Positions 1 through 64,000 of a stretch of DNA of 64,000 nt are shown piece after piece. The position numbers and the translations under genes were made by a program. The DNA comes from Crystallibacter permensis (GTDB lineage Bacteria > Actinomycetota > Actinomycetes > Actinomycetales > Micrococcaceae). The first letter of the stretch is position 1; every line of letters begins with the position of its first letter. The notes beneath the pieces are model-generated. The model searched no databases. It was not told where the DNA came from and saw nothing but the letters and a program-made list of their open reading frames with translations. The stretch is taken from the NCBI RefSeq assembly GCF_025960875.1, contig NZ_JAODLR010000002.1:62001-126000 (forward strand), given 5' to 3'.

Positions 1-1638
1 GTCCCCCGGATCCTCGGCCACCGCGCCCATCAGCAGCAGGTCATCGCCGTCCGGGTCCAGCCAGTCCGTCAGCACGTTCCGGCTCAGGCTCTGCCCGGAT
101 TCGACGGCGAGGATGGTCTCGCGCTTCTGCTCCGGCGCCGCGTTGGAACCCTCCGGCACCACGCGGAGCCTGACCTGGGCGGTGTCCGTGCCGCCGCGGC
201 CGTCATTGACCTCATAGGCGAACGACGACGAACCGGTGGCGTCCCCGGGCAGCACAATCTGCAGGCCGGTCCCCTGGTAAATCCGCTGAACGGTACCGGT
301 GGCGGGCTGGTCGCCGTTAACGGCGACCGTGAGCAGGTCCCCGTCCGGGTCCGAGTCGTTGAAGAGCACCGGCAGCACCGTGGTGCGGCCGGCGCGGACA
401 CCGAACTCGTCCGCCACCGCGACCGGCGCCTGGTTTTCCTCCTGGCGCTCAGGCAGCCGGGTGGCCGCGGTGATGTCCGCGGACTCGGTGGTGTCGTCCT
501 CGTCGTCGCCCTTCGGCGGGATCAAATCGCCCCAGTTGTTGACCAGCTGCAGGTTCTTGTTGACCAGCCACACGTTGCCGGCGTTGACGTCGTTGAGCAC
601 CACCACGTCGCGATTGGTCCGGAATACCAGCTCCGACTGGGCGGACAGGGACGGAATGGGCTGCGACAGGTCGAAGGCATCGTCCGCGCAGTCGCGCAGG
701 TAGCCGGCGTCTGAAGTCCACGCGGCGTGGATGCAGCCGGCCACCTGCACCGGCGCGATGGGCGGCGCAGGGTTCCGGATTTCGGTCAGCCGGGCCTCGC
801 CGCCGTCCAGCGGCTGGGCGAGCAGGCCGTTGGAGGTGGCAATGGCTACTCTGTTGCTGGCGTCGCCGGGTTGCTGCAGCCTGGCGTCCTGCGCATCCTC
901 CAGCTCCACCCTCTTGCCGGAAGGCAGATACAGCGTGCCGCCGGCCGGGTCCAGCAGCACCGGTTCATCGCCCACGGTGGTCAGCTGCAGCCCGTCCGCG
1001 TCCTTGATGCCCGGCAGGTCCTGGGCGGAGACTTCCTCGAACATGCCGCCGCCCTCAGGGGCGCGGTAACCGGTCAGCCTGCCGGCCTCCGGATCGGCCA
1101 CATAGACCGTATCGGCGTTACTGACGACGGCGATGGCGCCCGGGGCGTCTTCGGCCAGCGGCTGCGCGGCTTCCGGTGTGAAGGAATCCAAGCCGTTCGC
1201 GGCGACGGCCCAGACCTGCCCGGAGGCCGGATCGCTGACCGCGGCCACCTCCGTGCCCAGGGACAGCTTGGCCGAGCCAGGGAGCTGGTTTTCGGCGCCG
1301 TGGATCATCTCGGCGACGCTTACGGTACTGACGGCATTCTGGTCCAGGTTCTGCAGCAGCACCGTGGCCGCTTCCTGCTGGACGTCGAAGTTGGCGCCGG
1401 CGGGCTTGAATCCGCCGTCGAGCAGTTGGGACTGGTAGTTCAGGTGGCCCACCAGGGACTGGGACTTATTCGTCACCCAGATGCCGCCGTCGTTGAGGTC
1501 CACGTCCGCGGTGTCCGTGCCCGGGTGCAGGAAGATGCCCGCGCCGATCACGGCGAGCACCACGGAGAAGGCGGTGGCGGGCATGCCCCTACGGCGGAAG
1601 GCAGCATTGCGTGCCTTGCCGAAACCCTTGAAATTCAC
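1..1638 (-). CDS. Giant Ig/cadherin-like surface protein, paralog A (partial, 3' end off the left edge)
   Basis: The minus-strand frame opens at a GTG at 1638 and is still open at base 1, so about 546 N-terminal codons are visible. The N-terminus reads MNFKGFG, then a basic stretch, one hydrophobic segment (about residues 20-40) and the ADVDLNDGGIWVTN motif shared with paralogs B and C. A propeller-like region follows to about residue 355, then an acidic linker and the first cadherin-like domains (NDSDPDGD and WLDPDGDD calcium-type motifs). The start is set by alignment with B and by an AAAGG sequence 11 bases upstream. It lies 133 bp downstream of B in the same direction. Full-length B and C continue with nine more cadherin-like and five Fn3 domains, so A probably does too. 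Role unknown; probably a membrane-anchored, outward-facing filament or adhesin. Confidence 0.88.
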   Translation of the reverse strand, partial: MNFKGFGKARNAAFRRRGMPATAFSVVLAVIGAGIFLHPGTDTADVDLNDGGIWVTNKSQSLVGHLNYQSQLLDGGFKPAGANFDVQQEAATVLLQNLDQNAVSTVSVAEMIHGAENQLPGSAKLSLGTEVAAVSDPASGQVWAVAANGLDSFTPEAAQPLAEDAPGAIAVVSNADTVYVADPEAGRLTGYRAPEGGGMFEEVSAQDLPGIKDADGLQLTTVGDEPVLLDPAGGTLYLPSGKRVELEDAQDARLQQPGDASNRVAIATSNGLLAQPLDGGEARLTEIRNPAPPIAPVQVAGCIHAAWTSDAGYLRDCADDAFDLSQPIPSLSAQSELVFRTNRDVVVLNDVNAGNVWLVNKNLQLVNNWGDLIPPKGDDEDDTTESADITAATRLPERQEENQAPVAVADEFGVRAGRTTVLPVLFNDSDPDGDLLTVAVNGDQPATGTVQRIYQGTGLQIVLPGDATGSSSFAYEVNDGRGGTDTAQVRLRVVPEGSNAAPEQKRETILAVESGQSLSRNVLTDWLDPDGDDLLLMGAVAEDPGD

Positions 1639-1732
1639 CGCTGAGAGACCTTTGAGAGACTGATTTATTGCCCGGAACCGGGACCCGCGGCCCCCTTGCC
1701 ACCCCAGACAGTGTAAACCGCCAGGTTAAACG
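1639..1732 (-). promoter_or_regulatory. Conserved promoter/leader of paralog A
   Basis: On the minus strand this holds a TTTAACC element, a TACACT -10-like box (1710-1715), a GC-rich block and a leader whose last part (1643-1664) is identical over 22 bases to the leader of paralog B (7673-7694). The leader supplies the AAAGG ribosome-binding sequence. It is better conserved than the third codon positions of the adjoining coding sequence, which suggests constraint on the leader itself. The exact start of transcription is inferred. Confidence 0.5.
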
Positions 1733-1771
1733 CTGCCACGGGGAGAACTACCCATGGCAGCGCGGCGCTGG

Positions 1772-4700
1772 CTACCCGCCCGGCGCCGGACCGGTCCTGC
1801 CGTGGACAATAACGCCGTCCGAACAGACGTTGGTGACATCGCACACGCGGAATTCCAAGGTTGTGGAGTTGTCCCAGCTGGTCTTGATCGTCTTGCTGCC
1901 TGCTCTCGGCGCAAGGTCTCCGGCACGGTCCGGGTTCGGGTCATCCCAAGGGTAGGTGGTTGCGATGTGGCGCCATTCGATCCGGTCCACGTCCTTCCCA
2001 TTGGCCACCGGAGTCTCCCAGGTGAACTTGACGTCCTGCGAGCCCTTGGGGGCATCGTGGCCCTGCACCCTGGGCGGCAGCGGTTTGCCGTAGGGCACCA
2101 CGGAACCGGATGTGGCGCCGGCCCCACGCACGGCAGTGCCGCTGGCACGTGAGACGGCGCGGACCGTCACCGACGTGGACACCCCGTTGGTGAAGCCGGA
2201 AAGCGTCTCGGGCCGGCCGCTGCCGGAGAACGTGCCCGACTGCCCGGTCGATGCCGTCCAGATGTAGCTGATCTCGCTGCGGCGGGCACCGTTGAGCCCG
2301 GAGTCGGCCACCGGGGTAAAGCTCGCCTGAACCTGCCCGCCGTCGCCGGCGGTATTGTGGGCCGCCAATTTGACGCCGGAAACGGTCCCCGGCTTACCGG
2401 CGGCGCGCTTGGGCGGGGAGGTGCCGCTCGGCTCGCCCCGACCCACCTTGTTGACGGCGGCAACGGCGAACGTATAGTCCTGGTCCGCGTTGGCCACCGT
2501 CACCGTCTGACTGGTGCCTGCTGTTTCCAGCTTCTGCTGCAACGCACCGCCGCGGAAAACGGAGAGTACATAGTGCTGGATCGGTGCGCCGTTGGAATCC
2601 GGCGCCCGCCAACTCACGCTCAGCTGGGACTGGCTGGCCCCGTAAGGAACGACGGCGGCCGACGGCGGCGCCGGCTGCCGCGGCAGCCCCGCCGGGGTCT
2701 GGGGCGCGGACGGCTCGCTGAAGTCGGACGGTTCCGGCGCCTGGTTCACGGCCTGCACGGCCACCGTGTAGGCCTGGCCGTTCTGCAGGCCTTCCCAGAC
2801 CAGGCCGGTTCCGGTCACCCCGGTCTTCGTGGGATTGCCCGTTGCCGGCGCGGGCGTGATGCGCACGTTGTAGCTTTCCACCGGCGAGCCCGAGCTGGTG
2901 GCCGGTGCCCAGCTGACCGCCAGGCTGCCGTCACCGCTGATCAGGGTGGGCGGCTGGGGCTTGTCCGGCCGGGTGTCGGGACGCGCATCGGCCGACGGCG
3001 GCGAGACCTCGGAGGTGCCGGCGTCGTTGGTTGCTTCGACGGTGAAGTTGTACACCACGTTGTTGGTCAGTCCGGTCAGGGTGCACGTGGTGGCGGCGCA
3101 TTCCTGCGCGAAGCCCGCGGCGCGGACGGTGTAGCCGGTGATGGGCAGCCCGTTGTTGTTCGGCGGCGCCCAGCTGAGCACCACGGAGCTGTCCTCCACC
3201 GATTCCACCACCGGCTGGGCCGGCGTGTCCGGCCTGCCGCGGACGGTGACCCGCAGCTGCCCGTTCACCTGACGGTCCGCCTGGCCCGTCTTGTCGGCCA
3301 CCGTGTAGGTCACCTGGAGCACACCGGTGAAATCGGCGCCCGGCGTGACGCGGACGGCATCCCCGGCGACCTCGGCCCGGCCGTCTCCGGTGGTCACCTT
3401 CGCACTGACCAGCCGTAGCGGGTCGCCGCTGAACGGGTTGGTGTCATTCGCCAGCACGTCCACGGTAACCGGCTCCCCCTGGACCGCGTCGTCGCGGCTG
3501 TCCGGATTAGCCACGGCGAGCGGCCGCGTGGAGGACACGACATTGAGGAAGATCTGCGCCGTGGCCTCTTCGCCGTAGGGATCGGTGACGGTCACCGCCA
3601 GGACTCCGGTGGAGCCGACGGCGGCGTCCTCCGTTGCCGCCGCTTCAAGCCGGCCGTCCGCGATCGACGCGGTGAAGCCGGCCGGGATGGCGTCGGACAA
3701 GGAGAAGTCGAGCCGGTCGACGTCGTCTTGGTCCGGGTCTTCGGCCAGCTGACGCAGGTCCAGCGTCTGCTGCTCCTCCCCCTGCGCAACATTCAGTGCG
3801 CCGTTGCGCATGGCCGGCGGCTGGTTGCGGTTGGGGTCCGCGAGGACGTCGATCAGCACCGTCAGGGTGGACTTGAGCCCTTCGGGATCGTCCGGCCCCG
3901 TCCCGTCGGTGACCTCGAAGGTGACGGAGCCGCGGCCGATGAAGTCCTGGTGCGCGGTGTAGGTCAAGGTGGTGGGATCGGCCAGCAGCGGGCTGCCGTC
4001 CGTGCCGATGGCTCGGAGGGAATCTTCCTGCGTGATGACGGGCGTGCGGCCCGTGCGCACCCGAACCAGGTCGGCGACATCCAGCGTCAGGCTTTGCCCG
4101 GCGATGACTTCAAGCGGAACCGTCTCCGCCAGCACCGGGAACTGGTCGCCCAGCCCCGGCACCCAGATCACGGCCGTGCCGCTGAGCGAATCCGCGTCCG
4201 TCACGGTGTAGGGAACCAACTGCGGTGCCGCCGTGAGATTAACCCGCACCACGCCGTCGTTCATTACCGTGGCGGTGCCGCCGAGCGCATCGACTTCCAC
4301 GTCCAGTTCGTCGGCCACGCCGTCCGGGTCCTCGTCATTTTCGAGTACCGGCACGTCGACGGCGGTCCGGCCCATGGCCTCCGCCGGTTCCACCCGGTCA
4401 TCGCGGGCGATCGGCGACTGCAGCGGCGCGTCCGGGTCGACCGTGACCGTGGCCGTTCCCAACGCCGTGCCGCCGCGGCCGTCCGCCACGCGGTAACGGA
4501 CGTTGTGCGCCCCGGCCTCGGCGGGTGTCTGCAGCCAGACGCGCTCCTGCCGGGCTTCGGCATTCAGCTGCGGGCCGTCGACGCCGTCCTGTACCAAGGT
4601 GAGCCGGTCGCCGTCGGGATCCGTGTCATTGGCCAGCACATCCAGGGCGGCCGCTCGGCCCGGGCGCAGTTGGAAGACGTCATCCACCGGCACGGGCGCG

Positions 4701-7669
4701 TGGTTGGTCTCGCCGGCAGGAGCGATGCCCACCCGCACCGTGGCGGTGTTGGTGGCACCCAGCCGGTCCGTGACGGAATAGGTGAAGGTGTCGGTTCCGC
4801 GGGCAACATCGGTGGCGACGTAGTCGATGTAGTTGCTGCCCGGCAGCGCCGTACCCTGAGCGGGCGCCTTGGTGATCCCGGTCAGGCTGACCGAATCCCC
4901 GTTGGGATCGATACCGTTCAGCGGCACCGGGATGCGAACGGTGGCGCCCGATAAGACACGCGCCGTCAGGTGCCGCGGATTGGGCCGGTCATTTTTCTCC
5001 GCATCCAGCGCTTCAATATGGATCAGCACCTGGGCCGAGTCCCGCTGGACCAGCGAGTCTTCCACCTCGTAAACCAGCGAGACCGTCCGGGCCTGGTCGC
5101 CGGCGATGAAGCGCAGCGAGTTTTCCGATACGAAAAGCCGGCCGGCGGACCCATCCACCGTTTCCACCAGTTCCGGCACGAGCTTGAGCCGGTCGCCATT
5201 GGGATGTGTGTCGTTAGCCAGCACATCGATGGTCACGATGTCGCCGGCGCGCACGCGGGCGGTGTCGCGATTGGCCTCCGGCGGTTCCGCCCGGTCCGGC
5301 GCGGGAACAGGAACGACGGCGATCTCCCCCACGGCGCTTTGGCCGCCGTTGGAGATGGTGTAGCTCAGGGTGGTGGGTTCAGCCAGACCGCGCAGGTCCT
5401 GGACGCGGATGACCCCGTGTTCGAGCACCGCAACGGAGATGGCGTCGTTTCCGGGGGCGGAGACGCCCTGAATGACCAGCACCCCGCCGCCGGGATCCGA
5501 ATCGTTGGCCAGTGCATCGACCAGCACTTCCCCGCCGGCAGGCAGCAGCGCCGTATCCCGGGTAGCCACGGGCACACCCTCGCGGGCGCTGCCCAGGACG
5601 TCCACGCGCACCAGGCCGGTGGAACTCAGCGGACCGTTGGTCACCAGATAGGTCACGTAATACCGCCCCACCGGGGCCGCCTTGAAAACGAAAGTATTGG
5701 AGGCGAAGTCCGGTTCAACTTCCCCTTGGCCCTCCACATCCACACGGGCCAGCGCGAGCGTGCCGCCACGCGGATCCAGATCATTCTCCAACGGACTGAT
5801 GCGCAGGTCCTGGCCCGCGACGACGGAGACGTGGTCCGCGTTGGCCACCGGAGCCAGCGAACCGGTAGGACGGACGTCGATCGTCACCACGCCTTCGGTG
5901 GTGCTGCGCCCGTCAGAGACGGAAATACGCACCTCCTTGCGGCCCGGTTCGTCGCCGGCGTCCTGGAAGGTCAGCAGACCGTCCCGGCGTACTGCGACCT
6001 GGTTGTCATCGGTTGTTGCGCCCTCCTCCAGGTACAGATCATCGCCGTCCGGATCCGTCCAGTCATTGAGCACGTTCTGGGTAATGGACTTGCCTTGTTC
6101 CAGCTGGATGATTGTCTTGCGCTTCTGCTGCGGGGCGCCGTTTTCGTTGTCGGCGCGGATCCGCAGGGTGACGTCGGCATCGGCGGTACCGCCCCGGCCG
6201 TCGTCGGCCTGGTAGCTGAAGGAGCGGGTGCCGGGCTCGGCATCCTCGGCGACTCTGATTTGCAGTCCGCCGCCGTTGTAGATGCGCTGGACCTGGCCGA
6301 TATCCGGCTGCTCGCCGCGGACCGCCGAGGTGAGGACGTCGCCGTCGGGGTCCGAATCATTGTCCAGTACCGGCAGTACGGTGGTCCTGCCCGGCCTGAC
6401 GCCGAATTCATCTGCCACGGCCAAGGGCGGACGGTTGGCCTCGCTACGGTCCGGCAGCGTGTTGTTGGTGGTGGTGTCCGCCGTCTCCTCCTCCTCGTCG
6501 GTCTCATCCGGCGGCGGAAGCAGCTCTTCCCAGTTATCCACCAGCACCAGGTCATCCTTGACCAGCCAGACGTTGCCGCTGACGGCATCGTTGAGGATGA
6601 CGTTGTCCCGGTTGACGCGGAAAACCGGCAACGAGGATTCGCCGAGTTCGGGCAGCTCCTGGTCAAGGTTGTGGGCAGGGTCTTCGCAGCTGCGCAGGTA
6701 CTGTGAATTCCCGATCCAGGCTGCGTGAGTACAATCATCCAGTTGGACTGGCGCGGCCGGCGTCCCGCCCTTTGCAGGAAGAACCGTGGGCTCATCTCCA
6801 TCCAACGGGACTTTGACCAGGGCATTTGTGGTGGCGATCGCCGCATAAGTACTGGCCCCACCGGACTGCTGAAGTTGCGCGCCCTGAAAGGCGGCCGCCT
6901 GTTCGCCCTGAAGAGCTGAGGAAGTTCCTTCCCCGAGGTCAAGTTGTCGGCCGGCACCGTTGAATGCCAGCCCCCGTGCGGCGTCGAGGACCACTGCTTG
7001 GTCCCCCACGGCTGTCAGCTGCAGTTCGTCTGCACCACGTAGCTGGGGAACCTCCGTGCTGTCGGTCCCGGCGGGCAGGTACTGTTCGTCCAGCTCTACC
7101 GTGGTCAGGATCCCGGACTCCGGCTCGGCCAACGTGATGGTCTGATCCGGACCGGCGACGGCGGTGACCCCCGGCGTCGCGGTATGCACGGGTTCCAGCC
7201 TGTCCGGGGTAAAGGCCGGCAGGGCCGCCGGATCCATGGCCCAGACAAGTCCCTTCGCCGGATCGGCAACCACCAGCAGGTCATTGCTCAGGCTGGTATC
7301 GGCGCCATCGGGAATGGGAGTGCCGCCGACAAAGGCCATAGCGGCGGTGTCCACCGTACTCAGGCTGGACTGGTCAAAGTTTTCCAGCATGACATCGCCC
7401 TCATACTGAAGGATGTCATACGAGGTGCTGTTGGCCAGGAAGCCGCCGTCGAGCGTGCGGGATTGGTAATTGACATGGCCGACCAGGTTGGCACTCTGGT
7501 TCGTGACCCAGATCCCGCCGTCGTGCAAGTCAACGTCCGCGGTATCCGTGCCCGGATGCAGGAAAATTCCGGCACCGATGACAGCGAGCACAACGGAAAA
7601 GGCAGTAGCAGGGACGGCCCCATGACGCATTGAGGCAGGACGTTTCCTGCCAAACCCCTTGAACTTCAC
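1772..7669 (-). CDS. Giant Ig/cadherin-like and Fn3 surface protein, paralog B (1965 aa)
   Basis: GTG start (MKFKGFGRK) after a leader nearly identical to that of paralog A. Order of parts: basic N-terminus; one membrane segment (about 17-38); ADVDLHDGGIWVTN motif; propeller-like head (about 45-385) with recurring DGGFLANS / VLDAARG-type strands; acidic linker (about 385-405, DETDEEEE); about 11 cadherin-like domains (about 411-1470), most with an NDxDPxGD motif; five Fn3 domains (about 1477-1965). There is no sortase motif and no second membrane span, so anchoring is by the N-terminus with the rest outside. Domain order matches paralog C one for one, which implies whole-gene duplication rather than internal repeat growth. 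Families of this type often sit beside MoxR/DUF58/transglutaminase genes in actinobacteria; such genes could lie beyond the left edge. Substrate or partner unknown. Confidence 0.9.
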   Translation of the reverse strand: MKFKGFGRKRPASMRHGAVPATAFSVVLAVIGAGIFLHPGTDTADVDLHDGGIWVTNQSANLVGHVNYQSRTLDGGFLANSTSYDILQYEGDVMLENFDQSSLSTVDTAAMAFVGGTPIPDGADTSLSNDLLVVADPAKGLVWAMDPAALPAFTPDRLEPVHTATPGVTAVAGPDQTITLAEPESGILTTVELDEQYLPAGTDSTEVPQLRGADELQLTAVGDQAVVLDAARGLAFNGAGRQLDLGEGTSSALQGEQAAAFQGAQLQQSGGASTYAAIATTNALVKVPLDGDEPTVLPAKGGTPAAPVQLDDCTHAAWIGNSQYLRSCEDPAHNLDQELPELGESSLPVFRVNRDNVILNDAVSGNVWLVKDDLVLVDNWEELLPPPDETDEEEETADTTTNNTLPDRSEANRPPLAVADEFGVRPGRTTVLPVLDNDSDPDGDVLTSAVRGEQPDIGQVQRIYNGGGLQIRVAEDAEPGTRSFSYQADDGRGGTADADVTLRIRADNENGAPQQKRKTIIQLEQGKSITQNVLNDWTDPDGDDLYLEEGATTDDNQVAVRRDGLLTFQDAGDEPGRKEVRISVSDGRSTTEGVVTIDVRPTGSLAPVANADHVSVVAGQDLRISPLENDLDPRGGTLALARVDVEGQGEVEPDFASNTFVFKAAPVGRYYVTYLVTNGPLSSTGLVRVDVLGSAREGVPVATRDTALLPAGGEVLVDALANDSDPGGGVLVIQGVSAPGNDAISVAVLEHGVIRVQDLRGLAEPTTLSYTISNGGQSAVGEIAVVPVPAPDRAEPPEANRDTARVRAGDIVTIDVLANDTHPNGDRLKLVPELVETVDGSAGRLFVSENSLRFIAGDQARTVSLVYEVEDSLVQRDSAQVLIHIEALDAEKNDRPNPRHLTARVLSGATVRIPVPLNGIDPNGDSVSLTGITKAPAQGTALPGSNYIDYVATDVARGTDTFTYSVTDRLGATNTATVRVGIAPAGETNHAPVPVDDVFQLRPGRAAALDVLANDTDPDGDRLTLVQDGVDGPQLNAEARQERVWLQTPAEAGAHNVRYRVADGRGGTALGTATVTVDPDAPLQSPIARDDRVEPAEAMGRTAVDVPVLENDEDPDGVADELDVEVDALGGTATVMNDGVVRVNLTAAPQLVPYTVTDADSLSGTAVIWVPGLGDQFPVLAETVPLEVIAGQSLTLDVADLVRVRTGRTPVITQEDSLRAIGTDGSPLLADPTTLTYTAHQDFIGRGSVTFEVTDGTGPDDPEGLKSTLTVLIDVLADPNRNQPPAMRNGALNVAQGEEQQTLDLRQLAEDPDQDDVDRLDFSLSDAIPAGFTASIADGRLEAAATEDAAVGSTGVLAVTVTDPYGEEATAQIFLNVVSSTRPLAVANPDSRDDAVQGEPVTVDVLANDTNPFSGDPLRLVSAKVTTGDGRAEVAGDAVRVTPGADFTGVLQVTYTVADKTGQADRQVNGQLRVTVRGRPDTPAQPVVESVEDSSVVLSWAPPNNNGLPITGYTVRAAGFAQECAATTCTLTGLTNNVVYNFTVEATNDAGTSEVSPPSADARPDTRPDKPQPPTLISGDGSLAVSWAPATSSGSPVESYNVRITPAPATGNPTKTGVTGTGLVWEGLQNGQAYTVAVQAVNQAPEPSDFSEPSAPQTPAGLPRQPAPPSAAVVPYGASQSQLSVSWRAPDSNGAPIQHYVLSVFRGGALQQKLETAGTSQTVTVANADQDYTFAVAAVNKVGRGEPSGTSPPKRAAGKPGTVSGVKLAAHNTAGDGGQVQASFTPVADSGLNGARRSEISYIWTASTGQSGTFSGSGRPETLSGFTNGVSTSVTVRAVSRASGTAVRGAGATSGSVVPYGKPLPPRVQGHDAPKGSQDVKFTWETPVANGKDVDRIEWRHIATTYPWDDPNPDRAGDLAPRAGSKTIKTSWDNSTTLEFRVCDVTNVCSDGVIVHGRTGPAPGG

Positions 7670-7766
7670 CGCGAGAGACCTTTGAGAGACTGATGTTTTG
7701 CCCGAGATCGGAACCCGCGGCCCCCTTGCCGCACCAGAACAGTCTAGACCGGCTACGGGTTAAACG
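7670..7766 (-). promoter_or_regulatory. Conserved promoter/leader of paralog B
   Basis: Counterpart of 1639-1732. On the minus strand it has TTTAACC, a TAGACT -10-like box (7741-7746), the same GC-rich block and the same 22-base leader end (7673-7694) with AAAGG upstream of the GTG. Paralog C upstream shares the TTAACC element but not the 22-base block. Confidence 0.5.
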
Positions 7767-7814
7767 TCGGTTCGCGGATCCGTCGGCCGGCCCGCATCTG
7801 AAGGAAGAAGTCTT

Positions 7815-7841
7815 GAGAAGAAATTTCTAAAGAATTTTCTC
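7815..7841. repeat. AT-rich inverted repeat upstream of the HNH gene
   Basis: Arms GAGAAGAAATT (7815-7825) and AATTTTCTC (7833-7841) pair with one bulged base. It lies in an AT-rich patch (about 7805-7860) that also holds CGAAT/ATTCG arms at 7842-7846 and 7853-7857. It could be a promoter operator or a junction of acquired DNA. Confidence 0.35.
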
Positions 7842-7905
7842 CGAATGCCGCTATTCGAATGGATTAGGCCTCTTGACCGTCAGAGGCAGGTGATGGACTG
7901 GAGTC

Positions 7906-10014
7906 ATGGCAGCAGAAGAGCACTCACCGGATCCTGAATCCCCGGCCGACGGACACGCGTCTTCCGGGCCGCTTCCCGGGCAGGAGAATGTCCCCGCACC
8001 GATGCCTGGCGGCCGGCGGCCCCGGGATCGTGAACGTGAGACCGTGATCCGCCGTGAGGATGGCTGGAGCCATTTCCGGGGAACGCAGGAAAAGCTGCGG
8101 GAGAACGTTGCGTTTTGGATAAAGCGGCGCCGGGAAGAGGCACGCGAACGTCTCGCCGCCGGGTTGCCGCCGAGGAGCCCGGCGATGGCCAAGGACATGG
8201 AGGAACTGCGTGCGAAGGCCAAGGCCATGGAGGAGCTGAGTGCCAAAGCCAGATACCCGGACCCGGCGACGTCGGAGTACGGTCCGGATCCGCTGGCCGG
8301 ACAGGACATCCCGCGGCCCGCGGAAGAGCCATTGCTGTACGACCGCGAGGTGGGGTTCGATGACTTCGCTCCCTGGGACCGCGAACCCGAATGGGCGTGC
8401 CCGCCGCTGGTCGGACCGGTACCGGTCTGCTGGGGGCCTGCGGAGGAACTCGGCGATGTCCCGGCGGAACTGTTCACCGAAGATCACGCGGAGTATTACG
8501 CCCACCGCCTTAGCCGGATCGCCGCCGGCGGCCCTAACGAATGGTTCCGTCTCTTCGGAACCATCAACACGTCAAACACCACCGACGCTGCCAGCGCTGC
8601 TGAGACTGCCAAAGCGGCGGACGCCGTTGCCGCAGCCACAACCAGTGGCGCCGCCAGTGATGCTTCTGCCTTGGCGGGGGTTGACGAGTTGGATTACCAA
8701 GGGGCAGTCGAGCACTTGGTAGCGGGCCGGCGACTGGTCGCCTGGGTTCAGGCCGGCATGGCACGCCTGGCCACACGCGTCGGCGACGCGGCTCTGGCAC
8801 AGCTCCCGCCGCCGCGCGAAGGTGCCGGCCCGGAGTTGACGGGCCCGCTGCAGGAGCTGGCCGATCAGTCCGCGGCCGAGGAACTAGCCTGCCTGTACCG
8901 GATCACCGAGCTAGAGGGGAGGAAAACCCTCGATCAGGCGCGCGAGCTGTGTGCCCATTACCCGGGCACACTGGCCGCGCTGACCGCGGGGGAAATGGAC
9001 CTGGACCAGGCCACCGTCATCGTACGGCAAGGCGATACCTTGCCGGACGGACAGAAACAAGGCTACGAACAGGCCCTCCTGGCCAAGGCCGGGCAGCAGA
9101 CCGCCCGGCAACTGCACTACGCCGCGCGGAAAGAACGCGAATCCCGCGATCCGGACTCCCTGGCCAAACGCCATGCCCGGGCACTTAAGCGCCGCAACGT
9201 GTGCTTGGAACCGGATGACGACGGCATGGTCACCCTGCGCGCCCGAGTGTCCGCGGAGACCGGGATGGCCATCCTCAACCGGCTCAACGATGCTGCCCGC
9301 AGTCTGCAGTCCAAGGACGAGACCCGCACCGTGGGCCAGCTCCGCGCCGATGTGTTCGCCGACTTGCTCCTGCACGCAGGCATGGACACCGGCCCCGCCG
9401 CCGGCATCCGCCCTGAAGTCGCCCTCACGGTGCCCGTGTTCACGCTTCTGGGACTGGACGAAGAACCCGCCACGCTGGAAGGATACGGGCCGATTCCCGC
9501 CGACGTGGCACGGCGATTGTGCCAGGACGCGCCCTCGTTCCACCGGATCCTGACGCACCCGGAGACCGGGGCCGTGCTTTCCTATGGCAAAACCACCTAC
9601 AAACCGCCGGCGGATCTGGCCCGCGCCGTCAGACACCGCGACCCTGTCTGTGCCGGACCCGGCTGCACCGCGCCCGCGAGAGACTGCGAACTGGACCACA
9701 CGATCGAGTACCACGGAAACGGCGGCCACGGCGAAACCGACTACATCAATCTCGGCCCGCTGTGTAAATCGCTTCACCGGCTCAAGTCCCACGCCGGTTG
9801 GAAAATCATTCAAACCGGTCCCGGCGAATTCACCACGACCACGCCTGGGAACCAGAAATACACCACCAGGCCAGGCGATTTCCGCGACACCAGCCCACCG
9901 GCCTACCCCGATACGGTTTTGGACAATCTGCCCGATGACCACCGCCAACGGCTCCGCCCAAAACCGGCACCACCATGGGACGGCATCATCAAAAACGACC
10001 CACCTCCGTTCTGA
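7906..10014 (+). CDS. DUF222 / HNH endonuclease signature protein (13E12 repeat family)
   Basis: 702 aa. About residues 1-230 form a charged, low-complexity region with Ala-rich stretches. DUF222 follows (about 260-560), then a C-terminal HNH module (about 576-632) with CAGPGCTAPARDCELDHTI and N...LCKSLHRLKSH, giving paired cysteines and the DH...N...H core of HNH nucleases. Such genes occur in many copies in mycobacteria and Arthrobacter, and a role in mobility or DNA processing is suspected but not settled. It is inserted in the opposite orientation between paralogs B and C, and converges with C. No terminal inverted repeats or flanking target duplications are visible. The region before it is unusually AT-rich for this window. 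Confidence 0.88.
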   Translation: MAAEEHSPDPESPADGHASSGPLPGQENVPAPMPGGRRPRDRERETVIRREDGWSHFRGTQEKLRENVAFWIKRRREEARERLAAGLPPRSPAMAKDMEELRAKAKAMEELSAKARYPDPATSEYGPDPLAGQDIPRPAEEPLLYDREVGFDDFAPWDREPEWACPPLVGPVPVCWGPAEELGDVPAELFTEDHAEYYAHRLSRIAAGGPNEWFRLFGTINTSNTTDAASAAETAKAADAVAAATTSGAASDASALAGVDELDYQGAVEHLVAGRRLVAWVQAGMARLATRVGDAALAQLPPPREGAGPELTGPLQELADQSAAEELACLYRITELEGRKTLDQARELCAHYPGTLAALTAGEMDLDQATVIVRQGDTLPDGQKQGYEQALLAKAGQQTARQLHYAARKERESRDPDSLAKRHARALKRRNVCLEPDDDGMVTLRARVSAETGMAILNRLNDAARSLQSKDETRTVGQLRADVFADLLLHAGMDTGPAAGIRPEVALTVPVFTLLGLDEEPATLEGYGPIPADVARRLCQDAPSFHRILTHPETGAVLSYGKTTYKPPADLARAVRHRDPVCAGPGCTAPARDCELDHTIEYHGNGGHGETDYINLGPLCKSLHRLKSHAGWKIIQTGPGEFTTTTPGNQKYTTRPGDFRDTSPPAYPDTVLDNLPDDHRQRLRPKPAPPWDGIIKNDPPPF

Positions 10015-10159
10015 TCAGTCAATAGAAGTTGAGGCGAGGACAGTCAACGAGGGGCGAGGTTCCGCCGTGAGGTAGGGAACTGTGGGCAAGGTGAATCCAG
10101 GCTTCGGACCCGTTCGAGTAGGTTGCTGCCCGCTCGCCGCAAACCAGATTCGACGTCTT

Positions 10160-13100
10160 CTACCCGTTGCACCGAGGCATGCCGGCTGGTGCACTGCCGC
10201 CCATGTTGCCGCCCTTGCCGGCCTCGTGGATATGAATGCCCTTGATCACCATGCCGCTGTTCTTGCCGCCGCTGGACTGCCTGTACCAGTTCTTGCTGGG
10301 CCAGACGACATAACAGTCCACGGTGATGGTGCTGCCCCAGTCGGCCCAGTGGCCATTCCTGCACTCACCATTGTTGAAGTTGTTGCTGCTCCCGTCCTGA
10401 CTCTCCATGCAGGTGCGGTGATTGGTCTGCAGGTCTGTGCCGCTTCCACCGACGACGACCTGCCAGGAAGTCGGCGGCTTCGGCTTGGGTTTGCTTCCGC
10501 TGGTGGCAGAGGCCGAGGCCGTCGATCCCACGTCGCCGCGCGAGTTAACGGCGCGCACCTTGATCGAGTGTGTCTCGCTGTGGCCGGCGTTGACGGTGCG
10601 GCTGCCGGAGCGGACCGCGACGTTCTCCCAGCCCTTGCCGTCGATATTGATCTGCAGCTTGTCCACGTCGTGTGTTGACGTGTTCGGCGGGCCCCAGCTC
10701 AGCGTGACCTGCGGATTGGTTGTCTCCCCGCTTTGGCCCTTGCCCGAGGCGCTGGGCTTGCCCGGAGCGCCGTAGGGATTCGCCGCGCCGGATTTGGCGC
10801 TGGCGGGACTGTTGTAACTGGCCCCGTCGCTGTTGGCCACGGCCGTGACCTGGACGGTGACGGCAGTGCCGTTGGTGAAGCCGGTGACTTTCTGGCCGTT
10901 GGTGATGGTCATGGATCGGCCATCGTTGAAGCTGGCGCGGTAGCTGACCTCGCCAGCGCGGGCGCCGTTGCGCTGGGCAGCGGTGAGCTCGTTGAAGGAC
11001 ACTGTCACGGCCCGGCCGGCGCCGCCGGTGTTGGCTTCCTTCAGCGACACCCCGGTGGGAGCCGCGGGGGCGCCCACGGCCCGGCGGGCGTTGGACTGCG
11101 GGCTGGATTCGCCGTCGCCGGCCTTGTTCCGCGCGGTCACGGTGTAGGTGTAGTCCGTCTCCGAGTTCGGCGCGGTCACGGTCTGCGAGGTCGCGTTGAC
11201 CGGCGGGAACGTCCGCTGCAGGTCCCCGCCCTGGTACTCGCGCACGGTGTAGTCGAGGATTTCGCCGCCGTTGTTGCCCGGGGCGCTCCAGCTGACCTTC
11301 AGCTGGCTCTGCTCCCCCACCGACTTCACCCGTTCGGTGCTCGGCGCCGCGGCGGCTGCCGGCGGTCCGGCCGGCACTTCCTTGGCGGAGTACGGACTGA
11401 ACTCACTGGGCTCGGGCGCCTTGTTGTGCGCCTGGACCCGTACTTCATAGGCCTGACCGTTCTCCAGCCCTTCCCAGGTGTAGGCGGTACCGGTCAGGCC
11501 GGTCTTCTGCAGCTGGCCGCTCGGCGGGGCCGGCGAGATCTCCAGCGTGTAGCTTTCGATGGCCGAGCCCTCGTTGACCGGCGATTCCCAGCGGATGTCC
11601 AGCGACTTGTCTCCGAACTTCAGCTGCGGGGCCGCGGGCGCTTCCGGCCGCACATCGGGACGTGCGACAGCGGACTCCGCCGAGGCGTCCGACTCACCGA
11701 CACTGTTCTCGGCGACCACGGTGAAGGTGTATTCGACGTCGTTAGTCAAACCGGTCAGCGTACACGTGGTGGTCGGGCAGTCCTGGCTGAAGCCGCCGGT
11801 GCCCGTCACGCGGTAGTTGGTGATCGGATCACCGTTGTCCGCCGGGGCACCCCATGAGAGCACCACGGTCTGGTCGCGGACCGAGTCCACCAGCGGCGTG
11901 GACGGCGCCTCGGGCCGGCCCTTGACCACCAGCGAAATGTTCGCGCTGGCCTGCCGCGAGCCTTCCTTGGTCTTGTCCTCCACGGTGTATTCCACGTTCA
12001 TGGTGCCGGAGAAGTCGGCCCCGGGCGTGACCACAATGTTCTCGCCCTGCACCTGCGCGGTGCCGCCGTTGCCGGCGGTCGCCTTGACGATGTTCAGCGG
12101 GGTCTCCGGGAACGGGTTGACGTCGTTCTCCAGTACCGGCACCGTGACCGCTGCGCCCTGCACCGCCTCGGGGATCTCGTCGTCGTTGGCCACCGGCAGC
12201 GGCCGGGTGGTCGCCGTCGCGGTCACGGTGACCCGGCTCATGACCTTGTCGGAGCGACCATCGGTCACGGAGACATTGACGACGCCGGAAGCGCCGGTCT
12301 CGATGTCGGCGTCGGCGGAGACGTTGAGCACGCCGCCGTCGAGGTTCACCGCGAAACCTTCCGGCGTGCCGCCTTCAAGGGTGAACTCGAGGTTCTCCAG
12401 GTCTTCCGGGTTGGGGTCGGTGACCAGCGGGGCAAGGTTGTAGGCCACGGCGTCCTCGCCCTTGGCCACGTCCACGTTGCCGGTGGTGAACTCCGGCGGG
12501 AAGTTGCGGTTCTCGTCCGGGATGACGTTGGTCATGACGGTCAACGTGGCCTTCAGGCCCTCGGGATCGTCGGGGCCGGAGCCGTCCGTCACTTCGAAGG
12601 TGATGGAGCCGCGGCCGGCATAGTCGATGTCCGCCTGGTAGCTCAGCGTCTGCGGGTCCTGCACCCAGTCGTCATTGCTGGTCCCGATGGCGGAGACCTT
12701 GTCCACCACGGTGATCCGCGGGGTGCGGCCGTCGCGGACCTCCACCCGGTCCGCCAGGTCCAGGACCAGTTGCTGCCCGGCGGTGACGTCTACCGGGGCC
12801 GTGTCGCGCAGCGTCGGGTACTGCTCGCCCAGCGCCGGCACCCAGATCACCGCGGTGGCCTGCAGACCGTCGACGTCGCGCACTGTGTAGGGAATCAACT
12901 GCACGTTCTCCGTCAGTTCGACGTTGACCTCGCCGCCCGCGGTGACGGACGCGGTCGGGTAGTTGCCGTTAATCAGGACGTCCATGTCCTCGGCGACGCC
13001 GTCCGGATCCTCGTCATTTTCCAGCACCGGAACATCGACGGCGGTCTTGCCCTTGGTATCCACCGGCTCCACCCTGTCGTCCCGGGCAACGGGCGCCAGC

Positions 13101-16100
13101 AGCGGGGCATCCCGGCGCACTTCGGCCGTCACGGTCCCCACGGCGGAGCCGCCCCGGCCGTCGGCAACGGTGTAGCGGACGTTGACCGTGCCCTCTTCCT
13201 CGGGTATGGTGAACTGCACGCGGCCCTTGTTGGCGGCGGCGTTCAACGACGCCGGTTCGCCGGCAATCTTGTCCGGATCCAGCTGGACCGGATCGCCGTC
13301 GGGATCCGAATCGTTCGCCAGCGCATCCACGGCCACGGCCTTGCCCGGCCGGATCACGATGCCGTCGTCCAGCGCGATCGGGTTCTGGTTGGTCTCCTGC
13401 GCGGGGGCGATGCCCACCAGCACCGTCGCCGTATTCGTGGCGCCGAGCCGGTCCTTGACCAGGTAAGTGAAGGTGTCCGTTCCCGCGCCCTGCTCACTGG
13501 CGGTGTAGTCAATGTAGTTGGGGCCGGCGACGGCGGCGCCCTGCTGCGGCGCGCGGTCGATCCCCTGCAGGAACACGGAGTCGCCGTCCGGGTCGGTCCC
13601 GTTGAGCGGAATCGGAATGCGCACCGTGGAGCCGGAGATCACGCGGGCCTCGAGGTTCTTCGGCGCGGGCTGGGAGTTGGATTCGTCGTCGCGCGGGATG
13701 ATGTTGATCCGGATCTCCGCCGAATCCTTCTGCCCGGCCGAGTCCACCACCTCGTACACGGCGTAGACGGTCTTGGCGGTGTTGCCGGCGATGAAGCGCA
13801 CGGAGTTCTCCGCGGTGAAAATCTCCCCGTCGGCCTGGTCCACGGTCTCGGCCAGTTCGGGCACCAGGGTCAGTTCATCGTTGTTGGGGTGGCTGTCGTT
13901 GTGCAGCACGTCCACGGTCACCACGTCGCCGGCCCGCACGGTGGCGGTGTCGTTCTCGGCCTGCGGCGGCAGCAGCTTGTCCGGGCCCTGCACGGAAATG
14001 ATGCTCACCTCGCCGGTGGCGGAGGCGAACCCGTTGGAGACCGTGTAGGTGATGGTGGTCTGCTGGTTCAGGCCCTTCACATCGGTGACGCGCAGGAAGT
14101 TGTGGTTGAGCACTTCCACGCTGACCTCCGAGGCGCCGGATTCCACGCCCTGGACCACCAGCACGCCGCCGGCCGGGTCATTGTCATTGGCCAGCACGTC
14201 CACCAGCACCTGGCCGTTCTGCGGCAGCAGCGCCACATCGCGCACAGCCACCGGCGCGCCGTCGCCGGCGGTAGCACCGACGTCCACCCGCACCAGTCCG
14301 GTGGAGCTGGCCGGGCCGTTGGTCACCAGGTAGGTCAGGTAGTAGGCGCCCGGAGTTTCGGCGCTGAACTTGATGGTGTTCGCGTCGTAGTCCGGCACCG
14401 CGGCCGCATTGCCCACCGGTTCCACCTTGGCCAGACGCAGCTGCCCGCCGTTGGGGTCCAGGTCATTCTTCAGCGGCGAGATCTGGATTTCCTGGCCCAC
14501 CGTGGTGAAGAAGTGGTCCGCGTTCGCCACCGGCGGCAGCGCCCCGGGCGGCCGCACGTCCACGATGATAGTGCCGGCGACCGTCTCGATCCCGTCCGAA
14601 ACCTGGATCTTCACTTCCTTCTTGCCGTAGGTCTTGCCCACGTCCTGGAAGGTCAGCAGCCCGTCCGGCCGGGTGCGCACCAGGTCGCCGTCGGCGGTGT
14701 TTTCGGCGCTGACCAGGAACAGGTCGTCGCCGTCGGGGTCCTTCCAGTCCGTGAGGATGTTCTGGCTGATTTCCCGGCCCTGTTCGAGCAGGATGCTGGT
14801 CTTGCGCTTCGCCCGCGGCGGCTCGTTGCTGCCTTCGGCGCGCACGGTGATGTTCACCGCGGCGGTGTCCGTGCCGCCGCGCCCGTCGTTGACCTCGTAC
14901 TCGAAGCTGTGCCGGCCCGGCGAGGCGCCGGCGTCGATGACAATCTGTAGGCCGGTCTTCTCGTAGATGCTCTGGACCGTGCCGACCGACGGCGGATTCC
15001 CGCTCAGCGCGGCGGTGAGCACGTCCCCGTCCGGATCCGAGTCATTGTCCAGAATGCTCAGCGTGGTGGTGCGCCCTGCCCGGACCCCGAACTCATCATC
15101 CTGCGCCACCGGCGGCCGGTTCTCCTCGGTCCGGTCCGGCAGCGTGTTGATCGGGTTCTCGTCCGCGGAGTCCTCGTCCTCTTCGTCGCTCTCCTGCTCC
15201 GGCGGGATCAGGTCACTCCAGTTGTCCACCAGCTGCATGTTTTCCAGCACCAGCCAGACGTTGCCGGCGTTCACATCATTAAGTACGACGACGTCGCGGT
15301 TCACCCGGAACACCAGCGAGGCGTTGGAGCCGATCCCTTTGATCGGCTGGACGAGGTCGTCGGCATCGTTGCCGCAGTCGCGGAGGTAGTGGTTGGCACC
15401 GGACCACGCGGCGTGCAGGCAGCCGTTGAGCTGGACCGGCGCGGCGGGCGTCCCGGTGCCCTCGATCGGGGTGCGGGTGGCCTCGGAGCCGTCCAGCGGT
15501 TGCTTGATCAGGTCGGTCTCGGTGGCGATGGCGGCGAAGCCGCTGTCCGTGCTGCTCTGCTGGAGTTTGGCGCCGTCCAGTCCGGGCAGCTCCACGCTGC
15601 GGCCGCCGGGCAGGGACACCGTGCCGGATCCGGCATCGAGCACCACCACTTTGTCGCCGACGGCGGCAATCTGCGCGTCCCCCGTCTCGTCGAGGTGCTC
15701 CGCGGCTTGCGTTTCCACCCGTTCGGGCACGCCCTCGTCGTTCACGCGGTAGGTGTAGATTTCGTTGGCGTCCGGGTTGGCCACAAAGACGGTATCGTCC
15801 GGCGCGACCGTGGCCACGGAGCCCTTGGCATCGGCGACCACGGGCTCGGCAGTTTCCTCGCTGAAGGACGCCAGTTCGGTTGCCGGGCTGATGAAGACCT
15901 GGCCCTTGACCTTGTCAGTGATGGCCAGCAGGTCCCCGCCGAAGCTGACGTCGGCGCTGCCGGGCAGCTGCTGTTCGGCCCCGCGTGACATCTCCGCCAC
16001 ATCGACCGGGCTCAGCATGGCCTGGTCCTGGTTTTCCATAAAGACGCTGCCGGCGTGCTGCAGAACATCGAAGCCGGTGCTGTTGGCGAGGAATCCGCCG

Positions 16101-16300
16101 TCGAGCGTTTTGGAGGGGTAGTTGAGGTGGCCCACCATGTTGGCGCTGTTGTTGGTGACCCAGACGCCGCCGTCGTTCAGGTCGACGTCCGCGGTAGGGA
16201 AGCCTTCGTAGTACAGGGCACCGCCGACCACCAGCGCGGTGGCAACCGAAAAAGTGGTGGTCGAAGCGACGGCCTTCCTGCGCCGGTTACGCCCAAACAA
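10160..16300 (-). CDS. Giant Ig/cadherin-like and Fn3 surface protein, paralog C with Cys-rich tail (about 2046 aa)
   Basis: Start chosen at TTG 16300 (MFGRNRRRK), with GAAGG seven bases upstream and alignment to the MKFKGFGRK start of B; an in-frame TTG at 16384 gives 28 extra residues of no recognisable type. One membrane segment follows the basic N-terminus, then the ADVDLNDGGVWVTN motif, a propeller-like head, an acidic linker (EQESDEEDEDSADE), about 11 cadherin-like domains (about 393-1455), five Fn3 domains (about 1462-1940) and a unique tail of about 100 residues with four cysteines (contexts RTCMES, GECRNG, VDCYVV, PRCNG). The tail is absent from B and may form two disulfides. It converges with the HNH gene. 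Function unknown; surface exposure is inferred from architecture. Confidence 0.88.
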   Translation of the reverse strand: MFGRNRRRKAVASTTTFSVATALVVGGALYYEGFPTADVDLNDGGVWVTNNSANMVGHLNYPSKTLDGGFLANSTGFDVLQHAGSVFMENQDQAMLSPVDVAEMSRGAEQQLPGSADVSFGGDLLAITDKVKGQVFISPATELASFSEETAEPVVADAKGSVATVAPDDTVFVANPDANEIYTYRVNDEGVPERVETQAAEHLDETGDAQIAAVGDKVVVLDAGSGTVSLPGGRSVELPGLDGAKLQQSSTDSGFAAIATETDLIKQPLDGSEATRTPIEGTGTPAAPVQLNGCLHAAWSGANHYLRDCGNDADDLVQPIKGIGSNASLVFRVNRDVVVLNDVNAGNVWLVLENMQLVDNWSDLIPPEQESDEEDEDSADENPINTLPDRTEENRPPVAQDDEFGVRAGRTTTLSILDNDSDPDGDVLTAALSGNPPSVGTVQSIYEKTGLQIVIDAGASPGRHSFEYEVNDGRGGTDTAAVNITVRAEGSNEPPRAKRKTSILLEQGREISQNILTDWKDPDGDDLFLVSAENTADGDLVRTRPDGLLTFQDVGKTYGKKEVKIQVSDGIETVAGTIIVDVRPPGALPPVANADHFFTTVGQEIQISPLKNDLDPNGGQLRLAKVEPVGNAAAVPDYDANTIKFSAETPGAYYLTYLVTNGPASSTGLVRVDVGATAGDGAPVAVRDVALLPQNGQVLVDVLANDNDPAGGVLVVQGVESGASEVSVEVLNHNFLRVTDVKGLNQQTTITYTVSNGFASATGEVSIISVQGPDKLLPPQAENDTATVRAGDVVTVDVLHNDSHPNNDELTLVPELAETVDQADGEIFTAENSVRFIAGNTAKTVYAVYEVVDSAGQKDSAEIRINIIPRDDESNSQPAPKNLEARVISGSTVRIPIPLNGTDPDGDSVFLQGIDRAPQQGAAVAGPNYIDYTASEQGAGTDTFTYLVKDRLGATNTATVLVGIAPAQETNQNPIALDDGIVIRPGKAVAVDALANDSDPDGDPVQLDPDKIAGEPASLNAAANKGRVQFTIPEEEGTVNVRYTVADGRGGSAVGTVTAEVRRDAPLLAPVARDDRVEPVDTKGKTAVDVPVLENDEDPDGVAEDMDVLINGNYPTASVTAGGEVNVELTENVQLIPYTVRDVDGLQATAVIWVPALGEQYPTLRDTAPVDVTAGQQLVLDLADRVEVRDGRTPRITVVDKVSAIGTSNDDWVQDPQTLSYQADIDYAGRGSITFEVTDGSGPDDPEGLKATLTVMTNVIPDENRNFPPEFTTGNVDVAKGEDAVAYNLAPLVTDPNPEDLENLEFTLEGGTPEGFAVNLDGGVLNVSADADIETGASGVVNVSVTDGRSDKVMSRVTVTATATTRPLPVANDDEIPEAVQGAAVTVPVLENDVNPFPETPLNIVKATAGNGGTAQVQGENIVVTPGADFSGTMNVEYTVEDKTKEGSRQASANISLVVKGRPEAPSTPLVDSVRDQTVVLSWGAPADNGDPITNYRVTGTGGFSQDCPTTTCTLTGLTNDVEYTFTVVAENSVGESDASAESAVARPDVRPEAPAAPQLKFGDKSLDIRWESPVNEGSAIESYTLEISPAPPSGQLQKTGLTGTAYTWEGLENGQAYEVRVQAHNKAPEPSEFSPYSAKEVPAGPPAAAAAPSTERVKSVGEQSQLKVSWSAPGNNGGEILDYTVREYQGGDLQRTFPPVNATSQTVTAPNSETDYTYTVTARNKAGDGESSPQSNARRAVGAPAAPTGVSLKEANTGGAGRAVTVSFNELTAAQRNGARAGEVSYRASFNDGRSMTITNGQKVTGFTNGTAVTVQVTAVANSDGASYNSPASAKSGAANPYGAPGKPSASGKGQSGETTNPQVTLSWGPPNTSTHDVDKLQINIDGKGWENVAVRSGSRTVNAGHSETHSIKVRAVNSRGDVGSTASASATSGSKPKPKPPTSWQVVVGGSGTDLQTNHRTCMESQDGSSNNFNNGECRNGHWADWGSTITVDCYVVWPSKNWYRQSSGGKNSGMVIKGIHIHEAGKGGNMGGSAPAGMPRCNG

Positions 16301-16421
16301 TCTGCTGCCTTCGCAAAGTCGTTTCTTCCCCGTTATTGTCCAGCTATTGCCCCGCGCGCAGACGGCCATGCCCGGGCGCGCCAAAGATCCTCATCTTCGG
16401 TTTTGTCCGTGTCTGACTATG

Positions 16422-16449
16422 GCAGGTTAACCGATTGAGGTAAACCTGC
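16422..16449. promoter_or_regulatory. Inverted repeat upstream of paralog C
   Basis: GCAGGTTAAC (16422-16431) and GTAAACCTGC (16440-16449) form ten-base arms with one mismatch around an eight-base spacer. It lies about 120-150 bp before the paralog C start and shares the TTAACC core with the A and B promoters. Just beyond, at about 16456-16470, is a TGGGTAGTTC sequence (minus strand) also seen upstream of A at about 1746-1756. Operator role inferred. Confidence 0.4.
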
Positions 16450-16515
16450 GCCGATGGGCAGAACTACCCACGGGTCTGGCGTTGGGGCCCTGGTCCCCGC
16501 TGGCCCAACCGCCGG

Positions 16516-17661
16516 TCAGTCCACAATCAGGCCGGTGCCCGTGCCGTGCGCCAGGGTCACCGGGTGGATCTCGCCGAAACCGCGGATGGTGCGGACCTTC
16601 TGCGGCATCAGCACAAAGCGTTCGTCCCCGGCCAGCGTGGCCGCGGTGGTCGAATCCAGCAGCACCGTGCCCGGTTCCGCCAAGGCGGTCAGCCGGGAGG
16701 CGAGGTTCACGGTGGGGCCGTAGATGTCGCCCAGCCGGGAGACGATGCCGCCCCAGACCATGCCCACCCTGGCGTTCGGCAGCAGGTCGTCGTCGGCCAT
16801 CGCCTTGGCCAGGGCCAGCGAGATCTCGGCGCCGGCGTGGGGCGTGGACGCCAGGTAGAGCACTTCATCGCCCACGGTCTTGACCAGCCGGCCACCGCCC
16901 ACGGAGATGATTTCCGCGCACTTGTTCTCGAACCGCTGCACCAGCTGGGCCAGCGTCTTCTCGTTCATCTGGCGGGACAGGCTGGTATAGGAGACCAGAT
17001 CCGCAAAGCCCACGGCGCGCAGCAGCGGCATCGAATCGTCGTCGTGCTCCCCGGCCGCGCCCAGGCCGGCCTCGGCCCGGACGGTCAGCCGGGCCACCGC
17101 AGCGTTGAGCTGGCGCCGATAGGAATACAGCAGCACCTTTTCCAGCGATTCGATCAGGTTGGGCAGCTCGGTAACCAGGCGTTTACGGGCCTCGGCGTCG
17201 GTGATCCGCATCTGGTGGACCATCTCCTCCACCAGCGCTTCCACCTGCCAGACCACCATGCGGTCCGTCATCTGGCCGATGGACCGGGTGATGGAGATCG
17301 CCGCCTCCTCGGTCAGGCGCTCGTCGCGGACCATGTCGATAATGGTGGTCAGCGCCTCCAGGTCAGCCTGCGTGAACGCCACGTCCTCGTCGCCGAGGTT
17401 GGCAAAACCCAGCGCGCGCCAGATCTTGCGCGCCGAGAGCAGGGACACCCCGGCCCCCGCGGCCACCTCGCGGCGGCGCATGGTCCGTTCGGAACCGAGC
17501 AGCCGCACCTCCAGGTCCCGGACCGCCTGCCGGTTCACCTTGTTCGGCTGCGGGTCCTCCCGCACATCCGCCTGGACCGCGCGGACCTCTTCCTTGGGCA
17601 CGATCCTGGGCATGGACAGCGTCAGCGGCTCCGGTTCCCGTTGCTCGCTATTGCTGGTCAT
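16516..17661 (-). CDS. Class III adenylate cyclase with N-terminal regulatory domain
   Basis: Converts ATP to cAMP. 381 aa from ATG 17661 (MTSNSEQ), with AGGAAGG upstream; an earlier in-frame start at 17697 would overlap the upstream gene further. Residues about 30-200 match the all-helical regulatory domain of mycobacterial Rv1264/Rv2212-type cyclases, which in Rv1264 acts as a pH-sensing inhibitor. The C-terminal half holds the class III core: GFADLVSYT (metal Asp), GRLVKTVGDEV (adenine-specifying Lys, second metal Asp) and DIYGPTVNLASRL (adenine Asp, catalytic Asn and Arg). All key residues are present, so an active cyclase is expected. Cytoplasmic, with no membrane span. Its start overlaps the end of the PH-domain gene by 14 bp, so the two are probably translationally coupled. 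Confidence 0.93.
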   Translation of the reverse strand: MTSNSEQREPEPLTLSMPRIVPKEEVRAVQADVREDPQPNKVNRQAVRDLEVRLLGSERTMRRREVAAGAGVSLLSARKIWRALGFANLGDEDVAFTQADLEALTTIIDMVRDERLTEEAAISITRSIGQMTDRMVVWQVEALVEEMVHQMRITDAEARKRLVTELPNLIESLEKVLLYSYRRQLNAAVARLTVRAEAGLGAAGEHDDDSMPLLRAVGFADLVSYTSLSRQMNEKTLAQLVQRFENKCAEIISVGGGRLVKTVGDEVLYLASTPHAGAEISLALAKAMADDDLLPNARVGMVWGGIVSRLGDIYGPTVNLASRLTALAEPGTVLLDSTTAATLAGDERFVLMPQKVRTIRGFGEIHPVTLAHGTGTGLIVD

Positions 17662-18238
17662 CGCCTTGCCAACCTTCCTCGCCGTATTCCATTTCATGCA
17701 ATCTTTCCATGTCTACGCCATCGAACATTGCAGTCCGCGGCAGGTCCTCGATCGCCTTCACCACCAGTGAACGGAAACGGACCACCTCGGGCACATCCGG
17801 CAGCACCGAAAAACGCCCGTACCCCACGTCCGCCCGCAAGTGCCCGCTGCGCAGCATCCGCTGCAGCAAGCTCTGCTCGGTGGCCAGCCCGAAGATCGAT
17901 GCCAGCAGCAGTTGGTGTTCGCGCCGCTTGCCCCAGCCCTGGCGGACTATCAGCCGCCGGTTGGTGAGCAGGTATCTGGTGCCCAGCCAGCGCAGCAGCG
18001 GCAGCACCGACATTTTCCCCGCCAGCAGCACCGCCAGCAGCAGCCCGATCAGCAGCAGGGGCGCGCGCCAGTCCGCCAGCCAGTCGGGCAGGTCTTCCCG
18101 GCTCAGCCAGCCGGCGCCGAAACCGCCGGCGGCCAGCACCAGCAGGAACGCCACGGCGGGCCAGAACAGGCGCCGCGCCTGGGGCCGGGTGATGACAATG
18201 ACCCGCTCCCCCGGGTCCAGTTTCAGTTTCAGCCGCAC
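17648..18238 (-). CDS. PH-domain (bPH2) membrane protein
   Basis: 196 aa from GTG 18238, with GGAG six bases upstream. The N-terminal basic strand is followed by two hydrophobic segments (about 24-47 and 58-83) and then a C-terminal region rich in YLLTNRRLIVRQGWGKRR-type strands typical of the bacterial PH/DUF304 fold. The soluble part ends in FDGVDMERLHEMEYGE. Located between birA and the adenylate cyclase, overlapping the latter. The molecular role of these proteins is not established; a membrane scaffold or cyclase partner is only suggested by the coupling. Confidence 0.8.
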   Translation of the reverse strand: MRLKLKLDPGERVIVITRPQARRLFWPAVAFLLVLAAGGFGAGWLSREDLPDWLADWRAPLLLIGLLLAVLLAGKMSVLPLLRWLGTRYLLTNRRLIVRQGWGKRREHQLLLASIFGLATEQSLLQRMLRSGHLRADVGYGRFSVLPDVPEVVRFRSLVVKAIEDLPRTAMFDGVDMERLHEMEYGEEGWQGDDQQ

Positions 18239-18274
18239 CGCAGCTCCGGGACCAGGGTGGTTGAGTGGGGCAAA

Positions 18275-19162
18275 TCATGAACCTTCGTAGGGGCGCAGAT
18301 GTACGACGTCGCCGGCGGACACTACATGTTCGGTGCCGTCCGCTTCACGCACCTTGAGCGCGCCGAAGCTGTCCAGTCCGAACGCCTCGCCGATGATCTC
18401 CCCGCCGTTCGGCAGCTCCGCACGCACCTGCTGGCCGAGCGTGACCATGACCTTCTGCAGCCGGGACAGCAAGGTGGTGCCGTCCTTCCACTGCGCCTTC
18501 GGGTCCCCGTTGACGTTGCAGAACTGGCGGTAGCGCTGGGCAAAAACGCGCAGGTAGGACATGAGCAGGATGGTGCGGTCCGTCGTCGCACCTTTTTCCA
18601 GCGCAACGGAGGTGGCCGTGGGAACGGGCAGGTCATCCTTGCCCAGGGTCACGTTAACCCCGCTGCCAATAACAACGGCGGGCGGAGTGCCGTCCGGGTA
18701 GCTCACCATCTGCGCGAGGATGCCCGAGATCTTCCGGCCGCTGACCAGCACGTCATTGGGCCACTTGACCTTGGCCTCCAGCTGGGCATACTCGCCCAGC
18801 GCCTCGGCCAGGGACATGGCCGCCAGCAGCGAGAACCAACCGTAGCTCTGCGTGGGCACCGGGTTGCCGGCGTGGTTGAACGGGCGCAGCAGCACGCTGA
18901 CGATCACGGAGGAGCGCGGCGGGGCGGTCCACTGCCGGTCCAGCCGGCCGCGGCCCTGGGTCTGCTCTTCGGCCACCAGGACGCTCAGATCGGAGAAGCC
19001 CACTTTGTCTCCGCCGGCCTTGGTGGCCAGGTCGGAGTTCGTGGAGCCGGTAGACTCCACCAGTTCCAGCTTCCGGTAGGGTCCCAGCGGAGCACAGAGC
19101 GCATCACTGAGTCCATCAAAATCCAGCGCCGGTCGGTCAACGTCGGAAAAACTCTGGCTCAT
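18275..19162 (-). CDS. birA: Biotin--[acetyl-CoA-carboxylase] ligase
   Basis: Joins biotin to the conserved Lys of biotin carrier domains through biotinyl-5'-AMP. 295 aa with the adenylate-binding EEQTQGRGRLDRQW (GRGR loop, about residues 70-75), KWPNDVLVSGRKISGIL and a small C-terminal SH3-like domain. There is no N-terminal winged helix, so this is a monofunctional group I ligase that cannot repress transcription like E. coli BirA. It is divergent from accD-accE. The likely target in this window is Lys559 of AccA. Start ATG 19162. Confidence 0.96.
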   Translation of the reverse strand: MSQSFSDVDRPALDFDGLSDALCAPLGPYRKLELVESTGSTNSDLATKAGGDKVGFSDLSVLVAEEQTQGRGRLDRQWTAPPRSSVIVSVLLRPFNHAGNPVPTQSYGWFSLLAAMSLAEALGEYAQLEAKVKWPNDVLVSGRKISGILAQMVSYPDGTPPAVVIGSGVNVTLGKDDLPVPTATSVALEKGATTDRTILLMSYLRVFAQRYRQFCNVNGDPKAQWKDGTTLLSRLQKVMVTLGQQVRAELPNGGEIIGEAFGLDSFGALKVREADGTEHVVSAGDVVHLRPYEGS

Positions 19163-19233
19163 GAATCCATCCTACGCAGAGCGGGCCGTTTAGGCACCGG
19201 ACGCGCGGACGGCAAAATGTCCGTGCGCGAAAT

Positions 19234-19248
19234 TGTAGGATTGCTACA
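19234..19248. promoter_or_regulatory. Inverted repeat in the birA-accD intergenic region
   Basis: TGTAG (19234-19238) and CTACA (19244-19248) are perfect arms around five bases. A TTGACC sequence (19253-19258) and a TAGACT box (19272-19277) follow, 13 bp apart, which is too close for a standard pair; TAGACT alone is the better -10 candidate for accD. The regulator is unknown, and BirA itself lacks a DNA-binding domain. Confidence 0.3.
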
Positions 19249-19404
19249 GCTATTGACCCACCGGCGCTTACTAGACTTGGTGAAACAGTGCCGCGGTCGG
19301 CAGACTTTTTGTACGAAACCTACTTAACGCCTCCCCGCGGGCACACTGAGACCGCCACCAGCATCGCCACCAGCAACGCCAAGCGCGCAGAATCCGGAGA
19401 TTTC

Positions 19405-21000
19405 ATGAGCCTCGAAACAGATCTTGATCTGTCGACCACTGCCGGCAAGATCGCGGAATTCCGCCGCCGGCAGGCCCAGGCCATGCAGCCCTCCGGCGCC
19501 GAAGCCATCGAGAAGCAGCATGCCCGTGGCAAGCACACCGCCCGCGAGCGCATCGAACTGCTGGTGGACGAGGGCTCCTTTGTGGAGTTCGACGCCTTGG
19601 CCACGCACCGCTCCACCGCCTTCGGCATGGAGAAGAAGAAGCCGCTCGGGGACGGCGTGGTCAGCGGATACGGCACGGTGGATGGCCGGCTGGTGGCGCT
19701 CTACAGCCAGGACTTCACCGTCTACGGCGGTTCGCTGAGCCAGGTCAACGGCGAAAAGATCGTCAAGGTCCAGGAGTTCGCGCTACGCAACGGCTGCCCG
19801 GTCATCGGAATTAACGACGGCGGCGGCGCCCGCATCCAGGAAGGCGTCGCCTCGCTGGCCATGTTCGCGGACATCTTCCGCAACAACGTGGCCGCTTCCG
19901 GCGTCGTTCCCCAGATCTCGCTCATCATGGGCCCGTGTGCGGGCGGCGCCGCCTACTCCCCCGCGCTGACGGACTTCGTGGTCATGGTGGACAAGACCTC
20001 GCACATGTTCATCACCGGCCCCGACGTGATCAAGACGGTCACCGGCGAGGAAGTGGACATGGAGACCCTCGGCGGCGCACGGCAGCACAACTCCACCACC
20101 GGCACCGCCACCTACCTGGGCGCCGATGAAGCCGACGCCATCGAGTTCGTCCGGGAACTGCTGGACTTCCTGCCCTCGAACAACCTCACCGAAGCCCCGC
20201 TGCTGGACTTCGACGAGGTGCTCGAGACCACCGAGGCGGACCTTGAGCTGGACACGCTCATCCCGGACTCGGCCAACCAGCCGTACGACATGCGCACGGT
20301 CATCGAGCACGTCATGGACGACGGCCACTTCCTGGAGATGCAGTCCCTCTACGCGCCGAACGTCATCATCGGCTACGGCCGGGTGGAGGGGCACACGGTC
20401 GGCGTCGTCGCCAACCAGCCCATGCAGTTCGCCGGCACGCTGGACATCAATGCCTCGGAGAAGGCCGCCCGCTTTGTCCGGCACTGCGACGCGTTCAACA
20501 TTCCCATCCTGACGCTGGTGGACGTCCCCGGCTTCCTGCCCGGCAAGGACCAGGAGTTCAACGGCATCATCCGCCGCGGCGCAAAGCTGCTCTACGCCTA
20601 CGCCGAAGCCACCGTCCCCAAGCTGACCGTCATCACCCGCAAGGCCTACGGCGGCGCCTACATCGTCATGGGCTCGAAGAAGCTCGGCGCGGACCTGAAC
20701 ATCGCCTGGCCCACCGCCCAGATCGGCGTCATGGGAGCCCAGGGCGCGGTCAACATTCTCTACCGCCGGGACCTGGCCGCCGTGCAGGCCGAGGGCGGCG
20801 ACGTTGAAGCCCGCCGCCAGGAAATCGTCACCCAGTACGAGGAAGAACTGCTCAACCCGTACCAGGCCGCCGAGCTCGGCTACCTGGACGCGGTGGTGGC
20901 CCCGTCCGACACCCGGCTGCAGATTGTCCGCGGGCTCCGGGCGCTGCGCGACAAGCGCGCCACCATGCCGCACAAGAAACACGGAAACATCCCGCTGTGA
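19405..21000 (+). CDS. accD: Acyl-CoA carboxylase beta (carboxyltransferase) subunit
   Basis: Transfers the carboxyl group from carboxybiotin to acetyl- or propionyl-CoA. 531 aa from ATG 19405 ([10 protein letters not shown]), with GGAGA seven bases upstream; the frame is open further upstream but lacks family similarity there. The fold is a tandem crotonase type: [13 protein letters not shown] and [16 protein letters not shown] in the N half, and [29 protein letters not shown] plus [13 protein letters not shown] in the C half (quoted in parts), forming the oxyanion-hole glycines. Closest to actinobacterial AccD5/PccB. The stop overlaps accE (GTGA), so the two form an operon. Confidence 0.96.
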
Positions 21001-21341
21001 CCACCGCCCACGCCAGGACACCCATCCGCCCGACGGACGCAGCCGCCGGCCATACCCGCTGGTCCAGCCCCGACCAGGCCGCCACGCGCTGGTCCGGAAA
21101 TGAGGAACGCATGCACGCAGAAGCCGAGGCCCAGGCCGGGCAGGCCCCGTTGTTCACTGTTGCCAAAGGAAATCCCAGCGCCGAGGAACTCGCGGCGCTG
21201 ACCGCCGTCGTTCTTGCCCTGCAGTCCTCCTCTACCGAGGATGAGACCGGCAAATCGCGCCGCCGCGGCTCCCGCCGTCGTGAATTGCTGCGCCCGGTGG
21301 TTCAGCACGGCCCCGGCGCCTGGCGGCACACCTTTAGGTAA
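20997..21341 (+). CDS. accE: Acyl-CoA carboxylase epsilon subunit
   Basis: 114 aa from a GTG whose last two bases are shared with the accD stop. The first 50 residues are Ala/Pro-rich and disordered. The conserved core [21 protein letters not shown] is the epsilon-subunit signature, followed by a Lys/Arg-rich C-terminus ending in GAWRHTFR. Epsilon subunits stabilise the actinobacterial alpha-beta carboxylase complex. The long N-terminal extension is common in this family. Confidence 0.9.
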
Positions 21342-21347
21342 AAAGAA

Positions 21348-21376
21348 GACCGGCAGCCCCCAACGCGCTGCCGGTC
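21348..21376. terminator. Terminator hairpin after accE
   Basis: GACCGGCAGC (21348-21357) pairs perfectly with GCTGCCGGTC (21367-21376) over ten bases around a nine-base loop. An A-run lies on the left and only a few Ts on the right, so it probably serves both accE and the convergent reductase gene. Confidence 0.75.
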
Positions 21377-21408
21377 TCCGGTATTTGTACGGGACTGGGT
21401 CCCGTGGA

Positions 21409-22269
21409 TCAGGCGGTATGGGCCGCCCGCACCGCTTCAGCCAGCGGCGTGCTGGGACGGCCGATCAGCTTCGCCAGGTCTTCGCTTTCGGTGTCTAGGT
21501 CGCCTGCGGCGGTGTTGGCCTCGAGCGCACTGAGGAAGCCTGCCATACCCTCATCCAGGCCGGCGGCGAGCAGGCCCTGCTGGTACTCATCCAGCGTGAC
21601 GTTGCGGTAGTCGATGCTCCGGCCGGTCACCTCGGAGATGGCGGAGGCGAGCTCGACCATGGTGAAGGGCGTGCCGCCGAGTTCGTAAACGGCGTTCTCG
21701 TGACCCTCGCCGGTCAGCACCACGGCCGCTGCCTCGGCAAAGTCCGCACGCGTGGCGGCGGCAATCCGGGCATCACCGGCGGCGCCGATGACCGCGCCGA
21801 ACTGCAGGTACTGGCCCAGCTGTCCGGTGTAGTTCTCGGTGTACCAGCCGTTGCGCAACAGGGTAAACGGGATGCCGGATTCGCGGATCAGGGCTTCGGT
21901 GGCCTTATGCTCCGGAGCCAGGGCCAGGTCGCTGGTATCCGCCCGCAGCACGCTGGTGTAGGCAATCCGCTTCACGCCGGCGACCTTGGCAGCCTCCAGG
22001 ACGTGGCCGTGCTGCCGGACGCGCTGGCCGACCTCGCTGCCGGAAATAAACATGAGCGTATCCACGCCTGCCAGTGCCGAAGCCAGGGTTTCGGGCTTGT
22101 CGTAGTCGCCCTCGCGGACCGTCACGCCGCGTTCCTGCAGCGCTGCGGCCTTCGCCGTATTGCGTACGACGGCGACAATTGCTGCCGCTTCGATCTCGCG
22201 TTCCAGCAGGGCATCGATCACGAGTGCACCCAGTTCGCCTGTTGCTCCCGTTACTGCGTACGTGGTCAT
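21409..22269 (-). CDS. QorB-like NAD(P)-dependent SDR (NmrA-type) reductase
   Basis: 286 aa from ATG 22269 with AAGGAG five bases upstream. N-terminal Rossmann motif TGATGELGALVIDAL, a VVRNTAKAAALQERG cofactor-specificity loop, then a GWYTENYTGQLGQY segment typical of YtfG/QorB quinone reductases and atypical SDRs. Expected to reduce quinones or similar electrophiles with NADPH. Divergent from a MarR regulator 87 bp away, a common pairing in which the regulator responds to redox-active ligands. The exact substrate is not evident. Confidence 0.85.
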   Translation of the reverse strand: MTTYAVTGATGELGALVIDALLEREIEAAAIVAVVRNTAKAAALQERGVTVREGDYDKPETLASALAGVDTLMFISGSEVGQRVRQHGHVLEAAKVAGVKRIAYTSVLRADTSDLALAPEHKATEALIRESGIPFTLLRNGWYTENYTGQLGQYLQFGAVIGAAGDARIAAATRADFAEAAAVVLTGEGHENAVYELGGTPFTMVELASAISEVTGRSIDYRNVTLDEYQQGLLAAGLDEGMAGFLSALEANTAAGDLDTESEDLAKLIGRPSTPLAEAVRAAHTA

Positions 22270-22288
22270 GTTGCTCCTTGCGTTGATT

Positions 22289-22335
22289 ACTTGCAACCGA
22301 AACTAATGTAGATGGAATCATTTGAAGCGTCAAGT
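22289..22335. promoter_or_regulatory. Possible operator between qorB-like and marR genes
   Basis: ACTTG (22289-22293) and CAAGT (22331-22335) are inverted copies flanking the shared promoter region, and TTGCAA (22291-22296) is itself palindromic. The 87-bp divergent gap is where an autoregulating MarR protein would bind, but no strong long palindrome is present. Confidence 0.25.
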
Positions 22336-22344
22336 GAATCCCGG

Positions 22345-22350
22345 TAGAGT
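22345..22350 (+). promoter_or_regulatory. Leaderless promoter -10 of the marR gene
   Basis: TAGAGT ends six bases before the ATG at 22357, so transcription should start at the start codon itself. No ribosome-binding sequence precedes the ATG. Confidence 0.6.
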
Positions 22351-22356
22351 TGTCCC

Positions 22357-22824
22357 ATGACAGAGCCGCAGTGGTTGAACCCCGAGGAACGCAAAGCATG
22401 GCTGGCCGTTGCCTCGCTAATGTTCCGGCTTCCGGCCACGCTGGAGTCCCAGCTGCAGCGCGACGAGGATCTGACCGTCGCCGGCTACATGGTGCTGGCG
22501 ATGCTTTCCGAGTCCGCCACCCGCGAATGCCGAATGAGCAAACTGGCGGAGCTGACCAATACCTCGCAGTCCCGCCTTTCCCGGATTGTTGCCCGGCTGG
22601 AAAAGGACGGCTATGTCACCCGGGCCATGGACGCCAACGACCGCCGCGTGGTGCTGGCCCGCATCACCGAATCCGGCATGGCCAAAATCGCTGCCGCCGC
22701 GCCTGGCCATGTAGCCGCGGTCCGGGCCGCCGTCTTTGACCGCCTCGACGAAGAGCAGGTCCGCCAGCTGGCCGCGATCAGCAGGACGCTGCTCGGCGAC
22801 GATTTTCCGCACTTGCCGGAGTAA
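22357..22824 (+). CDS. MarR-family transcriptional regulator
   Basis: 155 aa with the MarR winged-helix core: MSKLAELTNTSQSRLSRIVARLEKDGYVTR (helix-turn-helix, quoted as family pattern) followed by the wing MDANDRRVVLARITESG. The N- and C-terminal helices provide dimerisation. Divergent from the QorB-like reductase and followed 25 bp later by an SDR gene, so it probably controls both and responds to a small aromatic or quinone ligand. Leaderless start. Confidence 0.92.
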   Translation: MTEPQWLNPEERKAWLAVASLMFRLPATLESQLQRDEDLTVAGYMVLAMLSESATRECRMSKLAELTNTSQSRLSRIVARLEKDGYVTRAMDANDRRVVLARITESGMAKIAAAAPGHVAAVRAAVFDRLDEEQVRQLAAISRTLLGDDFPHLPE

Positions 22825-22836
22825 CCTCCGCAGGAC

Positions 22837-22842
22837 TAACGT
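22837..22842 (+). promoter_or_regulatory. Leaderless promoter -10 of the SDR gene
   Basis: TAACGT lies seven bases before the ATG at 22850, inside the short gap after marR, so the SDR gene may have its own leaderless promoter besides read-through. Confidence 0.45.
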
Positions 22843-22849
22843 CGGCCGC

Positions 22850-23761
22850 ATGCAAGCATCGCTGGCAGGCAAAGTTGCGCTCGTCGCCGGAGGGACCAGA
22901 GGTGCCGGCCGTGGAATCGCCGTCCAGCTCGGCGCGGCCGGCGCCACCGTCTATGTCACCGGGCGGACCACCCGGGAACAGCCGTCGGAGATGAACCGGT
23001 CGGAGACCATCGAGGAGACCGCGCAACTGGTCGAGGAGGCCGGCGGCCACGGAATCGGGGTCAGGGTGGACCACCTCGTGCCGGATGAAGTGCGTAATCT
23101 GGTGGCCCGTATCGACGCCGAGCAGGGCGCCCTGCACATCCTCGTCAACGACATCTGGGGCGCCACCACCATGGAGTGGGACAAATCGGTGTGGGAGTCC
23201 ACGCTGGATATTGGCCTGCACATGCTCCGGCTTGGCGTGGACACCCACGCCATCACCAGCCACTTCGCCCTGCCGCTCCTGATCCGGCAGCCGGGCGGGC
23301 TGGCTATCGAGGTGACCGACGGTACGGACGAGTACAACGCGGCGAACTACCGGGCCTCGTTCTTCTACGATCTGGCCAAGGCCGCGGCGAACCGGATGGC
23401 GTTCCTGCTGGCACACGATCTGGAGCCTTACGGCGCCACGGCGCTCTCGCTGACCCCGGGCTGGCTGCGGTCCGAGGCAATGCTGGACGAATTCGGCGTG
23501 ACCGAGGCGAACTGGCGCGATGCCACCGAGCGCATTCCGCACTTCGCCATCTCGGAGACCCCGGCCTACGTGGGCCGGGCCGTCGCGGCGCTGGCCCAGG
23601 ATCCCGAGGTCTCCCGCTGGAACGGCAAGTCACTCTCCAGCGGCGAGCTGGCCAAGGTCTACGGCTTCACCGACGTCGACGGCAGCCAACCCGACGCTTG
23701 GCGGTACATGCGCGAGGTCCAGGATCCGGACAAACCAGCCGACACCACCGGCTACCGCTGA
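22850..23761 (+). CDS. SDR-family oxidoreductase
   Basis: 303 aa from ATG 22850. Rossmann start GKVALVAGGTRGAGRGIAVQ with TGxxxGxG-type glycine spacing, an NDIWG segment at the usual NNAG position, and YxxxK represented by FFYDLAKAAANRM. This matches classical SDR dehydrogenases, close to DHRS1-like proteins with an extended C-terminus. The active-site Ser region reads EVTDGT, so the Ser of the catalytic triad appears replaced by Thr or Asp, and activity on a standard alcohol is less certain. Lies right behind marR in the same direction. Confidence 0.85.
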   Translation: MQASLAGKVALVAGGTRGAGRGIAVQLGAAGATVYVTGRTTREQPSEMNRSETIEETAQLVEEAGGHGIGVRVDHLVPDEVRNLVARIDAEQGALHILVNDIWGATTMEWDKSVWESTLDIGLHMLRLGVDTHAITSHFALPLLIRQPGGLAIEVTDGTDEYNAANYRASFFYDLAKAAANRMAFLLAHDLEPYGATALSLTPGWLRSEAMLDEFGVTEANWRDATERIPHFAISETPAYVGRAVAALAQDPEVSRWNGKSLSSGELAKVYGFTDVDGSQPDAWRYMREVQDPDKPADTTGYR

Positions 23762-23844
23762 GCCTCCGTCACGGTCCCGGCCTACGATGGCGGCTGGTCA
23801 CGATTAACGACGGCGGACCGCCCACCTTCCGTCCGTCCCTCCGG

Positions 23845-25104
23845 TCAGCGCGGATCCATCACCGTGCCCAGGAAGAGCGGCAGCCCCGTTTCCGCGTGGA
23901 TGATCTGGTAAAGGAACGGGCGGTTGAAGTCCAGTTCCACGTCCGGCTCCGGCGGAAGCGAGGTGGCCATCACATCCAGCTGCGTCACGGCAGCCGCCAC
24001 CGTTCCCTTCTCTCCCACCGTGATGTTGGCCTGCTGGGTTGCCCCGGTGACGCGGGCTTCCGGCTGGATGGCTTCGAAGTCCGGCGTCTTGCCGAATGTC
24101 TCCGCCAGGCCCAGGCCGCGCAGCACCGGCATCAGATCCTGGGTGTACTCGTGCTCCCACTTCGGCAGCCCCAGCGACACCATGGCCGGCTCCGCAGAAG
24201 CCATCACGCGGTTCACCGCGGCCAGCCCGGCTTCATCCAGCGCAGGCGAACCGTCGTCCGGCAGCACCAGGCGCATCAGGAAGCCTTCGTTATAGGGAAG
24301 GTCCACGCCCTGCCAGTCCTCGCCGCGGGCATAGTCGGCGCGCAGCAGTTTCCCCATCAGTTCAGCCTGGACTACCTCCCCACCCAGCAGGATGAAGTCC
24401 TCCGTGCTGGTTGACGACGGCGAGAACGGATCCGCCCAGGCGGCCGCGAAGTACACCGTGTTCAGCAGGGTCAGTGTGTTGTCCTTGTCGTACTCGCCGG
24501 GCGCTTCCGTGATCCGGCCGCCGGTATGGTGGTCCACCCAGGCGTCCAGCTTGTCCTTGGTGGCCGGATCCGCATAGTCCACCGGATACACGCCCGAGCC
24601 GTAGTGCTCCGCCAGCCGGGCCAGGTACCCCTCGCCGGTGGGTGTGCCCGCATCGACGAACACCCCGTTGGCCAGGTGCAGCAGCGGGGTGGCCGGAGGC
24701 TCGTCCTCGTCCACGGAGCCGGGATCGCCGTCGTGCTCCTGCCATGCGTTGAGCAGTGCGTTCATCGCCTCGTCCCGGTCCTGGGCAGGCAGGCCAAGCA
24801 CCGCATCCATTTCCGCCGCCGTGGTGGTGCCGGCGCCGGTGCGCAGCATGGCGAGCGCGTAGAGCAGGCTCGCCGGGCTGGTGACCTGGTTCGCCTCGGG
24901 CCTGCCGGCAAGCATGGCGGCGCCGAGTTTGAGCGTGGCATCCTGCAGCGACGCCACGGCCTCCGGATACTCCTGCAGAGCGACGGACTGCTGCTCCACT
25001 CCGTCCGCCGCCAGCAGTTCCGGCTCCGGCGCACCGCACCCGGCCAGCGTCACAACCGGCACCAGCCCGAGCGCGGCGAGCACCGCCGTCGTTCTTCTAT
25101 GCAC
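23845..25104 (-). CDS. Lipoprotein serpin (serine protease inhibitor)
   Basis: 419 aa. The signal peptide ends in LAGC (Cys23), so it is an exported lipoprotein. The serpin fold is clear: NQVTSPASLLYALAMLRTGA, TLLNTVYFAAAWADPF, LGLPKWEHEY and the C-terminal signature FNRPFLYQI. The reactive-loop hinge reads GEKGTVAAAVTQ, matching the inhibitory consensus (Gly at P15, Thr at P14, small residues at P12-P10). Counting 17 residues from the hinge Glu puts P1-P1' near the Thr-Ser of VMATSLPP. It should act as a suicide inhibitor of an extracellular or host serine protease; the target is unknown. GTG start. Serpins are patchy in actinobacteria, so it may have been acquired. Confidence 0.92.
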   Translation of the reverse strand: MHRRTTAVLAALGLVPVVTLAGCGAPEPELLAADGVEQQSVALQEYPEAVASLQDATLKLGAAMLAGRPEANQVTSPASLLYALAMLRTGAGTTTAAEMDAVLGLPAQDRDEAMNALLNAWQEHDGDPGSVDEDEPPATPLLHLANGVFVDAGTPTGEGYLARLAEHYGSGVYPVDYADPATKDKLDAWVDHHTGGRITEAPGEYDKDNTLTLLNTVYFAAAWADPFSPSSTSTEDFILLGGEVVQAELMGKLLRADYARGEDWQGVDLPYNEGFLMRLVLPDDGSPALDEAGLAAVNRVMASAEPAMVSLGLPKWEHEYTQDLMPVLRGLGLAETFGKTPDFEAIQPEARVTGATQQANITVGEKGTVAAAVTQLDVMATSLPPEPDVELDFNRPFLYQIIHAETGLPLFLGTVMDPR

Positions 25105-25269
25105 ATCCCTGCACCGTCCTCTTGTCTTCCTGGCCGTGCTGCCCCGGCCGGCCCCGTGCTTTCAACCTACGTTCACCCATGGGCAAACAACAGCCCTGCG
25201 CCGAGCACAATCTCGTCACGGAAGTGCCCGGAAACCCACAGGCAGTGTCCATAGGCAACTGATGGCAGG

Positions 25270-25275
25270 TAGGCT
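25270..25275 (+). promoter_or_regulatory. Leaderless promoter -10 of the DUF885 gene
   Basis: TAGGCT ends six bases before the GTG at 25282, with no ribosome-binding sequence in between. Confidence 0.6.
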
Positions 25276-25281
25276 CGGCCT

Positions 25282-27015
25282 GTGACTAACCAGACATCTG
25301 AACCCACCCTGGATAACACGGCCGTGCGGAGCCCCTCCGCGATCGATGCCGTGGCGGACTCCTTCACCGAGTCGCTGCTGGAGATGAATCCCTCGCTCGC
25401 CACGTCGCTGGGCATTCCCGGCCACGAGACCGAGTACGCGGACTATTCCCCCGCCGGCGCCGAGGCGCTGGCCGAGTGCACCCGCGAGACATTGCGGCGG
25501 CTGGAGGACCTGGAGCCCACAGACGATGTGGACCGTGTGACCCTGGATGCCATGCGCGAGCGGCTGGGGCTGGAACTGGAGATCCACGGGACCGGCCTGG
25601 ACCTGGCGGACCTGAACAACATCGCCTCGCCCTCGCAGGACATCCGCGCCATTTTCGACCTGATGCCCACGGCCACTGTGGAGGACTGGAACAACATCGC
25701 CGGCCGGATGGGCAACGTTCCCGATGCCATCAGCGGCTACGCCAGCTCGCTCCGCGCGGCGAAGGAACGCGGGCAGGTGGCGGCCAAGCGTCAGATCCGC
25801 ACCGTTATGGAGCAGGCCAGGGCGTACGCGGCAGAGGACGGCTTCTTCCATTCGCTGGCCGCTTCCGCCCGGATTAACGACGGCGGGCTGCCGGAGGACC
25901 TGCGCAAGCGCTTGGCTGCCGGCGCTGAGACGGCTTCGCACGCCTATGCCTCGCTGGCTGCGTTCCTCGAAAACGAGCTGCTGCCGGTTGCGCCGGAGAA
26001 GGACGCCGTCGGCCGGGAGCACTACTCGCTGATGTCCCGCCGCTTCCTCGGCGCCGCGATCGATCTGGAAGAGACCTACCAGTGGGGCGTGGAGGAACTG
26101 GACCGCATCATCGCCGAACAGGAAGCGGTGGCCGGGCAGATCAAACCGGGGGCTTCCATCGAAGAGGCCATGGCTGCGCTCGATGCGGACGAGTCCCGGC
26201 AGCTGCACGGCACGGACGCCCTGCAGGCCTGGATGCAGAAGCTCTCGGACCGCGCCGTGGCGGAACTGTCCGGCACGCACTTCGACATCTACGAACCGAT
26301 GCGCCGGCTCGAATGCCGCATCGCGCCCACGCAGGAAGGCGGCATCTACTACACCGGGCCATCCGATGACTTCTCCCGCCCGGGCCGCATGTGGTGGTCC
26401 GTGCCGGAGGGCGAGGACACCTTCACCACGTGGAAGGAAACCACCACCGTCTACCACGAGGGCGTGCCCGGCCACCACCTCCAAATTGCGACGGCGACCT
26501 ACCGCCGCGAGCTCCTGAATAACTGGCGCCGGAACATCTGCTGGGTGTCCGGCCACGGCGAAGGCTGGGCGCTGTACGCCGAGCGGCTGATGGAAGACCT
26601 GGGTTACCTGGCCGATCCCGGCGACAAGATGGGCATGCTGGATGCCCAGCGCATGCGCGCCGCCCGCGTGGTGTTCGACATCGGCGTGCACCTGGAACTT
26701 GAGATTCCTGCGCGCTGGGGTTCGGGGACATGGACGCCGGAGAAGGGCTACGAGTTCCTGAAGAAGAACATCGCCATCAGCGAGGGCCAGCTCAACTTCG
26801 AGTTCACCCGCTACCTGGGCTGGCCGGGGCAGGCGCCCTCCTACAAGTTGGGCCAGCGGCTCTGGGAGCAGATCCGCGACGAGCGCCGCCGCCGCGAGGG
26901 CGAGTCCTTCGACATCAAGCGGTTCCACAGCGAGGCCCTGAACCTGGGTTCGGTGGGGCTGGACACTCTGCGCCGCGCGCTGCTGGGCAACGCCGCTGCT
27001 CTGTCAGAGGCCTAG
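25282..27015 (+). CDS. DUF885 family metallopeptidase-like protein
   Basis: 577 aa, cytoplasmic (no signal peptide). Carries HEGVPGHH at residues 392-399 and, about 30 residues on, SGHGEGWALYAERLM, the zinc-binding pair typical of DUF885, a family related to M2/M3-like gluzincins. The N-terminal 250 residues are helical. Likely a peptidase or carboxypeptidase with unknown substrate. Leaderless GTG start. It lies back to back with the serpin gene and is followed by a 366-bp gap holding a 68-bp element and a strong hairpin. Confidence 0.85.
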   Translation: MTNQTSEPTLDNTAVRSPSAIDAVADSFTESLLEMNPSLATSLGIPGHETEYADYSPAGAEALAECTRETLRRLEDLEPTDDVDRVTLDAMRERLGLELEIHGTGLDLADLNNIASPSQDIRAIFDLMPTATVEDWNNIAGRMGNVPDAISGYASSLRAAKERGQVAAKRQIRTVMEQARAYAAEDGFFHSLAASARINDGGLPEDLRKRLAAGAETASHAYASLAAFLENELLPVAPEKDAVGREHYSLMSRRFLGAAIDLEETYQWGVEELDRIIAEQEAVAGQIKPGASIEEAMAALDADESRQLHGTDALQAWMQKLSDRAVAELSGTHFDIYEPMRRLECRIAPTQEGGIYYTGPSDDFSRPGRMWWSVPEGEDTFTTWKETTTVYHEGVPGHHLQIATATYRRELLNNWRRNICWVSGHGEGWALYAERLMEDLGYLADPGDKMGMLDAQRMRAARVVFDIGVHLELEIPARWGSGTWTPEKGYEFLKKNIAISEGQLNFEFTRYLGWPGQAPSYKLGQRLWEQIRDERRRREGESFDIKRFHSEALNLGSVGLDTLRRALLGNAAALSEA

Positions 27016-27033
27016 GGCTGCATCGAGTTACAG

Positions 27034-27101
27034 CGAGATCGTCCCTGCCGGGTGCGGGCGACCTGTGCGAGGGACGATCTCGACGCTAAGGAACGATCTC
27101 G
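27034..27101. repeat. 68-bp three-box element, copy 1
   Basis: Box 1 CGAGATCGTCCCT (27034-27046), box 2 AGGGACGATCTCG (27070-27082) and box 3 AGGAACGATCTCG (27089-27101). Box 1 pairs perfectly with box 2. Gaps are 23 and 6 bases, the same as in copies 2 and 3. It begins 19 bp after the DUF885 stop. Confidence 0.85.
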
Positions 27102-27188
27102 CAGCTGAGCCAAGCCGCTCGCCGCGACGGAGGCCGCTGATGGGAAGCTTCTACAAGTAGGCAGACCGTTCACGCCCCCCGTCCGAGG

Positions 27189-27229
27189 CGTAGGGCCGAA
27201 TCCAGTTGCAGCGGGAAGGTCCTGGCCGG
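27189..27229. repeat. Diverged direct repeat of 27011-27051
   Basis: By hand alignment 31 of 41 bases match 27011-27051, which starts at the end of the DUF885 gene (including its TAG) and runs into box 1 of the 68-bp element. It looks like an old local duplication; the boxes in this copy have decayed. Confidence 0.5.
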
Positions 27230-27278
27230 CGATCTTCCTCACACGGGCGCCGGGAATAACTTCACACAACCCACGCAT

Positions 27279-27313
27279 CGGCGGGCCGTCGCGCCAAAAG
27301 TGACGGCCCGCCG
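27279..27313. terminator. Strong hairpin between DUF885 and dctA genes
   Basis: CGGCGGGCCGTC (27279-27290) pairs perfectly with GACGGCCCGCCG (27302-27313) around an 11-base loop. There is no T-run after it, so it may be a pause, a bidirectional or a Rho-assisted terminator. Confidence 0.55.
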
Positions 27314-27369
27314 TCGTACGTCGGTGTAATATTTCGCAACGCTGCCTTTTACTTGGTATACGCGCCATC

Positions 27370-27375
27370 TATGGT
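27370..27375 (+). promoter_or_regulatory. Leaderless promoter -10 of the dctA-type gene
   Basis: TATGGT ends six bases before the GTG at 27382; a TTTACT sequence 16 bp upstream (27348-27353) could serve as a weak -35. Confidence 0.6.
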
Positions 27376-27381
27376 CTTCGA

Positions 27382-28836
27382 GTGACTACTGCTACCAGCC
27401 CCGAAAAACAGGCCCGGAGACTGCCCTCGTGGGCCACCGCCTTCGGCCCGCAGATCATCGCCGCGCTGATCGCCGGCCTCATCCTTGGTCTCGTGGCCAA
27501 GGACATGGGCGACTCGGCCGCCGGCGAACCGAACTGGCTCACCGAGACCCTGACGACCATCGGCTCCAGCTATATCTCGCTGCTGAAGGCCGCCGTAGTG
27601 CCGCTGATCTTCACCGCCGTGGTCAGCTCCATCGCCAATCTTCGCGCGGTCTCCAATGCCGCCAAGCTGGCCTGGAACACGCTGCTCTGGTTCGCCATCA
27701 CCGCGTTCATCGCCGTGGTGATCGGCATGGTGCTGGGCACGGTCATGCAGCCCGGCGCAAGCGCTGCCGGCGAAGTGCCCGGCGAGTACACCGGGCGCAC
27801 CGGTGACTGGTGGGCGTTCCTGACTGGGCTGTTCCCGGGCAACTTCCTAGGGCTGGAAGCCAGCACCAAGGTGGCCGAATCCGGCGACATGACCACGAGC
27901 GTCAGCTTCAACGTGCTGCAGATCCTGGTCATCTCCATCGCCGTCGGCATCGCCGCCCTGAAGGTGGGCGCGCCCGCCGAGCCGTTCCTGAAGCTCAACG
28001 CCTCCGCACTGGCCGTGATCCAGAAGGTGCTGTGGTGGATCATCCGCGTGGCCCCGATCGGCACCGTTGGCCTGATCGGCAAGGCCGTTGCCACGTACGG
28101 CTGGGACACCATGGGTTCGCTGGCCATGTTCACACTGTCCATCTACGTGGGCCTGGCCCTGGTGGTCTTTGTGGTCTACCCGGTGCTGATCCGCAGCCAC
28201 GGGCTGTCCGTGAAGCAGTGGTTCTCCGGCGCGTGGCCTGCCATCCAGCTGGCCTTCGTTTCGCGTTCCTCCATGGGCACCATGCCGCTGACCCAGCGGG
28301 TGACCGAGCGGAACCTCGGCGTGCCGCGGGCCTACGCGTCCTTCGCCGTGCCGCTGGGCTCGACGACCAAGATGGACGGCTGCGCCTCGATCTACCCGGC
28401 GATCGCCGCGATCTTCGTCGCCCAGTTCTTCGGTGTGCAGTTGGACTTCACACACTACCTGCTGATCGCTTTGGTGGCCGTGCTTGGCTCGGCCGCGACG
28501 GCCGGAACCACCGGCGCCACCGTCATGCTGACCCTGACGCTGTCCACGCTGGGGCTGCCGCTGGAAGGCATCGGCCTGCTGCTGGCCATCGACCCGATCC
28601 TGGACATGGGCCGCACCGCGGTCAACGTGGCCGGCCAGACCGTGGTCCCGACGATTGTCTCCAAGCGCCAGGGCATTCTGGATCTGGACCTCTACAACGC
28701 GAAGCGCACCGGCGATCCGTTTACCGACGACGCCGCTGTGGACGCGGACGGGGTTGACCGGATTGAAACCGGCGCTGGGTCTGCCGAGGTTCCCACCGGA
28801 CGTCGTGAGGAAGACCTGGTCGACTCGAATCGCTGA
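27382..28836 (+). CDS. Dicarboxylate/amino acid:cation symporter (DAACS, GltP/DctA type)
   Basis: 484 aa, about eight membrane helices plus two re-entrant hairpins. Family marks: SRSSMGTMPL (HP1 tip, normally SSS-rich), TKMDGC at residues 329-334 (normally NMDGT), TAGTTGAT (HP2) and LDMGRTAVNVAGQ (normally NVTGD). Thus Lys330 stands where GltPh has Asn310 and Gln419 where it has Asp405, both Na1-site residues. The substrate-facing Asp and Arg of LDMGR are kept. Uptake of C4-dicarboxylate, glutamate or aspartate is likely, but the coupling ion is uncertain. The C-terminus has an extra acidic tail of about 50 residues. Followed by a strong terminator, so monocistronic. Confidence 0.92.
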   Translation: MTTATSPEKQARRLPSWATAFGPQIIAALIAGLILGLVAKDMGDSAAGEPNWLTETLTTIGSSYISLLKAAVVPLIFTAVVSSIANLRAVSNAAKLAWNTLLWFAITAFIAVVIGMVLGTVMQPGASAAGEVPGEYTGRTGDWWAFLTGLFPGNFLGLEASTKVAESGDMTTSVSFNVLQILVISIAVGIAALKVGAPAEPFLKLNASALAVIQKVLWWIIRVAPIGTVGLIGKAVATYGWDTMGSLAMFTLSIYVGLALVVFVVYPVLIRSHGLSVKQWFSGAWPAIQLAFVSRSSMGTMPLTQRVTERNLGVPRAYASFAVPLGSTTKMDGCASIYPAIAAIFVAQFFGVQLDFTHYLLIALVAVLGSAATAGTTGATVMLTLTLSTLGLPLEGIGLLLAIDPILDMGRTAVNVAGQTVVPTIVSKRQGILDLDLYNAKRTGDPFTDDAAVDADGVDRIETGAGSAEVPTGRREEDLVDSNR

Positions 28837-28868
28837 CCTGTTGCGCTAGGTACAGCAGTACGTACAAG

Positions 28869-28907
28869 AAAACGCTCGGCCGGGAAATGCCTCCGGCCGA
28901 GCGTTTT
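28869..28907. terminator. Bidirectional rho-independent terminator after dctA-type gene
   Basis: AAAACGCTCGGCCGG (28869-28883) pairs perfectly with CCGGCCGAGCGTTTT (28893-28907), a 15-bp stem with a nine-base loop and T and A tails. Confidence 0.9.
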
Positions 28908-29060
28908 GCTGTTCAGGAACGGTGTATCCCCCAACGATCCACCGGTCCCGGAACGATGCAGCCCCCGACGGTGCACCGGCCCATTCCGCTGCCTTCGCCA
29001 CTCTGTGGTGCAAGAAGGCAGCGGAAGAATCCCTGTGGAGATCATACGGTCCGGAGCGGC

Positions 29061-29078
29061 ATGTTGATAAATCAACAT
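29061..29078. promoter_or_regulatory. 18-bp palindrome (operator candidate) upstream of maf
   Basis: ATGTTGAT-AA-ATCAACAT, with eight-base perfect arms in an otherwise GC-rich gap 105 bp before maf. It is AT-rich and compact, as expected for a dimeric regulator site. The two-base centre differs from FNR/CRP boxes (four to six bases). Confidence 0.5.
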
Positions 29079-29169
29079 TGGATATGTCGGTTTGTGCGCT
29101 GCTTGCCGGGCGGCGGCCGAAGCGGCGGCGTTCTTCGCCGGCTGATGCGGGCCTTGCGGACGCGGGCAT

Positions 29170-29175
29170 TACGCT
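29170..29175 (+). promoter_or_regulatory. Leaderless promoter -10 of maf
   Basis: TACGCT ends seven bases before the GTG at 29183. An AGGG sequence also falls in the gap, so a short-leader start is possible too. Confidence 0.45.
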
Positions 29176-29182
29176 TAGGGAC

Positions 29183-29848
29183 GTGACTGATTTGCACCTG
29201 ATTCTCGCCTCCGCCTCCCCCGCCCGCACCAAACTCCTCACCGACGCCGGCATCGCCCACAGCATTCTCGTGTCCGATGTAGACGAGGACGCTGTGACAG
29301 CGCGCTACGGGCTGACGGATCCGCACGACACCGCCTTGCTGCTCGCGCGGGCCAAGGCTGAAGCCGTCGCAAGCCTCCCCGAGGCGGAGGGGGCGCTGGT
29401 TTTGGGCTGCGACTCCGTGTTCGAGCTCGACGGCGAACCACACGGCAAGCCGCACGAACCCGAGATTGCCCGAGAGCGCTGGCACCGGATGAGCGGCCGC
29501 CACGGCGTGCTGCACACCGGGCACTGGCTGGTCGACTGCAGGGACGTGCCCGCGGACTCGGATGAGGATGAAGAGAGGAACAACGACGCCGGGACCGGCG
29601 CCACCATCGGTGCAGTTGCCTCGGCCGGCGTCTACTTCGCCCAACTCAGCGATGCAGAGATCGACGCCTACATCGCCACCGGCGAGCCGCTCCAGGTAGC
29701 AGGTTCCTTCACTATCGACTCGCTGGGCGGAGCCTTCATCGAGCGCGTCGACGGAGACCCGCACGCCGTCGTCGGTCTTTCGGTTTCCACCCTGCGCCAC
29801 CTGCTGGCAAGTGCCAACGTGCAGATTACGGACCTCTGGGGGCAATAA
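29183..29848 (+). CDS. maf: Maf-family nucleoside triphosphate pyrophosphatase
   Basis: 221 aa from GTG 29183; the frame is open upstream but family similarity starts at LHLILASASPARTKLL. Maf motifs present: SASPARTKLL, the VLGCDSVFELDG metal-binding segment, GKPHEPEIARERWHRMSGRHGVLHTG and SFTIDSLGGAFIERVDGD (quoted in parts). Hydrolyses non-canonical or pyrimidine NTPs (dTTP/UTP type) to NMP and pyrophosphate and limits their incorporation. The insert about residues 118-134 (acidic, SDEDEERNND) is unusual. In many actinobacteria maf lies directly between accE and accA; here both sides are interrupted. Confidence 0.92.
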   Translation: MTDLHLILASASPARTKLLTDAGIAHSILVSDVDEDAVTARYGLTDPHDTALLLARAKAEAVASLPEAEGALVLGCDSVFELDGEPHGKPHEPEIARERWHRMSGRHGVLHTGHWLVDCRDVPADSDEDEERNNDAGTGATIGAVASAGVYFAQLSDAEIDAYIATGEPLQVAGSFTIDSLGGAFIERVDGDPHAVVGLSVSTLRHLLASANVQITDLWGQ

Positions 29849-29899
29849 CAGACGGCAGCCACCCGGGCGACGTGGCCCGCGTATCGGACCCCGCGGGAA

Positions 29900-30601
29900 T
29901 CAGCTATCGTCCCTGCCGGAGTTGCCTTTGTCCTGGCCGGAACCAGGACCTGTCCCAGCTCCTCCCTTATGCCCGTCACCCTCGGATCCACCCGGGCCTG
30001 TCACATTGTCCCGGCCGGCGCCGTTGTCCTTCTTGCTGACGTTGTTGCCCTGGCCTGGAAGTTCTTTGTCCCGCTGACTGTTGCCATTTCCCTGGCCGCC
30101 GTCCGGCTCAGCCGGCACGGGCGAGGTCTCGGAAGGGTCCGGGGCAGAGACTGTGGAAGGGGGTGCGTGCACCGGGGCCGGCAGAAGAGGAATCGGCTGC
30201 CCCTGGATCGGTTCCGTTTTCCCAACACTGTTCGGCGTCTCCGGCGCAGCCGCTTCTGTTTCAGGATTCGGCGTTTCCGAAGGAGGCGATGCAGCAGCTA
30301 GTTCCGCGGCAAGGTCTGCGCCGAGTTGCTCGATGGCGGCTTCGATGCTCTGGTAGCGGGCGAAAGAGACGTCGCCGTCCCCGGCTGCCTGTCTCAATTC
30401 CTCTGTCAGGTCGCCCAGATCCTCGATCGCTTTCTCATAATCCCCGGCGGCCGCGGCGGTCCGGACCTCGGCCGCGTGGGTCTGCATTCTTTCGGCGGCT
30501 CCTGTATTCAGCTGTGGCGGCGCAGTGCAGGCGCTGCCGAGCAGCACGGCAGAAACTGCCGCAGCAGCTGCGAAACGGCGAACACCTTGTGGCTTCTTCA
30601 T
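29900..30601 (-). CDS. Putative lipoprotein with Pro/Gly-rich tail, paired with the kinase
   Basis: 233 aa. Signal peptide with a lipobox-like GSAC (Cys25), then a helical region (about 35-100) and a long disordered tail rich in Pro, Glu, Gly and Asn. No known domain recognised. The ATG overlaps the stop of the upstream Ser/Thr kinase by four bases (ATGA), so it is translationally coupled. Possible roles are an extracellular partner or sensor part of the kinase, which itself has only a short outer segment. Converges with maf 51 bp away. Confidence 0.78.
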   Translation of the reverse strand: MKKPQGVRRFAAAAAVSAVLLGSACTAPPQLNTGAAERMQTHAAEVRTAAAAGDYEKAIEDLGDLTEELRQAAGDGDVSFARYQSIEAAIEQLGADLAAELAAASPPSETPNPETEAAAPETPNSVGKTEPIQGQPIPLLPAPVHAPPSTVSAPDPSETSPVPAEPDGGQGNGNSQRDKELPGQGNNVSKKDNGAGRDNVTGPGGSEGDGHKGGAGTGPGSGQDKGNSGRDDS

Positions 30602-31731
30602 GGGACAAGGTTCCGTTCAAGGTTCCGCATGTGCTCTTCGAGCTCTCCGGTCAGGGCCGGCGATGGTGCCGGGACAGAGGTCTGAGCCTCTTGCGGACCG
30701 GACGCCAGCGAAGGTACAAGGACCGCAATACCAGCGAGCACGAGGACAGCAACGATGGTCCAGACGGCAAACTTGAGCGTGGGCAGCGACCGCAGAGGTC
30801 TTGCCACCGGGGAAGCCGGCATGGCTGCCGTACTGCTCTCCGGCCTCTCCGGCGACTCCAGGGCGGGCTCTGGCTCCCACACCCTGTTATCCAGGTCGGC
30901 CAGCAGGGCAGCTACTTCGGCGGCGTCGGGTCGGGCGGCAGGATCCATCGCAGTCATCTTCGAGAGAAGGCGAACCCATCCAGGGCCGATCCCCGCTGGG
31001 ATAACCGGTCCGCGTTGCAGGCGGGCCACTGCCGATTCGACCGGACTGCCGGGGAATTCGACGTGACCGGTCAGGCACTCCAACAGGACCAGTCCCAGGG
31101 AGTAGATATCGCTGGATGTTCCGAGTGCCCCGCCGTGCGCCTGCTCCGGGCTCAGGTAGGTTGCGGTTCCGACCGTCTGCCCGGTGGCGGTCAGCCGTGT
31201 TCCTTCCAAGACGCGGGCAATGCCAAAATCCATGAGCTTGGCCATGGCTTCACCAGTATCTTCATCGAACGCGAGCATGATGTTCGCCGGCTTGAGGTCG
31301 CGGTGGATCACACCCCGGACGTGGACATAGTGAAGTGCAGCCGCCAGTTGGTGACCGGTCTTTGCTACATCCCTGGCCTCCAGCGGCCCCAACCGAAGCC
31401 GGTTTCGCAGGTCCTTGCCTTGCGCGAGCTCCATCACCACAAAGGAGCGGGTCCCATCGGAGGAGGTCTCCCTCCCTGCATCGTAAACAGTCACCAGGCC
31501 TGGGTGGTTGAATGTCGACAGCAGTTGTACCTCTGCCTCCTGACGCCGCAGCTCTCCTTCGTCGCTGACATCAGGGCGGAAAACCTTTACCGCGACGAAT
31601 CGGCCCAGCACGTCGTCCACGGCCTTATAGACCGCCGCTGATCCGCCCCGCCCGATCAGTTCCTGAAGCTTGTAACGGCCTCCCAGGCTAACTGGCAGAA
31701 CCTGCCCCAAATACACGTCCCCCACTGCCAT
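30598..31731 (-). CDS. Membrane Ser/Thr protein kinase (Hanks type), no PASTA domains
   Basis: 377 aa. Kinase domain about 19-275: glycine loop IGRGGSAAVYKA, catalytic Lys in VAVKVF, HRDLKPAN catalytic loop, MDFGIAR metal loop and activation segment TGQTVGTATYLSPEQ. All catalytic residues are present. A Pro/Ala linker leads to one membrane helix (about 316-340) and about 40 outer residues, so it differs from PknB, which carries PASTA repeats. ATG start with GGGAG upstream. It forms a two-gene unit with the downstream lipoprotein and is inserted between maf and accA. Substrates unknown. Confidence 0.93.
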   Translation of the reverse strand: MAVGDVYLGQVLPVSLGGRYKLQELIGRGGSAAVYKAVDDVLGRFVAVKVFRPDVSDEGELRRQEAEVQLLSTFNHPGLVTVYDAGRETSSDGTRSFVVMELAQGKDLRNRLRLGPLEARDVAKTGHQLAAALHYVHVRGVIHRDLKPANIMLAFDEDTGEAMAKLMDFGIARVLEGTRLTATGQTVGTATYLSPEQAHGGALGTSSDIYSLGLVLLECLTGHVEFPGSPVESAVARLQRGPVIPAGIGPGWVRLLSKMTAMDPAARPDAAEVAALLADLDNRVWEPEPALESPERPESSTAAMPASPVARPLRSLPTLKFAVWTIVAVLVLAGIAVLVPSLASGPQEAQTSVPAPSPALTGELEEHMRNLERNLVP

Positions 31732-32026
31732 CCTTTGCTCCCAAGGGCACCGCTTTGGCGCGCTTGATCCTCCCTACGGGTTACCGACAGGTATACAGGA
31801 GGCGAACGGCCGACGGTACCTAAAACGGCGAATCGGCCTCAATGGATTATCGTCACAGTGGGACCGCACCTCCCTGGCGGGCGGAGACACCCAAGACCAG
31901 CTCCCACCACCGCCCCTTTTGTAGAACACCTACAAAGAACCACGCCCATACACGCAGAAATGGCATGCTTCATGGGCGAAAACCGCAAAACCGCGCTAGG
32001 CTCCTCAAGGATAGAAGGAGCTTTGA

Positions 32027-33811
32027 ATGACCCAGCGCATCACCAAGGTACTGATCGCCAACCGTGGTGAAATTGCCGTCCGCGTAATCCGAGCCGCACG
32101 GGATGAAGGCCTCGCCTCCGTCGCCGTTTACGCGGAGCCTGACCGGGATGCGCTGCATGTCCGTCTGGCCGACGAGGCCTACTCTCTGGGTGGCAGCACC
32201 GCCACGGAGTCCTATCTGGCCATGGACAAACTGCTCGAAGCGGCCGCCGCCTCCGGTGCCGACGCCGTGCACCCCGGCTACGGCTTCCTCGCCGAAAACG
32301 CGGACTTCGCCCAGCGGGTCATCGACGCCGGGCTGATCTGGATCGGCCCCTCCCCCGACGCCATCGCCAAACTCGGCGACAAGGTCCAGGCCCGGCACAT
32401 CGCCGAGAAGGTCGGCGCTCCCCTGGTTCCCGGCACCGCGGATCCGGTGCAGGGCGTGGACGAGGTCCTGGCCTTCGCGGACACCTACGGCCTGCCGCTG
32501 GCCATCAAGGCCGCTTACGGCGGCGGCGGCCGCGGCATCAAAGTGGTCCGCGACCGGGACGAGATCCCCGAAGCCTTCGAGTCCGCGGTCCGCGAAGCAA
32601 CGGCCGCCTTCGGCCGCGGCGAGTGCTTCGTGGAGCGGTTCCTCGATGCACCCCGGCATGTCGAAACCCAATGCCTCGCCGATGCGCACGGCAACGTCGT
32701 CGTTATTTCCACCCGCGACTGCTCGCTGCAGCGCCGCAATCAGAAGCTCGTCGAGGAAGCACCCGCCCCGTTCCTGAGCGCGGACCAGAACTACCGGCTG
32801 TACGAAGCGTCCAAGGCCATCATGCTCGAAGCGAAGTATCAGGGCGCGGGCACCTGCGAGTTCCTGGTCGGCCAGGACGGCACCATCTCCTTCCTCGAGG
32901 TCAACACGCGGCTGCAGGTTGAGCACCCCATTTCCGAGGAGGTTGCCGGCGTGGACCTGGTCCGCGAGCAGTTCCGGCTGGCCTGCGGCGAGGAACTGGG
33001 CTACGGCGATCCCGAAATCCGCGGCCACTCCTTTGAATTCCGCATCAACGGCGAGGACGCCGGCCGCAACTTCATGCCGGCTCCCGGCACGGTGGAATCG
33101 ATGAAACTGCCCACCGGCCCCGGTGTCCGCGTGGACTCCGGCGTCGAAGCCGGCGAGGTGGTCGGCGGCAACTTCGACTCCCTGCTCGCCAAGCTCGTGG
33201 TCACCGGCGCCAGCCGCAACCAGGCCCTGCAGCGCGCCCGCCGCGCCCTGGAGGAGATGGAGATCGTCGGCATGCCGACCGTCCTGCCCTTCCACCGCGC
33301 CGTGACTGCGGATCCGGACTTCGCCCCGGCGGACCCGCTGGAGCCCTTCAAGGTCCACACCCGCTGGATCGAGACGGAGTTCGTCAACAAGATTCCCGCC
33401 TTTGATGCCGCGGCGTCAACAACCAACGACGACGACGGCGAGCGCCAGCGCGTGACCGTTGAGGTGGGCGGCAAACGGCTGGAAGTTGTGCTCCCCGCCG
33501 GCCTGAATACCTCCGGCGGCTCCGCCACCAAGTCCAACGGCAAGCCCAAGCGCGGCCGCGGACGTTCCGGCGGCTCGGCTGGCGCGGCGGCCAGCGGGGA
33601 CGATCTGTCCTCACCCATGCAGGGCACCATCGTGAAGGTGGCCGTCAGCGAAGGTGACACGGTTGCGGAAGGCGATCTCGTCGTCGTGCTTGAGGCCATG
33701 AAGATGGAGCAGCCGCTGACAGCGCACAAGGCCGGCACCGTTTCCAAACTGACGGCGAAGCCGGGCGCCACGGTCTCCGCCGGCGCGGTGCTGGCCGCCA
33801 TTATCGACTAG
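32027..33811 (+). CDS. accA: Acyl-CoA carboxylase alpha subunit (biotin carboxylase plus BCCP)
   Basis: 594 aa. Carboxylates biotin using ATP and bicarbonate. ATP-grasp biotin carboxylase at about 5-450: [43 protein letters not shown] Gly/Lys-rich linker leads to the BCCP domain with EAMKMEQ, where Lys559 is the biotin acceptor. ATG with AAGGAG seven bases upstream. In Corynebacteriales and Arthrobacter this subunit serves acetyl- and propionyl-CoA carboxylases with AccD and AccE; those partners are 11 kb upstream here. Divergent from the kinase operon. Confidence 0.96.
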
Positions 33812-34119
33812 GCAGCCCGGCGTCGGCCGCATTCCCCCGGCTAGCCAGTATCGGGCTTTGCCCCTGGCAGCTCCAGTCCAGGTGCCCGGTTCCGTTGAGG
33901 GACCGGGCACCGCTGGTTAACGGACGGTGCGCACGGCTGTGCCGCCTGCAGTGTGGACTCCCCGAACCACGCTCCGACTAGGGCCTCAACTTTTTCCAAG
34001 GGTGCTGGTGTAAGGCTCGCACAGACGGCACAGCGGCTCCATCCACTCGCACCGGACGGCCCGGCCGTTTGGGGAGGCTTCGCGCAAAGAGCGGGTCCAT
34101 TCGGAATTGGGGAAACACG
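33812..34119. other. 308-bp intergenic region between accA and the peroxidase gene
   Basis: Holds the hairpin at 33881-33911. No further structure, promoter with clear boxes or small gene is visible. Confidence 0.6.
33881..33911. terminator. Terminator-like hairpin after accA
   Basis: GGTGCCCGGT (33881-33890) pairs perfectly with ACCGGGCACC (33902-33911); 11-base loop, no T-run. Confidence 0.55.
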
Positions 34120-37100
34120 ATGGACAAGAGTCCGCGGCACATTTCAGCGCGCCGCAAAACGAGGACCAAACTGGCAGCATTGGCCACCGGCAGCGCGGTG
34201 GTCTTATCCGGGGTGATGCTCCCCGGCCAAGCTGCGGCGGCACCGCCGCCGGGTCAGGACTTCAATGTCACCACCGGTGATCTGGAGTTCATTATCAAGC
34301 AGATCGACATATCCGAAGCGCACGCCGAGGACACCATTGTTGAAGACGAGGATTCATCTCCGCTGTGCCGGGCCGGCGCCACCTTCAACATCGCCAAACA
34401 GACACATTTCGACGTCGACGGCGACCCTTGCGTGGGTTCGCCGACGCTGCCGTTCGGGCTGCGGACCGTTGACGGCCGCTGGAACAACCTCATGCCCGGC
34501 CAGGACGGCTACGGAACAAGCGGGAAGGATTTTCCGCGGCTGCTTCCGGCCGACTTCAAGGATGCCGATCCGATTCCCGGCGGCGGCGCACCAGGCGGCG
34601 CTCCGGGGACGCCGACCTCGTACAAAAGCACCGACGGGGAATTCGTCTACGACGCGGAACCGCGCATCATCAGCAACTTGATCGTCGACGAGACCATCGA
34701 CAATCCCGCCGCAGTGGCAGCGTCCGAGCGGATTGAAGGATCCGGCCTCGTTGACGGCACCGCGTTCAGCCGAACGTATGGCACCACGCTGTTCGACACG
34801 TCCGCTGAAATCAGCAAGGCCAACTACAACCCGGGGGTCCCCGTGGCCTACATAGCCCGGGCGGATGACTACTCTGATGCATTGGCAGCAGGACCGGCGG
34901 CCATGGCCAACGGCGGACCGCTGCTGCTGGTCAATTCAAACAGCATTCCCGCCTCCATCCGGACCGAACTGGCCCGGCTCCAGCCGCAGCGCATCGTGGT
35001 TGTCGGCGGCGATGTTGCTGTCACAGCCAATGTAGCCACCACGCTCCAGCAATTCACGGCAGGAACGGTGACCCGCCAGGCCGGGACAACCCGCTACGAC
35101 ACCGCGGCGGCCATCAGTCGGGCCAACCATCCCGATGGTGCGTCCAAGGTGTTCATCGCAACGGGCCTGAACTTCCCGGATGCGTTGGCCGCCGCCGCCC
35201 CTGCGGCCAGGGACGGCAATCCCGTCCTCCTGGTTACCAGGGACGGCATCCCTGCGTCCACCGCCACTGAACTGGACCGGTTGAATCCCTCTGAGATTGT
35301 TGTTCTCGGCGGGCCAAAGGCGGTCAGCGACCCGGTCTTCAACCAGCTGAACAGCCGGACCGACTCCACCGTCACCCGGATCGGCGGAACCACGTTGTAT
35401 GACACGGCCGCGATGATCTCGGCCGAACACTACGCATCCGGCGTGGACACCGTTTATCTCAGCACCGGGGAGAACTTCCCGGATGCGCTTTCCGGTTCGC
35501 CTGCCGCGGGGAAGCGGGGTGCGCCCATCCTGCTGGTTCCCAAGAGCGGCGCAGTCCCGGCCAGTGTCGCTGCCGAACTGCAGCGGCTCAAGGCCAAGAA
35601 AGCCATTGTCCTCGGCGGCCCGATGGCCGTCAGCGCAGGAGTGGAAGCCGAACTGGCCGGCTTGGTCGGGGGTTCCGAAATCTTCATCCCCGACGTTGCT
35701 ACAGATGAGGGCCTCTCGGCTTCCGTAACCAGCTTCTTCACGTTCTTTGGGCAGTTCTTCGACCACGGCCTGGACCAGGTATCCAAGGGCGGCAACGGCA
35801 CCATCGTAGTCCCGCTGCAGCCAGATGATCCGCTGTATGTCGAGGGCTCCCGTACCAACTTCCTGACCCTCTCCCGCGCCACCATCGGCGAGGACGGCAG
35901 CCAGGAGCATACCAACCGCACCACACCGTTCGTCGACCAGAACCAGACCTACACATCGCACCCCTCGCACCAGGCGTTCCTCCGGGAGTATGCGGCCGGA
36001 ACAAACGGACCCGAGATCACCGGCAAACTGCTCAACGGCGTCGGCGGTGAGGGCCTGGCTACCTGGAACGACGTCAAGAACCAGGCCCGTACCGTCCTCG
36101 GCATCAACCTGACGGACACGGACGTCCTGAACGTACCGATGCTGCGGGTGGATCCGTACGGCCGCTTTGTTCCGGGCCCAAACGGCTATCCGCAACTGGT
36201 TCTCGAAGACGGCACCATGGTTGAAGGCGATCCTGCCAATGGCGGCGTTGGCGTACCGGAGAACGTGGTCCGTGTGAACCAGGCTTTCCTGGACGACATT
36301 GCACATGGCGCTACGCCGAATCCACCGAGCGGTTACGACGCCGAGCTGCTGTTAAGCCACTTCGCCACCGGCGACGGACGCGGCAACGAGAACATTGCCC
36401 TGACCGCTGTGCACCACGTGTTCCATTCGGAACACAACCGGGTCATGGACCAGGTCGACGACTTCCTGCAGAACGAGGCACCCGCCGAACTTCGGGAGCG
36501 GTACATGGCCGAGGACGGTATTTGGGACTACGGTGAGCGGCTGTTCCAGGCGGCGCGCTTCTTCACCGAGATGCAATACCAGCACCTCGTTTTCGAAGAG
36601 TTTGCCCGCCGGATCCAGCCGAACATCGATGCCACGACCCTCAACGAGAATTCCTACATGCCGGATGTTGACCCGGCCATCGTCGCGGAATTCGCGCACG
36701 TGGTCTACCGGTTTGGGCATTCATTGCTGACCGAGGACATCCGGCGCGAGGTCAACGGCGAGATGGAGGACATACCGCTCTTCGACGGCTTCCTGAACCC
36801 GCAGGGTTACTTGACAGCTCCTGACGGCACTGCACTGTCACCGGATGAGGCTGCCGGCTCCATCATCCGGGGCACCACGCATCAGACGGCAAACGCCATC
36901 GACGAATTCGTGACCGATACGCTGCGCAACCAGTTGCTGGGACTGCCGCTGGACCTGGCCACGATCAATATGCTGCGGGCACGCGAGACCGGTGTTCCGT
37001 CACTGCAGGTGGCACGCCAAACGTTCTACGAAGATTCGCGGCATCCGGAACTTGCCCCGTACACCAGCTGGGAAGACTTCCGGCTGGCGATGAAGAATCC

Positions 37101-39201
37101 GGAGTCCATCCTGAACTTCGTGGCCGCCTACGGAATCCACCCCTCGCTGGACGTTGACACGCTGGACGGAAAGCGTGCAGCGGCGGCGGTGCTCATCGAG
37201 GACGAGGCGTTCATGACCGCTCCGGCCGCAGATACCGGTGTCAACGACATCGACTTCTGGATGGGCGGCATGGCTGAAAAGCCGTTCGTTTTCGGCGGCA
37301 TGCTCGGCACCACATTTAATGTGGTGTTCGAACAGCAGCTGGAAAACCTGCAGAACGGCGACCGTTTCTACTACCTGACCAGGAACCTGGGCAACTCCTT
37401 GTTCCACACGCTCGAAGCCAATTCGTTCTCCCAGTTGATCCTCCGGAACACTTCCGCAGACAAGCTGCCGCACGACGTCTTCGCTGCAGCCCAGGCGACC
37501 TTCGACCTGACCGAGCCGGCAGCGGATCTCTCCGCCGCCGGGCTGCAATCGCTGGACGGATGGTCCCGGTTTACCGGCGGCGAACATACGACCATGCAGG
37601 GAACGGACAGCAATGACAGTCTCCGGGGTGGCATCGGCGATGACTCGTTCTGGGGCCGTGCCGGAAATGACCGGATTGAAGGCGACGACGGCGTCGATGC
37701 CCTGATGGGAGGTGACGGCGATGACATCCTGACCGATCTCAACGGCGACGACAGGCTCCAGGGTGAGGCCGGCAACGATGCCCTCAGCGGTGGACCCGGC
37801 GTAGCGGACCTGCTCTTCGGCGGCTCCGGACAGGATTTCATCCTCGGCGGCCAGGACAATTCCACGGTCTTTGGCGGTCTGGGTAATGACTTCATTCTTG
37901 GCTCCACCGGACCGGACAACCTCCGGGGCGATGAAGGGGACGATTGGATTGAAGGCGGTCCGGGCGGCAGCGATCTGTTGGTCGGCGACCTGAGCAACAC
38001 CATGATGAACGATCCTGCCCTGTGGCACGGCGGGCACGACGTCCTCAACGGCGGCTCCGGCAACGCGGACCACGATGCCGAAGGCGGCGACGACATCATG
38101 ATCGCCGGCACGGGGACGGAGCGGTTCGGCGGCATGCTTGGCTTCGACTGGGTGACATTCAAGGACAATAGGTTCCCGGCCAGGGTCGATATGGACAGGC
38201 TGCAGATCGTTCCCGAAGTCGAGTCGGGTATCCGCGACAGGTACCTCGGCGTCGAAGCAGTCGCCGGCTGGAACAGCAACGACGTTATCCGGGGATCCCA
38301 ATCGGAAGATGATCTCGTCGCTCCGGACATCGGCACCCTCGGGTACGGCCACCGCATGACCCAGGAAAACCTGGACCGGATCGCCGGTCTTCGCGACCTG
38401 CTGGGTGGTGGCGAGCTTCCCGAATACGCCCTGCCGTTCCTCGATGGCCAGCCCACCACACCGGCTGATTTCAACAACAACATCCTGTTAGCCGGTCCGG
38501 GCAGCGACCTCGTCGAACCCCGTCTCGGACGCAACTTCGTCGACGGCGACGCATGGCTGGACGTGAACGTTGTCTGGCGGCCTGCCGGCGGTGCCGTAGC
38601 CGAAACGGCCAAGTCGATCTCGGCCTTCTCGGAACGGATCTTCAACCGGACCATTAGCCCGGCAGATCTGTTCATTGAGCGTAGGATTGTCGGCGCTGAC
38701 GCCAACCAGGCTGATGCCACGGATACGATCGTCTACGCGGAAACCCGCGAAGAGTTCGAGATCGAGCAGCTTTCCGATGGCGTTATCCGGGTCACCAGTG
38801 TTGCCAACCCCGGCATTCGCCAGGACATTCTGCGCAACGTCGAGCAGCTGCAGTTCAGCGATGAAACGGTGGACGTCTCCGACGGTGTTGAAGCACCGGT
38901 CGAGCTGCCCGCCGGCACGGTCAACCTCAATGTGGGCGACCTCGTGGAAGGACAGACGGTGAACGCAACGGCGGAGATTACCGATCAAGAGGTCACGGAC
39001 CTCCGGTTCGAACTCCAGGTCGTTGACCCCGACACGGGCGCAGCAGCCACTACCCAGGACGGTACGACCGGCAATTTCCTGCTCGGCGAAGCTGAAGTCG
39101 GCTTCACGGTTCAGGTGGTCGTCACCTACACCGGAGGCGACGGAACCCCGGTCCAGTTGGTTTCCGAACCGACTGCGGATGCGGTTCAGGCGGCACCGTA
39201 G
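34120..39201 (+). CDS. Secreted animal-type haem peroxidase with nested CWB2 module and RTX repeats (1693 aa)
   Basis: Start ATG 34120 (MDKSPRHIS) with GGGG eight bases upstream. Signal peptide about 1-43. Residues 44-212 are the N-terminal part of a bacterial peroxidase/haemolysin-type protein (AEPRIISNLIVDETIDNPAA). About 213-517 hold three cell-wall-binding type 2 (CWB2) repeats (GTTLFDTSAEIS, GTTRYDTAAAIS, GTTLYDTAAMIS). The peroxidase fold then resumes: FFGQFFDHGLD (ester-linked Asp548, distal His549), GDGRGNEN (distal Arg754, ester-linked Glu757) and YRFGHSLL (proximal His867). Residues about 1160-1335 carry RTX-type GGxGxDxx calcium repeats, followed by a C-terminal beta-rich region. 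Expected to use peroxide to oxidise halides or phenols outside the cell. No type I exporter is nearby; the signal peptide suggests Sec export. Confidence 0.92.
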   Translation: MDKSPRHISARRKTRTKLAALATGSAVVLSGVMLPGQAAAAPPPGQDFNVTTGDLEFIIKQIDISEAHAEDTIVEDEDSSPLCRAGATFNIAKQTHFDVDGDPCVGSPTLPFGLRTVDGRWNNLMPGQDGYGTSGKDFPRLLPADFKDADPIPGGGAPGGAPGTPTSYKSTDGEFVYDAEPRIISNLIVDETIDNPAAVAASERIEGSGLVDGTAFSRTYGTTLFDTSAEISKANYNPGVPVAYIARADDYSDALAAGPAAMANGGPLLLVNSNSIPASIRTELARLQPQRIVVVGGDVAVTANVATTLQQFTAGTVTRQAGTTRYDTAAAISRANHPDGASKVFIATGLNFPDALAAAAPAARDGNPVLLVTRDGIPASTATELDRLNPSEIVVLGGPKAVSDPVFNQLNSRTDSTVTRIGGTTLYDTAAMISAEHYASGVDTVYLSTGENFPDALSGSPAAGKRGAPILLVPKSGAVPASVAAELQRLKAKKAIVLGGPMAVSAGVEAELAGLVGGSEIFIPDVATDEGLSASVTSFFTFFGQFFDHGLDQVSKGGNGTIVVPLQPDDPLYVEGSRTNFLTLSRATIGEDGSQEHTNRTTPFVDQNQTYTSHPSHQAFLREYAAGTNGPEITGKLLNGVGGEGLATWNDVKNQARTVLGINLTDTDVLNVPMLRVDPYGRFVPGPNGYPQLVLEDGTMVEGDPANGGVGVPENVVRVNQAFLDDIAHGATPNPPSGYDAELLLSHFATGDGRGNENIALTAVHHVFHSEHNRVMDQVDDFLQNEAPAELRERYMAEDGIWDYGERLFQAARFFTEMQYQHLVFEEFARRIQPNIDATTLNENSYMPDVDPAIVAEFAHVVYRFGHSLLTEDIRREVNGEMEDIPLFDGFLNPQGYLTAPDGTALSPDEAAGSIIRGTTHQTANAIDEFVTDTLRNQLLGLPLDLATINMLRARETGVPSLQVARQTFYEDSRHPELAPYTSWEDFRLAMKNPESILNFVAAYGIHPSLDVDTLDGKRAAAAVLIEDEAFMTAPAADTGVNDIDFWMGGMAEKPFVFGGMLGTTFNVVFEQQLENLQNGDRFYYLTRNLGNSLFHTLEANSFSQLILRNTSADKLPHDVFAAAQATFDLTEPAADLSAAGLQSLDGWSRFTGGEHTTMQGTDSNDSLRGGIGDDSFWGRAGNDRIEGDDGVDALMGGDGDDILTDLNGDDRLQGEAGNDALSGGPGVADLLFGGSGQDFILGGQDNSTVFGGLGNDFILGSTGPDNLRGDEGDDWIEGGPGGSDLLVGDLSNTMMNDPALWHGGHDVLNGGSGNADHDAEGGDDIMIAGTGTERFGGMLGFDWVTFKDNRFPARVDMDRLQIVPEVESGIRDRYLGVEAVAGWNSNDVIRGSQSEDDLVAPDIGTLGYGHRMTQENLDRIAGLRDLLGGGELPEYALPFLDGQPTTPADFNNNILLAGPGSDLVEPRLGRNFVDGDAWLDVNVVWRPAGGAVAETAKSISAFSERIFNRTISPADLFIERRIVGADANQADATDTIVYAETREEFEIEQLSDGVIRVTSVANPGIRQDILRNVEQLQFSDETVDVSDGVEAPVELPAGTVNLNVGDLVEGQTVNATAEITDQEVTDLRFELQVVDPDTGAAATTQDGTTGNFLLGEAEVGFTVQVVVTYTGGDGTPVQLVSEPTADAVQAAP

Positions 39202-39243
39202 GCGCTCACAGCGCGCAACGTGCAAGACGTGGCGCCTGAGGGA

Positions 39244-39272
39244 AGTGTCCGCAGCCACCAGCTGCGGACACT
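39244..39272. terminator. Hairpin after the peroxidase gene
   Basis: AGTGTCCGCAGC (39244-39255) pairs perfectly with GCTGCGGACACT (39261-39272) around five bases; no T-run but a very stable stem. Confidence 0.65.
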
Positions 39273-39440
39273 CCCGCTTGTCTTGGAGACGGCGCGCGCA
39301 GCGGAGACCCTACCGGCCATAAATTCCTTTGGCAAAAAGACAATACAATAAGCATGCTTTGTTGTACCGTGGGAATTGGTAAGGGACACTCCCCGGCAAT
39401 CCCGTCGGGGGACCATTGATCACCGTAAGGAGAGAGCATC

Positions 39441-39707
39441 ATGGGTTTTCTTGCTTTTCTTATTCTCGGACTAATTGCGGGCGCTATCGCCAAGCTGATC
39501 CTGCCGGGTGACCAAGGCGGCGGCTGGATCGCAACCCTAGTACTCGGCGTCATCGGCGCCCTGCTGGGCGGCTGGGTCGGCAGTGCCATCTTCGGTGTCG
39601 GACTGGAAGAATTCTGGAGCATCCAGAGCTGGCTCGTTGCCATCGCCGGCGCCGTCATCGTACTGCTGATTTGGGGCTTCATCACCAAACGGAAGGAAGT
39701 CCACTAA
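39441..39707 (+). CDS. GlsB/YeaQ/YmgE family stress-response membrane protein
   Basis: 88 aa with three membrane helices (about 3-18, 28-50, 62-80) and the Gly-rich repeat GLIAGAIAKLILPG typical of PF04226 (transglycosylase-associated family, a name that does not reflect a proven activity). ATG with AAGGAG upstream. An AT-rich stretch with the palindrome AAGCATGCTT (39350-39359) lies about 80-90 bp upstream and may be its promoter region. Monocistronic: a hairpin follows it. Often induced by stress in relatives; cellular role unclear. Confidence 0.9.
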   Translation: MGFLAFLILGLIAGAIAKLILPGDQGGGWIATLVLGVIGALLGGWVGSAIFGVGLEEFWSIQSWLVAIAGAVIVLLIWGFITKRKEVH

Positions 39708-39733
39708 CGGGCAGCCGAATTCATAACTGAAAG

Positions 39734-39767
39734 AAAGCCCGCGGTTCCTGTTGGAACCGCGGGCTTT
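39734..39767. terminator. Bidirectional terminator between glsB-type and MHS transporter genes
   Basis: AAAGCCCGCGGTTCC (39734-39748) pairs perfectly with GGAACCGCGGGCTTT (39753-39767), four-base loop, T-rich tail CTT on the plus side and A-rich on the other. It serves both convergent genes. Confidence 0.9.
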
Positions 39768-39790
39768 CTTTGACGGGAATCAGAGGGGAA

Positions 39791-41194
39791 TCAGCTGCTC
39801 AGGCCTTCGTAATCCATGTCCTTGGTTTCCTTGGTCAGGAACAGGGCGATCAGGGTTACAACGGCCGCACCGCTGAGGTACATGCCTACCAGGAAGGTGC
39901 TGCCGCCGGCCGCCTGCCACAGCGCCACCGCGATGAACGGGGCAACGGAGGCGCCCAGGATCGAGGAGAAGTTGTAGGCCACGGCCGAGCCCGTGTACCG
40001 CACGTTGGTCGGGAACAGCTCGGGCAGCATTGCACCCATGGGACCGAAGGTCAGGCCCATCAGCGTGAAGCCGATGATCAGGTGCAGCATGGTGCCGGCG
40101 AAGCCGCCGCCGAAGAGCGGAACCCAGAGGAACCCGAAGGCCACGATGCCCAGCGATACCCAGATCAGCGTCTTCCGCCGGCCGAACTTTTCTGCCAGCG
40201 GTCCGGCCACCAGCGTGAAGATGCCGAAGAAGACGACGCCGATGATCAGCATCAGCAGGAAGTCGTTGCGGGCATAACCCAGGCCGGCGGTGAACGCCGA
40301 GGGATCGAAGTCCTTGCCGGCTGCGGCAGCGGCCGCTGCCGCGTCGTCCACCGTCTTGGCGGCGGTGCCGTAGGACAGCGTGAAGGTGGTCATCAGGTAG
40401 AACAGCACGTAGGTGGCCAGCATGATGAAGGTACCCAGGATCAGCTGGCGCCAGCTGGACTTGAAGACGCGGCCGAGCGGCAGCTTGGTGACCTCGCCCT
40501 TGTCCACGACCTTTTGGAAGGCCGGGGTCTCCACCAGCTTCAGTCGGACCCAGAGGCCGATGATGACCATGACGGCGCTGCCCAGGAACGGAATGCGCCA
40601 GCCCCAGGACATGAACGCCTCGTTGCTCAGGTTCAGGCTAAGGACCAGGAAGAGCGAGTTGGCAATGATGAAGCCGATCGGGGCGCCCAGTTGCGGGAAC
40701 GTGCCGTAGATGGCCCGCTTATTCGCCGGGGCATTCTCGGTGGCCAGCAGTGCGGCCCCGCTCCATTCGCCGCCCAGGGCCAGGCCCTGGGCAAAGCGCA
40801 GGACCACCAGCAGGGCCGGAGCCCAGAACGTCCAGCCGGTGACCTGCGCGGTGGGCAGGCAGCCGATCAGGAAGGTCGCGATGCCCATGGTCAGCAGCGA
40901 GGCGACCAGCGTGCCCTTGCGGCCGAACTTGTCGCCGAAGTGCCCGAAAACAATGGACCCGAGCGGCCGCGCGATGAAGGCGACGCCGAAGACGGCGAAC
41001 GAACTCAGCAGCGCGGTGGCCGCATCGGCCCCGGGGAAGAACAAGGCCGGGAAAACGAGCACGGCGGCCGTGGCGTAGACGTAGAAGTCATAGAACTCAA
41101 CGGACGTGCCAATAAGGCTGGCAACGATCACACGGCCGCGGGAGTTGACCGGGGCCTTGGACGCACCTGTTGAGGCTGGTGCTGCAGAAGACAT
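39791..41194 (-). CDS. MHS-family MFS transporter (metabolite:H+ symporter)
   Basis: 467 aa from ATG 41194 (MSSAAPA); the frame is open far upstream but without similarity. Twelve membrane helices. Motifs of the metabolite:H+ symporter family: GTSVEFYDFYVYATAA in helix 1, GHFGDKFGRKGTL between helices 2 and 3, GGEWSGAALLATENAP in helix 5, RIPFLGSA before the long central loop. Relatives take up shikimate, alpha-ketoglutarate, proline/betaine or citrate; the substrate here cannot be told from sequence. An Ala-rich insert sits in the outer loop before helix 8. A nested inverted repeat upstream (41250-41293) may be its operator. Confidence 0.92.
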   Translation of the reverse strand: MSSAAPASTGASKAPVNSRGRVIVASLIGTSVEFYDFYVYATAAVLVFPALFFPGADAATALLSSFAVFGVAFIARPLGSIVFGHFGDKFGRKGTLVASLLTMGIATFLIGCLPTAQVTGWTFWAPALLVVLRFAQGLALGGEWSGAALLATENAPANKRAIYGTFPQLGAPIGFIIANSLFLVLSLNLSNEAFMSWGWRIPFLGSAVMVIIGLWVRLKLVETPAFQKVVDKGEVTKLPLGRVFKSSWRQLILGTFIMLATYVLFYLMTTFTLSYGTAAKTVDDAAAAAAAAGKDFDPSAFTAGLGYARNDFLLMLIIGVVFFGIFTLVAGPLAEKFGRRKTLIWVSLGIVAFGFLWVPLFGGGFAGTMLHLIIGFTLMGLTFGPMGAMLPELFPTNVRYTGSAVAYNFSSILGASVAPFIAVALWQAAGGSTFLVGMYLSGAAVVTLIALFLTKETKDMDYEGLSS

Positions 41195-41249
41195 GGTGTC
41201 GGCTTTCGATGAAAACGAATGATTACCGCCGAAAATTCTACGCCTCTTC

Positions 41250-41293
41250 GTCCAGCATCCGGACATTGTTCCAATATTTGGACAGTGCTGGAC
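41250..41293. promoter_or_regulatory. Nested inverted repeats upstream of the MHS transporter
   Basis: Outer arms GTCCAGCA (41250-41257) and TGCTGGAC (41286-41293) are perfect. Inside lies TCCAA-TAT-TTGGA (41270-41282). The pattern resembles two overlapping sites for a dimeric regulator (IclR- or GntR-like), 56-99 bp before the transporter start. Confidence 0.5.
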
Positions 41294-41378
41294 AGGCCGC
41301 GCCGAAATACCTTCGAGCTTCCCGGTCTCCGTCTGTGCGTCACACAGCCATGACTTGCTGCCGGAGCGTGTTTGGATA

Positions 41379-42593
41379 ATGGCCATGACTGCACAACGTA
41401 CGACGCCGGCCATGTCGGGACCGCTGCTGGCTGTCCTTGCGCTGTTGGCCGCCGCGGCGCCGTTGTCCTCCGACATGTATCTGGCTTCGCTGCCCATGAT
41501 CGCCACCGACCTTGGCGTGCGTGCCTCCGGCGCCCAGTTCACTCTGACGGCGCTGCTGCTCGGCATCGCGCTCGGGCAGCTGGCGTTCGGCCCGCTCTCG
41601 GACAGGTACGGGCGCATCCGGCCACTCATGGTCGGCGTCGCCATCGCCGTCGTCGCTTGTATTGCCGCTGCGCTGGCCCAGGATATCTGGTTCCTGGTGG
41701 GAGCCCGCTTTGTCCAGGGTTTTGCCGCTGCGGCCGGAATCGTCATTGGCCGGGCCATCATTTCGGACCTTAACGCAGGTCTCGGCGCGGCGCGGGCTTT
41801 CACCCTGCTACTGACCATTTCCAGCCTGGCTCCGGTGCTTGCTCCCCTGCTGGGCAGCGTCCTGCTCGCCGCCGGCAGTTGGCGCAGCATCTTCTGGGTA
41901 TCTGCAGGGATCTTCGCGGTGATGCTCGGCGGCGTCCTGCTGGTGGTCCGCGAAACCCATCCTTCGCATGCCCGCGACAAGGCCGCCCTGCTCGCCGCCG
42001 GCGAGGTGGTCCGGCGGGCCTTCAAGGGAGGCCTGTTCCCGGCCTACGTGCTCCAGTTCGCTTTTACCTTCGGCGTGATCATCTCCTACATTTCGGCCTC
42101 GTCCTTTGTCTACCAGAACCTGATGGGCTTCAGCGCCATCGGGTACGGCACCGCCGCGGCCGTCAACGCGCTGGGGATGATGGCGTGCGGCCTGACCTCG
42201 GTCCGGCTGATCCGCCGCTTCGCCGTGCGGCGCATTATCGCCGCGGCCCTGATGGCGCAGCTGTTCATGACCGGAGCCATCTTCGTCCTGGTCATAACGG
42301 GCGCGCCAGCCATCTGGGCGGCCGTCCCTATCTTCTTTGCCATCAGCTGCTCAGGTTTCCTGATGGGAAACACCACCAGCCTGGCCATCGGCACGGTCCG
42401 GCAGGCCGCGGGCCAAGGCTCAGCCGTCCTGGGCGCCTCCCAGTTCGTGCTGGGCGCATTGGTCACACCGCTGGCCGGCATCGGCGGAGGCTTCACGGCC
42501 GCTCCGATGGCCATGTTGATGCTTGGCTGCTGCCTCTGTGCCAGCGCGCTGTTCCTCGTCTCCGGCCGGATCGAAGCGCGCCGGACCGCTTGA
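41379..42593 (+). CDS. Bcr/CflA-family MFS drug-efflux transporter
   Basis: 404 aa, 12 helices. Marks of the Bcr/CflA group: LSSDMYLASLPMIATDLG in helix 1, GQLAFGPLSDRYGRIRPL (motif A), GRAIISDLNAG in helix 4 and APLLGSVLLAAGSWRSIFW in helix 5 (antiporter motif C). Predicted proton-driven efflux of small molecules such as bicyclomycin- or chloramphenicol-like compounds; specificity is not readable. Start at ATG 41379 or 41385; a GGATAAT sequence overlaps the first, which may mean the second codon begins the transcript. Divergent from the MHS transporter. Confidence 0.9.
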   Translation: MAMTAQRTTPAMSGPLLAVLALLAAAAPLSSDMYLASLPMIATDLGVRASGAQFTLTALLLGIALGQLAFGPLSDRYGRIRPLMVGVAIAVVACIAAALAQDIWFLVGARFVQGFAAAAGIVIGRAIISDLNAGLGAARAFTLLLTISSLAPVLAPLLGSVLLAAGSWRSIFWVSAGIFAVMLGGVLLVVRETHPSHARDKAALLAAGEVVRRAFKGGLFPAYVLQFAFTFGVIISYISASSFVYQNLMGFSAIGYGTAAAVNALGMMACGLTSVRLIRRFAVRRIIAAALMAQLFMTGAIFVLVITGAPAIWAAVPIFFAISCSGFLMGNTTSLAIGTVRQAAGQGSAVLGASQFVLGALVTPLAGIGGGFTAAPMAMLMLGCCLCASALFLVSGRIEARRTA

Positions 42594-42639
42594 GCACTGC
42601 GGCGGACCGGCAGTCAGGCCTCGCCCGGACCGGCGGCAC

Positions 42640-42762
42640 TTACGCCAGCATGGCGTAGGCAACCGCCGCCAGCACCAGCACGGCCAGCACCGCCACCACA
42701 GTATTGGCGATGTTCCGCTTCTTTGCGTCGCTCAGGCGGCGCCATTTTCGTTTTAGTCCCAT
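42640..42762 (-). CDS. Small single-span membrane protein (40 aa)
   Basis: ATG 42762 with GGGG five to eight bases upstream. The protein starts with a strongly basic amphipathic stretch (MGLKRKWRRLSDAKKRN) and ends in one hydrophobic helix (VVAVLAVLVLAAVAYAMLA). No family recognised. Charge distribution predicts the N-terminus inside. Convergent with the drug-efflux gene and divergent from the next gene. Confidence 0.5.
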   Translation of the reverse strand: MGLKRKWRRLSDAKKRNIANTVVAVLAVLVLAAVAYAMLA

Positions 42763-42895
42763 TGGATCCCCACGTCCGATGATTGGCAGTTGGCCCCATG
42801 CTAGTGCCTCGCCCTGGGAATAACAGGGATTCGCCGAATGGCTGCCGGTCCGCACGAATAGTGTCCGAGCCGGCTGCCATGCTCGCGTTCGTGAA

Positions 42896-42901
42896 TAAAG
42901 T
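42896..42901 (+). promoter_or_regulatory. Leaderless promoter -10 of the 101-aa hypothetical gene
   Basis: TAAAGT ends seven bases before GTG 42909 and supports that codon over two earlier in-frame GTGs. Confidence 0.4.
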
Positions 42902-42908
42902 GGATGTT

Positions 42909-43214
42909 GTGACCGCCAGGGAGTACGCAAGGAACGACGGCGGACGCCCGGTTAAGCGCGGAAAAGTCGCCCGGGCGCCCTACCGCCGTGAGCCCTATGT
43001 GCGCGCGCGCCTCGGCCCCGGCGCCGAGGACACCGTGGATGCGAAGGCCATTTCCTGGGACCGCACCACGGTCCAGCTCAAGTGGGTGGACGAAAACGGT
43101 TCCATGCGCACACAGTGGGTTCCGGCGTCGGACGTTAGACGCATTACCCGGGACGAGTCCGCCTGGCGGGATCCGTATGACGACTACGGCTTTTACTACC
43201 CTGACGAGCAGTGA
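42909..43214 (+). CDS. Conserved hypothetical protein (101 aa)
   Basis: Basic N-half (RPVKRGKVARAPYRREPYVR) followed by a short beta-rich segment with AISWDRTTVQLKWVD and an acidic, Tyr-rich C-terminus. No signal peptide, no cysteines. No function recognised; the charged N-terminus and small size would suit a nucleic-acid-associated protein. It precedes tex by 58 bp in the same direction. Start chosen from the leaderless box. Confidence 0.65.
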   Translation: MTAREYARNDGGRPVKRGKVARAPYRREPYVRARLGPGAEDTVDAKAISWDRTTVQLKWVDENGSMRTQWVPASDVRRITRDESAWRDPYDDYGFYYPDEQ

Positions 43215-43272
43215 CGCTCCAACTCCGCCACCGTTTCCCACGCTGCCGCCCGTATGCGGCAAAATGGATCGG

Positions 43273-45771
43273 GTGACGCAAACGCCCAACTCCGCAGTGC
43301 CCGCCGCCAGCCCCGCTCTGAAGCCGGTTGATCCGGACCAGCTCAACGCCCGGATCTACGCCCAGATTGCCGAAGAACTCGGCGTCAAGCCTTGGCAGGT
43401 CAAGGCCGCCGTGGAGCTGCTCGACGGCGGTTCCACCGTGCCGTTCATCGCCCGCTACCGCAAGGAAGTCACCGGCACGCTCGATGATGCCCAGCTGCGT
43501 GACCTGGAAGAACGGCTGCGCTACCTCCGCGAGCTCGAGGACCGCCGTCGTTCGGTGCTGGAAAGCATTGCGCAGCAGGGCAAGCTGACCGCCGCGCTGG
43601 AAGCGAGCATCAAGGCCGCGGACACGAAGGCCCGGCTCGAAGACATCTACCTGCCGTTCAAGTCCAAACGGCGGACCAAGGCGCAGATCGCCCGCGAGGC
43701 AGGGCTCGAGCCGCTGGCGGACGCACTCCTCGCCAACCCTCGCCTTGAGCCTGAGGCTGAAGCTGCCGGCTACCTGAACTCCGAGCATGCCATCAACGAC
43801 GCGGTCGAAGCGTTGGCCGGGGCGCGCTCCATCCTCGTGGAGCGGATCAGCCAGGACGCGGATCTGGTCACCGAGCTGCGCGAACGGCTCTGGAAGCAGG
43901 GGCTGGTCCGCGCCCAGGTGCGTGAAGGCTTGGAGTCCGAGGGGCAGAAGTTCGCCGACTATTTCGACTTCGCGCAGGTCCCGTCCGGCCTGCCCTCGCA
44001 CCGTGTCCTGGCGCTGCTGCGCGGCGAGAAGGAAGGCGTGCTGGACCTGAACATTGTCGAGGGCGACGCTTCGGACAAGGAAGAGTTCGCGGCTAAACGC
44101 GGCCGCTACGAAAACGCGGTGGCCTACAAACTCGGTGTCGCCGACCAGGGCCGGCCGGCGGACAAGTGGCTGATGCAGACGGCACAGCTGGGCTGGCGCC
44201 GGATTCTGGTCAAGCTCGCGATCGACCTGCGCGTGCGCCTCTTCACCGACGCCGAGGACGAAGCCGTGCGGATCTTCGCGGCCAACCTGCGCGACGTGCT
44301 GCTGGCTGCCCCCGCCGGGAACCGCGCCACGCTCGGGCTGGATCCGGGACTGCGGACCGGTGTGAAGGTCGCCGTGGTCGATGGCACCGGCAAGGTGGTC
44401 GCCACGGACACCATCTACCCGCACGCGCCGGCCAAGAAGTGGGACGATGCGCTGGTCACCCTGGCCCGCCTGTCCGAAAAGCACAACGTGGATCTGGTGG
44501 CCATCGGCAACGGCACCGCCTCCCGCGAAACGGACAAGCTGGCCACCGAGCTGATCAAGCTGCTGGCGCCGAAACAGAAAATCCAGAAACTGGTGGTCTC
44601 CGAGGCGGGGGCCTCCATCTACTCGGCGTCCGCCCTGGCCTCCGCCGAGTTGCCGGAGCTGGACGTCTCGATCCGCGGTGCAGTGTCCATTGCCCGCCGG
44701 CTGCAGGATCCGCTGGCCGAACTGGTGAAGATCGATCCGAAATCCATCGGCGTCGGCCAGTACCAGCACGACATCACCGCCACCAAACTGGAGCGTTCGC
44801 TGGACGCAGTGGTGGAGGACTGCGTGAACGCCGTCGGCGTGGACGTGAACACCGCTTCGCCGTCGCTGTTGGCCAGGGTGGCCGGCGTCGGCCCGCTGCT
44901 CAGCGAGAACATTGTGTCCTTCCGGAACGAGAACGGGCCATTTGCCAAGCGCGCGGACCTGAAGAAGGTTCCGCGGCTGGGCGCCAAGGCGTTTGAGCAG
45001 TGCGCGGGCTTCCTGCGGATCACCGGCGGCGCCGAGCCGCTGGACTCCTCCAGCGTGCACCCCGAAGCCTACGGCGTGGCCCGCAAAATCCTTTCGGCCG
45101 CCGGCGCCGCGGCCGCCGATGTGCCGCGCGGGGTGGGCTCACTGGCAACGCTGGACCCGCAGACCTTCGTGGACGACTCCTTCGGCCTGCCCACCGTGCG
45201 GGACATCATCTCCGAACTCGAGAAGCCCGGCCGGGACCCGCGGCCCACATTCACCACGGCATCCTTCTCCGAGGGTGTGGAGAAGATCTCCGATCTGGTT
45301 GCGGGCATGATTTTGGAAGGGACCGTCACCAACGTGGCCGCGTTCGGCGCGTTCGTCGACGTCGGCGTGCACCAGGACGGGCTGGTCCACATTTCCGCCA
45401 TGTCCGACAAGTTCATCTCGGACCCGCACGAAGTGGTCAAGTCCGGCCAGGTAGTCAAGGTCAAGGTGCTCGAGGCCGACCCGGACCGCAAGCGCATTTC
45501 GCTCACCCTGCGACTGGACGACGAAGCCGGTGCCAAGCAGGGCGGACGCGCAGGTGCGGGCAGGGACGGCTCCGCGGACAAGGGATCCTCAGGTAACGGC
45601 GGCTCGGGCAAGGGTGGCCGGCCCGTCCCGTCCCGTGACCGCGGGGAATCCCGCAGCAACTCCCGCGGCGGCCGTCCCAATCCGCCGCGTGGCCGGGACA
45701 ACGGCAAGGAACCGGCTCCGGGAAACACCGCGATGGCGGAAGCCCTGCGCCGCGCCGGCCTGGGCAAATAA
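43273..45771 (+). CDS. tex: Tex-family RNA-binding transcription accessory protein
   Basis: 832 aa from GTG 43273 (an in-frame ATG lies nine bases earlier); a CAAAAT box seven bases before suggests a leaderless start. Order: N-terminal Tex helical domains (about 20-310; VPFIARYRKEVTGTLDD), YqgF-like RNase H fold (about 350-480; LGLDPGLRTGVKVAVVD), helix-hairpin-helix pair (about 519-580; VGPLLSENIVSFRN), and the S1 domain (about 681-745; FGAFVDVGVHQDGLVHIS). A Gly/Arg/Ser-rich tail of about 90 residues follows and is longer than in most Tex proteins. Binds single-stranded nucleic acid and affects transcription; precise role open. Confidence 0.95.
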   Translation: MTQTPNSAVPAASPALKPVDPDQLNARIYAQIAEELGVKPWQVKAAVELLDGGSTVPFIARYRKEVTGTLDDAQLRDLEERLRYLRELEDRRRSVLESIAQQGKLTAALEASIKAADTKARLEDIYLPFKSKRRTKAQIAREAGLEPLADALLANPRLEPEAEAAGYLNSEHAINDAVEALAGARSILVERISQDADLVTELRERLWKQGLVRAQVREGLESEGQKFADYFDFAQVPSGLPSHRVLALLRGEKEGVLDLNIVEGDASDKEEFAAKRGRYENAVAYKLGVADQGRPADKWLMQTAQLGWRRILVKLAIDLRVRLFTDAEDEAVRIFAANLRDVLLAAPAGNRATLGLDPGLRTGVKVAVVDGTGKVVATDTIYPHAPAKKWDDALVTLARLSEKHNVDLVAIGNGTASRETDKLATELIKLLAPKQKIQKLVVSEAGASIYSASALASAELPELDVSIRGAVSIARRLQDPLAELVKIDPKSIGVGQYQHDITATKLERSLDAVVEDCVNAVGVDVNTASPSLLARVAGVGPLLSENIVSFRNENGPFAKRADLKKVPRLGAKAFEQCAGFLRITGGAEPLDSSSVHPEAYGVARKILSAAGAAAADVPRGVGSLATLDPQTFVDDSFGLPTVRDIISELEKPGRDPRPTFTTASFSEGVEKISDLVAGMILEGTVTNVAAFGAFVDVGVHQDGLVHISAMSDKFISDPHEVVKSGQVVKVKVLEADPDRKRISLTLRLDDEAGAKQGGRAGAGRDGSADKGSSGNGGSGKGGRPVPSRDRGESRSNSRGGRPNPPRGRDNGKEPAPGNTAMAEALRRAGLGK

Positions 45772-45937
45772 CGACGGCGGTTGGCCGGCTTCGGCGCAGA
45801 GTTGCCGGATATCGCCACCGGGTTGTGCCGTTGCAGTTATTTTCCAACCTGCATGGGCTAGCCTCTGGGTAGGGCGATGGCTCCGCCGGCCTCAGCGGAC
45901 GGGCGTCCATCGCGCACGCTGATCGAGGGAGTGTCCG

Positions 45938-46558
45938 ATGAAGTACCAGCCGGCCCTGCGCACCGTGGTGGGTCTTGCCGCCGTCGTGCTCCTGATGTCC
46001 GGCTGTACGACGAACGCCACGACGGACACCGCTACCCCGATCGGCAGTGCTGTGCATGGGTCTGCGCCCGCGCCGGCGGCACCTGCGCCGGCTGAGGACC
46101 GCACCGCGGCTGAGGCTCCCGCTGCGGTTGAGGCCCCCGCCACGCCGCCGACGAGCAGCACCACGTTGGCGCAGCCGATCCTGTCGCCTGGCCGGGAACG
46201 CAAACTCACACTGGCCGACGCGGACGTGGAACTTGTCTGTGACGGCGGCGGGAAGATCGAAGTGCTGGGCAACGGCATTACCCTGACCGTCACGGGCCAT
46301 TGCCAGGAAATCGACATCCTGTCTTCCGGCACCACGGTGCGGGCCGAATCGGTCAGTGAAATCGATGTCGACGGGCCGCGGAACAATGTCACCGTGGAGA
46401 AAGCTGGCGAGCTCCGGGCCGAGGGCAGCAACAACACGCTGCATGCCGGCGAGGTAGGCAAGATCGCCCTCGAAGGACAGGGCAATCAGGTCACCTTCAG
46501 CGCCGGTAATCCGCAGATCGACGACGAGGGCTCCGGCAACAGCATCTCGGCGGAATGA
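45938..46558 (+). CDS. DUF3060 lipoprotein
   Basis: 206 aa. Lipobox MSGC (Cys23), then a Pro/Ala linker (about 40-75) and a C-terminal DUF3060 region made of short beta-helix-like repeats (GGGKIEVLGNGITLTVTGHC, SEIDVDGPRNNVTV, AGELRAEGSNNTLHAG). Two cysteines in the first repeats may pair. DUF3060 proteins are common surface lipoproteins in mycobacteria and Arthrobacter with no known function. ATG with GGGAG upstream. Confidence 0.85.
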   Translation: MKYQPALRTVVGLAAVVLLMSGCTTNATTDTATPIGSAVHGSAPAPAAPAPAEDRTAAEAPAAVEAPATPPTSSTTLAQPILSPGRERKLTLADADVELVCDGGGKIEVLGNGITLTVTGHCQEIDILSSGTTVRAESVSEIDVDGPRNNVTVEKAGELRAEGSNNTLHAGEVGKIALEGQGNQVTFSAGNPQIDDEGSGNSISAE

Positions 46559-46624
46559 GTGCACGCTCCGGTGGGGTGACCGGAACCACCTGCGCCGCTC
46601 CCCCGGACCGCCGCCGGAACAGGT

Positions 46625-46630
46625 TAGTCT
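46625..46630 (+). promoter_or_regulatory. Leaderless promoter -10 of the 46-aa gene
   Basis: TAGTCT ends six bases before GTG 46637, exactly the leaderless spacing seen at other genes here. Confidence 0.55.
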
Positions 46631-46636
46631 GGCCTT

Positions 46637-46777
46637 GTGGTCAAGGTAATAGGGAAAATTCAACCGGTGGAAATCAAAGAAATTGAAGCCGAAGGAGTTG
46701 ACTATGCCGAGGCGAAAATCGCCCTGGAACAGCAGATTCCGGAAGGCTGGCGGCTCATCCAGGTCCTGACCGTCTAG
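46637..46777 (+). CDS. Small conserved-looking protein (46 aa)
   Basis: GTG 46637 to TAG 46777. The peptide begins with VKVIGKIQPVEIKEIEAEG and ends in IPEGWRLIQVLTV, with a balanced Lys/Glu pattern and an amphipathic helix in the middle (YAEAKIALEQQ). Codon use fits the window and a leaderless promoter sits at the right distance, so it is likely real. The EGWRL ending recalls small DUF-type proteins with this motif, but no family is certain. Converges with the SGNH hydrolase. Confidence 0.65.
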   Translation: MVKVIGKIQPVEIKEIEAEGVDYAEAKIALEQQIPEGWRLIQVLTV

Positions 46778-46819
46778 GTTCAGCCAGGCAGAGAGGACTT
46801 GGTCCGCTCCGCAGCTCGT

Positions 46820-47596
46820 TTACTCCACCGCGTTGATGACGCGTTCGGCAATCGCCGCATGGCCGGCGTCGTCCACATGGGCTCCGTCCGGCTGGATCAT
46901 CTCGAGCGTAAACACATCGGGATCCAGCAGGCTCACATAGGTGGCATCGATGCTCTCCGCCGCTTCCTGCACCGCCGCGTTGAGGGCAAAGACAGTCTGG
47001 TCCGCGGCGCTTGGCGTGGACGGGCCGACGGCGATAATTTCGGCGTCGGGCAGCTCTGCGCGCAACTCCTCGTAGACGCTGGAAATGGCTTGGATCGTGC
47101 CCTGCGGATCGAACTGGTAGGTGCTGAAATCGTTCTGCCCGCCGGAGACCACCACCACATCCGGATTGTCCGCGATAACGTCGTCCAGCCGGTCCAGGTA
47201 TCCCGGGCCTTGGGCATTGGTGGCGTAGCCGGTGCCCGAGATTCCGTGGTTCATCTCTTCCCAGCCCAGCTCCAGCGCCACCAGCGTGCTCCAGCGGTTC
47301 TCCTGGCTGGAAGCGCCGATGCCCTCGGTGTAGGAATCGCCCAGGAAGGCCGCAACGGGCGGCTCGGCTTCCTCGGTTTCGGTGGCCGTGGCGGACGGCG
47401 AAGGGCTGGAAGTGGTGGTTTCCGTTGGAGCGGACGACGACGTGGCTTCCGCTGGCTGCGTTGTCCCGCCCACCGGCGTTGCAGGCGGCTTGGGCAGGAA
47501 GGCGTAGACGAATGCCGCCAGCGTGGCCAGCAGCAGGACCGCCAGTCCCACATTCTGCAACGTCTTGTTTTTGAGAATCTTGCTCCGCCTGTGCAC
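46820..47596 (-). CDS. Membrane-anchored SGNH/GDSL hydrolase
   Basis: 258 aa from GTG 47596. One membrane helix (about 15-33), a Thr/Ser/Glu-rich linker (about 40-78), then the SGNH hydrolase: block I AFLGDSYTEG (nucleophile Ser), block II GISGTGY, block III SGGQNDF (Asn) and block V PDGAHVDDAGH (Asp, His). All four conserved positions are present. Likely an esterase acting on cell-envelope or extracellular esters; substrate unknown. Convergent with the 46-aa gene. Confidence 0.9.
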   Translation of the reverse strand: MHRRSKILKNKTLQNVGLAVLLLATLAAFVYAFLPKPPATPVGGTTQPAEATSSSAPTETTTSSPSPSATATETEEAEPPVAAFLGDSYTEGIGASSQENRWSTLVALELGWEEMNHGISGTGYATNAQGPGYLDRLDDVIADNPDVVVVSGGQNDFSTYQFDPQGTIQAISSVYEELRAELPDAEIIAVGPSTPSAADQTVFALNAAVQEAAESIDATYVSLLDPDVFTLEMIQPDGAHVDDAGHAAIAERVINAVE

Positions 47597-47715
47597 CCGC
47601 CCCGCCCCTCGTCAGATGAATTGCGCTTGCCGTCCGGACATAACCTTATCGGGAAGATCCGCGCGTGCTTGAACAGATGTCGGCCGGCAGTTCCGCGACC
47701 AGGGCAGGTTCGGCG

Positions 47716-49119
47716 TTACAGGTGGACGTGCAGCCGGCGGGCGGCCTCGGAGATGGAGCCGGTCAGCGACGGGTAGACGGTAAACGTGTTGGCGACATCA
47801 TCCACGTGCAGCTTCTGCGTCACGGCCAGCGCGATCGGGAAGATTAGCTCGGAGGCGCGCGGGGCCACTACGACGCCGCCGATTACGGTGCCCGAACCGC
47901 GGCGGGCAATGATCTTCACGAAGCCCTCCGTCACGTTCATCATTTTGGCCCGCGGGTTGGTGTTCAGCGACAGCTTGATCACGTCCCCCTGGTACTTGCC
48001 GGCCGCGATGTCCTCTTCGGTCACACCGACGGTGGCGATTTCCGGGCTGGTGAAGATGTTGGAGGCGACCCGCTTGAGCTTCAGCGGCATCACCGAATCG
48101 CCCAGCAGGTGCGCCACGGCGATCCGGCCCTGCATGGCCGCCACGGAAGCCAGGGCGAAGACGCCCGTGCAGTCACCGGCAGCGTAGATGTGCGAGGCAG
48201 TGGTGCGCGAGACGCCGTCCACCTGGATGTGGCCGCTTTCCGACAGCGCCACGCCTGCCTCTTCCAGCCCGATGCCCGAGGTGTTGGGAACGCCGCCGAC
48301 TGCCAGCAGGCAGTGCGAACCATCCACGATCCGTCCGTCGTTCAGCGTGACCCGGACGCCGTCGTCGGTCCTTTCCACTGCGTTGGCACGGGACTTCGAG
48401 AGAACAGTCATCCCGCTGCGGGCGAAAACCTCTTCCAGCACCTCGGCGGCATCCGCGTCTTCGCCGGGCAGCACGCGGTCGCGTGAGGAGACCAGTGTGA
48501 CCTTGGTGCCGAGCATCCGGTAGGCGGAGGCGAACTCGGCGCCCGTGACGCCGGAACCGACCACGATGAGGTGCTCCGGAATTTCGGTCAGGTTGTAGAC
48601 CTGGGTCCAGTTGAAGATGCGCTCCCCGTCCGGCTTGGCCGAGGGCAGCTCGCGCGGGGTGGCACCGGTGGCGACCAGCACGGCATCCGCGTCGATGGTC
48701 TCCGTACCGGTCTCGGTTTCGACCGTGATGGTGTTCGAATCGGCGAGCCGGCCGTTGCCGATGATGACCCGTACGCCGGCACGCTCCAGCCCGCGGTGGA
48801 TGTCCGAAGACTGGCTTTCGGCAAGCTTGAGCAGGCGCGAATTGACGGTCTGCAGGTCGACAAAGGCTGCGCGGGAGCCCTCGTCGAACCGCACACCCAG
48901 ATCGTGGGCGCCGACGACGCGGCGCATGGCGTCCGCCGTCGCAATCAGGGTTTTGGAGGGCACAACGTCGGTGAGCACGGCCGAGCCGCCCATGCCCTTG
49001 CGCTCAATGACGGTCACCTTCGCCCCGAGTGAGTTGGCCACCATGGCGGCTTCGTATCCGCCCGGGCCGCCGCCCAGGATCACCAGACGGGGGGCGCTGA
49101 AATCAATTTGGTTCGTCAC
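47716..49119 (-). CDS. lpdA: NAD(P)H-quinone dehydrogenase, LpdA type
   Basis: 467 aa from GTG 49119 (MTNQIDFSAPRLVILGGGPGG). Flavoprotein disulfide reductase fold: FAD motif GGGPGGYEAA, NAD motif VVGSGVTGAEFASAY, FAD-contact AAGDCTG, dimer domain at the C-terminus. The redox-active CxxxxC of true lipoamide dehydrogenases is replaced by GGSAVLTDVVPSK, with both cysteines gone, as in mycobacterial LpdA (Rv3303c) where it reduces quinones rather than lipoamide. The C-terminal interface His-Glu pair of lipoamide dehydrogenases is also absent. Divergent from the PNP gene, as in mycobacteria where the genes are close. Confidence 0.92.
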   Translation of the reverse strand: MTNQIDFSAPRLVILGGGPGGYEAAMVANSLGAKVTVIERKGMGGSAVLTDVVPSKTLIATADAMRRVVGAHDLGVRFDEGSRAAFVDLQTVNSRLLKLAESQSSDIHRGLERAGVRVIIGNGRLADSNTITVETETGTETIDADAVLVATGATPRELPSAKPDGERIFNWTQVYNLTEIPEHLIVVGSGVTGAEFASAYRMLGTKVTLVSSRDRVLPGEDADAAEVLEEVFARSGMTVLSKSRANAVERTDDGVRVTLNDGRIVDGSHCLLAVGGVPNTSGIGLEEAGVALSESGHIQVDGVSRTTASHIYAAGDCTGVFALASVAAMQGRIAVAHLLGDSVMPLKLKRVASNIFTSPEIATVGVTEEDIAAGKYQGDVIKLSLNTNPRAKMMNVTEGFVKIIARRGSGTVIGGVVVAPRASELIFPIALAVTQKLHVDDVANTFTVYPSLTGSISEAARRLHVHL

Positions 49120-49218
49120 ACTCGCCATTCTGTCGCACCTGATCACGCCACTCAACCTGATCGTGCCAGACGACGGCGGCATCCGGTGTGAGCTATGGAG
49201 CCTGCGGCGGGCAGCGGG

Positions 49219-49224
49219 TAGGTT
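49219..49224 (+). promoter_or_regulatory. Leaderless promoter -10 of the PNP gene
   Basis: TAGGTT ends six bases before GTG 49231, with no ribosome-binding sequence between. Confidence 0.6.
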
Positions 49225-49230
49225 ATCTGT

Positions 49231-50031
49231 GTGACTATTGATCCGTTTGAACTTGCCTCCGCGGCCGCCTCGTACATAGCCAAACAGACCGGCGTGCAGA
49301 ACCACGACGTCGCGCTGGTGCTCGGTTCCGGCTGGGGCGGGGCCGCCGAGCTGATCGGCGAGACCACCCACACCCTGGACGCCTGGTCGATTCCCGGCTT
49401 CTCCGCGCCGACGGTCGAGGGCCACGTCGGCACCATCCGGTCTGTGTTGACTCCGGACGGCAAGCGGGCCCTCGTACTCGGTGCCCGCACGCATTTCTAC
49501 GAGGGCAAAGGTGTGCGCGCGGTGGTCCACGGGGTGCGCACGGCAGCGGCGGCCGGCGCGAAAACACTGGTGTTGACCAACGGCTGCGGCGGCCTCAACC
49601 CGGACTGGACGCCCGGCACGCCGGTCCTGATCAGCGACCACATAAACCTCACGGCCAGGTCGCCGCTTGAAGGCGCGACGTTCGTGGACCTGACGGATCT
49701 TTACTCCTCTCGTATCCGCGCACTGGCCAAAGAGGTGGACCCGAGCCTGGACGAGGGCGTCTACGCGCAGTTCACCGGCCCGCACTACGAGACGCCGGCG
49801 GAGGTGCAGTACTCCAAGCGGATCGGCGCGGATCTGGTAGGCATGTCCACTGCGCTGGAGGCAATCGCAGCCCGCCATGCCGGGATGGAAGTTTTCGGCA
49901 TTTCGCTGGTCACCAACCTGGCTGCCGGCATCAGCCCCGTCCCGCTCAGCCACCAGGAAGTGATCGAAGCCGGGCAAGCCGCCGGAGCACGCATCTCGCG
50001 CTTGCTGGCCGACATCATCGCCAAGCTCTAA
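49231..50031 (+). CDS. Purine-nucleoside phosphorylase (trimeric type)
   Basis: 266 aa. Splits purine nucleosides with phosphate into base and ribose-1-phosphate. Family II signs: [13 protein letters not shown] (phosphate loop), GRTHFYEG-like [42 protein letters not shown] (base and ribose site) and [11 protein letters not shown] near the C-terminus. Leaderless GTG start. Followed after 18 bp by a phospho-sugar mutase, an operon that would turn ribose-1-phosphate into ribose-5-phosphate. Confidence 0.95.
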
Positions 50032-50049
50032 AAGGACTAGGTAACCCCA

Positions 50050-51876
50050 TTGACTGACTCCGAACAGGATCCGTTGGCTTCCCTCACCGCCGCCGCCGAA
50101 GCCTGGATGGCGCAGGATCCGGACCCGCAGACCGTGCAGGAACTCCGGGAACTACTGGAACGGACCCGCGAGGAAGGCCAGGCCGGATCCGCGGCGCAGC
50201 AGGAACTGGCGGACAGTTTCAGCGGCCGGCTTGAATTCGGCACCGCCGGACTGCGGGCGGCGCTCGGCCCCGGACCGAACCGGATGAACCGGGTAGTGGT
50301 GCGCCATGCGGCCGCGGGGCTGGCGAGATTCCTGGTAGCCAAGGTGGGCACCCATGGCCGGCCACGCGCCGTCGTTGGTTATGACGCGCGGCGCAATTCG
50401 GACATTTTCGCGCAGGAAACCGCGGCCATCTTCACCGCGTCCGGCATCGAAACCTTCCTGCTGCCGTCGGCGCTTCCGACGCCGGTGCTCGCCTATGCGG
50501 TGCGTGCCCTCGAATGCGACGGCGGGGTGATGGTGACGGCGAGCCACAATCCGCCGCAGGACAACGGCTACAAGGTGTACCTGGGCGGGCGGACCGTGGA
50601 GGAAAGTGGCCGCGGTGCGCAGATTGTGGCGCCGGCGGATGAGCAGATTGCCGCCGAGATTGCCGCGTTCGACGGGTTGGAAGGCATCGCGCTGGCCGAG
50701 GACGGCTGGACCGTCCTGCCGGCTTCGGGCGAACCCGATTCCATCGAAGACGCCTATGTGGACGCCGTCACCGCACTGGCCGATCCGCGGCATTTCCCGT
50801 CCCGCCGGCTGAAGATCGTGCTGACGCCCATGCACGGGGTCGGCGGGAAGACCGCGCTGAACGTACTGCGGAGGGCCGGATTTGAAGACGTCACTTTGGT
50901 CGAGGAGCAGGCCGAGCCGGATCCACTGTTTCCCACCGTGGCCTTTCCGAACCCGGAGGAACCCGGCGCGCTGGACCTGGCCCTCGAACTGGCCGAGCGG
51001 ATTGATGCGGACATCGTGCTCGCCAACGATCCGGATGCGGACCGCGCCGCCGTCGCCGTGAAGCGGCCCGAAACCGGCAAGTGGGGCATGCTCCGCGGCG
51101 ACGATGTGGGCGCCCTGCTGGGCACGCACATGGCAGACCGGCTGAGGGCGCAGGCGGACATGGATTCAGCCAACGACGCCGTTGACGCGGCTTCGGGGAG
51201 CACTGGTTTCGCGGTCGAGGGTGCCGGTGGCGCTGTGCCGGTCTTCGCCAACTCCATCGTGTCCTCGCGGCTGCTGGGCAAGATCGCCGAGCGGCACGGC
51301 ATCGCGCATGTGCAGACGCTGACCGGCTTCAAGTGGATCTCGCGCGTGCCCGGCCTGTCTTACGGCTATGAGGAGGCGCTTGGTTATTGCGTGGCTCCCG
51401 ACCTGGTCAAGGACAAGGACGGTATTTCCGCCGCCCTGCTGGTTGCCGAGTATGCGGCCGATTCCATTGCCAAGGGCCGCGACGTCCGCGACGAACTCGA
51501 CGAGCTCCATCTGGCGCACGGCATCCACGCCACAGACCAGCTCTCCGTCCGGGTGGGCAGCCTGGATCTGCTGGGCGCCATGATGCACCGGCTCCGCGAA
51601 AACCCGCCGTCGTCGTTCGGTGGTTCGCCGGTGGACTCGACGCTGGATCTTGCCGAAGGCAGCGCGGACCTGCCGCCGACCGACGGGCTGCAGTACCTGA
51701 CCCGGGACGGCTCACGGGTCATCATCCGGCCCAGCGGGACCGAGCCGAAGCTCAAGTGCTACATCGAAGTGGTTCAGCCGGTGGACGGTGCCGATGAACT
51801 GACCGGGATGCATGACAAGGTCCGCGGCACGCTGGAGACCATCAAGGAAGACATCAGCGACGCCCTCGGGCTGTAG
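50050..51876 (+). CDS. Phospho-sugar mutase (phosphoglucomutase/phosphomannomutase family)
   Basis: 608 aa from TTG 50050, with AAAGGA about a dozen bases upstream. Alpha-D-phosphohexomutase fold: RLEFGTAGLRAALGPGPNRM, active Ser165 in VTASHNPPQDNGYK, metal loop NDPDADRAAVAV, sugar loop GFKWIS and phosphate loop RPSGTEPKLKCY. Length and motifs match actinobacterial PmmB, which may act on ribose- as well as hexose-phosphates. In operon with PNP. An insert about residues 365-385 lies before the sugar loop. A 68-bp element follows it. Confidence 0.93.
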   Translation: MTDSEQDPLASLTAAAEAWMAQDPDPQTVQELRELLERTREEGQAGSAAQQELADSFSGRLEFGTAGLRAALGPGPNRMNRVVVRHAAAGLARFLVAKVGTHGRPRAVVGYDARRNSDIFAQETAAIFTASGIETFLLPSALPTPVLAYAVRALECDGGVMVTASHNPPQDNGYKVYLGGRTVEESGRGAQIVAPADEQIAAEIAAFDGLEGIALAEDGWTVLPASGEPDSIEDAYVDAVTALADPRHFPSRRLKIVLTPMHGVGGKTALNVLRRAGFEDVTLVEEQAEPDPLFPTVAFPNPEEPGALDLALELAERIDADIVLANDPDADRAAVAVKRPETGKWGMLRGDDVGALLGTHMADRLRAQADMDSANDAVDAASGSTGFAVEGAGGAVPVFANSIVSSRLLGKIAERHGIAHVQTLTGFKWISRVPGLSYGYEEALGYCVAPDLVKDKDGISAALLVAEYAADSIAKGRDVRDELDELHLAHGIHATDQLSVRVGSLDLLGAMMHRLRENPPSSFGGSPVDSTLDLAEGSADLPPTDGLQYLTRDGSRVIIRPSGTEPKLKCYIEVVQPVDGADELTGMHDKVRGTLETIKEDISDALGL

Positions 51877-51905
51877 CGGTGCGGGTGCGTGTGAGCTGCC
51901 GATCG

Positions 51906-51973
51906 CGAGATCGTTCCTCCCGGCGTCCACGTCCTCGTCCGAGGAACGATCTCGTGGCTAAGAGACGTTCTCG
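51906..51973. repeat. 68-bp three-box element, copy 2
   Basis: Box 1 CGAGATCGTTCCT (51906-51918), box 2 AGGAACGATCTCG (51942-51954), box 3 AGAGACGTTCTCG (51961-51973). Box 1 and box 2 pair perfectly. The T:A pair here replaces the C:G pair of copy 1. It lies between the convergent phospho-sugar mutase and sirohydrochlorin chelatase genes, where it could serve as a terminator for both. Confidence 0.85.
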
Positions 51974-52002
51974 CGTTGACGTAGCCCGGCTTCTGGAAAA
52001 AC

Positions 52003-52773
52003 TCAGCCGCGGGTGAACCGCTCCAGCACCAGGTTGACCAGCTCGGCGGGCGGTTCCTGATCCGGCACCAGCAGCGGTTCGGTGACGATGTCGGCTCCGC
52101 AGCTGGCAGCCAGCGAGGCGAAATACCCCGGAGCCAGCAGGTAGGCTGCCACCACCACGCGGGCGTTCCTGCCGGCGAAGCGCCGCTTAGCGATTCGGGC
52201 GCGTTCGACGGCGACGGCTGACTTCAGTTCAGGCTGCGCGGCGGAGATGTAGCCGGTGGCCACCTTCATGCCGAGGTACTTCCCCAGCATGCGCGCCGTA
52301 GTTTCGCAGTCGGCCACGGCCCGGGCATCGGTGGAGCCGGCCGCACCGAGGATGACGCGGTCGCCCCGCCTCAGACCGCTTTCCTGCAGCCTGCGGGCCA
52401 AGACCTTAACCAGCCGCGGGTCCGGGCCGAGTGCACGGGTCACTGATGCACTTTCGTGGCAGGCAGCGGCCTCGGCCAGGTCGACGTGGACGTGGTACCC
52501 GGCGGAGAGCAGCAGTGGCACGATCCGCGCGTCTTCGGCCAGCCCGCCCAGCACCGTGGAGACGTCGGGCTGCTGCACGTCCACGAATGCTTCTGCCACG
52601 TTTAGGTCCGGCCGGCGACGGGCCACGGCACGAACCAGGTTGCCAATGGCTGACTGGCCGGCCAGCGAACTGGTGCCGTGGGACGCCGCCACCAGCGAAC
52701 TCGCGGCGTGGACATCCACCAACCCACCCCACGGCTCGCAGTCCAGGTTGCTCAGCACACCGGCGGCAGTCAT
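52003..52773 (-). CDS. Sirohydrochlorin chelatase (CbiX-like)
   Basis: 256 aa. Two CbiX-type halves: LVAASHGTSSLAGQSAI with the metal-binding His near residue 34, and VPLLLSAGYHVHVDLAEAA with HVHVD, then a second half starting VILGAAGSTDA. Inserts ferrous iron (or cobalt) into sirohydrochlorin to make sirohaem, needed by NirB. The ATG overlaps the nirD stop by four bases (ATGA), so the two form an operon. A 21-residue N-terminal extension precedes the family core. Confidence 0.88.
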   Translation of the reverse strand: MTAAGVLSNLDCEPWGGLVDVHAASSLVAASHGTSSLAGQSAIGNLVRAVARRRPDLNVAEAFVDVQQPDVSTVLGGLAEDARIVPLLLSAGYHVHVDLAEAAACHESASVTRALGPDPRLVKVLARRLQESGLRRGDRVILGAAGSTDARAVADCETTARMLGKYLGMKVATGYISAAQPELKSAVAVERARIAKRRFAGRNARVVVAAYLLAPGYFASLAASCGADIVTEPLLVPDQEPPAELVNLVLERFTRG

Positions 52774-53165
52774 GCGGCGATTCCGACGGCGGCGCCGGCC
52801 GGCAGTCCAACGGTGACCATGCCATCGCGCAGCCGGACCGGGTAGACCCGCAGGGACAAGGCCGGATCAGTGAAGCACTCCCCCGTCGCCAGGTCGTAGA
52901 CCTCTTTATGCAGGGGCGATGCGAGCGTCCGGTGCCAGCCCTTGTTGCCAACGATGCCCCGGGCCATGACGTGGGCGCCGGTGGCCGGGTCCCGGTGGGA
53001 AACCGCGTAGACCTCGCTGGCGGAGACCTTGATCAGGGCCACCTGTTCGCCGTCGATCAGCGCGGCCTCGCCCCAGGCAACTTCCAGATCGGCAACGCCG
53101 CAGACGGTGTGCCAGTCGAGGGTATCCGCGGCAAGGTGCATCTCGGGAGCAGTAAGTACGGTCAT
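52770..53165 (-). CDS. nirD: Nitrite reductase small subunit
   Basis: 131 aa. Rieske-like beta fold (TVCGVADLEVAWGEAALIDG, ASPLHKEVYDLATGEC) without the cluster-binding Cys-His pairs, as is normal in NirD. Works with NirB in assimilatory NADH-nitrite reductase. Start ATG 53165; another ATG lies three bases earlier. It is divergent from nirB, unlike the usual nirBD order, and coupled instead to the sirohydrochlorin chelatase. Confidence 0.9.
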   Translation of the reverse strand: MTVLTAPEMHLAADTLDWHTVCGVADLEVAWGEAALIDGEQVALIKVSASEVYAVSHRDPATGAHVMARGIVGNKGWHRTLASPLHKEVYDLATGECFTDPALSLRVYPVRLRDGMVTVGLPAGAAVGIAA

Positions 53166-53562
53166 CATGAACCCCGTTCGGTGTTGGATCGGTTGTCGAT
53201 GGCTACCACGCTACGGAGCCCGTGTTTCAGCCGGCCCTCGGCCCTGTTTCGGCTTGGTAAAACGCTTCTCACTGCCAGGGAGGGCATTTGTGATGCGCCG
53301 GCCCTCCCACGCCGGACTGCCAATCCAAGCGGAAGGCGACGACCCGCCGTCGTATGTTTCGGGCAGATTTCGGATTCTTCACGCCCTCCCCGGGAAATGG
53401 CCAGGGAAAAGTCAACTGCGGGAAACAGTAGGGAAATTAGGGCGCAACGGCAGGCTCCTAGGCTGGGATCCAACGCTCCGGGACCTGCAGGCCGCAACAC
53501 TCAAGTTGTCCGCAACCTTCGGGCCGGCGCCAGGAAACCGCACCCTAACCAGAGGTAGGCCC
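53166..53562. promoter_or_regulatory. 397-bp divergent nirD/nirB control region
   Basis: Holds promoters for both directions. The only clear symmetry is GGGAGGGC (53278-53285) with GCCCTCCC (53301-53308). No confident GlnR, FNR or NreC box was found; a partial TCAAC-GAAAC pair near 53412-53426 is off-spacing. No small gene is evident. Confidence 0.45.
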
Positions 53563-56346
53563 ATGAACCAGTCGGAATCCACTGAACCGCGATTCACTGC
53601 ACCGCGCCGGATTGTGGTCATCGGCGGCGGCCCCGCCGCGCACCGCTTCGTCGAGGCCATGTGCGCCCGGAACGTCGTCGCCGCCGCCGGAACGGCCATC
53701 ACTGTGCTGACCGAGGAAGTCCACCTGCCATACGACCGAGTGGCGCTGAGCAAGGCGCTGACCGAAACGGACGTGGACCTCACGCTGGGAGACAAGAACC
53801 TCTGGGAGAACGACGGCGTCACCTTGGTTACCGGGGCACGTGCGGTGGATCTGGACCTGGCAGCCAAAGAAGTCATCACGACAGGCGGCGGCCGCTACCC
53901 GTACGACGAACTGGTGCTGGCCACCGGATCCAACGCCGCCACCCTGCCCATTCCCGGCAGCGAGCATACCAGCGTGTACCGCACGCTGGAGGATGTTTGG
54001 GGCATCAACAAACAGGTCGCCGAGCTGACCAAAAATCACGGCCGCACCATCAACGCGGTGACGATCGGCGGCGGGCTGCTGGGGCTTGAGGCGGCGGCCG
54101 GGCTGCAGAGCCTCGGGGCCAAGCCCGTGATTATCGACGGCGGCAAGTGGCTGATGGGCACCCAGCTGGACGAGGGTGCGGGCCAGGCCATGGGACGGCT
54201 CGTCGCCGAAAAGGGCCTGGAAGTCCATGGCGGCGTTTTCCCCAAGGCCGTCCTGGCCGAGCCCGGCGCGGACGGCGAACCGGTAGTCACCGGCGTCGAA
54301 ATGGCCGACGGCCGGATCATCCCGGCGGACATGGTAGTGGTATCCATCGGCGTCCGGCCACGCGACGAACTGGCGCGGACCATCAACAACCGGACCAAGG
54401 CCGAAGCCGAAGCGGCCGCCAGCCGGGCCGCCGGTAAGCCTGTGGAGCTGGGCGATGAGGACTTCGTCCCCGTCTTCCGGATGGGCGCACGCGGTGGCAT
54501 CGTGATCGACGAAACCTGCGCCACCGACGTCGAGAATATCTGGGCCGTGGGCGAAGTCGCCAACTTTGGCGGCCTGTGTGTAGGACTGGTGGCGCCGGCG
54601 AACTCCATGGCCGAGATCGTCGCGGACCGGCTGTCCGGCGGGCAAGCCACCTTCACCGGCTTCGACACCGCCACCAAGCTCAAGCTCTCCGGCGTGGACG
54701 TGGCCAGCTTCGGCGACGCGTTCGCGAAGACGGAGCACGCGCTGGAAATCGTCTACGCGGATCCGGCCCGCGGCGTCTACCAGAAGATCGTCACCACCGA
54801 CGACGCCAAGACCTTGCTCGGCGGCATCTTCGTTGGCGACGCCGCCCCGTACCAGAGCCTGCGCCCGCTGCTGGGCCGTGAGCTGCCCGCCGAACCCGGG
54901 GCGTACCTCTCCGCTGCTGGCGGCGGGGACGCCCCGGACACCGAGCTGCCGGACGACGCGATCTTGTGCTCGTGCAACAACGTGGCGGCCGGCTCCATCC
55001 GGGACGCGGTCAACGGCTGCGGCGCCTGCGAGGGCCAGGACCCGGTCCAGGACCTCGGCGGACTGAAGGCCTGCACCCGCGCGGGCACCCAGTGCGGCTC
55101 GTGCGTCCCGATGCTCAAGAAGCTGCTCGAAACCGAGCTGACCAAGAACGGCATCACCGTTTCGAAAGCCCTGTGCGAGCATTTCGCTCTCTCCCGCGCG
55201 GAGCTCTTCGAGGCGGTGCGCGCCCTGGAGCTGACCAGTGCCGAGGAGATCTTCCTGCGCTTCGGCACCCCGGTGGAGCTGGAGCTTGCGGACGGCACCA
55301 CGGCCACGCGTGCCCCGCTGGGCTGCGACATCTGCAAGCCCGCCATCGGCTCCATCCTCGCGTCGCAGCTGACCGAATACCCGCTCGACGGCGGCCGCGG
55401 CACGCTGCAGGACACCAACGACCGCGCACTGGCCAACATGCAGAAAAACGGCACCTACTCGGTGGTCCCGCGTATCCCCGGAGGCGAAATCACCCCGGAG
55501 AAGCTCGGCGTGATCGCCCGCGTGGCGGAGAAGTACGGGCTCTACACCAAGATCACCGGCGCCCTGCGGATTGACATGTTCGGTGCCCGGCTGGAGCAGC
55601 TGCCGGAGATCTGGAAGGAACTGGTGGAAGCGGGCTTCGAGTCGGGCCAGGCGTACGGCAAAGCATTGCGCAATGTGAAGAGTTGTGTCGGCTCCACCTG
55701 GTGCCGCTTCGGGGTGCAGGACTCGGTGGCGATGGGCACCCGAATGGAGCTGCGCTACCGGGGGCTGCGTGCCCCGCACAAGTTCAAGATGGGTGTTTCC
55801 GGCTGCGCCCGGGAGTGCGCGGAGGCCCGAGGTAAGGACGTTGGGGTGATCGCCACCGCGGATGGCTGGAACCTGTATGTAGGCGGAAACGGCGGGGCCA
55901 ACCCGGCACATGCCCAGCTGCTGGCCAAGGACCTGGACGACGAAACGCTGGTCAAATACATCGACCGCTACCTGATGTACTACATCCGCACGGCGGACCG
56001 GTTGCAGCGTACGGCACGCTGGGTCGAAGACCTGGACGGCGGCATCGAACATGTCAAGGACGTCGTCATCAATGACGTCCTCGGGATCGCCGATGACCTC
56101 GAGGCAGCAATGGCACGTCACGTTGATAACTACGAGGATGAGTGGGCCGCTACGCTGAAAAACCCGGACCGGCTGCGGCGTTTTCGCTCGTTTGTGAACG
56201 CGCCGGACCAGCAGGATAACTCGATCGCCAACGTCAGCGAGCGCGGCATGATCCGCCCCGCAACCGAGGACGAACGTGCCGCTGCAGCCGCCGGCGAGGG
56301 CCCGGTGCTGCTCGGCTCCTCGATCCCTGTCCGCACTGCCGAATAA
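53563..56346 (+). CDS. nirB: Nitrite reductase (NADH) large subunit
   Basis: 927 aa from ATG 53563 with AGAGG upstream. Reduces nitrite to ammonium with NADH. Order: FAD/NAD domain (IVVIGGGPAAHRFVEA; VTIGGGLLGLEAAAGL), NirB-type helical linker, BFD-like [2Fe-2S] domain (CSCNNV ... CGAC ... CGSCVP), ferredoxin-like sulfite/nitrite reductase domains and the [4Fe-4S]-sirohaem motif split as SCVGSTWCRFG and SGCARECAEARG. All cluster cysteines are present. A C-terminal tail of about 60 residues follows. Upstream of SUMT and HemD-wHTH in the same direction. Confidence 0.96.
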   Translation: MNQSESTEPRFTAPRRIVVIGGGPAAHRFVEAMCARNVVAAAGTAITVLTEEVHLPYDRVALSKALTETDVDLTLGDKNLWENDGVTLVTGARAVDLDLAAKEVITTGGGRYPYDELVLATGSNAATLPIPGSEHTSVYRTLEDVWGINKQVAELTKNHGRTINAVTIGGGLLGLEAAAGLQSLGAKPVIIDGGKWLMGTQLDEGAGQAMGRLVAEKGLEVHGGVFPKAVLAEPGADGEPVVTGVEMADGRIIPADMVVVSIGVRPRDELARTINNRTKAEAEAAASRAAGKPVELGDEDFVPVFRMGARGGIVIDETCATDVENIWAVGEVANFGGLCVGLVAPANSMAEIVADRLSGGQATFTGFDTATKLKLSGVDVASFGDAFAKTEHALEIVYADPARGVYQKIVTTDDAKTLLGGIFVGDAAPYQSLRPLLGRELPAEPGAYLSAAGGGDAPDTELPDDAILCSCNNVAAGSIRDAVNGCGACEGQDPVQDLGGLKACTRAGTQCGSCVPMLKKLLETELTKNGITVSKALCEHFALSRAELFEAVRALELTSAEEIFLRFGTPVELELADGTTATRAPLGCDICKPAIGSILASQLTEYPLDGGRGTLQDTNDRALANMQKNGTYSVVPRIPGGEITPEKLGVIARVAEKYGLYTKITGALRIDMFGARLEQLPEIWKELVEAGFESGQAYGKALRNVKSCVGSTWCRFGVQDSVAMGTRMELRYRGLRAPHKFKMGVSGCARECAEARGKDVGVIATADGWNLYVGGNGGANPAHAQLLAKDLDDETLVKYIDRYLMYYIRTADRLQRTARWVEDLDGGIEHVKDVVINDVLGIADDLEAAMARHVDNYEDEWAATLKNPDRLRRFRSFVNAPDQQDNSIANVSERGMIRPATEDERAAAAAGEGPVLLGSSIPVRTAE

Positions 56347-56382
56347 CCGAACGCCTACGTCCGCCCCTGAAGGAGAAGCCTT

Positions 56383-57408
56383 ATGTTCACGAATACGGAT
56401 CTGACCGGCTACACGGTCCTCGTCGCCGGCGCTCCCGAGGCTGCGCGGCGTGCCATCCGCCGCTACCGTGCCGCCGGCGCCACCGTCCGCACCCTGTCCT
56501 CCCCCGCTGCGTACAAACCGGAAATGCTCGACGGCGTGGCACTGGTGGTGGCGATTGACGACGGCGACATCCGTTGGTCGGCGTTGCCGGAAACCTGCCG
56601 CAGGCTGGGGCTGCTCGTGTCCCGGGAGGAAGCCGCAGCACCGGGCGGCCAGGTCACCCTGGTCGGCGGCGGTCCCGGGGCCGGGGACCTGCTGACGGTG
56701 CGGGCACGGCAGGTACTGCAGGAGGCCGACGTCGTCTTCTTTGACCGGCTGGCCCCGCACCGGAACCTGGCCGAGTACGCGCCGGGCGCCGAGCTGATCG
56801 ACGTCGGCAAGCGCCCCGGGCACCATAAAGTCACGCAGCGCGAGATCGAACGGCTGATGATCCAGTCCGCGCAGGACGGCAACAATGTGGTCCGGCTCAA
56901 GGGCGGGGACCCGTATGTCTTCGGCCGCGGCGGCGAGGAAGTCATCAGCTGCGCTAAGGCAGGTGTCCCCGTCACCGTGGTCCCCGGTATCACCAGCGCC
57001 ATCTCGGTCCCGGCCGCCGCCGGCATCCCCGTGACGCACCGCGAAGTCAGCCACCTGTTCACGGTGGTTTCCGGGCACGCGCCGCTGACCGACGCTGAAT
57101 ACGAACACCTCGCCGGTCTCGGCGGAACCGTGGTGGTGCTGATGGGTGTCGGCACCCTGCCCCAGCTCACAGCTGGACTGCGCCGCGCCGGGATGAAAGC
57201 CGACATGCCGATAGCAATCATCGAGCGCGGCTACAGCGATTCGCAACGCACCACCATCTCCACGCTGACCGGTGCCGTCACGGCCGCCGGGGCAGCCGGA
57301 GTGAAACCGCCTGCCATCCTGGTCATCGGTGAAGTGGTGCGACTGGCCAATGGCTGCGAAGAGACCGCCGGCAGGCTAGCCGAGCTCGCCGACAAACTGG
57401 GAGCATGA
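56383..57408 (+). CDS. cobA: Uroporphyrinogen-III C-methyltransferase (SUMT) with partial N-terminal Rossmann part
   Basis: 341 aa. The C-terminal 250 residues are a full SUMT: VTLVGGGPGAGDLLTVRA (SAM loop), VFFDRLAPHRNL, VRLKGGDPYVFGRGGEE, VVPGITSAISVPAAAGIPVTHRE (quoted in parts) and GTVVVLMGVGTL. Makes precorrin-2 for sirohaem. The first 90 residues resemble the NAD-binding precorrin-2 dehydrogenase part of CysG but are short and lack the glycine-rich dinucleotide loop in full, so dehydrogenase activity is doubtful. ATG with AGGAGA upstream. Overlaps hemD-wHTH by four bases. The N-terminal trace suggests loss from a CysG-like ancestor. Confidence 0.93.
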   Translation: MFTNTDLTGYTVLVAGAPEAARRAIRRYRAAGATVRTLSSPAAYKPEMLDGVALVVAIDDGDIRWSALPETCRRLGLLVSREEAAAPGGQVTLVGGGPGAGDLLTVRARQVLQEADVVFFDRLAPHRNLAEYAPGAELIDVGKRPGHHKVTQREIERLMIQSAQDGNNVVRLKGGDPYVFGRGGEEVISCAKAGVPVTVVPGITSAISVPAAAGIPVTHREVSHLFTVVSGHAPLTDAEYEHLAGLGGTVVVLMGVGTLPQLTAGLRRAGMKADMPIAIIERGYSDSQRTTISTLTGAVTAAGAAGVKPPAILVIGEVVRLANGCEETAGRLAELADKLGA

Positions 57409-58604
57409 TGGGCACGCCAGTCGCTGCTCCCGCTCCCGCTCCCGCTCCCGACCGGGACGTTATCCAACCTCCGGACCAGGACCTCCGCAACGTGGCGGAG
57501 CTGCCCAACGCGCACGCCCTGGCCGGCTTCCGCGTCGGCGTCACCTCCGACCGCCGGGCCGAAGACCTGATCTCAGCGCTGGAACGCCGCGGCGCCCAGG
57601 TCCTGCATGCCCCCGCGTTGCGGATCGCCCCGGTGGCGGAAGACCATCTGCTGATGCAGGACACCGCAGCCATTCTCGGCGCCCGCCCCGACATCACGCT
57701 GATCACCACCGCCTACGGCATGCGCCGCTGGTGCGAGGCCGCGGACGCCCACGGTCTCGGCGAGGACCTGATGGACATCCTCGCGGCGTCGCGGATCTTC
57801 GTCCGCGGTCCCAAAGCACGCGGCGCAGTGCGGGCGGCTGGACTCGACGACGCCGGCATCAGCCACGACGAACGCACCGCCACAATGGTGGACATGCTGC
57901 TGGAAGAGGGGGTGGAAGGGCTGACCGTCGCCATCCAACTGCACGGGTACACGGATGCCGAACAGCTGGCCCGGATGCGCGAGGCCGGCGCCACAATCCT
58001 GACTGTCACTCCCTACCGCTGGATCAAACCGGAGGGTGCCGATGGCAAGGTGGGCCGGCTCATCGAGGCGGTCATCACCCGGCAACTGGACGTGGTCACC
58101 TTTACCAGTGCGCCCGCGGTCGATGCGCTGTGGAGCACCGCGCATGAGCTGGGCCTCTTCGACGCGCTCGTCACCGCCTTCAAGCACGACGTTGTTGCCG
58201 CCGCGGTGGGACCGGTCACCGCCAAGCCGCTGGAGGACGCGGGCGTACGGCCGATCATGCCGGAGCGGTACCGGATGGGCGCGCTCATCCGGCTGGTGGT
58301 GGAGCACCTGTCCGGCAACCAGATCCAGCGCTTCAACACGGTCCTCGGGGAGCTTGAGATCCGCGGCCGCTCGGTCATCCTGGATGGCGAACGGGTGGAC
58401 CTGTCCCCCACGCCCCTGGCGATCTTCCGCGCGCTGGCCGGCGCCGGCGGAGCAGTGCTGCCGCGCGAGGCCTTGCTGGAGTGCCTGCCCGACGCCCCCG
58501 GCGAGCACGCGCTCGACATGGCGATCAGCAGGCTCCGCCAGGCGTTGCCAGATCCGTCGCTGGTAGCCACCGTCATCAAGCGCGGCTACCGCCTCAACGT
58601 CTAG
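57405..58604 (+). CDS. HemD-like uroporphyrinogen-III synthase fused to winged-helix DNA-binding domain
   Basis: 399 aa. Residues about 40-305 match the two-lobed uroporphyrinogen-III synthase (HemD) fold (AGFRVGVTSDRRAEDLI, TFTSAPAVDALW). Residues about 320-399 are an OmpR-type winged helix (LSPTPLAIFRALAGAGG, ALDMAISRLRQAL, TVIKRGYRLNV). This fusion occurs in actinobacteria near nitrite and nitrate genes (mycobacterial Rv0260c) and is thought to regulate them. The Pro/Ala stretch at the N-terminus comes from four tandem GCTCCC units. Coupled to cobA by an ATGA overlap. Confidence 0.92.
   Translation: MMGTPVAAPAPAPAPDRDVIQPPDQDLRNVAELPNAHALAGFRVGVTSDRRAEDLISALERRGAQVLHAPALRIAPVAEDHLLMQDTAAILGARPDITLITTAYGMRRWCEAADAHGLGEDLMDILAASRIFVRGPKARGAVRAAGLDDAGISHDERTATMVDMLLEEGVEGLTVAIQLHGYTDAEQLARMREAGATILTVTPYRWIKPEGADGKVGRLIEAVITRQLDVVTFTSAPAVDALWSTAHELGLFDALVTAFKHDVVAAAVGPVTAKPLEDAGVRPIMPERYRMGALIRLVVEHLSGNQIQRFNTVLGELEIRGRSVILDGERVDLSPTPLAIFRALAGAGGAVLPREALLECLPDAPGEHALDMAISRLRQALPDPSLVATVIKRGYRLNV
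57426..57449 (+). repeat. Four tandem GCTCCC hexamers in the hemD-wHTH 5' end
   Basis: Encodes alternating Ala-Pro. In-frame copy-number change would lengthen the linker without breaking the gene. Confidence 0.6.
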
Positions 58605-58967
58605 CTCGAGGTACCTCCCCTGAGCCACTCCGGGGGGCCTCATCACGGCCGCCGTTACGGGTACGGTGCCTCATGCGGTGCACCGAAAATGTGCTGCATA
58701 CCCGCCTCGCTTGTGCGCGCTGCTGCGAGATCGTCCCTCCCTGCCTGGCAGCCCTCCTGTAAGCCACGATCTCGCGGCCGAGGAACGATCTCGTGCATGC
58801 AAGTTCTCATTCAGGAGACCCCGACGGAATTAGCACACGCATCGGACCGGCGGTGCGCGTCACCGGGGGCCTGCATCTGGCCTCCACAGTGGCACAAGCA
58901 CATCTCGACTTCCACATTCGGTCCCTGCATGCGTAGCCTCGACGCCTGTTCTTCCCAGACTGGAGGA
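58605..58967. other. 363-bp intergenic region with 68-bp element copy 3
   Basis: Holds a G/C-rich weak hairpin right after the HemD stop (about 58609-58640), the 68-bp element at 58726-58793, and a TAGCCT box (58934-58939) that may be the promoter of the AbiEi-like gene. Confidence 0.6.
58726..58793. repeat. 68-bp three-box element, copy 3
   Basis: Box 1 CGAGATCGTCCCT (58726-58738), box 2 AGCCACGATCTCG (58762-58774), box 3 AGGAACGATCTCG (58781-58793). Spacing is identical to copies 1 and 2. Here box 1 pairs better with box 3 (one mismatch) than with box 2 (two). Confidence 0.82.
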
Positions 58968-59948
58968 ATGGACCGCGACTTGCTCAAGATGAAAGCACTC
59001 GATGTCTGGCCTTCTTCTCTTGTGGCCACTACAGCCCAATTGGCGGACCTGGGTCTCAGCACCGCCTTCCTGGCCGCGGCTGTTCGAAATAACGTGCTCG
59101 TGCGGATACGCAGAGGCGCCTACATTCCGCTGGACGTCTGGAGGGACAGCCTGCCGGACCAACGGGACTTGTTCCGGATCCAAGCACATTTGCTGGCAGC
59201 CCGGCATGGCGGCACCTACAGCCACGTGACAGCTGCCCGGCTCCACGGCCTCCACACCTGGGGCGTCTCCTCGGAGGTGCATGTGACTCTCGACTTTTCC
59301 TGGACGAGGTCATCACAGAGCAGGGATACATTGGCCCACACATTGAAGCTAGACCCCGACCAGGTGACCTGGATTGAAGGCCCCGGTGGGAATCTGTTTC
59401 CGGTGACCACGCTGGAACGAACAGTAGTTGATTGTGCCCGCACACTGAACCTTCATCAGGCTGCGGTCATCGGTGATCATGCGCTCCACCGCGGAGCATC
59501 CCTAACGGGGATGCGCGAGCTTGTGCACGCGCACGCGGGTAAGCGCGGCATCAAAAAAGCGGGCCGAGTCCTCAGCCTCCTGGACGGCCGCTCCGAATCA
59601 CCAGGCGAAACGCGCACTCGTCTGCTTCTAGGTACCTTCGGCATTCCGATGCCTGAACCTCAGTTCCGGGTTTCAACGAGACACGGTGATCATAGGTTGG
59701 ACTTCGCGTGGAAGGACATCATGCTGGCTCTTGAATTCGATGGCCGGATCAAGTACTTCGATTATGGGCCGACCGACCAAGTTCTTCTGGAAGAGCGGAA
59801 ACGCGAAAACGCTTTGACCGAGATTCATTGGAACTTCTGTCGCGTGTATTGGCCGGACTTTTCAGATCCCGAAGGACTGAAAGCCCGGCTCATAAACGCG
59901 ATGAAGCTTGCTTCGGCCCGCACTGCAGCGCTCCAGCAGGCTCGCTAG
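58968..59948 (+). CDS. Orphan AbiEi-like antitoxin-domain protein with DUF559-like C-terminus
   Basis: 326 aa from ATG 58968; GGAGGA directly abuts the ATG. The N-terminal region has an AbiEi-type winged helix (VATTAQLADLGLSTAFLAAA, VLVRIRRGAYIPLD), a middle part with the YSHVTAARLHGLHTWG segment common to this group, and a C-terminal PD-(D/E)xK-like fold (HRLDFAWKDIMLALEFDGRIK) as in DUF559/Vsr-type nucleases. Widespread in actinobacteria and usually without a toxin. Here no AbiEii nucleotidyltransferase lies beside it. Its TAG stop overlaps the stop of the convergent gene in one CTAG. Confidence 0.85.
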   Translation: MDRDLLKMKALDVWPSSLVATTAQLADLGLSTAFLAAAVRNNVLVRIRRGAYIPLDVWRDSLPDQRDLFRIQAHLLAARHGGTYSHVTAARLHGLHTWGVSSEVHVTLDFSWTRSSQSRDTLAHTLKLDPDQVTWIEGPGGNLFPVTTLERTVVDCARTLNLHQAAVIGDHALHRGASLTGMRELVHAHAGKRGIKKAGRVLSLLDGRSESPGETRTRLLLGTFGIPMPEPQFRVSTRHGDHRLDFAWKDIMLALEFDGRIKYFDYGPTDQVLLEERKRENALTEIHWNFCRVYWPDFSDPEGLKARLINAMKLASARTAALQQAR

Positions 59949-60283
59949 CCCCAGCTGGAGACTTTGCCGGTAGTTTCCATGCCCGGACCACTCTGGGAAC
60001 TCACTGAAATGCCGACCACCGTGGCGGTGATGTCTTCCAACGCCGTCTGCATGAACGCCAGGGAGCGCATGTTCTCGGCCCGCTGTTCCTTCGGCGCGTC
60101 CTGGGAAGACTTCAGCCAGGTGTACCGGGTGACCTTGCCGTCGAGTTCCGCCAGCAGGGTTTGGATTTCCTGCAGGAGGCATTCCCCGTGGGCGCCAAGA
60201 AATTCGCCAAGCTCCAACGTGCTGTCGGACGGCCTTGTGGCCACCGGCTCGTCGGTGCGCAGCATCGCCACCTCATGCGGCAT
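59945..60283 (-). CDS. Conserved hypothetical protein (112 aa)
   Basis: Start ATG 60283 with AAAGGGG upstream. Mostly helical, acidic; contains EFLGAHGECLLQEIQTLLAE and EQRAENMRSLAFMQTALEDI, giving an amphipathic two-helix pattern. No known domain recognised. Its stop shares a CTAG with the convergent AbiEi-like gene. It lies downstream of the aldehyde dehydrogenase in the same direction but 144 bp away. Confidence 0.65.
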   Translation of the reverse strand: MPHEVAMLRTDEPVATRPSDSTLELGEFLGAHGECLLQEIQTLLAELDGKVTRYTWLKSSQDAPKEQRAENMRSLAFMQTALEDITATVVGISVSSQSGPGMETTGKVSSWG

Positions 60284-60427
60284 TTTGTCCCCTTTCCAGG
60301 GAGTCATAGTTCACTATCCTCATAGTGACAACAGGCACACTTTACCCTGCCGGACAGGTTGATGGAAGGATTTACCGATCATTCGTTTCACTCGTTATCT
60401 AACCGCAAGAAGAACAGACACTTGCCG

Positions 60428-61891
60428 TTAGAACGGGTACTGCGCGTGGCCGTACTGCTGGATCGTCACCCAGCGCAGCTCGCTGAACGAATCGATCCCG
60501 GCCTGCCCGCCGAACTTGCCGTAACCGGAGTTCTGCACGCCGCCGAACGGGGCCATCGGCTCGTCCGCCACCGGCTGGTCATTCACGTGGACAATCCCGG
60601 TGCGCAGCCGCTGCGCCACCTTCAGACCCTCGTGGATGTTCTCGGTGATCACGCCCGCGGTCAGTCCGTACTTGGTGTCGTTGGACAGTTCGACCGCATG
60701 CTCGGGGCTGTCGGCCTCCAGCACGGTGGTCGCGGAGCCGAAGATCTCGTCGTGGTAGATCTTCATGTCCGGCGTCGTCCCGGTCAGCACGGTCGCGGGA
60801 ACCAGCGAGTTTTCCAGCTTGTGGCCGCCGGCCACCGCTGTGGCACCCTTGGCCAGCGCGTCGTCGATCAGGCTGTACTGGCGCTGCGCGGACTTCGCGT
60901 TGACCGCCGGCCCGATCACGGTGTCCGGGTCGGTCGGGTCACCGGTCGGCAGCCCGGAGACCTTCGCCGCGAACCTTTCGGTGAACTCCGCTGCCAGGCT
61001 CTTGTCCACCACCACCCGGTCCACCGACATGCAGATCTGCCCGGCGTTCATAAAGGACCCGAAGGCGGCGGCGTCCACCGCATAGTCCAGATCGGCGTCC
61101 TTGAGCACCACGAGGCTGTTCTTCCCGCCGAGCTCCAGAATCGCGGGTTTCAGGTGCTCGGCCGCCTGCACGCCGATCTTCCGGCCCACGGCGGTAGAAC
61201 CGGTGAAGTTCACGCAGCGGACGCGCTCGTCGGCGATCATGGTGCTAACGACGTCGGCCGCATCCTCGGGCGCATTCGTCACCACATTCAGCACCCCATC
61301 CGGGATCCCGGCGTCAAGCAGCGCGTCGGCCAGGAACAGCCCGCAGGACAGCGGCGCGTCCTCGCTCGGCTTCAGCACTACCGTGTTTCCCACGGCCAGC
61401 GGAATCGCGACCGCCCGGATGCCCAGGATGAACGGCGCATTCCACGGCGACATGGCACCCACCACGCCGAACGGTTGCCGGACCGCCAGCGAGTACGCGC
61501 CGGGCATATCCGTGGCGAGCACATCGCCCTGCGGAGCCGTGGTCGCTGCAGCCGCTTCGCGCAGGATGTTCGCGGCCAGGCCGATGTTGAACAGCGCCCA
61601 ACTCCGCACCCCGCCCACTTCGCCGGCCATCAGTGAGACGCCGTCTTCGGCGCGTTCCTCGAGGAGGTCGGCCGCCCGCAAGAAGATCTTGCGCCGTGCG
61701 CTGGCGGCCATGCCCGCCCATTGGTCGAAGGCACCGGCGGCGGCGTCGACGGCACGGGTCATATCCTCCACACCGGCGGCAGCGACCGTGGCATAGGGCT
61801 GGCCCGTGTAGGGGTTGATGTCCTCCGTGGTCTTGCCGGATGCGGCGGCAACATGCTTTCCGCCGATGATCAGGTCACGCTGAATTGCCAT
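60428..61891 (-). CDS. Aldehyde dehydrogenase (vanillin/benzaldehyde dehydrogenase type)
   Basis: 487 aa from ATG 61891 with GGAGG seven bases upstream. ALDH core: SPWNAPFILGIRAVAIPLA, NFTGSTAVGRKIG, general base Glu in LELGGKNSLVV, catalytic Cys in NAGQICMSVDRV, EIFGSATTV near the C-terminus. The closest group oxidises aromatic aldehydes such as vanillin or salicylaldehyde to acids with NAD. No partner pathway genes lie in the window. A palindrome about 80-100 bp upstream may control it. Confidence 0.93.
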   Translation of the reverse strand: MAIQRDLIIGGKHVAAASGKTTEDINPYTGQPYATVAAAGVEDMTRAVDAAAGAFDQWAGMAASARRKIFLRAADLLEERAEDGVSLMAGEVGGVRSWALFNIGLAANILREAAAATTAPQGDVLATDMPGAYSLAVRQPFGVVGAMSPWNAPFILGIRAVAIPLAVGNTVVLKPSEDAPLSCGLFLADALLDAGIPDGVLNVVTNAPEDAADVVSTMIADERVRCVNFTGSTAVGRKIGVQAAEHLKPAILELGGKNSLVVLKDADLDYAVDAAAFGSFMNAGQICMSVDRVVVDKSLAAEFTERFAAKVSGLPTGDPTDPDTVIGPAVNAKSAQRQYSLIDDALAKGATAVAGGHKLENSLVPATVLTGTTPDMKIYHDEIFGSATTVLEADSPEHAVELSNDTKYGLTAGVITENIHEGLKVAQRLRTGIVHVNDQPVADEPMAPFGGVQNSGYGKFGGQAGIDSFSELRWVTIQQYGHAQYPF

Positions 61892-61969
61892 GATGTGCCT
61901 CCCTGTCCGGCAGGCGCCCGGGCCTGTGCGCCCACGCGCTGCAACACGCACAGCCGCGCCTGCATTGAA

Positions 61970-61992
61970 TAGTAAGGTTACTTTCCTTGCTA
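61970..61992. promoter_or_regulatory. 23-bp inverted repeat upstream of the aldehyde dehydrogenase
   Basis: TAGTAAGG (61970-61977) and CCTTGCTA (61985-61992) pair with one mismatch around seven bases. The left part contains TAAGGTTA, which matches half of an IdeR/DtxR box, but the right half does not keep the spacing. Operator role is inferred. Confidence 0.45.
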
Positions 61993-62153
61993 TCACGCAC
62001 GACGGCGGAAAGATAGGTGTGCGTCCGCCCCACCTTCTGCGCTTCCCAAGGCAAGCGGCAGACCGCTGTCATCCTTCCGGCACCATCCTGTCCGTGCGCG
62101 CGGTTAGACTGGCCGGGAACTGCAACATCAGCCGCCCGATCATAGGAGCAGCC

Positions 62154-62939
62154 ATGAGCACAGTCGAGAAGTTTCCGCAGGGCGCCCCGGCCTGGGTCGA
62201 CCTGCAGTCGCCGGATCCGGGGGCGTCCAAGACGTTCTACAGCGCCCTGTTCGGCTGGCAGTATACGGACAGCTCGAGTTCGGCCCAAGGCAGCTACGCC
62301 ACGGCCACGATCGGCGGCGTTCCCGTCGCCGCGATTGCCGGGCAGACCCCGGAAGCGGTGGAAGCGGGTGTGCCGACTGCCTGGAATACCTACTTTGCCG
62401 TCGATGACCTTGATGCCACGCTGGAGAAAGTGATTCCGGCCGGTGGGCTCATCGTCATGCCCGCCACGGACGTCCCCGGGTCCGGCCGCATGGCCGCCAT
62501 CGAGGACGGTGTCGGGACGCCGCTGCTGCTGTGGGAGTCCGGGCAGCACACCGGTGCCGGACTGATCAACGAGCCCGGCACCATTGTCTGGCACGAACTG
62601 GCAGCCGACAACTGGGACCACGCCGTTCCGTTCTACCTCGATGTTCTGGGCGGCGAGGCACACGAGGAGCAGGTCGACGGCGGCACGTTCACCATGCTCA
62701 AGGCCGCGGGGATGTATGTGGCGGGCTTCAAGGAGCCCGAGACCGAGGACAAGTCTCCGCGCTGGGAGGTCTACTTCGGCACCGAAGACACGGACGCCGC
62801 CGCCGTTATTGCGCAGAAGGGCGGCGGCACGGTCCTGCGGGAGCCGGTGGACATTCCGGGCGTGGGGCGGATGGCCATGTTGCAGGATCCGCACGGCGCC
62901 ATTTTCTGGGTGCTGCAGGAGCCGGCTGTGCAGGGCTGA
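62154..62939 (+). CDS. Two-domain VOC (glyoxalase-like) protein, Cfp30B type
   Basis: 261 aa from ATG 62154 with AGGAG upstream. Two glyoxalase/bleomycin-resistance folds (about 8-125 and 135-258), each with a WVDLQSPDPGASKTFYSALFGW-like start (quoted as pattern) and a GRMAxxxDPxG-type metal-side strand. This matches mycobacterial Cfp30B-type proteins of unknown substrate. Cytoplasmic. Monocistronic, followed by a small hairpin. Confidence 0.88.
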   Translation: MSTVEKFPQGAPAWVDLQSPDPGASKTFYSALFGWQYTDSSSSAQGSYATATIGGVPVAAIAGQTPEAVEAGVPTAWNTYFAVDDLDATLEKVIPAGGLIVMPATDVPGSGRMAAIEDGVGTPLLLWESGQHTGAGLINEPGTIVWHELAADNWDHAVPFYLDVLGGEAHEEQVDGGTFTMLKAAGMYVAGFKEPETEDKSPRWEVYFGTEDTDAAAVIAQKGGGTVLREPVDIPGVGRMAMLQDPHGAIFWVLQEPAVQG

Positions 62940-62960
62940 CCCCGGAACACTCAAAATCGG

Positions 62961-62977
62961 GCCCCCATTATTGGGGC
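62961..62977 (+). terminator. Small hairpin after the VOC gene
   Basis: GCCCC and GGGGC arms around CATTATT, a short stem ending in GTT. Weak but well placed. Confidence 0.45.
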
Positions 62978-63089
62978 GTTGACCCACGTTTGCGGTGCAT
63001 CGACGATGGAGACTCATCCATAATCATTCGCGGGCAGTTCCTTCAGCGGGGCAGTAGGGCCTTGTCCGTCACTCGAGAAGGATCTCGAT

Positions 63090-63926
63090 GTGAAACGCTG
63101 CACGACTGCCCTGCTTGCCGGTGCCCTCACAGTGGGAGTGATGCTTCCCGCGGCGCCGGCGAACGCCGCCCTGCCTGCTACTTCCGTGATCGCCGTGGGA
63201 AGCTCGAACTCGAAGGCGCTGTTCAGCAATGCCGGCGGGTACGTCGCCTCTTATAAACGCTTCTCGCAGCACTATGTCCTGAAGAACATCAAGACCAACC
63301 GGACGGGTGTGCTGCAGGAATCGCGCAACGGCAAGTGGATCACGCTGCAGAAGCTGACGTGGAAGAAGCAGGCCGGGAAGGCCAGCTCCACTGCTGTCAC
63401 CGTGCGGACCACCCACACCGCGGCCACCGTCAAGAAGAAGTACCGCCTGGTGGTCAACGCCAGCGGCAAGGAAGCCCGGTGGGAGTCGAAGCACGTCACG
63501 CTGCGGCACGAGAACCCCAGATCATACAAGGGCTACAAGAAGACCGTCTACAACCAGGTCAAGAAATACTGCCCCAACGTGATCATCCTGGAAGAGGACC
63601 GGCTGCGCAGCTACACCTACAGCACGTCGCTGCGGATGAATGTAGCCCGCCGGCCCGCGGGGAACCTGCTGAAATATGCCGCCCTGCATGAATGCGCGCA
63701 CATCCGCGAGTTCAGCCTCTACCCGCCGTCGCAGCAGGGCACACTGCGGGCCAAACTGAACAAGATCTACAAAACCACCGGCACCGGCGGAATAGAACAG
63801 GCGGCAGACTGCATGGCTTTCCAGATGGGCGTGAACAGCAAACTCATCTTCGGCACCTACACCAAGAACTGCGCCGGTGCGCGGGGAACAGCGGCGGCCA
63901 AGCTCCTGGCCGGCAAAAGGCTCTGA
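63090..63926 (+). CDS. Secreted HExxH putative zinc metallopeptidase-like protein
   Basis: 278 aa from GTG 63090 with GAAGGA eight bases upstream. Signal peptide about 1-27 (AAPANA). The middle has a beta-rich region (VTVRTTHTAATVKKKYRLVV), then YAALHECAHIREF, an HExxH motif, and about 35 residues later GGIEQAADCMAF, whose Glu could be the third zinc ligand of a gluzincin. Cys residues at the motif and near the C-terminus may pair. The rest matches no family I recognise. Likely an extracellular peptidase or peptidase-derived protein. Confidence 0.8.
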   Translation: MKRCTTALLAGALTVGVMLPAAPANAALPATSVIAVGSSNSKALFSNAGGYVASYKRFSQHYVLKNIKTNRTGVLQESRNGKWITLQKLTWKKQAGKASSTAVTVRTTHTAATVKKKYRLVVNASGKEARWESKHVTLRHENPRSYKGYKKTVYNQVKKYCPNVIILEEDRLRSYTYSTSLRMNVARRPAGNLLKYAALHECAHIREFSLYPPSQQGTLRAKLNKIYKTTGTGGIEQAADCMAFQMGVNSKLIFGTYTKNCAGARGTAAAKLLAGKRL

Positions 63927-63997
63927 CTCCGGGTGCGCCGGGCCGACACCGCGCGGAGCCCCGGGAGCACCCGGCCGCGAACGGCCCGGAGTCAGAG
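63921..63997. terminator. Long stem-loop after the HExxH gene
   Basis: CTCTGACTCCGGG (63921-63933, overlapping the TGA) and CCCGGAGTCAGAG (63985-63997) are perfect 13-base arms around 51 GC-rich bases with inner hairpins. Confidence 0.5.
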
Positions 63998-64000
63998 ACC

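What the first reader, a model, noticed from the sequence alone, without database searches (positions are those of the whole stretch)
27034..27101. 68-bp three-box intergenic element in three copies with fixed spacing and a compensatory stem change
Copies at 27034-27101, 51906-51973 and 58726-58793 each have one forward 13-mer (CGAGATCGTYCCT) and two reverse 13-mers (AGGRACGATCTCG-like). In all three the box starts are 36 and 19 bases apart and the total length is 68. The bases between boxes vary while the spacing does not. Boxes 1 and 2 pair perfectly in copies 1 and 2, and a C:G pair in copy 1 is T:A in copy 2, a compensatory change. Because boxes 2 and 3 compete for box 1, the element can form two alternative hairpins. 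All copies are intergenic, 19 to 121 bp after a stop codon. It resembles REP/MITE-like families but I do not recognise this geometry.
Basis: seen in the sequence. Interest (0 to 1): 0.85.

Follow-up and report, generated by a model that had tools for sequence, protein, structure and literature searches.

The report
Genome-specific palindromic repeat arrays in actinobacteria
The three 68-base repeats belong to a widespread family of palindromic DNA elements, for which I found no published description, that sit mostly just after genes in many actinobacteria and carry a different 'password' sequence in each genome, which points to an unknown protein that recognises or spreads them.

Summary
In detail: three 68-bp copies with 0, 1 and 2 mismatches of 39 to one template; the best match in 200 simulated windows has 11. 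The genome holds 8 copies; 4 of 10 genomes of the genus hold 17. The three-box form looks like a partial version of a symmetric four-box array of 19-bp units (about 68 bp, each unit starting CGAGA). Such arrays match a model in 69 of 396 genomes and 27 of 110 genera sampled in the order, rarely outside it (3 of 354 genomes, unconvincing). The five bases after CGAGA are genome-specific: identity 0.82 within, 0.45 between genomes. Arrays favour convergent gene pairs (31 of 71; control gaps 25 of 212). They lack U-tracts, GTAG/CGTC tags, clear target duplications and a RAYT gene. The 'compensatory stem' reading is not supported: arms of different copies in one genome pair about as well as arms of one copy. 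Best reading: a new REP-like family of non-autonomous palindromic arrays recognised by an unidentified protein of shifting specificity. Orthologous spots sometimes carry different sequence classes.

The parts
27034..27101 (+). Element 1, complete three-box array (68 bp)
   Evidence: 0 of 39 mismatches; 18 bp after the stop of a DUF885 gene
27034..27046 (+). box 1 of element 1
27070..27082 (-). box 2 of element 1
27089..27101 (-). box 3 of element 1
51906..51973 (+). Element 2 (68 bp), between convergent phosphoglucomutase/phosphomannomutase and CbiX genes
51906..51918 (+). box 1 of element 2
51942..51954 (-). box 2 of element 2
51961..51973 (-). box 3 of element 2 (2 mismatches)
58726..58793 (+). 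Element 3 (68 bp), between a HemD / response-regulator-domain gene and an AbiEi_4-containing ORF on the same strand
58726..58738 (+). box 1 of element 3
58762..58774 (-). box 2 of element 3 (2 mismatches)
58781..58793 (-). box 3 of element 3

Best explanation
These are copies of a REP-like family of non-autonomous palindromic repeats that runs through the genome's order (Micrococcales and relatives). The building block is a 19-bp unit: CGAGA + five genome-specific bases + a looser rest. Units stand in direct tandem on each arm and are inverted around a centre of usually 3-4 bp, typically two per arm (67-68 bp). The window's copies look like this array with the inner-left unit lost or degraded. 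I infer that a trans-acting protein, not yet identified, reads the CGAGA(N5) unit and spreads or maintains the copies, and that its specificity changes between lineages, so each genome is dominated by its own sequence class. Copies settle and persist mainly 3' of genes and between convergent genes, where they do least harm or may serve as RNA hairpins or transcription barriers. Shown: geometry, repeat unit, genome-specific motif, placement bias, differences in presence between species. Inferred: the protein, mobility, any role in transcription.
For: 8 copies in the genome and 17 in the genus. Eleven four-box arrays from five genomes align without a gap over 68 columns. 69 of 396 genomes and 27 of 110 genera of the order match the model at E <= 1e-5. 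84 strict arrays from 55 genome groups. The five bases after CGAGA: identity 0.82 within genome (51 pairs) and 0.45 between (852 pairs, among 14 multi-copy genomes); positions 11-13: 0.61 and 0.38. 19-bp tandem units beyond two per arm. Presence differs between species: none of the window's three copies is intact as such in the three sister species, while the five other own sites are shared with at least one of them. At the gnd 3' site 1 of 30 and at the radA 3' site 0 of 30 fetched relatives have an array, the query-derived loci not counted. No dominant neighbour gene (largest cluster 6 of 158 neighbour proteins). Placement 31 convergent, 35 tandem, 5 divergent of 71; control gaps 25, 123, 64 of 212 (other controls).
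Against: No enzyme or binding protein was found; no RAYT; no clear target duplications and no clean empty site. Arrays of different class at the same orthologous spot are not what simple random insertion predicts. Copy numbers are modest (at most 20 per genome by the strict pattern). The low occupancy was not corrected for how many of those genomes carry the family at all.
Confidence: 0.5

Rival explanations
1. Protein-bound arrays maintained in place: a chromosomal DNA-binding protein with lineage-specific recognition binds the 19-bp units and acts as a two-way transcription roadblock or chromosome-organising site, much as cluster A mycobacteriophage repressors do at stoperators. Sites are kept while the motif drifts with the protein.
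For: The unit has a constant half and a genome-specific half shared by the copies, while copy-level pairing is at most weakly selected. Tandem extension at 19 bp. Sister genome G001 has an array of another class at two spots where this genome has its own class, complete at site 3 and with unclear outer boxes at site 1. In a Microbacterium pair (L142/L192) the flanks align and the array stands at the same spot with another class. Phage stoperators are short asymmetric sites whose motif varies between genomes and affects repressor binding (PMC6550527, passages).
Against: Few of the orthologous sites read in relatives hold an array, so sites are not strongly kept. In several genomes inner and outer units carry different motifs, which one protein would have to tolerate. 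No protein identified.
Confidence: 0.25
2. Bidirectional intrinsic terminators or mRNA 3'-end hairpins whose similarity arose by duplication of a handy hairpin.
For: Strong hairpins (mean MFE -49.6 kcal/mol in 84 arrays) near gene 3' ends, favouring convergent pairs.
Against: T-runs of 4 or more in 1 of 168 tails, and in 0 of 34 tails of the own-type copies. L275 has an ordinary-looking hairpin terminator as well as the array. Little copy-level compensation. CGAGA at 19-bp spacing is unexplained.
Confidence: 0.12
3. MITEs of an insertion sequence: the outer boxes are terminal inverted repeats of a transposon family and the copies move by its transposase.
For: Palindromic, multi-copy, sharp ends by eye, presence differing between species. 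Direct repeats of 6, 7 and 8 bp near the ends are slightly above expectation: 6, 4 and 2 arrays of 84 against 3.8, 1.5 and 0.7.
Against: Repeats of 4 and 5 bp are below expectation (29 and 11 against 34.1 and 14.1), so no consistent duplication. No recurrent transposase neighbour was seen. A change of class genome by genome is not typical of one IS family (general knowledge).
Confidence: 0.1

Closest known systems
REP elements of the GTAG and CGTC superfamilies (PMC3733652; abstract, outline, sections 14 and 15, one term search)
   Same: Palindromic, dispersed, partly species-specific sequences, often in inverted pairs, predominantly between convergent and unidirectional genes and near 3' ends; CGTC REPs also lack a dedicated transposase.
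   Different: No GTAG tag (0 of 168 ends), CGTC only at background (18 of 168; background 0.109); no RAYT family match in 24 array-bearing genomes. Regular four-box geometry of 19-bp units, whereas the paper reports variable distances between dimer partners. The main text holds none of six actinobacterial names searched in it.
Stoperators of cluster A mycobacteriophages (PMC6550527, passages read; PMC9283540, start of abstract in a search listing only)
   Same: Short asymmetric sites (13 bp there; 13-bp boxes in 19-bp units here), several per genome, motifs similar but not identical between genomes.
   Different: Those are phage sites with a known repressor and a predominant orientation; these are chromosomal palindromic arrays. 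The single viral-contig match of the strict pattern lies in a 708-codon open frame and pairs in only 5 of 22 free positions.
Iterons of plasmid origins (recalled, no call)
   Same: Tandem units of about 19-22 bp read by a cognate protein.
   Different: Here the units are dispersed at many chromosomal sites and inverted around a centre; a Rep gene was not searched for.
Intrinsic terminators
   Same: Stable hairpin after genes.
   Different: No U-tract; sequence motif shared across copies.

Membership tests
REP, GTAG superfamily | unpaired GTAG tag at one end of the palindrome | tested here: not met
   GTAG in 0 of 168 12-nt ends
REP, GTAG superfamily | RAYT (Y1_Tnp, PF01797) in the genome | tested here: not met
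   no match in the four array-bearing genomes of the genus (1 of 10 genomes has one, G009); 0 of 24 array-bearing genomes elsewhere in the order (24 of the 69); 5 of 14 control genomes rang
REP, CGTC superfamily | CGTC tag at one end | tested here: not met
   18 of 168 ends, background 0.109
REP elements in the broad sense | repeated extragenic palindromes placed mostly 3' of genes | tested here: met
   7 of 84 arrays overlap a called gene
MITE | target-site duplication | tested here: inconclusive
   84 arrays, lengths 4 to 8: 29, 11, 6, 4, 2 against 34.1, 14.1, 3.8, 1.5, 0.7 expected
MITE | cognate transposase with the same ends | tested here: inconclusive
   no dominant neighbour family among 158 neighbour proteins; whole genomes were screened only for PF01797
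intrinsic terminator | U-tract after the hairpin | tested here: not met
   1 of 168 tails; own-type copies 0 of 34
structured RNA with conserved stem | copy-level compensatory changes | tested here: not met
   a slight excess in inner boxes (43 of 1000 permutations) and in own-type boxes (30 and 14 of 2000, where orthologous copies are not independent)
known Rfam family | match above gathering score | tested here: not met
   no match in the window
phage stoperators | cognate repressor gene | not tested
   no repressor query was run
phage stoperators | carried on phage genomes | tested here: not met
   strict pattern: 1 match in viral contigs, not palindromic and inside a 708-codon open frame; own-type pattern: 0

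The most novel reading that the evidence does not exclude
A chromosomal recognition system that re-writes itself: a protein with a fast-changing DNA specificity reads CGAGA(N5) units, and the arrays follow it across the genome, so that the same intergenic spot keeps an array while its sequence class is exchanged for the genome's new class. This would be a REP-like or roadblock system with concerted turnover of sequence and a wholly unknown enzyme.
Probability: 0.2. Interest if true: 0.85.

Novelty: new variant of a known kind. Interest (0 to 1): 0.62.

Why it matters
GTAG REPs are linked to RAYT transposases; here a class of palindromic repeats found through a whole order occurs in 28 tested genomes with no PF01797 match, so some other spreading or maintaining mechanism is likely. 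The genome-specific five-base code is a ready handle: it predicts which array a given strain's protein should bind, so the protein can be fished out directly. The family also offers typing markers and a natural experiment in the co-evolution of a repeat and its reader.

Tried and rejected
RNA stem with compensatory change: the first pair count on alignment A2 looked overwhelming (83.0% of cells paired, 65.3% shuffled; covariation 0.531, shuffled 0.192), but the within-genome permutation showed that sharing of a genome-specific motif explains most of it. I reject copy-level hairpin selection as the main force.

RAYT: no PF01797 match in the array-bearing genomes tested. Terminator: no U-tract. 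Phage or plasmid origin: no useful match. Strong conservation of sites across Microbacterium: not seen. A dominant partner gene: not seen. Clean empty sites with target duplications: none seen. Filling of the missing inner-left slot in the own-type copies: it matches the forward box in 1-6 of 13 and the reverse box in 3-9 of 13 positions, so what stood there is unresolved.

Limits: the model searches scored only part of the first-look candidates (150 per genome, 17, 12), so copy numbers there are floors. Model E-values are rough. The 84 arrays were picked by a pattern that fixes CGAGA in all four boxes, the 19-bp steps and a narrow centre, so these features are not tested by that set; independent support for the geometry is the own-type set (box 2 to box 3 spacing 19 in 17 of 17, box 1 to box 2 spacing 35-37) and the 30 model loci (19 of 68, 7 of 67, 2 of 69, and one each of 78 and 79 bp), though the model also favours its own length. 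Gene calls come from a home-made codon-bias caller; it misread the gene right of element 3, where Pfam supports an AbiEi_4 ORF on the + strand. Searches read only part of the loci and were redone with tblastn, which fetched 30 of the 58 (gnd) and 30 of the 57 (radA) matching genomes and looked only for [CT]GAG-type arrays. The Stenotrophomonas contig (L147) I take for contamination (inference, not tested).

Full report
Observation. The three 68-bp copies are as reported. Against a three-box template with fixed spacing they score 0, 1 and 2 mismatches of 39; the best of 200 Markov-1 simulated windows is 11. In the whole genome a one-mismatch search for the 13-mer and a covariance model give 8 copies, with box starts 36 (35 in one) and 19 apart. 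Four of 10 genomes of the genus carry 17 such copies in all (8, 3, 4, 2). That call's tally says 6 of 10 genomes at E <= 0.1; I left out the rows that are opposite-strand readings of the same places and the marginal singles (including the only rows of G008 and G009).

Orthologous sites. The five own sites outside the window are shared with at least one sister species: nine locus pairs align over about 3 kb at 88.8-97.6% identity (one of them in two pieces). The three in the window are not intact elsewhere: G003 and G004 lack copies at all three places (G004 keeps a short box-like piece at site 1), and G001 keeps a right-half remnant at site 2. At site 3 G001 instead has a complete 68-bp four-box array of another class, with CGAAAGCGGT-type boxes; at site 1 it has the inner hairpin of that class with unclear outer boxes (my reading). 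A search for inverted repeats in the 120 kb of G001 fetched showed no other array of that class. I did not compute a formal probability for this coincidence.

The wider family. A degenerate hairpin pattern found 2 further genomes of 396, with no control match in the rows shown. Eleven four-box arrays from five genomes align ungapped over 68 columns. A model of these finds matches at E <= 1e-5 in 69 of 396 genomes and 27 of 110 genera of the order; this genome itself does not match that model. The strict pattern, run on 394 genomes of the class, matches 10 (control pattern: 1): 7 of the 40 genomes of the order, with up to 20 copies each, and 3 of 354 outside it, which show a tandem repeat or a single match. 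A scan of named genomes lists 80 loci: mostly Microbacterium, with Curtobacterium, Cellulomonas, Cellulosimicrobium, Subtercola, Sanguibacter, Rathayibacter, Rothia, Brevibacterium, Sediminihabitans, Actinomyces, some unnamed actinobacterial MAGs and one Stenotrophomonas contig.

Anatomy. The 84 strict arrays are 67 bp (45) or 68 bp (39) long; the pattern allowed little else. Units extend in tandem at 19 bp: six full forward and two reverse units at L068, and multi-unit arrays in Curtobacterium and others. The five bases after CGAGA are similar within a genome and differ between genomes, e.g. outer units CTGCA 10 of 10 in CACSKB and CTCCA 6 of 6 in JYIX; identity 0.82 within and 0.45 between. 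Some genomes are less uniform (VYRZ, QGDV, MJAK). The next three bases are looser (0.61 and 0.38). Inner and outer units can differ in motif within one genome. Outside the positions fixed by the pattern, the 84 arrays pair in 15.3 of 22 positions on average, never fewer than 10.

Is the hairpin selected? Pair counts across genomes suggest strong covariation, but permuting right arms among copies of one genome leaves pairing nearly unchanged, so the signal is mostly genome-level motif sharing. In the own type, box 1 and box 2 differ at position 6 in 7 of 17 copies, at 3 of 8 sites (rows). A weak excess remains (43 of 1000 for inner boxes; 30 and 14 of 2000 in the own type, where orthologous copies are not independent; box 2 with box 3: 464 of 2000). 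The compensatory reading is therefore not supported as the main explanation, although the DNA or RNA can fold (mean MFE -49.6 kcal/mol).

Context. Of 84 arrays, 31 lie between convergent, 35 between tandem and 5 between divergent genes; 7 overlap a called gene and 6 are at contig edges. Control gaps of at least 68 bp in the same loci: 25, 123, 64. Convergent excess p = 5e-8, divergent deficit p = 5e-5; with gaps of 20 bp or more 4e-8 and 0.0016, with all adjacent pairs 3e-9 and 0.048. In tandem contexts the median distance is 42 bp to the upstream stop and 83 bp to the downstream start, the stop being nearer in 25 of 35. Among 158 neighbour proteins the largest similarity cluster has 6 (ABC-ATPase-like by eye). 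For the 17 own-type copies the caller gave 8 convergent and 9 tandem; for 40 others 18 convergent, 15 tandem, 3 divergent, 3 overlapping, 1 incomplete. Element 3 should be tandem, given the AbiEi_4 ORF.

Turnover. At the 3' end of gnd 3 of 32 and of radA 1 of 31 Microbacterium sites read carry an array; without the query-derived loci this is 1 of 30 and 0 of 30. How many of those genomes carry the family at all was not determined. Many gnd sites show ordinary-looking hairpins, and L275 has both. Five locus pairs (six element pairs) have matching flanks on both sides. One Curtobacterium pair shares a class by eye. L142/L192 clearly differ (0.45 identity at the motif; 0.60-1.0 with copies of their own genomes), L132/L210 differ less (0.70; 0.90 with the one own-genome copy available), L141/L158 are similar (0.70; own-genome copies 0.65-0.90), and L165/L211 had no own-genome copies to compare.

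Mechanism. The anatomy (19-bp unit, constant part plus genome-specific part, tandem extension, little copy-level compensation) is best explained by a protein reading DNA units. The distribution (multi-copy, few orthologous sites occupied, presence differing between species, positions after genes) is best explained by REP-like spread. I combine them: a non-autonomous repeat whose reader also spreads or maintains it. The rival in which arrays are kept in place as roadblocks, like phage stoperators, explains same-spot class change better but site turnover worse.

Known kinds. REPs are the closest: PMC3733652 (abstract, outline, two sections, one term search) describes the same convergent and 3' placement, species-specific families and inverted dimers. 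But the GTAG and CGTC tags are absent and no PF01797 match was found in 4 + 24 array-bearing genomes. RepRanger (PMC12306157, one passage) has a table row of counts for an Arthrobacter genome; I did not read the rest. Eight searches for a description in Arthrobacter, Microbacterium, Micrococcales or actinobacteria listed no paper that by title or abstract start describes it; the library holds open-licence papers only, and the listed papers were not read through.

Noticed in passing
window 63919-63999: Inverted repeat GGCTCTGACTCCGGG...CCCGGAGTCAGAG with a 51-nt loop; arms and loop recur in all three sister species (script coordinates G001a 26249, G003a 27485, G004a 92974).
   Followed up: no
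window 28869-28907 and 39728-39773: Ordinary-looking terminator hairpins with A/T-rich ends, unlike the three-box elements.
   Followed up: no
window 27000-27046 and 27185-27235: By eye, the sequence after the DUF885 gene looks duplicated on either side of element 1; G004 has it once.
   Followed up: partly
G001, orthologous to window 58726 and 27034 (loci L112-L117): A second class of array (CGAAARCGGT boxes) at the same two intergenic spots in sister species G001.
   Followed up: partly
script coordinates G001a 114936, G003a 99676, G004a 11226: Another similar palindrome in the three sister species (AGCAGATAACGCCC or AGCAGGTAACGCCC on one arm).
   Followed up: no
L285, after radA: A tandem repeat of about 25 bp (CACGTCGAGGGCGGGCGCGAATTCG), possibly another repeat family.
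   Followed up: no
L177 4020-4087 and 4234-4301: Two nearly identical arrays 214 bp apart inside a larger cluster of boxes in Curtobacterium.
   Followed up: no
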